DNA from: a candidate division TA06 bacterium SM23_40
Lineage (GTDB): Bacteria > LJUI01 > SM1-40
NCBI GenBank assembly: GCA_001303705.1
Contig: LJUI01000042.1
Location: 1 to 21,813, forward strand
Length of the DNA: 21,813 nucleotides
Reading direction: 5' to 3'
The notes under the pieces are model-generated. The model was given only the letters and a program-made list of their open reading frames with translations. It ran no database searches and was not told where the DNA came from. Positions 1-21,813 of the stretch are shown one piece after another (position 1 is the first letter of the stretch; each line of letters begins with the position of its first letter). Both the position numbers and the translations under genes were made by a program.

Positions 1-1
1 T

Positions 2-610
2 TCATGCTGCGAGCACACGGCTCAGCCTCTCTCTGAGGAAGAGGCGCGCCCGCAGCAGGCGCGACTTGACAGCCGGCACGGAGAGATCGAGAATCTCTGC
101 GACCTCCTTGGCCGGCAAGCCCTCGACGTCGCGGAGTATGAACACGGCCCGATAGATCTCGGGCAATTCGTCGATCGCTTCCTCGAGAAGCTGCCGCATT
201 TCCTCGGCCTCTACCATCTCCTCGGCATTCGGGGCCCAGTCGCGCACGTCCGATGGGATCTCGGAGAGATCGAGGTCCTGCCCTGGCTGATCGAGGGAGT
301 AGACGGGAGCAGTGCGCTCCTGGCGCAGCTTCATGAGTGCCGTATTCATGGCGATGCGGAAGAGCCAGGTGGCGAAACTCGACTCCTCTCGAAACGTCGA
401 GAGGTGCTCAAATGCGCGGAGAAACGTCTCTTGGAGCACATCTTCTGCGTCCTGAGGATGTTTGGTCATCCGGAGCCCGAGGCTGTAGATACGTTCCTGG
501 TAGCGCCTGACAAGTTCTTCGAATGCGTCGAAGTCACCTCTCTTCGCCTCGCGGATGAGCACAGCTTCAGTTGCCCCGCTGAGACCAGTGCCATCGAGTC
601 CCGCCGACAC
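2..610 (-). CDS. ECF-family RNA polymerase sigma factor (RpoE-like)
   Basis: This 202-residue protein has the two-domain layout of a group 4 (extracytoplasmic function) sigma factor, which directs core RNA polymerase to a small regulon, usually in response to envelope or stress signals. Region 2 spans about residues 24-98 and includes the DAEDVLQETFLRAF segment and FATWLFRIAMN. Region 4 spans about 140-198, with the helix-turn-helix in LPAKEVAEILDLSVPAVKSRL. A linker of about 40 acidic residues joins them. The start is GTG at 608-610, chosen because GAGAGGAG lies about 6 nt upstream; no ATG lies near. The stop is at the window edge, so a downstream anti-sigma partner, if present, is outside. 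A TTGACA/TAGATT promoter is seen at 652-681. The family is certain; the regulon and inducing signal are unknown. Confidence 0.95.
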   Translation of the reverse strand: MSAGLDGTGLSGATEAVLIREAKRGDFDAFEELVRRYQERIYSLGLRMTKHPQDAEDVLQETFLRAFEHLSTFREESSFATWLFRIAMNTALMKLRQERTAPVYSLDQPGQDLDLSEIPSDVRDWAPNAEEMVEAEEMRQLLEEAIDELPEIYRAVFILRDVEGLPAKEVAEILDLSVPAVKSRLLRARLFLRERLSRVLAA

Positions 611-651
611 AGCGTACTCCTCTCATTCCTTGTGTGCAACACTCTTGTTTC

Positions 652-681
652 AATCTACTCGATTCCCTCTCTCCCTGTCAA
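652..681 (-). promoter_or_regulatory. Candidate sigma70-type promoter for the ECF sigma gene
   Basis: Reading the minus strand, TTGACA (676-681) and TAGATT (652-657) are separated by 18 nt and lie about 40-70 nt before the GTG start. The -35 is a perfect consensus and the -10 matches 4 of 6. It looks like a housekeeping promoter rather than an ECF-type (GGAACTT-like) autoregulated one. Confidence 0.55.
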
Positions 682-869
682 TATGGCGGTTCGTCATGGC
701 GGGAGGCACATGGAGCATCTGGCTTCGGGAGAGTCGGGGGTCTGTTGGGCCGGCATGGCGTGTCTTTTCGTCGGCGGTGCAGTACAGCATTCAGGGGGGA
801 TCGAGACCGGACAGGTGGCGAGCGGGAGGAGGGTGACTGGGTCCCGTGGTCGGGACACGGGAAGCTACC

Positions 870-1118
870 CAGGCGTGTGAGACCCATGACACAAGGCTTC
901 GTCAGGGGGGTGAGGGAGGCCCGTGACAACGAGGATTACTCAGGTGTGTGAGGCCCATGAAGCAAGGCTTCCGTCGGGTAGTGAGGACTGTGACAACGAG
1001 GATTACTCAGGTGTGTGAGGCCCATGAAGCAAGGCTTCCGTCGGGTAGTGAGGACTGTGACAACGAGGATTACTCAGGCGTGTGAGGCCCATGACAACGA
1101 AGGTTCCTCAGGGGGTGC
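870..1118. repeat. 67-bp tandem repeat array (GAGGCCCATGA family)
   Basis: CAGGYGTGTGAG recurs at 870, 941, 1008 and 1075, giving periods of 71, 67 and 67 bp. The units at 941-1007 and 1008-1074 are identical. The first unit (870-940) and the last (from 1075) are diverged. Each unit contains GAGGCCCATGA (GAGACCCATGA in the first), followed by an AAGGCTTC-like segment and, outside the identical units, a G-run. Because 67 is not a multiple of three, the array is not a coding repeat. Confidence 0.9.
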
Positions 1119-1190
1119 CATGTACCTGAGAGATCGCAAATGAAGGTAAGTTTTGTCGTTACTTTGTCGGAGCATGGTGTAGTATGGGAT

Positions 1191-1286
1191 CGGACACATG
1201 GCAACGACCTCCTTTCGGTGTGGGTGTATCCGGGGCGACTGTTTTCTGCATTTCGCACAGGATACACGATGTTGCCCATGTGTCCG
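1191..1286. repeat. Long imperfect inverted repeat (possible MITE or IS-end remnant)
   Basis: CGGACACATGGCAAC (1191-1205) is the reverse complement of GTTGCCCATGTGTCCG (1271-1286) apart from one extra base. Inside it GTGTATCC (1224-1231) pairs perfectly with GGATACAC (1260-1267). The inner arms are not centred on the outer pair (18 nt against 3 nt of spacer), so a transcript would form a long hairpin with an asymmetric internal loop. Terminal-inverted-repeat remnants of a small mobile element are an equally good reading. No transposase is visible. Confidence 0.6.
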
Positions 1287-1365
1287 TTACTTTTCGCCCT
1301 TTGGTCGCAGGGTTCTGGCCTCACGCAGCAGTCTCCTGACCGTCTGCCGCAGCTCCTCGAGGGTC

Positions 1366-1430
1366 CGAGGCCCATGACACCGGAGCCTCCGCAGGGGGGT
1401 ACCATGTTGCTGAGAGATCCCATGTGATCC
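1366..1430. repeat. Diverged distant copy of the GAGGCCCATGA repeat
   Basis: This segment matches 1081-1143 along its length: GAGGCCCATGACA, then a TCC-CAGGGGG block, then CCATGT and CTGAGAGATC. The two copies lie in the same orientation and bracket the inverted repeat at 1191-1286. The copies differ by scattered substitutions, so they are old or under some constraint. Confidence 0.65.
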
Positions 1431-1440
1431 GGGTTTCGAC

Positions 1441-1469
1441 TTGATTAGTCGACCGGGGTATGGTATAGC
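1441..1469 (+). promoter_or_regulatory. Weak candidate promoter for the secreted repeat protein
   Basis: TTGATT (1441-1446) and TATAGC (1464-1469) have an exact 17-nt spacer, each matching consensus at 4 of 6 positions, about 140 nt before the GTG start. It overlaps the right arm of a small hairpin. The evidence is modest. Confidence 0.3.
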
Positions 1470-1606
1470 ACTCTGGTATCGCCAGGAAGTGGATGGTCTC
1501 CGGTTGCGGGTTCGGGTGGCCGCGATGGCCTGTGTACCGAACGGTGAGAGGTCCGGTCCCCCTGTCCGAGCGTCGGCGTAGTTGAATCCGAGGAGAGAGG
1601 TGCGTC

Positions 1607-3622
1607 GTGAGTAGTCATGGATTCTGGCTGTTCCTCGCGGTGTCCTGGCTCGTGGTCGCCTCTACAAATGGGGCGCTTGCCGAGGAGAAAGCATGGTCGG
1701 ACGAACTGATCGGTGAGGCGCTGCAGGCGGTGCTTCTCACGCAGAGCGATCTTTCCATACGTCGGGACTATGTTCCCGTCGATCCATTCCGCCTGGAGGT
1801 CGTCTCACACCTGCTGGAGCAGCCGTTCGATGCGGGCCCATATGCGCGCACCCTGTCTCAGGGACTGGAAGGGAAGCGCTGGAGCGTAGCCGGTCTCCTG
1901 GCGGGGGCTGCGACCCCGCTGGGCTCGGCGATTGCGGTCAGCCCGCGCGCCGGCCCCGATCTGGAGGCAGGCCTCCGCAAGCTTCTCGATGCTTCGGGGT
2001 CGGAGGTCCCCGACGAGATGATCGAGATGTGGCTCTCGGAGGCCGCCGACCTGCCAGACGAGCTTACCGGGGCGTTAGCGGTCCTCATCGAGGGTGCGGC
2101 CGCCGCTCATCACCACCTGACCCGGGCTTTCCGCCGGCTGGCCGACGAGGAGAAGGAGGAGCTCCTCCGCGGGGCGTGCAGGCTGACGATAGAGGAGGAA
2201 GAGTCGGAGGCCGCCGCCCACGAGCTGGCGAAGCGCGTGCTGGCTCAGGCGGAGAAGGTCGATTTCGACGAGCTGTTCAGGGCCGGGATGGCCCTGGGAG
2301 GGGCGGTCGATGGAGCCCTTGGAGAACTCGCTGTCGCCCCACGGCCAGACAGGGAAGCGGATGGCGGCACGATCTCCCGGTCGGACAAGTCGGGCCGGTC
2401 CGAGAGTCAGGCCGAGTGGCTGCAGCGGCTGGCCGAAGAAACCGGAGAACAGGAGTATGTCCTGCTCTGGGATACCCCCCTCGGAGAGATACGAGTGGGC
2501 GGCGCCGGTCCGGATCGATACGCATCGCCCGGGCTCATCACCATCGATCTCGGGGGCGACGACTACTACATCTGTGATGACGGGGCACTGGTGGACGGAA
2601 ATGCTCCCATCTCCCTGCTGATCGATCTATCCGGAGATGATACCCACCGCTCCGGAGAATTTTCGCTGGGAAGCGGGTACGGTGGCATCGGGATGCTCAT
2701 CGATATTGAGGGAGACGACGTCTATCAGGGAAGCAGCTTCACCCAGGGCGCCGCCCTGCTCGGGGTGGGCGTGTTGTGGGATGGCCAGGGCGAGGACTGC
2801 TACCTCGCCGAGACCCAGGGGCAGGGAGCGGCAACCTTCGGCATCGGACTCCTGACAGATCTGGAGGGGGATGACCTGTATAAGGCCGAGTTCTTCTCCC
2901 AGGGCTTCGGCGGTGTGGCCGCCCTCGGGGCGATCGTCGAAGGCGGCGGGAACGATACGTATGTCGTTGGCCACAAGTACCCCGACCACCGCGAGCCGGA
3001 CTACTATGCCTGCCTGTCCCAGGGGTTCGGGTACGGGTGGCGCGACATCAGCTCCGGGGGCGTTGGCGTCATCGCCGACGTCGCCGGCAACGATACTTAT
3101 ATCGCGGACTACTTTGCTCAGGGTTCGAGTTACTGGTTCGCGCTCGGCATACTCGTCGACGAGGGGGGGAACGACAAGTACGTCGCTCGTCGCTACTCGC
3201 AGGGAGCGGGGATCCACCTGGCGGTCGGCGTGCTGAGCGACCGCGAGGGCAACGATGACTACCTCTCCTGGGGAGTGTCACAGGGCTGTGGCCACGACCT
3301 CGCGCTCGGACTTCTCGTCGATGATGAGGGGAACGATAGCTACCTGGCTAACTGGCTTTCCCAGGGAGCGGGGAATGCCAATGGATTCGGGATCCTCGCC
3401 GACGGGGGCGGAGACGACATCTACCTGACTCGTCCCGGGCGCGGTCAGGGGCAGGGGAACTTCGACCGGGGGTACGAGAGTGTGGGGGTGCTGGTAGACC
3501 GCGAAGGCCATGATGTGTACTCCGGTGCGGGTGCTGATGGCGCGATGTGGCGAGAGGGGATGTACGGCATCGGGCTCGATCGTGAGCCGGAACCCGACTC
3601 CTTACAGGAAGGCCAGGAGTGA
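1607..3622 (+). CDS. Secreted protein with about twelve 27-residue G-x-L-x-D-x-x-G-[DN]-D-x-Y repeats
   Basis: The 671-residue product begins with a signal peptide (about residues 1-25, hydrophobic core ending ALA-EE), so it is exported. Residues 27-290 are an acidic, alanine-rich, probably helical region. From about 309 to 655 there are about twelve repeats with period near 27, each running G-x-G-x-L-x-D-x-x-G-[DN]-D-x-Y and most followed by an [SA]QG turn. The conserved Asp/Asn and Gly resemble calcium-binding beta-roll proteins but do not match the RTX nonapeptide. A stacked beta-solenoid is likely. The GTG start is preceded by GAGGAGAGAGG at 6 nt. I recognise the style of repeat from uncultured bacterial genomes but know no function; surface structure or adhesion are guesses. 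No catalytic motif or C-terminal anchor is evident. Confidence 0.85.
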   Translation: MSSHGFWLFLAVSWLVVASTNGALAEEKAWSDELIGEALQAVLLTQSDLSIRRDYVPVDPFRLEVVSHLLEQPFDAGPYARTLSQGLEGKRWSVAGLLAGAATPLGSAIAVSPRAGPDLEAGLRKLLDASGSEVPDEMIEMWLSEAADLPDELTGALAVLIEGAAAAHHHLTRAFRRLADEEKEELLRGACRLTIEEEESEAAAHELAKRVLAQAEKVDFDELFRAGMALGGAVDGALGELAVAPRPDREADGGTISRSDKSGRSESQAEWLQRLAEETGEQEYVLLWDTPLGEIRVGGAGPDRYASPGLITIDLGGDDYYICDDGALVDGNAPISLLIDLSGDDTHRSGEFSLGSGYGGIGMLIDIEGDDVYQGSSFTQGAALLGVGVLWDGQGEDCYLAETQGQGAATFGIGLLTDLEGDDLYKAEFFSQGFGGVAALGAIVEGGGNDTYVVGHKYPDHREPDYYACLSQGFGYGWRDISSGGVGVIADVAGNDTYIADYFAQGSSYWFALGILVDEGGNDKYVARRYSQGAGIHLAVGVLSDREGNDDYLSWGVSQGCGHDLALGLLVDDEGNDSYLANWLSQGAGNANGFGILADGGGDDIYLTRPGRGQGQGNFDRGYESVGVLVDREGHDVYSGAGADGAMWREGMYGIGLDREPEPDSLQEGQE

Positions 3623-3630
3623 GCCACGGA

Positions 3631-3648
3631 CCCGGCCGTTCCGCCGGG
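3631..3648 (+). terminator. GC-rich hairpin after the repeat protein; weak terminator
   Basis: CCCGGC and GCCGGG form a perfect 6-bp stem with a 6-nt loop, 8 nt after the stop codon. An A-rich rather than T-rich tract follows, so it is not a standard intrinsic terminator on this strand. Confidence 0.3.
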
Positions 3649-3694
3649 GAAGTGAAAAACCTCTGGACAAAATCGGAGAGATAGAGCACCTTGT

Positions 3695-3744
3695 TGGTGA
3701 TCATTACTGGTGATCATCTGGCAGGTAACAGACTGCTGATCAGC
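3695..3744. promoter_or_regulatory. Phased TGATCA palindromes upstream of glnA (candidate operator)
   Basis: TGATCA occurs at 3698-3703, 3711-3716 and 3737-3742, spaced 13 and 26 bp. The first two sit in direct repeats of TGGTGATCAT. The third is the core of a 10-bp palindrome, GCTGATCAGC. The cluster ends 30 nt before the glnA start. No clear sigma70 or sigma54 promoter is visible nearby. Binding by a nitrogen or other regulator is inference. Confidence 0.45.
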
Positions 3745-3773
3745 GTACACATTCAGTGCAGGGGAGACGCCAC

Positions 3774-5117
3774 ATGGTGGAACCCAAGAAGAAGGGGCCG
3801 GAGTTCGTGCTGAAGAACGTGCGGGACCGGAAGGTCCGGCTTATCAGGCTCTGGTTTACCGACATCCTCGGATTCCTCAAGAGCTTCACTATCACGGCAG
3901 ACGAGCTCGAAATGGCACTCGAGGAAGGAGTGGGCTTCGACGGCTCGTCGATTGAAGGCTTCGCCAGGATCGACGAGAGCGATATGATTGCCAAGCCCGA
4001 TCCCGCGACATTTCAGTCCCTGCCCTGGTCCAACGATATCGAGGGCGGAGAGGTGCGGATGTTCTGTGATATCTTGCACCCGGGCGGCGACCCGTTCGAG
4101 GGGGATCCGAGGTGGGTGTTGAAGCGGGCGCTCGAGCGCGCCGCACAGCTCGGGTATACCTTCTACGTCGGGCCGGAGCTCGAGTTCTTCTACTTCAAGA
4201 ATCAAAAGGGAATGCCTGAGCCGATCGACGAAGGGGGGTACTTCGACCTTGTTCCCCAGGATGTTGCCGATCAGATGCGTCGTGAGACAGTGCTCACGCT
4301 CGAGGCGATGGGGATAGGTGTCGAGTACGCCCACCACGAGGTAGCGCCGAGCCAGCAGGAGGTCGATCTACGGTTTACTGATGCGTTGACGATGGCGGAC
4401 AACGCCATGACCTACCGCATGATCGTGCGCGAAGTCGCCACGCGTCATGGAATCCACGCTACGTTCATGCCCAAGCCGCTCTTCGGCGAGAACGGGAGCG
4501 GAATGCATACCCACCAGTCGCTCTTTGTCGGCGAACGGAACGCGTTCTTCGATCCCGATGACAAGTATCACTTGTCGTCCATCGCCAGGCAGTACATTGC
4601 CGGACTGCTCAGGCACGCCCGGGAGTTCACGCTCGTCACCAACCAGTGGGTCAACTCATACAAGCGTCTCGTTCCCGGGTTCGAAGCTCCCATCTATCTG
4701 ACCTGGGCGCTGCGCAACCGGTCGGATCTGATCAGGGTCCCCGCCTACAAACCGGGGAAGGAGAGGAGCACACGGGTGGAATACCGTGCCCCGGATGCGG
4801 CCTGCAATCCCTACCTGGCATTCGCCGTTATGCTCGCGGCCGGCCTCGAGGGTGTGATCAACGAGTACGAGCCGGTCGAGCCCACGGAGGAGAATGTATA
4901 CCTGATGGGGGAGCGCGAGCGGGCAGAGCGGGGAATCAGCACTCTGCCGGAAGATCTCCACGAGGCGATCTCTGTCGCCGAGAAGAGCGAGCTCGTGCGA
5001 AAGACGTTGGGTGAGCACGTCTTTGAGAAGTTCCTCGCGAACAAGAGGATCGAGTGGCAGAACTACCGCAGCCGCGTTCACTCGTACGAGATTGAGCGCT
5101 ACATGTCGATCCTGTAG
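3774..5117 (+). CDS. glnA: Glutamine synthetase, type I (alpha-like, not adenylylated)
   Basis: This cytoplasmic enzyme joins ammonia to glutamate with ATP and is the main entry point of nitrogen. The 447 residues match the short GSI-alpha length. Visible motifs are the beta-grasp signature VGFDGSSIEGF (about 53-63), the catalytic metal site GPELEFF (from 133), the ATP/glutamate site NGSGMHTHQS (from 240), and RSTRVEYRAPD (from 331). The region that in enteric enzymes carries the adenylylated Tyr (NLYDLPPEE) here reads NVYLMGERERAERGI, so control by adenylylation is not expected. The Arg of FARIDESDM aligns with the Bacillus feedback-inhibition Arg. ATG 3774 is preferred to the upstream GTG 3756, since GGGGAGA lies 7 nt before it. 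It appears to be monocistronic, with palindromes upstream and a hairpin just after the stop. Confidence 0.97.
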   Translation: MVEPKKKGPEFVLKNVRDRKVRLIRLWFTDILGFLKSFTITADELEMALEEGVGFDGSSIEGFARIDESDMIAKPDPATFQSLPWSNDIEGGEVRMFCDILHPGGDPFEGDPRWVLKRALERAAQLGYTFYVGPELEFFYFKNQKGMPEPIDEGGYFDLVPQDVADQMRRETVLTLEAMGIGVEYAHHEVAPSQQEVDLRFTDALTMADNAMTYRMIVREVATRHGIHATFMPKPLFGENGSGMHTHQSLFVGERNAFFDPDDKYHLSSIARQYIAGLLRHAREFTLVTNQWVNSYKRLVPGFEAPIYLTWALRNRSDLIRVPAYKPGKERSTRVEYRAPDAACNPYLAFAVMLAAGLEGVINEYEPVEPTEENVYLMGERERAERGISTLPEDLHEAISVAEKSELVRKTLGEHVFEKFLANKRIEWQNYRSRVHSYEIERYMSIL

Positions 5118-5126
5118 GCGCCGTCC

Positions 5127-5144
5127 CGGCGGCAGCGACCGCCG
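5127..5144. terminator. Hairpin between convergent glnA and capA-like genes
   Basis: CGGCGG (5127-5132) and CCGCCG (5139-5144) form a stem with a 6-nt loop, filling the gap between the two stop codons. On the plus strand a pyrimidine-rich CTATTCTCTC follows. It is a candidate terminator, perhaps bidirectional, although the U-tract is short. Confidence 0.5.
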
Positions 5145-7940
5145 CTATTCTCTCGATTGGGGAGGGGAGAGGGCGAACTCCGACTCTACGAGAGAGAGGG
5201 AGGTGAGGGTGGCGTCGATGTACACCGAGTCGATCGGTGTCGTCGTCCTGAACTGGACGTGGGTAAGGTTGTTGGGATAGTCGAACTCCACGGGGAGATC
5301 AGCAGGCATCCAGTCCGACCACTCGACGAACGTTAGTTCATCGAACCAGGCATACCCGGTGTCGGCCTCAGGCTTGTCGTTACTGCACAGGATGTTCACC
5401 CATCCGGCCTCCTCCGGCGCGGGGAGGTCCCGCGTGTAGAAGGTCCACTCCTGCGTGCCCGTCACGGGCTCGCACCCGAGCTCTATCTTGATCGGATCCC
5501 CGCCGAAGCGCTGTCGGTAGAACAGAGCCATATACGAGGCATCGCTTGCGTTGTCGGTCTTGAGCCAGCCGGAGAGCGTGTACTCGCGATCTGAGTCGAT
5601 CGGCGGCCGGCTCTCCATATAGGTGATGACGTTGTCCCCTGCATCCCATGGTCTCCTCAGGACGAGCGAGCGGAGGCCGTGGTGGGAGACGGTCGAGTCG
5701 AGCCATTCGTCCTCGCTGTTCAGGTGCCAGATGGTGGCGCCCTCCAGCTCGAAGTCCCCGAACCAGACCACCTCCTTCCCCACTCTCAATTCCAGATCGG
5801 CCGCGGGTATGAGGGTCTCGAGCGAATCGATGCTCAAGAGATCACCTGCGCCGGTCAGGGCCCACGGGTGGGATACGAGCGTATCAGCTACTGCAGGGAA
5901 GAGCGGGACTGCGCCCTCGGCCGGGGAGTGCGATTCGGCGATCGCGGTGGTGTCGAGGGCGATGGCCGCACCGGTCAACTCTTCGTTGGCCACGATGATA
6001 GCACCCAGGTCCCGGGACAGGTCGGCCATGCGGCGGATGATGTTTGCGGCCAGGCTCCCTGTAGCAGGCGTGGGGATGTAATCATCGATGAAGACAGGGA
6101 CGAAGGAGCTGTTTCTGACCCCGTTTCGGTCGATAGTGAATGTGAGGACGAGTGTGGGGAATGTCTCGAAATACTCCTGATCGAACGCGAAATTACCCAG
6201 ACTGTGGGCGATGACCTTCCCCTCGTAGATCTCGAATCCCTGGAGGACGTGAGGGTGGTGGCATATGACGAGATCCGCCCCCAGGTCGACGGCCATATGC
6301 TTCAGCTCGATGACACTCGAATCGGGCGCGGAGGGGAAGCGGACATGATTCTCGTACGCGGTCCAGGCATCCATGGGGCGGTAGTCTGACAGTTCCTTTG
6401 CCATGCCGGGCAGAAACGCCGGGTGCCAGAATGGCGTGCGCTCCCCGGAGGCATGATCCCGTTCGGGCACGAACTGGTATTCGCGTCCTGCGTGGATCTG
6501 GACGACGACGAAGTCTGCCACCTCGCCGGCCCTGGGGATGGCCTCTGCCATATACTGGTGGGTGGAGCGGCCGAACCCCGGTTTCGAGTACCCGGCGTAG
6601 AAGAACGGCTGCTCATTGTAATCGATGCCGGTGCGATCGCAGAACGAGAGGAAGGCGAAACGGATCCCGTCGTGGGAGAAGAACGTCGGCTGGAGAGACT
6701 CGTACAGGTCCATCCCCGCTCCTGAGTGGCGGATCCCGACACTGTCGAGTACCTCGGTCGTCTCCTCCAGCCCGCGGTCGAGATAGTCGTAGATGTGATT
6801 GTTCCCCAGGGCGACGACGTCGATCCCCGCGAACTCGAGACCTGCCACATACTTCGGTTTTCCGCGGAAGATGTATTGCTTGGTGGGGTGCGGCTCGCCT
6901 TCGTCGGTGAGCGGACATTCGAGATTGCAGACGCTCACGTCCGCGGCATTGCCGAAGACGTCGAGGGTGAATTGGAAGATGTACTCCACGCCGTACGTGG
7001 GGATGATACCCCCTTGCTGTTCGTACCGCCGCGCCATCATAACATCGCCGACGAAGTTGACGGTCACCTCGCCTGTATCCGGGCCGCAGTCGACGAGAAC
7101 GGCATGGTGGCCGACGCGGTCGGACTCGTCCGTGGCGGCGACCCCGACCGTGTGGGGCAGCGGCGGGAATGAGTGGCTTGTCCAGGCCCCGCTTGCCGTA
7201 TCTCCGTCGCCGAACTCCCAAAAGAACGAGTGGTGTGGACTGTCCGGGTCGAGCACGCCGGCATGGAAGGAGTAGAATGAGTCGAGCATCGACTGCGGAT
7301 CCCGGCGGATGCGGACAAGCGGCTCGATCGGCTGATCCTCGGTCACGTCCCAGACTTCATCGAAGAAGGTGATCCCATCGACAGGATTATCGTCGTCGTC
7401 ATTGATATAGTAGATCGAGGTGATCTCCGGCTCGTATCCATAGGTTTCGTACCAATCATCTCCGACCGGAAGGAGATAGAGGCGCCACTCTTCGAGCGGA
7501 GCCACCCCCTGGTACACGAGCCGCCACTCCGAGGAGGTCGGGAGCTGCGTCCCGGCGAACGTATAGAAGAGCTCATTCGTCCCGTCCGAGAGGCCGAATG
7601 CCTGGATCTCGCCCACCGAGTGGATGTAGACCGCCACCTGCCAAACCGTACTGCGTGTAACCTGCCTCGGCTCGATATCCTCGGCCTTCCACGTATTCCC
7701 CCACAGCACCAGGGAGTAGACCGACTCGTAGGCCAGCTCGTCCGTCACCTCCCAGGCGTCGGGATCCTTATCCTGTTCGGCGCTGTAGCTATAGAGCGTC
7801 ACCTCTCCGTCCTCGAAATCCTCGATCATGACGCCCCTCGACCACTCGTCGTGGCTCGCCGGACGCACAACTGCCGGCACGAGCGTCAACAGCACGGCCG
7901 CGACACCTATGCACGCCATCAAACGAGTGCGGATACCCAT
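5145..7940 (-). CDS. Secreted CapA/PGA_cap-family protein with PKD and carbohydrate-binding-like modules
   Basis: CapA-family proteins have a metallophosphoesterase-like fold and are linked to poly-gamma-glutamate or capsule metabolism. The CapA domain (about residues 290-640) shows GDVMMARR, NLECPLT, LGNNHIYDYLDRG, the HPHVLQ segment and HSLGNFAFDQ. Before it lie a signal peptide (about 1-28), a beta-rich carbohydrate-binding-like module (35-190) and a PKD-like module with FFWEFGDGDTASG (about 200-285). After it comes a second carbohydrate-binding-like module from about 735 (GDFELEGATIW, WFDELTFVEW). At 931 residues it is far larger than the 350-450 usual for CapA. The start is ATG 7940, where AGGGAG lies 5 nt upstream and the signal peptide begins at once; GTG 7979 would add 13 residues and has poor ribosome-binding support. 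Substrate is unknown. Confidence 0.88.
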   Translation of the reverse strand: MGIRTRLMACIGVAAVLLTLVPAVVRPASHDEWSRGVMIEDFEDGEVTLYSYSAEQDKDPDAWEVTDELAYESVYSLVLWGNTWKAEDIEPRQVTRSTVWQVAVYIHSVGEIQAFGLSDGTNELFYTFAGTQLPTSSEWRLVYQGVAPLEEWRLYLLPVGDDWYETYGYEPEITSIYYINDDDDNPVDGITFFDEVWDVTEDQPIEPLVRIRRDPQSMLDSFYSFHAGVLDPDSPHHSFFWEFGDGDTASGAWTSHSFPPLPHTVGVAATDESDRVGHHAVLVDCGPDTGEVTVNFVGDVMMARRYEQQGGIIPTYGVEYIFQFTLDVFGNAADVSVCNLECPLTDEGEPHPTKQYIFRGKPKYVAGLEFAGIDVVALGNNHIYDYLDRGLEETTEVLDSVGIRHSGAGMDLYESLQPTFFSHDGIRFAFLSFCDRTGIDYNEQPFFYAGYSKPGFGRSTHQYMAEAIPRAGEVADFVVVQIHAGREYQFVPERDHASGERTPFWHPAFLPGMAKELSDYRPMDAWTAYENHVRFPSAPDSSVIELKHMAVDLGADLVICHHPHVLQGFEIYEGKVIAHSLGNFAFDQEYFETFPTLVLTFTIDRNGVRNSSFVPVFIDDYIPTPATGSLAANIIRRMADLSRDLGAIIVANEELTGAAIALDTTAIAESHSPAEGAVPLFPAVADTLVSHPWALTGAGDLLSIDSLETLIPAADLELRVGKEVVWFGDFELEGATIWHLNSEDEWLDSTVSHHGLRSLVLRRPWDAGDNVITYMESRPPIDSDREYTLSGWLKTDNASDASYMALFYRQRFGGDPIKIELGCEPVTGTQEWTFYTRDLPAPEEAGWVNILCSNDKPEADTGYAWFDELTFVEWSDWMPADLPVEFDYPNNLTHVQFRTTTPIDSVYIDATLTSLSLVESEFALSPPQSRE

Positions 7941-8019
7941 ACCTGCTCCCTTCATCCCTATGTCAGCAAACTGAGTCACATCCCTCTGTACCGATGCCCC
8001 TCAACAGGCCTCTACACTA

Positions 8020-8049
8020 AGTTTACCGCACCTCCCCACCCGCGGTCAA
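8020..8049 (-). promoter_or_regulatory. Candidate promoter for the CapA-like gene
   Basis: On the minus strand TTGACC (8044-8049) and TAAACT (8020-8025) are spaced 18 nt, about 80 nt before the ATG at 7940. It begins directly after the terminator of the upstream Memo gene, so the two genes are probably separate transcription units. Confidence 0.5.
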
Positions 8050-8052
8050 TCG

Positions 8053-8101
8053 AAAAATTCGGGGACGTTGGTAGGTTCAGAAGGTTGCGAGGAACGTCCC
8101 C
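8053..8101 (-). terminator. Rho-independent terminator of the Memo-family gene
   Basis: On the minus strand GGGGACGTT (8101-8093) pairs perfectly with AACGTCCCC (8069-8061) over 9 bp, with a 23-nt loop, followed by GAATTTTT. It starts 8 nt after the Memo stop codon. The long loop is unusual, but the stem and T-tract are convincing. Confidence 0.75.
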
Positions 8102-8109
8102 GGGGTTTG

Positions 8110-9414
8110 TTAGCGGAAGAGCATGCTGGCGAAGGTGACCCAGGAGCCGGCTCCGTCCACGTCGGCTTTGTCGTAGCCGAGGAGTTCTCCTCTGGAGGCG
8201 TTCATGGCTCCGAGCATAGTGTAGATCGGGGCGAAGCCGCAGATGCGGCGGCGGTTGTCGTCGCGGGCGATGTGGGCGAGGCAGCCGTGTCGATCGAGCC
8301 TCTCCGCAAGCGTCAGAAACTCGCGGTCCCGTTCTCTGATATGGCCCAGGTCCGCGAGGTCAGGAGGCTGTGGATCGCCGTACCGCGGTCCGATGTGAGC
8401 GAGGTCGGCGCTGGCGATGAACAGGACGGTCTTTCCTTGCGCCTCGGCCGCAGACTTCAATGCATCGGCGAATTCGTTGATCGCCGCCGCCTCGGACTGC
8501 TCGGCCGTACTGTTCGCAGACGTGTGGGAGAACGCGCAGAGAATGGGCGCGATCAGTGGACACTGCAGACCGCTCCACAGATGCTGAATGAACAGGACCT
8601 GGAGTTCGATGCTATGTTCTGTCCGGTGGACGAACTCGTCGGCGAAGAGGTCGCGCTCCCACCGGGTGTCGAGTTCCTCGACGAACGCGGAGTCTGCCTG
8701 TGCCGTGCCGAGCGGTGTCTGGAATGCTTTTTTCGTCGCCGTGAAAAGGTTCTCAACGCCGAAGTGACCGGTGCCCAGTATGACGCAGAGCGCAGGCGGT
8801 TCGTGGCCCGCGAGTTCAGCATAGGCCCGTGCGTAGGTGGTGCCGCCGTGGCTGAGGTCGATGTGTGGTGCGAGGATTCCTTTCGGCCTCGGCCGAGTTC
8901 TCGCATCAACGTTATCGACTCTCCGGTCGGGTGAGCTTCGGCTATCGGTCGGCGCTCTCACCTCCGCGGAGGCTCTGGCCTCCGCGAAGTAGGAGCCGAG
9001 TTGTCGGCGGAGGGGCTCGGCGTCGGCAGGATACGCGGTACCGGCGAGCGTCGGTGCTCTCACGGCGGAGCGGCTGAACTCCTCCTGCAGCTCTCTTCGT
9101 CTCTCGTGGAAGCGGGGACTGTCGAGGAAGTACGCGTGATCGAGCTTCGCCAGGAGACGCTCGAGCTGATCGGTGAAAAGGAGAGTTCCCATCCTTCGCG
9201 TGTACTCCACCTGAATATCCCGGAGTGAGTGTCTCCCATCCATGAACTGGAGAAGGAACGCCACCTCCTTGGAGATCGCCAGCGGTGCATCAGCGATCCG
9301 CAGAGGATCGATAAGGGCAGCTGCCGGCTGTCCGTCGAGCACCGCCTGAACGACCTCGACAGGTCTCAGCTTCGGATGTTCGAACTCCTCTCCCACAATC
9401 AACCCCCTCGTCAC
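8110..9414 (-). CDS. amrB: Memo-family protein (AmmeMemoRadiSam system protein B) with PqqD-like N-terminus
   Basis: The C-terminal two thirds (about residues 178-434) carry the Memo signatures: LAPHIDLSHGG (from 181), ILGTGHFG (from 212), TEHSIELQVLFIQH, IASADLAH and the ending LLGYDKADVDGAGSWVTFASMLF. Memo has a dioxygenase-like fold with metal-binding His residues; in bacteria it is often encoded near an AMMECR1 protein and a radical SAM enzyme, and its reaction is not settled. Residues about 20-100 (LIDPLRIAD, FMDGRHSLRDI, LLAKLDHAYFL) look like a PqqD-like winged-helix domain. Neither usual partner is in this window. The GTG start has GGAG 6 nt upstream; a GTG six codons later, behind GAGGGGG, is a possible alternative. 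It diverges from ppdK. Confidence 0.88.
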   Translation of the reverse strand: MTRGLIVGEEFEHPKLRPVEVVQAVLDGQPAAALIDPLRIADAPLAISKEVAFLLQFMDGRHSLRDIQVEYTRRMGTLLFTDQLERLLAKLDHAYFLDSPRFHERRRELQEEFSRSAVRAPTLAGTAYPADAEPLRRQLGSYFAEARASAEVRAPTDSRSSPDRRVDNVDARTRPRPKGILAPHIDLSHGGTTYARAYAELAGHEPPALCVILGTGHFGVENLFTATKKAFQTPLGTAQADSAFVEELDTRWERDLFADEFVHRTEHSIELQVLFIQHLWSGLQCPLIAPILCAFSHTSANSTAEQSEAAAINEFADALKSAAEAQGKTVLFIASADLAHIGPRYGDPQPPDLADLGHIRERDREFLTLAERLDRHGCLAHIARDDNRRRICGFAPIYTMLGAMNASRGELLGYDKADVDGAGSWVTFASMLFR

Positions 9415-9446
9415 AATTGACTCCGGCGTGCGTCCTCAACACGGAT

Positions 9447-9531
9447 GTCTCAGCGTGCGCGGGATGTAGAACGTCTCTGCCATATCCTGTGCATGATCTG
9501 CCCCACGTGGATTCCCCGGCACACCTGAGAC
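9447..9531 (-). ncRNA. Structured 5' leader candidate of the Memo-family mRNA
   Basis: On the minus strand GTCTCAG+GTGTGC at the 5' side pairs with GCGCAC-(G)-CTGAGAC at the 3' side, a 13-bp helix with one bulged G, extendable by GGG/CCC across one bulged C. It encloses about 50 nt that include the palindrome CCACGTGG. One pair is G-U on the minus-strand RNA but would be C-A on the plus-strand RNA, which favours a minus transcript. It lies between the Memo promoter and start codon. I recognise no known riboswitch class; cobalamin-like bases (GGGGAATCC) occur but the rest of that core is absent. Confidence 0.4.
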
Positions 9532-9564
9532 GGAGACTACGCCGCACTTCTATCTACTCGGGCA

Positions 9565-9594
9565 ACCATATCCTCTTTTTCCGGCGATTGTCAA
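9565..9594 (-). promoter_or_regulatory. Candidate promoter for the Memo-family gene
   Basis: On the minus strand TTGACA (9589-9594) and TATGGT (9565-9570) are 18 nt apart. The start codon is about 150 nt downstream, leaving a leader long enough for the structured element at 9447-9531. Confidence 0.5.
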
Positions 9595-9620
9595 GGGGGG
9601 GCGGGCGTGGTGGAGGTTCC

Positions 9621-9649
9621 TTGACAACGTCCGTCGATTCCGTTAATGT
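9621..9649 (+). promoter_or_regulatory. Candidate promoter for ppdK
   Basis: A perfect TTGACA (9621-9626) is followed 17 nt later by TAATGT (9644-9649), a poor -10 match, about 90 nt before the ppdK start. The -35 is back-to-back with the Memo -35, 26 bp away. Confidence 0.4.
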
Positions 9650-9738
9650 AGCCTGTGTGGATTCGTTGTGCAATTCTCTCAACATGCGGTCGAACGTTGG
9701 CCCGCGGTCTCGCGCTGTAGCGGATAAGGGAGTCAATG

Positions 9739-12405
9739 ATGGCCAGTAAGTATGTCTATTTCTTCGGAGGAGACAAGACAGAGGGTGATGCCTCGATGAA
9801 GATGAGCCTGGGCGGAAAGGGCGCGAATCTGGCCGAAATGGCGAAGATAGGCATCCCCGTGCCGCCGGGATTCACGATCACCTGCCAGGCGTGCAGCGAG
9901 TACCGGATGCTCGGCACCTTCCCGGAGGGCGTGATGGACGAGGTGAGGGAGAAGACGAGGATGATTGAGGAGGTGACGGGTCGAGCGTTCGGTGGGATAG
10001 AGAAGCCACTCCTTCTCTCGGTACGATCGGGCGCGCCCATCTCCATGCCGGGAATGATGGATACGGTGCTCAACCTCGGTCTCTCGTCGAAGACGGTCGA
10101 GGCGATGATGGACGGCGGCAGAGATGGCCGGTTTGTGTACGATTCGTACCGGCGCCTCATTCAGATGTTCGGCAACGTCGTCATGGGGATCGCGCACGAC
10201 GCCTTCGAGTCTATTCTCCTGCAGCTTCGTCGCGAGGTCGGGGCGGAGAGGGATATCGATCTCACTGCCGAGCACCTCGAGGAACTGATTCGACGGTACA
10301 GGGAGAAATACCGGGAGAAGATCGGCGAGGAGTTTCCCGAGGATCCCGCCTTCCAGCTAGAGCAGACGATCCGTGCCGTCTTCGACTCCTGGGATAACCA
10401 ACGTGCGGTGACCTACCGCAAGCTCAACAACATTCCTGATGACCTGTGCACTGCAGTCAACGTCCAGATGATGGTCTTCGGTAACATGGCCGAACGATCG
10501 GGGACCGGCGTCGCGTTCACCCGTCACCCCGCGACGGGCGAGGATGTCTTCTACGGCGAGTATCTGATGAATGCTCAGGGGGAGGATGTCGTCGCCGGCA
10601 TACGCACTCCTCAGCCGCTCAACGACATCAACAGGATCCACGACGACCAGCAGACACTCGAGGAACTGATGCCGGAGGTGTACAAGGAGCTCGAACAGAT
10701 AAGACTGAAACTCGACCGCCACTTCGCCGACATGCAGGATCTCGAGTTCACTATCGAGGAAGGGAAGCTGTACATTCTCCAGACGCGGAGCGGCAAGAGG
10801 ACGGCACTGGCTGCCGTGAAGATCGCCCTCGACTATCTCGACAAGGGCATGATCGACGAGAAGACCGCGCTCTCCCGGATCGAGACGACCTTCATCGATC
10901 AGCTCCTCCATCCCCGGATCGACCCCGCCACGTCGTATAGCGTCGCCGCGGTCGGGCTCCCGGCGGCTCCCGGGGCCGCGGTCGGCCAGGCAGTACTCGA
11001 CGCGGAGACCGCCGAGAGATGGGCGAGCGGGGGCAAGAAGGTGATTCTCGTGAGGAACGAGACGACCCCGGAGGACATCGGAGGGATGAACGCGGCTCAG
11101 GGGATCCTCACCGCGCTCGGCGGGATGACTAGCCATGCGGCGCTCGTTGCCCGGGGGATGGGGAAGCCCTGTATCGTCGGGTGCAGCGCTATCCACATCA
11201 ACCTAGATAGTCGGACCGTCAAAATCGGAGAGGCGAGAATCAAGGAAGGGGACTTCCTGACACTGGCCGTTGGCGAGAAGGGCGAGGTCGTTCTGGGCGA
11301 GCTGCCCCTCGTTGAGGCAGGATTCGATGAGAGCTTCATCCGTCTGCTCGGGATCGCCGACAGGCATCGCCGGCTCAGGGTAAGGGCGAATGCGGAGACG
11401 GTCAAGGACACCAAGCAGGCGCGTGAGTTCGGGGCCGAAGGGATCGGCCTCTGCCGCACCGAACACATGTTCTTCGAGGGAGATCGCATCGTCGCGTTTC
11501 GACGGATGATACTGGCGCCCACGGAACGGCAGCGCCGGACTGCCCTCGACCAGCTCCTCCCCCTGCAGCAGGCTGATTTCGAGGGCATCTTCGAGGTGAT
11601 GGATGGGTTGCCCGTGACCATCAGGCTGCTCGATCCTCCCCTCCACGAGTTCCTCCCGCACCTGAGAGAGGAGATGGGGGAGGTGTCGCAGGTTCTCGGG
11701 GTGACGGTGGAGGATCTCAAAGAAAAGGTCGAATCGCTCCGTGAACTCAATCCCATGCTCGGGCATCGCGGCTGCCGGCTCTGCATCACCTTTCCTGAGA
11801 TCTGTGAGATGCAGACCCGCGCCATCATCGGGGCGGCGATCAACGTGAAGCGCCGAGGAATCGATGTGAGACCCGAGATCATGGTCCCGCTCGTAGGGCA
11901 CGTCAACGAGTTCGTCCATCTCGAACGTGTGATACGGGAGGTGGCGGACGAGATGATGAAGAGCTCGGGCGTTGAGCTCGAGTACCTCCTCGGTACGATG
12001 ATAGAGGTGCCGCGCGCAGCGCTGACAGCCGGTGAGATCGCTGCGCGGGCAGAGTTTTTTAGCTTCGGCACCAATGATCTGACGCAGATGGGCTTCGGGT
12101 TCAGCCGCGACGATATAGGGAGCTTCCTTCCCGACTACCTGCGCAAGGAGATCCTGCCGGTCGATCCGTTTCAGGAGCTCGATCGCGATGGGATCGGCAA
12201 ACTCGTTGAAATGGCCTGCCGCCTCGGGCGCGAGGCGCGACCCGATCTCAAACTCGGAATCTGCGGCGAGCACGGGGGTGATCCCTCGAGCATCGAGTTC
12301 TGTCATCGAGTTGGTCTTGATTATGTGAGTTGCTCGCCATTTCGGGTCCCCATTGCCCGCCTGGCAGCGGCCCAGGCCGCCATCAAGGAGCAAGAGGAGA
12401 AGTGA
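9739..12405 (+). CDS. ppdK: Pyruvate, phosphate dikinase
   Basis: This cytoplasmic enzyme interconverts pyruvate + ATP + Pi and PEP + AMP + PPi, serving glycolysis with PPi or gluconeogenesis. The 888 residues match the usual length of about 875. The order of domains is normal: nucleotide-binding domain with GGKGANLAEM and SVRSGAPISMPGMMDT, phosphohistidine domain with GGMTSHAALVARGMG (swivelling His466; regulatory Thr464), then a PEP/pyruvate barrel with GAEGIGLCRTEHMFF, FSFGTNDLTQMGFGFSRDD and GICGEHGGDP (catalytic Cys842). His-to-Cys spacing of 376 equals that of the Clostridium symbiosum enzyme as I recall it. TQMGFGF replaces the common TQTTFGF. ATG 9739 is chosen over ATG 9736 because GGGAG is then 6 nt upstream. 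Its regulator follows 34 nt after the stop. Confidence 0.97.
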   Translation: MASKYVYFFGGDKTEGDASMKMSLGGKGANLAEMAKIGIPVPPGFTITCQACSEYRMLGTFPEGVMDEVREKTRMIEEVTGRAFGGIEKPLLLSVRSGAPISMPGMMDTVLNLGLSSKTVEAMMDGGRDGRFVYDSYRRLIQMFGNVVMGIAHDAFESILLQLRREVGAERDIDLTAEHLEELIRRYREKYREKIGEEFPEDPAFQLEQTIRAVFDSWDNQRAVTYRKLNNIPDDLCTAVNVQMMVFGNMAERSGTGVAFTRHPATGEDVFYGEYLMNAQGEDVVAGIRTPQPLNDINRIHDDQQTLEELMPEVYKELEQIRLKLDRHFADMQDLEFTIEEGKLYILQTRSGKRTALAAVKIALDYLDKGMIDEKTALSRIETTFIDQLLHPRIDPATSYSVAAVGLPAAPGAAVGQAVLDAETAERWASGGKKVILVRNETTPEDIGGMNAAQGILTALGGMTSHAALVARGMGKPCIVGCSAIHINLDSRTVKIGEARIKEGDFLTLAVGEKGEVVLGELPLVEAGFDESFIRLLGIADRHRRLRVRANAETVKDTKQAREFGAEGIGLCRTEHMFFEGDRIVAFRRMILAPTERQRRTALDQLLPLQQADFEGIFEVMDGLPVTIRLLDPPLHEFLPHLREEMGEVSQVLGVTVEDLKEKVESLRELNPMLGHRGCRLCITFPEICEMQTRAIIGAAINVKRRGIDVRPEIMVPLVGHVNEFVHLERVIREVADEMMKSSGVELEYLLGTMIEVPRAALTAGEIAARAEFFSFGTNDLTQMGFGFSRDDIGSFLPDYLRKEILPVDPFQELDRDGIGKLVEMACRLGREARPDLKLGICGEHGGDPSSIEFCHRVGLDYVSCSPFRVPIARLAAAQAAIKEQEEK

Positions 12406-12439
12406 GCCGGAGCCAGGGTAGGCGGGGGAGGTGGAGGAT

Positions 12440-13327
12440 ATGAACGGAATGAAGGAGAAAGATAATCGGAAGAGCGTAAGGATGAGGCACGTCTTCGCCG
12501 TGTCCGATGGCACGGGCGCGACGATCGAGACGGTAGTCAAGGCCGCCCTCAAGCAGTTCGAACCGACGAAAGTCGAGCTCCGTCGAATTCCCAATGTGAG
12601 GACATCTCAGCAGGTCGAGGAGCTGGTCGACGATGCCGCGAAATTGGACGGCATCATCATTTACACCATGGTGTCGCCGAAACTGCGGAGGAAGGTGACC
12701 GAGGACGGGATGAAGAACGGCGTACCTACCGTTGATGTCTTCGGCCCGATCCTGACCAGATTGTCCGATCTTCTCGAGCTGTCGCCGATGGCGAAACCGG
12801 GCATCTTCCGTCAGCTCGATGAGGAGTATTTCAGGAGGATCGAGGCCGTCGACTATACCGTCAAGCACGACGACGGCGGCGACCCGGCCGGACTCGACAA
12901 AGCAGAGATCATCCTTGTCGGTGTCTCCCGGACATCAAAGACGCCGGTGGCCATTTACCTGGCCTACCGCGGCTGGAAGGTGGCGAATATTCCGATAATC
13001 CTCGGGATCAAGCCGCCCCGGGAGCTGTTCGAGGTCGACAGTAAGAAAGTAGTCGGGATGACCATCACGGCGGACAGACTGACAACACTCCGGTCCGTGC
13101 GTGTCCAGTACCTCGACCGGTCGCAGTTCATCCAGTATACCGATCCCGCGGCCATCAGAGAAGAACTGCGGCTTGCGGAACAGCTCTTCGCCAAACAGGA
13201 GTGGCCTGTCGTCGATGTCAGTCACAAGTCGATCGAGGAGACCGCGACTCAGGTGATGAGGATTACCTACGGTAGATCGGGGGTGAGCAAGGGGGAGATC
13301 CCGGTGGAGGAAGGGACGGAACCATAG
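12440..13327 (+). CDS. PPDK regulatory protein (bifunctional Ser/Thr kinase / Pi-dependent phosphorylase, DUF299)
   Basis: This family inactivates pyruvate phosphate dikinase (or PEP synthase) by ADP-dependent phosphorylation of the Thr two residues before the catalytic His, and reactivates it by Pi-dependent phosphorolysis. The N-terminal HVFAVSDGTGATIETVVKAAL and the P-loop-like GVSRTSKTP (residues 161-169) are diagnostic, as is YRGWKVANIPI followed by MTITADRLTTLR. The target Thr464 is intact in the adjacent ppdK, so the pair should work together. ATG 12440 (295 residues) is preferred: GGGGGAGG lies 8 nt upstream. GTG 12431 would leave almost no spacing and ATG 12449 is also possible. No clear terminator is seen in the 77 nt before the convergent alcohol dehydrogenase. 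Confidence 0.94.
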   Translation: MNGMKEKDNRKSVRMRHVFAVSDGTGATIETVVKAALKQFEPTKVELRRIPNVRTSQQVEELVDDAAKLDGIIIYTMVSPKLRRKVTEDGMKNGVPTVDVFGPILTRLSDLLELSPMAKPGIFRQLDEEYFRRIEAVDYTVKHDDGGDPAGLDKAEIILVGVSRTSKTPVAIYLAYRGWKVANIPIILGIKPPRELFEVDSKKVVGMTITADRLTTLRSVRVQYLDRSQFIQYTDPAAIREELRLAEQLFAKQEWPVVDVSHKSIEETATQVMRITYGRSGVSKGEIPVEEGTEP

Positions 13328-13404
13328 GCGGCGGAGACGGCCTGGCCGGCTGGGAGTCGATTCATCCGTTTGGCCGGGATTCTTACGGGATGTTCAGGGG
13401 ATTC

Positions 13405-14406
13405 TCAGGGGATGGTGAGCACGCCTGCGCCGTTGATCCTGCTCGCCTTCAGCAATTCGAGCGCTCGATTGGCATCATGAAGGGGGAAGCGCTCGATTTC
13501 CGTTTCGATCGGTATCTCGCCTGCCAGCCGCAGCAGTTCCTCGCCGTCCTGCCTCGTCGCAGCCGTAACGCTCCGCACCGTCCGCTCATAATATAGATGT
13601 TCGGTATAGTTGAGAGCGGGGACGGGGGTCGAGTAGATCCCGGCGAGGGCGAGAGTACCTCCTCTCTCGAGAACGCGGAGCGCATCGAGCACCAGTTCTC
13701 CTGCAGGCGCGAAGATGATGGCGCTGTCGAGTTTTTCGGGCGGCGTCATCTCGGCTCGGCCCACCCATGTGGCCCCCAGGGAGCGTGCCAGGTCCTGGTG
13801 AGCGGGGCTGCGCGTGAAGACATAGACCTCGCATCTCCAGTGAACGGCCACCTGGATCGCGACATGAGCTGAGGCACCGAACCCGTACAGGCCGAGCCGG
13901 CTGCCGGGCTGAATCTCAGAGAGGCGAAGCGCCCTGAATCCGATGATTCCGGCACAGAGGAGAGGCGCTGCCTGCTCGTCGGCGAAACCATCTGGCAGCC
14001 GATAGGCAAATGCCTCCTTCGCTACGGTATACTCGGCATACCCGCCGTCCACATCGTACCCCGTGAATCTCGCATCCGGGCAGAGATTCTCCCTGCCCGA
14101 CAGACAGAATCGGCACTTGCCGCATGTGGAGGCGAGCCAGGCAAGTCCCACCCGATCTCCCTCGCTGAACCGGGTCGTCCCCTTCCCTCTCTTCTCGACA
14201 GTGCCGACAACCTGGTGCCCGATGACGAGCGGCCGTCCGAGCAGAGGCAGTTCGCCCTCGACAGTATGGAGGTCCGTATGACAGATGCCGCAGACGTGCA
14301 CGCGTACCTGCACCTCGCCGACGCCCGGTTCGGGCGCTGGAAGATCGACGAGCTGGAGCGGATGCTCGCCGATGGGCCGTGGCTGTTCAAGGATCATAGC
14401 CTTCAT
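13405..14406 (-). CDS. Zinc-dependent alcohol dehydrogenase family protein (MDR superfamily)
   Basis: The 333-residue protein is a medium-chain dehydrogenase that should oxidise an alcohol or reduce an aldehyde with NAD(P). The N-terminal catalytic domain holds CGICHTD (catalytic-zinc Cys39), GHQ (His64) and the four-Cys structural zinc loop CGKCRFCLSGRENLC. A Cys in APLLCAG is the likely third catalytic ligand. The Rossmann domain has LYGFGASAHVAIQVA (about 175-190). It most resembles the 'zinc-binding alcohol dehydrogenase family' subgroup; substrate is not predictable. ATG 14406 is chosen since AGAGGGAAG precedes it by 7 nt; an in-frame extension to 14433 lacks a site. It follows the phosphoglycerate mutase gene on the same strand, separated by the 23-bp tandem array, so co-transcription is uncertain. 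Confidence 0.9.
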   Translation of the reverse strand: MKAMILEQPRPIGEHPLQLVDLPAPEPGVGEVQVRVHVCGICHTDLHTVEGELPLLGRPLVIGHQVVGTVEKRGKGTTRFSEGDRVGLAWLASTCGKCRFCLSGRENLCPDARFTGYDVDGGYAEYTVAKEAFAYRLPDGFADEQAAPLLCAGIIGFRALRLSEIQPGSRLGLYGFGASAHVAIQVAVHWRCEVYVFTRSPAHQDLARSLGATWVGRAEMTPPEKLDSAIIFAPAGELVLDALRVLERGGTLALAGIYSTPVPALNYTEHLYYERTVRSVTAATRQDGEELLRLAGEIPIETEIERFPLHDANRALELLKASRINGAGVLTIP

Positions 14407-14480
14407 GGAGAGTCTTCCCTCTCTACGGTTCATCGAGTCCCTGTTATCGTGGCTTGGTCGCCGCTGTCGAGCCCGTTGTG

Positions 14481-14618
14481 GCCCGATGACAGTGCGGTGT
14501 AGGGCCCAATGAGACTGCGGTGCAGGGCGCGATGAGAGTGCGGTGCAGGGCCCGGTGACGGTACGGTGCAGGGCCCGATGAGAGTGCGGTGCCGGGCCCG
14601 ATGACAGTACGGTCGAGG
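14481..14618. repeat. 23-bp tandem repeat, six units
   Basis: Units begin at 14481, 14504, 14527, 14550, 14573 and 14596, each exactly 23 bp, starting GCCCGATGA and ending near GTGCGGTGCAGG, with two or three substitutions per unit. There are no spacers, so it is not CRISPR, and 23 is not a multiple of three. The array lies between the mutase stop and the alcohol dehydrogenase start, in what would be the latter's upstream region. Apart from it, 14407-14704 holds nothing recognisable. Confidence 0.92.
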
Positions 14619-14704
14619 AGCCTCGATGAACCAGCCGGAGGGTCCGGGGGCAGGGAAAGGGATTCCTCGCGTCACGTTCCCGATGCCCGGGAACGACGTG
14701 CGAG

Positions 14705-16342
14705 CTACTCCGGGCCGGGGCCCGCCGACACCGGGGTCCCGTCGCCGTACACGAACGTGCGGTATGTCTTTTCGATCCGGTCCCAGTTCTCTTCGCGGTC
14801 GAGCGCCCAGAACCTCCCGATTACCGATACCACCATCCCCGTTCCGATTCGCTGGGCCTCGCGCTCAACCTTCTCGATGTACCGGGCCCCGCTCTCAGGA
14901 CGTTCCCCGCGGCGGCCCAGCATCGCATGGATGTATACCTCATCAGGGCCGTTCCGTTTGGCCAAGTCGAGGAGGGCCAGCAGATGATCGACTGAACCGT
15001 GTGAGCTGAAGAAGGAGACGATTCCGAGCAGGTGGAGGGGCCTGCCACCCCGCTTCGCCTCGTCCATCGCCCAGAGAAAGGCCTCGTTCCGGAAGAACGA
15101 GCCATCCTCGATTGCTCTGTCGACCCGGACACGATCTGAATAGATCCGCCTGCCCGCGCCGATGTGCATGTGGCCGGCCTCAGAATTCCCGACCGTTCCA
15201 TCGGGCAGGCCGACGGCCACCCCCGCTGCCTGGAGTGTTGTGGCCGGGTAGGTGGACGTGAGCCCATCCATGACCGGCGTGTCAGCCTGCGCGATGAGAT
15301 CTCCCTTCGATCCGTCGCCCACGCCCCATCCGTCGAGGATGACGAGCAGGATGCGCCGCCTCGTATCGGGTGGTCGATTGACCGACCCCACAAGGAGCAT
15401 GCGTCCTGTCATTACGTCGGGTTTCGCGAGGCCGAGGAGTTCGAGAATCGTAGGTGCAATGTCAGTAAGCTCCCCGTCCGTCCGGCACCTCACCTCGCCT
15501 CCACCAGGGATCGCGGGATCTATGCAGATGAACGGGACCGGGCTTGTCGTGTGGCCGGTGTCGACAGCACCTTCCGGATAGAGCCACCTCTCGACCGTGC
15601 CGTGATCTGACGTGACGATGGTCGTCACGCCGGTCGCCAGGGCCGCCTCGACCACTACCCCGAGCTGGCTGTCGACGGTCTCGACCGCTTCCTTGATCGC
15701 AGCAGTATTCTCGATGTGTCCGACGACATCCACGTTGGCGAAGTTAGCGATGATGACGTCGTAGGCGGGATCGGCGAGTTTCTCCACGACAGCCGCCCGC
15801 ACGTCAGCCGCGCTCATCTCCGGCTTCTCGTCATAGGTGCCGACGTCCCTGGGTGACGGGATGATGATGCGCTCCTCTCCCGGCACTGGATCCTGGCACC
15901 TGCCATTGAGGAAATAGCTGACGTGGATCGCCTTCTCCGACTCACAGATTTTGATCTGGCGGAGGCCATTAGCTGCCAGCACGTCGCTCATAGTCTTCTC
16001 GATCTCTCCCACAGGCGGAAAGGCGACGCGTACCGCCAGCTTCGGATCGTATCCGATCATCGTCACGAATCTCAGTCCCAGATCGGGCTCAACAGGGAAG
16101 AGATCAAAACGGGGCTCCGTCAGACTCTGCGTCAGTTCGACCTCGCGTTCGCCGCGGAGATCGTAGAAGATGACGGAATCTCCATGTCCGATCCGCCCCA
16201 CCGGGGTCCTGTGTCGGTCGACGAGGACGATGGGCTCCAGGGCCTCGTCCTCCTCGCCGGCGCGGTACGCCCGGCGCACGGCGTCGGCCATCGGCGTGGG
16301 ACGGCCTCTGGTATCTCCTTCTTGGTCGGGTTGGTTCTCCAT
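14705..16342 (-). CDS. gpmI: Circularly permuted cofactor-independent phosphoglycerate mutase
   Basis: The enzyme interconverts 3- and 2-phosphoglycerate through a phosphoserine and two metal ions. The 545 residues contain the whole family but in swapped order. Residues 18-315 match the normal second half (AVRRAYRAGEEDE, then Arg63/Arg66, Lys137, NFANVDVVGH with Asp205/His209, TSDHG with Asp246/His247, and His264). A linker of about 14 residues (316-330) leads into the normal N-terminus: ILDGWGVGDG with Asp337, GNSEAGH with nucleophile Ser387, His448, Arg478, Arg510 and Arg516, ending at VYGDG. Spacings within each half equal those of the Bacillus enzyme as I recall them. One change is seen: the usual LDGRDTPP is LGRRGERPE, losing an Asp. 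ATG 16342 has GGAG at 6 nt and lies after the 16431-16459 promoter; ATG 16369 is the alternative. Confidence 0.93.
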   Translation of the reverse strand: MENQPDQEGDTRGRPTPMADAVRRAYRAGEEDEALEPIVLVDRHRTPVGRIGHGDSVIFYDLRGEREVELTQSLTEPRFDLFPVEPDLGLRFVTMIGYDPKLAVRVAFPPVGEIEKTMSDVLAANGLRQIKICESEKAIHVSYFLNGRCQDPVPGEERIIIPSPRDVGTYDEKPEMSAADVRAAVVEKLADPAYDVIIANFANVDVVGHIENTAAIKEAVETVDSQLGVVVEAALATGVTTIVTSDHGTVERWLYPEGAVDTGHTTSPVPFICIDPAIPGGGEVRCRTDGELTDIAPTILELLGLAKPDVMTGRMLLVGSVNRPPDTRRRILLVILDGWGVGDGSKGDLIAQADTPVMDGLTSTYPATTLQAAGVAVGLPDGTVGNSEAGHMHIGAGRRIYSDRVRVDRAIEDGSFFRNEAFLWAMDEAKRGGRPLHLLGIVSFFSSHGSVDHLLALLDLAKRNGPDEVYIHAMLGRRGERPESGARYIEKVEREAQRIGTGMVVSVIGRFWALDREENWDRIEKTYRTFVYGDGTPVSAGPGPE

Positions 16343-16430
16343 TATCGTCTCCGGGTGTTCCTCTGTCATTTTGTCGTCACTCACCAAGCTGCGACTCTGA
16401 TGCTGCCTGGTGGTTGGATATCTGTCGGTC

Positions 16431-16459
16431 AATATACCCTTAGCGCTTTCTCGAGGCAA
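16431..16459 (-). promoter_or_regulatory. Candidate promoter for the phosphoglycerate mutase gene
   Basis: On the minus strand TTGCCT (16454-16459) and TATATT (16431-16436) are 17 nt apart. The predicted start of transcription, near 16424, is about 80 nt before ATG 16342, which supports the shorter mutase start. Confidence 0.5.
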
Positions 16460-16596
16460 CCGAATTCTTGTTGGTGCAGTGCAGGCAATGGTCTCCTGGC
16501 AGTACCTCCTCAGATCCCGAGATTCCTGGAGCGGCGGGGGCCGAGCGGTCGGGGGCCCCGAACTGAGCCAGGATCCCACCTTCGGAGAGAATTGAC

Positions 16597-16625
16597 TTGA
16601 CACGGGTTTCACTCTAGCATATATT
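16597..16625 (+). promoter_or_regulatory. Strong sigma70-type promoter of the AbiE-like operon
   Basis: TTGACA (16597-16602) and TATATT (16620-16625) are separated by exactly 17 nt. This is the best promoter in the window and lies about 40 nt before the first start codon of the operon. Confidence 0.75.
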
Positions 16626-16661
16626 TTCAACAGACGCTGAAAATTAGCAGAAGGGTGAAAC
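16606..16661. promoter_or_regulatory. Concentric inverted repeats over the AbiE-like promoter (candidate autoregulatory operator)
   Basis: Outer arms GTTTCACTCT (16606-16615) and AGGGTGAAAC (16652-16661) match at 9 of 10 positions. Inner arms ATTTTCA (16623-16629) and TGAAAAT (16638-16644) match perfectly. Both pairs share the centre 16633.5, close to the expected transcription start. Antitoxins of the AbiEi family are known to repress their own promoter by binding inverted repeats, so this is a plausible site. Confidence 0.65.
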
Positions 16662-16665
16662 GGTC

Positions 16666-17659
16666 ATGAAAAACAACGAATTACTCAGGCGCAGCTTGGA
16701 TGTTCTACAGAGGCTCATTAGCACTGTTCCTTCGATCTCCGCGATCGCTGAGCCGAAGCTCAGGCCATCCGGGAGAGCGGGGCCGGATATGATTTGGGAC
16801 ATGGTGGCGGGCGGGAAGCCTGTCACAATCCTGGCGCAAATAGTCCCGCTAGGACAGCCGAGATACCTGCGGAGTGCCGCTGAGCTGATGCGTCGCTGGG
16901 TGAAGGGGGCCCATCCGAAGGCGGCGTACGGGCTTGTGGTTGCGCGTTTCATCAGTGATGAGGGCGCTAGTATCCTGACAGATGCGGGCATAGGGTATGT
17001 AGATCTAGCTGGGAACTGTCTCATTTCGGTGAACAATGTCTATGTCGAACGGCGGACAGGTCCAAACCCGTTGCCGAGCACTCGCCAAATCAAAAGCCTC
17101 TTCTTTCCTAAGGCGAGTCGCATTTTGCGTGTGCTGCTCTGTAATCCGACCCGGATGTGGCGTGTCACAGAACTCGCCGAGGAGGCCAGGGTGAGTCTCG
17201 GGCAGACGTATAATGTGAAGAGGAAGCTGATCGATTATGAGCTGTTGACGCTAGATCAGTCACGCAGGTTGAAGCTGGCCAATCCCTCCGCACTTCTCGA
17301 TCGCTGGCGCGAGAACTACACGTTTCGCAACAATGTTATTGCGGATTTCTACTCCATGGAGCGCCCCGAACAGATTGAGGAGTCAGTCCGGAAGTGGCTT
17401 GATCGCCAACACTTGAGATATGCTTTCACCCTATTCTCAGGAGCAAGGAGAGTGGCTCCATTCGTTAGGCAGGCGCGCGTCGCTCTGTATGTCGATACTG
17501 ATGTGTTTGAGGTTGCAGCGGCTTGCGGGTTCAGCCGTCCAGCGTCCTCACGGAGCCTCAGTCGTCAGCGATATACAACTATACCTGGATCTGTATAGCT
17601 ACAGAGGACGAGGAGCAGAACAGGCCGAGTTTCTGAGATACCAGCGCATCGGTTTCTAG
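16666..17659 (+). pseudogene. AbiEi-like antitoxin / transcriptional regulator, frameshifted near the C-terminus
   Basis: The first 290 codons read as an AbiEi-type antitoxin: a region with GIGYVDLAGNCLISV (about 109-123), a winged-helix segment WRVTELAEEARVSLGQTYNVKRKLIDYELL, and the C-terminal LRYAFTLFSGARRVAPFV. After VDTDVFEVAAACGF (near 17532) the frame runs into unrelated residues and stops at 17598. The expected family ending, VVSDIQLYLDLYSYRGRGAEQAEFLRY, is instead in the +1 frame from about 17552 to a TAG at 17657-17659, ten bases before the toxin ATG. The total of 994 nt is not divisible by three, and the joint looks some 15-20 residues short, so a small deletion with frameshift is likely. 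The start ATG 16666 has GGTGA 7 nt upstream. A sequencing error cannot be excluded. Confidence 0.65.
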
Positions 17660-17668
17660 GAGTGCACA

Positions 17669-18520
17669 ATGCCTGTACAGAGTGACTACACCATGGACGA
17701 GGTAGGGGCATGCCGGTCTGTCATTCTGGAGATCGCGTCATGCCTGGGCGCTTACAGGGATCACATGGTTCTGGTCGGTGGTTGGGCCCCCTACTTTCTC
17801 CTCCAGAGACATCGCGAGACGAACCACTGTGGAAGCCTCGACGTGGACATAGCCCTCGACTCCAACGCCATTCCCGCAGATGCCTATCAGAGTATTCTAA
17901 GCACCCTTCAGGAACGAGGCTTCGAGCCGAGAAGGGACGTCAAAGGAAATGTCATTCCCTCGAGCTTTCTTCGGACTTTCACTGGCACGGAGGGACGAGA
18001 GCACGTTGTGCAAGTGGATTTTCTCGCGCCCGAATACGGTGGCACGGGAAAGAACAGGAGGCATCAAAGGGTACAGGATCTGCTCGCGCGGAAGTGTCGT
18101 GGCAGTGACCTCGTCTTTGACATGAATCAGGCAATCACGTTGCGAGACCGTCTGCCAAATGGTGCATGGAATGAGGCCGAGATTAAGGTAGCTGATGTGG
18201 GAGCGGTACTGGCCATGAAAGGCTTCGCATTCTTCGACCGAAGCAGCGAGAAAGATGCATACGACATCTACATGCTCTGTCGTGAGTACGGAACCGGCCC
18301 AGATGATGTGGCTGAGGCGGTCATTCCGAGGTCCAGTAACAGACTCATCAGGGAGGGATTGTCGAAGATCAGTGACAAATTCTCAGCTCATGATGCGGTT
18401 GGCCCAGTGGCAGTCGCCGACTTTCTCGAAGAAATCGATAGAGAGGAACGAGAGCGCATCGCACGGGACGCCTACGAAGTGATTGATTACGTCCTCAAGC
18501 GGATCTACCCGGAGGCATGA
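17669..18520 (+). CDS. AbiEii-like nucleotidyltransferase toxin
   Basis: The 283-residue protein shows the minimal nucleotidyltransferase pattern of type IV (AbiE) toxins, which transfer nucleotides and arrest growth. Visible are VGGWAPYFL (from 36), LDVDIALD with the metal-binding Asp58 and Asp60, a third acidic residue in HVVQVDFLAP, and the conserved Lys and acidic cluster in AMKGFAFFDRSSEKDAYDIYML. It starts at ATG 17669 with TAGGAG 6 nt upstream, inside the end of the antitoxin reading frame, as expected of translational coupling. All catalytic signatures are intact although the partner is broken. Codon use and base composition are less GC-biased than in neighbouring genes, suggesting acquisition by transfer. 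It could alternatively be a non-toxic nucleotidyltransferase with its regulator. Confidence 0.75.
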   Translation: MPVQSDYTMDEVGACRSVILEIASCLGAYRDHMVLVGGWAPYFLLQRHRETNHCGSLDVDIALDSNAIPADAYQSILSTLQERGFEPRRDVKGNVIPSSFLRTFTGTEGREHVVQVDFLAPEYGGTGKNRRHQRVQDLLARKCRGSDLVFDMNQAITLRDRLPNGAWNEAEIKVADVGAVLAMKGFAFFDRSSEKDAYDIYMLCREYGTGPDDVAEAVIPRSSNRLIREGLSKISDKFSAHDAVGPVAVADFLEEIDREERERIARDAYEVIDYVLKRIYPEA

Positions 18521-19213
18521 GACGTTATCCACATGCTGAAAGGCTCCTGATAGCATAGAGCAGCTGTGGTTCACAATGTGAGGCTGGCGTTCCTGGAGGG
18601 GATGGGTGCCGATCCTTGGTCTTCTGACGTGGCCTGGAACAGACTCCAACGAGAATTTCACAATTCTACTCAGCAGATCTCAGATTCACCTCAGAGGCAG
18701 CAGTTACTTGGTGTGAGGAACACGGGAATGCAGAGAGATTTGCTGAGGTGGTGGCTCCCTTTCTATGGCGAAGATTCGGCTGTCGAGGATTATCTCCCGG
18801 CGCGGGGAAGATGCCCGAAGGCGAAGCGTCAGTGATTCCTTCAACGGTGAGCGTGGAGCATCCTGGAGCCGTGTCTCACCGTTCTCAATGGTGGACGTCT
18901 CTTTTGACCTTGACATGCAGGTTCTGAGGTGCGAAAGTGCAAGAACATTTGAACGCCGGCCCCCGCGTGTGACCCGCATGTGAGGGGCGTGTGACCCGTA
19001 CGTGACGGGCGTGTGACCTAGACGTGACCCGCGTGTGATCCGTTCGTGACGGGCGTGTGATTCGCACATGACCAGCGCGTGCCGCGCATCTGACCCGCGT
19101 GTGGCCTGCACGTGAGAGGAGCGTGGCCTTTCGAAACGAGTTCTGACTGGAGCAATCCAGGGAGATGGACCGGCTGCGGCCGGCTGGCACATACGTGAAA
19201 TGGAGGATGAGAT
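18521..19213. other. Gene-free 0.7-kb region before hutH
   Basis: Open frames here (for example 18566-18835 plus, and three overlapping minus frames through the repeat) show no family resemblance. They are best explained by lack of stop codons in the repeat. Contents: a 9-bp inverted repeat AACGGTGAG/CTCACCGTT (18843-18851 and 18875-18883, no T-tract), tandem -35-like boxes TTGACC and TTGACA (18904-18915) without a good -10, and the 11/22-bp array at 18967-19128. Confidence 0.6.
18967..19128. repeat. 11-bp (22-bp dimer) tandem repeat array
   Basis: Seven 22-bp units run from 18967 to 19120, followed by a partial unit. Each unit is two related 11-mers, GTGTGACCCGC-like and ACGTGACGGGC-like. 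The core CGTGAC or TGTGAC recurs nearly every 11 bp, about one helical turn. The array ends 85 bp before the hutH start codon. The minus strand is open in all three frames through it. Confidence 0.9.
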
Positions 19214-20740
19214 ATGCCAGTGACTCTCGACGGGAAGAACCTCACTATCGAGGATGTGGAGCGGGTTGCCCGACACAACGAGACGGTGACCATTCCTGAT
19301 GCCGTCATGGAGGATATTCAGGCGTGCCGCGAGATCGTCGATAGAAAGGTCGAGGCGCGCGAGATAATGTACGGCGTGACGACCGGCATCGGAGAGCTGT
19401 CTGAGGTAGTCCTGACGCCTGAGCAGACCAAGATGTTCCAGAAGTACCTCATCTACAGTCATGCTGCCGGGTGTGGGAAGCCTCTCCCGGTGGATGTAGT
19501 GCGGGCGGCGATCGCGAGCAGAATAAACGTCCTGTGCAAAGGCCGTTCGGGGTTGCGGCCGGTTGTCGTCGAGACACTCGTCCAGATGCTCAATCGCGGA
19601 GTGACGCCGGTTGTCTGCGAGAAGGGTTCGGTGGGTGCGTGCGGTGACCTTTCCCCTATGGCGCAGATGGCCCTCGTGCCGATGGGAGAAGGAGAGGCAT
19701 TGTACAAGGGCGAGCGATTGAGCGGGAAGGAGGCGATGGAGAGGGCGGGGATCCCTACGATCGTGTACGAGGCTCGCGATGGGCTGGCCACTATCAATGG
19801 TTCGAACATGATCGCCGGGATGGGATCCCTCCAGCTCTGCGACGCCATGCGCTGGGTGAAGACCTCGGAGATCACTGCCGGTGTGACCCTCGATGCGCTC
19901 AATGCGAACATGCTCGCATACGATGAACGTCTCCACACAGCGCGCGGCTATCCCGGCGCTGTCGTCTCCGCGAGGAATATCAGGAAGGTCGTCGACGGGG
20001 GCGATTTCCTCACACAGACGGGCAAGAAGGTGCAGGATGCCTACAGTCTGAGGAGCACGCCGCAGGTCGTGGGTGCGGCGCGCGACTCCTACGAGTTCTC
20101 GCGTCGGATGTTCGAGATCGAGCTCAACGGCGTGGGCGACAACCCGCTCTTCTTCCCTGATGAGGGCGGGATATGTATCACCGGCGCCAATTTCCAGGGG
20201 ACGCCGCTCGCGTTCGCGCTCGAGATGCTGGGTACCGCGGTGACGACCATTGCCACGCTATCGGAACGGCGCACGAACCGGCTCATGAACCCGCACCTGA
20301 GCATGGGACTCCCCGCTTTCCTCACCAAAGGGGCAGGCATGTTCGCCGGGCTCATGCTGACGCAGTATACCGCCGGGATGCTCGTCTGCGAGAACCGGAT
20401 ACTCAGCCATCCTGCGGCCACAGGTTCGATCCCCGCAGCAGCCGACCAGGAGGATTTCGTCAGCATGGGGATGACGACCGCGCTCAAGACGAGACAGATA
20501 CTGGAGAACGCCAACGCAGTCCTGGCTATCGAGCTGATGGCAGGTGCTCAGGCACTCGACTTCAGGAAGCCGCTCAGGCCCGGGAGAGGCGTGCAGGCGG
20601 CATACGATGTTGTGCGCTCGCACGTCGATCATGTCGATGAGGATCGCCCGCTCTTCGACGATATCAATGCGCTCACCGAGGCCGTCAAGTCCGGTGAGGT
20701 CCTCCGAGCGGTGGAGGAGGCGATCGGTGCGCTGGAATAG
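19214..20740 (+). CDS. hutH: Histidine ammonia-lyase (aromatic amino acid lyase family), Ala-Cys-Gly cofactor triad
   Basis: Histidine ammonia-lyase converts histidine to urocanate and ammonia, the first step of histidine breakdown, using an MIO cofactor made from its own backbone. The 508 residues are of family length. Tyr53 (YGVTTG), His83 (YSHAAG), Asn195 (TINGSN), YSLR (277-280) and Glu413 (DQEDFVSM) fall at or near the positions known in the Pseudomonas putida enzyme. The triad at 142-144 reads Ala-Cys-Gly (GSVGACGDLSP) where Ala-Ser-Gly is usual. His83 favours histidine over phenylalanine as substrate, but the lyase versus aminomutase choice is not proven. ATG 19214 has GGAGG 7 nt upstream. 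No other hut gene is adjacent. Confidence 0.9.
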   Translation: MPVTLDGKNLTIEDVERVARHNETVTIPDAVMEDIQACREIVDRKVEAREIMYGVTTGIGELSEVVLTPEQTKMFQKYLIYSHAAGCGKPLPVDVVRAAIASRINVLCKGRSGLRPVVVETLVQMLNRGVTPVVCEKGSVGACGDLSPMAQMALVPMGEGEALYKGERLSGKEAMERAGIPTIVYEARDGLATINGSNMIAGMGSLQLCDAMRWVKTSEITAGVTLDALNANMLAYDERLHTARGYPGAVVSARNIRKVVDGGDFLTQTGKKVQDAYSLRSTPQVVGAARDSYEFSRRMFEIELNGVGDNPLFFPDEGGICITGANFQGTPLAFALEMLGTAVTTIATLSERRTNRLMNPHLSMGLPAFLTKGAGMFAGLMLTQYTAGMLVCENRILSHPAATGSIPAAADQEDFVSMGMTTALKTRQILENANAVLAIELMAGAQALDFRKPLRPGRGVQAAYDVVRSHVDHVDEDRPLFDDINALTEAVKSGEVLRAVEEAIGALE

Positions 20741-20926
20741 AGCGGAGTGCGCTCGTGCTGACCGGACCCGGCCGGTGCAGCTCACGATTGCGGATGAAGT
20801 GGGTGTTTCCGTCGAGATCCGGGCTCGGTTGCGCGAGACCCAAAGAATCAGGTGAAAGGACGCTGAGTACTGGGTAGAGCTGAGGCGATCGATGTGCCTG
20901 GTAGAGCGTCTCAGGTCTTTATCTTC

Positions 20927-20955
20927 TTGACACATTTGCCGAATGGGTGTAGACT
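20927..20955 (+). promoter_or_regulatory. Candidate promoter for the FG-GAP repeat protein
   Basis: TTGACA (20927-20932) and TAGACT (20950-20955) are separated by exactly 17 nt. Transcription would begin near 20962, almost 200 nt before the start codon. Confidence 0.6.
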
Positions 20956-20975
20956 CTCACGGTAGGCGTTGAGTT

Positions 20976-21116
20976 CCCGAGATTTCTGCCGGCCAGGGGC
21001 TGGCAGAGGGCGCCCGGTGGCCTCGGGAGCGGTTTGGCACTGAAACAGCTCAAAGGCAGGCTATTCGAGAGCGACACCGAGCGTCACAGCTGAGTGGTCG
21101 TTCTTTTGTTTTTTGC
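20976..21116 (+). promoter_or_regulatory. Structured leader with U-rich tract (possible attenuator)
   Basis: CCCGAG (20976-20981) can pair with CTCGGG (21022-21027), enclosing the hairpin GCCAG-GGG-CTGGC (20992-21004) and the palindrome GGGCGCCC. Further on CAGCT (21046-21050) can pair with AGCTG (21088-21092), followed by a T-rich run (21101-21116). The layout, helices then a U-tract before the gene, suggests attenuation, but no hairpin abuts the U-tract tightly. No known riboswitch is recognised. Confidence 0.3.
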
Positions 21117-21153
21117 AGCATGAACATCGCCCATCCCGAGGGCAGGTGAAGTG

Positions 21154-21813
21154 ATGAGGATTCACAATGTCGTCTACATTTCAGGCCTGGTGTTCCTGGT
21201 GGCAGTTGGCTCCGCCATCAGGGCTGAGGTGCCGGAGTTGATGCTGACGCTGACCAATGCGATCTATGGAGAGGAATACGGGTACCGGGTTGCGAACGTG
21301 GGAGATATGAACGGAGACGGAGACCCGGACCTGTTGGTGGGTGCTCTTCGCCCGATTTATAACGGGTTCGGGCGCGGATACCTGTACTTTGGGGGGGCAG
21401 CGTTCGATACGCTGGCAGATGTTGTCTTTGTGAGCGAGGAATGGAACGAATATTATGCGAGCGCGCTTGCTGGAGCAGGCGATCTGAATGGAGACGGGTA
21501 CTCCGACATCATCATCGGGGCTCCTGCCAACAACATGGGCGGGAAGGCGTATATCTACTTCGGCGGCCCTGTTGTGGACAGCCTGCCGGATGTGGAGATC
21601 CACGGGAATGGTGGGTCCTTCGCCGGCAATCTGGCTGGTTGTGGGGATGTGAATGTGGATGGGTATGATGACGTAGTCATCACTGCGTTTGACGCCGGGC
21701 CCGGGATGACCGGGGAGGCGTATGTCTACTTCGGCGGCTCGCCCATGGATACGCTCGTGGATCTGTATCTGGACCCCGGAGGATCGCACGATGCGTTCGG
21801 CCTGGGTGTGTGC
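21154..21813 (+). CDS. Secreted FG-GAP (integrin alpha-like) repeat protein, 3' end beyond the window
   Basis: The frame from ATG 21154 stays open for 220 codons to the window edge. A signal peptide (about residues 1-24, MRIHNVVYISGLVFLVAVGSA) is followed by repeats of about 60 residues, each with a calcium-binding loop: GDMNGDGDPDLLVGA, GDLNGDGYSDIIIGAP and GDVNVDGYDDVVITA, with KAYIYFGGP- and EAYVYFGGS-type strands between. This is the FG-GAP beta-propeller pattern of exported or surface proteins in many bacteria, used for adhesion or as part of larger enzymes. AGGTG lies 5 nt before the start. What follows the propeller, such as a sorting domain, cannot be seen. Confidence 0.9.
   Translation, partial: MRIHNVVYISGLVFLVAVGSAIRAEVPELMLTLTNAIYGEEYGYRVANVGDMNGDGDPDLLVGALRPIYNGFGRGYLYFGGAAFDTLADVVFVSEEWNEYYASALAGAGDLNGDGYSDIIIGAPANNMGGKAYIYFGGPVVDSLPDVEIHGNGGSFAGNLAGCGDVNVDGYDDVVITAFDAGPGMTGEAYVYFGGSPMDTLVDLYLDPGGSHDAFGLGVC

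Follow-up and report, generated by a model that had tools for sequence, protein, structure and literature searches.

In the 21,813-nucleotide stretch of contig LJUI01000042.1 of the candidate division TA06 bacterium SM23_40 analysed here (the window), one gene encodes a protein that resembles cofactor-independent phosphoglycerate mutase (iPGM, or GpmI) with its two halves in swapped order. Is this a genuine circular permutation, and is the protein still a phosphoglycerate mutase (PGM)? The coding sequence lies at 14705–16342 on the minus strand, running from 16342 to 14705; it begins with an ATG at 16342, preceded by GGAG, and specifies 545 amino acids and a stop codon. A preliminary description had reported a single open frame over this interval, which stands, and had given no strand; the frame is open on the minus strand only, the plus-strand frame being broken by stops.

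The protein starts with a short extension (residues 1–17; 16292–16342, minus strand), which varies among relatives and whose first residues are modelled with low confidence. The first half (residues 18–320; 15383–16291, minus strand) corresponds to the C-terminal half of canonical iPGM, approximately 218–510 in the structure 1EJJ of the B. stearothermophilus enzyme; it contains the rest of the transferase domain followed by the phosphatase metal ligands D205, H209, D246, H247 and H264. A linker (residues approximately 321–327; 15362–15382, minus strand) bridges the former C- and N-termini, and is followed by the second half (residues 328–536; 14735–15361, minus strand), which corresponds to 1EJJ 3–211, the N-terminal half of canonical iPGM, and carries D337 and the nucleophile Ser387.

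The swap is seen in the sequence comparisons, as the preliminary description had proposed for this frame. In phmmer, residues 20–318 match 1EJJ 218–510 (208 bits) and residues 328–536, which come after them, match 1EJJ 3–211 (195 bits); the Pfam matches are PF01676 and PF06415; and the NCBIfam model TIGR01307 scores 483 bits, against a cut-off of 331, summed over two swapped stretches. The linear order of GpmI (TIGR01307), with the nucleophile half first and the metal half last, is thus broken in the window gene, and it is broken in its whole clade. The new termini, previously placed at about 191–261, can be narrowed to between 1EJJ 211 and 218, and the residues that had been picked out as functional (R63, R66, K137, D205, H209, D246, H247, H264, D337, S387, H448, R478, R510 and R516) were all found at the positions given for them.

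A first scan of species-representative genomes found 66 other loci with the halves in permuted order, in the same frame and with no internal stop, and because so many loci share the order, its arising by chance is excluded. The same scan found 11 loci with the canonical order, at much lower identity. Over all the loci and genomes searched, nearly full-length matches of at least 53% identity are permuted, and canonical matches reach at most 46%. In the relatives, the chain is always opened at the equivalent of 1EJJ approximately 211–218, and the linker between the halves is 2–15 residues long, with one exception of 56 residues (locus L046, 6894–7063).

A whole-genome search found the permuted gene in 65 of the 149 genomes (59 full-length) sampled as the order of the Syntrophaceae genome G010 (Syntrophales), where one copy sits on a contig of more than 2 Mb. 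It is present in 6 of 99 genomes from the phylum of an Aminicenantes genome, 2 of 251 from the phylum of a Chloroflexi genome, and 2 of 58 drawn from other phyla. Occurrence outside Syntrophales, in Aminicenantota, Chloroflexota, Zixibacteria and others, is therefore patchy, and this spread across many phyla suggests lateral transfer. The window genome is the sole representative of its phylum in the comparison, with no near relatives to set beside it. One permuted gene (L060, 6001–7539) is on a contig labelled as an Undinarchaeales archaeon; it nests with Anaerolineae, nearest to L029, and the contig is probably mis-binned.

A draft assembly of 189 contigs, from a phylum represented by one genome, could in principle have joined two gpmI copies wrongly or contain a decaying pseudogene. 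We regard the probability of either as negligible. Misassembly, the objection that the preliminary description had itself raised, is ruled out by the same order and the same cut loop in dozens of independent genomes, including the contig of more than 2 Mb, and the window genome has no canonical copy. A pseudogene is ruled out by these relatives together with dN/dS values of 0.13–0.23 between close pairs of permuted genes, which indicate purifying selection. Both halves are intact, there is one point at which the new termini were made, a linker joins the old termini, and a single fold is predicted, all of which characterize a circular permutant. We are therefore in practically no doubt that the circular permutation is real.

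Trees were calculated from sequences rearranged into the canonical order (63 permuted and 37 canonical). In the unrooted concatenated tree all permuted sequences lie on one side of a branch of length 0.7 with SH-aLRT support of 100, and unrooted trees of the N half and the C half separately give the same single permuted group, again with SH-aLRT of 100. The recovery of one group in the joint and the separate trees argues for one permutation event, rather than repeated events or a fusion of unrelated halves, and on these sequence comparisons the family almost certainly has a single origin. A fusion of halves from different sources is ruled out, as each half yields the same group. In a single ancestral event, the old termini would have been joined through a short linker and the new termini opened in the transferase-domain loop at approximately 212–217; tandem duplication followed by fusion and trimming is a plausible route. 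Neither a tandem-duplication intermediate nor a relative that has the motifs described below in the unpermuted order was found among the loci and genomes searched.

The structure of the full-length protein was predicted using AlphaFold2, with an alignment that included 34 permuted homologues. The model has a pLDDT of 88.2 and a pTM of 0.85 over the whole chain. When the second half was modelled alone, pLDDT fell to 63.4 and pTM to 0.55, the two alignments differing somewhat (24 rows against 34), and confidence was low in the first 80 or so residues, the part of the phosphatase domain that contains the nucleophile. The second half thus seems to need the first half in order to fold, which agrees with both halves contributing to a single phosphatase domain, and the difference in pTM supports, at the level of prediction, the earlier proposal of one fold uniting both halves. 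Sequential structure aligners matched model residues 16–320 to 1EJJ 214–510 and to related entries; a match to the first half only is what such aligners are expected to return for a permutant, and it says nothing about a joint active site.

In 1EJJ the phosphatase domain comprises residues 1–76 and 311–510 and the transferase domain residues 77–310. Mapped onto these limits, the permutation would make the phosphatase domain continuous (approximately residues 112–401) and split the transferase domain between the chain ends, whereas in canonical iPGM the transferase domain is continuous and the phosphatase domain is split. Both crossings between the domains would be kept, and so domain closure should still work.

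The catalytic core is retained. Counted over the permuted sequences that have a residue at the position concerned, the metal ligands D403, H407, D444, H445 and H462 (1EJJ numbering) are present throughout, as are D12, S62, H123, R153, R185, R191, R261, R264 and K336. Phosphotransfer by the metal centre and serine has thus very probably been retained, to judge from the residues conserved. The set includes the GpmI substrate residues His123, Arg153, Arg185, Arg191, Arg261, Arg264 and Lys336, all invariant in the permuted family.

The two loops around these substrate residues have changed. The first carries the motif SFFSSHGS (residues 443–450; 14993–15016, minus strand) in place of SDGGVHSH, its H448 being the canonical His123, and the second carries LGRRGERPESG (residues 475–485; 14888–14920, minus strand) in place of LDGRD(T/V)PP. 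Within the latter, R478 is equivalent to Arg153, Gly479 replaces Asp154, and R477 and E480 are new and invariant. Across the family, SDGGVHS has become SxxSSHG and DGRD has become GRRGE. All 99 permuted sequences (a few of them from duplicate genomes) carry the substitutions D151G, G152R and D154G, while none of the 37 canonical sequences departs from D151, G152 and Asp154; the same 99 all have Glu at position 155 and the substitutions N68H, G121S, V122S and S124G. Asp154 is a substrate-binding residue of iPGM, with a possible role in acid–base chemistry, from work on 1EJJ. The earlier statement that all catalytic elements are present therefore holds for the metal ligands, the serine and the arginine and lysine residues; it fails for Asp154, here Gly479, whose flanking motif has been rebuilt.

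One reading of a preserved phosphatase half beside an altered acceptor-binding loop is that the protein is a phosphatase and not a mutase: reorientation of the acceptor would have been lost, the serine phosphoenzyme would be hydrolysed, and the enzyme would act as a phosphomonoesterase on small anions. The fold of this half is akin to those of phosphopentomutase and the alkaline phosphatases. We consider this improbable, because Lys336 and the set of transferase-domain arginines, which hold the acceptor in iPGM, are invariant, and a simple phosphatase would have no need of them.

A different alternative is that the family consists of true phosphoglycerate mutases with a permuted topology, which carry out the GpmI reaction as isoenzymes beside the archaeal-type PGM (aPGM), with Glu480 or another group in place of Asp154. 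All the metal ligands, Ser62 and the Arg/Lys/His set are conserved, and the TIGR01307 equivalog cut-off is passed; that pass, however, is the sum of two stretches and is blind to domain order, and Asp154 is invariably lost, with remodelling of both the motifs that canonical enzymes keep. The remaining evidence concerns which other PGMs the genomes contain.

The window genome (2.88 Mb, 89.8% complete) contains a full, separate aPGM (L082; NF003160, 599 bits), and no second bacterial-type iPGM and no GpmA were found in it. The preliminary description had proposed looking for a conventional gpmI or gpmA elsewhere in the genome; neither is there. Among 40 further genomes in which the permuted gene occurs, aPGM is above cut-off in 36, canonical iPGM in 4 and GpmA in 5, so that 37 of the 40 have another PGM above a cut-off. 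Just one of the 40 (G034) shows no trace of any other PGM. Three more genomes (G046, G102 and G113) have the permuted gene with no aPGM or canonical iPGM detected, and most of these four genomes are draft assemblies. In the order of G010, aPGM is matched at E ≤ 1e-60 in 135 of 149 genomes; the permuted gene is present in 65, canonical iPGM in 48 and both in 19, an overlap expected by chance (Fisher p 0.60), so there is no sign that the permuted enzyme has displaced the canonical one within this order. It is ruled out that the permuted gene is the sole PGM of its genome, both here and in nearly all the others. Since aPGM is common and the overlap with canonical iPGM is that of chance, the permuted gene is not a substitute for a missing PGM.

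The four genomes in which no other PGM was detected fit a true phosphoglycerate mutase, and the presence of a second PGM in almost all the rest argues against one; taking these together with the motifs, we see a permuted isoenzyme as possible, though not likely. The earlier suggestion of a permuted and probably active enzyme thus survives as regards the permutation, and is weakened as regards PGM activity by the loss of Asp154, the rebuilding of two substrate-site loops and the presence of a separate PGM.

We therefore prefer a third reading, in which the window protein is probably an iPGM-derived phosphotransferase or mutase with remodelled specificity, and not a permuted glycolytic enzyme. 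Ser387 at the two-metal centre would take phosphate from the substrate, and the phosphate would then be handed to a hydroxyl group on a small, anionic acceptor positioned between the two domains. Because the loop that holds the acceptor has been rebuilt (Asp154 lost, Arg477 and Glu480 added, and SxxSSHG introduced), the substrate would not be phosphoglycerate, or not only phosphoglycerate; judged by these motifs, it is likely to be a different compound. Against this, most of the residues in contact with phosphoglycerate (His123, Arg153, 185, 191, 261, 264 and Lys336) have been conserved, so that phosphoglycerate could still bind, and Glu480, itself invariant, might compensate for the lost Asp154. 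The outcome would be a neofunctionalised phosphotransferase or mutase that operates beside an ordinary PGM. For the family as a whole, we lean towards a history in which a permuted group now carrying the GpmI name arose once, spread over many bacterial phyla and, through the rebuilding of its acceptor loop, came to catalyse a new phosphotransfer on a small molecule.

Comparison with known enzymes sets the family apart. It shares with GpmI/iPGM (1EJJ, 1O98 and S. aureus 4NWJ) approximately 40% identity, the fold, two metal sites, the Ser nucleophile and the Arg/Lys cluster, but its halves are swapped, Asp154, DGRD and SDGGVHS are replaced in every member, and it usually coexists with another PGM. 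The aPGM proteins (TIGR00306, NF003160), of which L082 is a separate gene in the window genome, belong to the same superfamily and use the same metal and serine chemistry; their similarity is marginal (29.5 bits over 91 profile positions), and they are approximately 400 residues long and in canonical order. Phosphopentomutase and other members of the alkaline phosphatase superfamily resemble the window protein in the metal centre and in the phosphatase-domain fold (Z approximately 12 over 175 residues), whereas their transferase or cap domain differs; to our knowledge, none is permuted in this way. PhpG (NF038358), an iPGM-like transferase with 3-phosphoglycerate as acceptor according to its NCBIfam description, provides a precedent for a different transfer reaction, although its match to the window protein is marginal (18.8 bits, cut-off 545).

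Across phyla, the gene neighbours indicate no joint pathway, and no operon common to several phyla was found as a clue to substrate. In the window, a zinc alcohol dehydrogenase gene lies 3′ of the permuted gene on the same strand. Directly 3′ of the permuted gene, 50 of 102 permuted loci have a gene for a macro-domain protein (PF01661), often overlapping or within 30 nt; this neighbour is confined to Syntrophales-type loci (such as L017, L022, L024, L038 and L067), with none in other phyla, and may reflect vertical synteny or be a clue to the substrate. In some Chloroflexota, a gene of the histidine phosphatase superfamily (PF00300, tested for L004) adjoins the permuted gene (L004 7602–8228, L006 7554–8180 and L053 5145–5789).

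On the 5′ side of the window gene is a divergent pair, both on the plus strand. The product of 17669–18520 matches AbiEii (PF08843, the nucleotidyltransferase of type IV toxin–antitoxin systems), and that of 16666–17598, matched by neither Pfam nor NCBIfam, may be the partner of the AbiEii-like protein. The window also contains a tandem array just 3′ of the permuted gene (14480–14629, 6.4 copies of a 23-bp unit), two others (866–1094, 3.4 copies of a 67-bp unit; 18965–19115, 6.9 copies of a 22-bp unit), and a gene at 1607–3622 on the plus strand for a 671-residue protein that consists of glycine/aspartate-rich repeats and matches nothing in Pfam.

The preliminary description knew of no permuted member of this family, and we likewise found no description of a permuted PGM in the open-access PMC literature searched, within which limit “undescribed” is provisional; the word “permut” is absent from a survey of bacterial PGMs published in 2010 (PMC2964296). 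As far as we could find, natural circular permutation has not been described among the relatives of PGM, an enzyme central to glycolysis, and here it is fixed throughout a clade and coupled with an invariant change to the substrate site. Annotation pipelines sum the two swapped TIGR01307 stretches and give the GpmI name, with the order going unnoticed. As the equivalog threshold is passed in this way, many genomes may carry an uncharacterized enzyme under a glycolytic name, and the automatic GpmI label is possibly wrong. The permuted family is compact and easily expressed and has sharp signature motifs, so that direct tests are possible both of the reaction that it catalyses and of how permutation affects a two-domain hinge enzyme.
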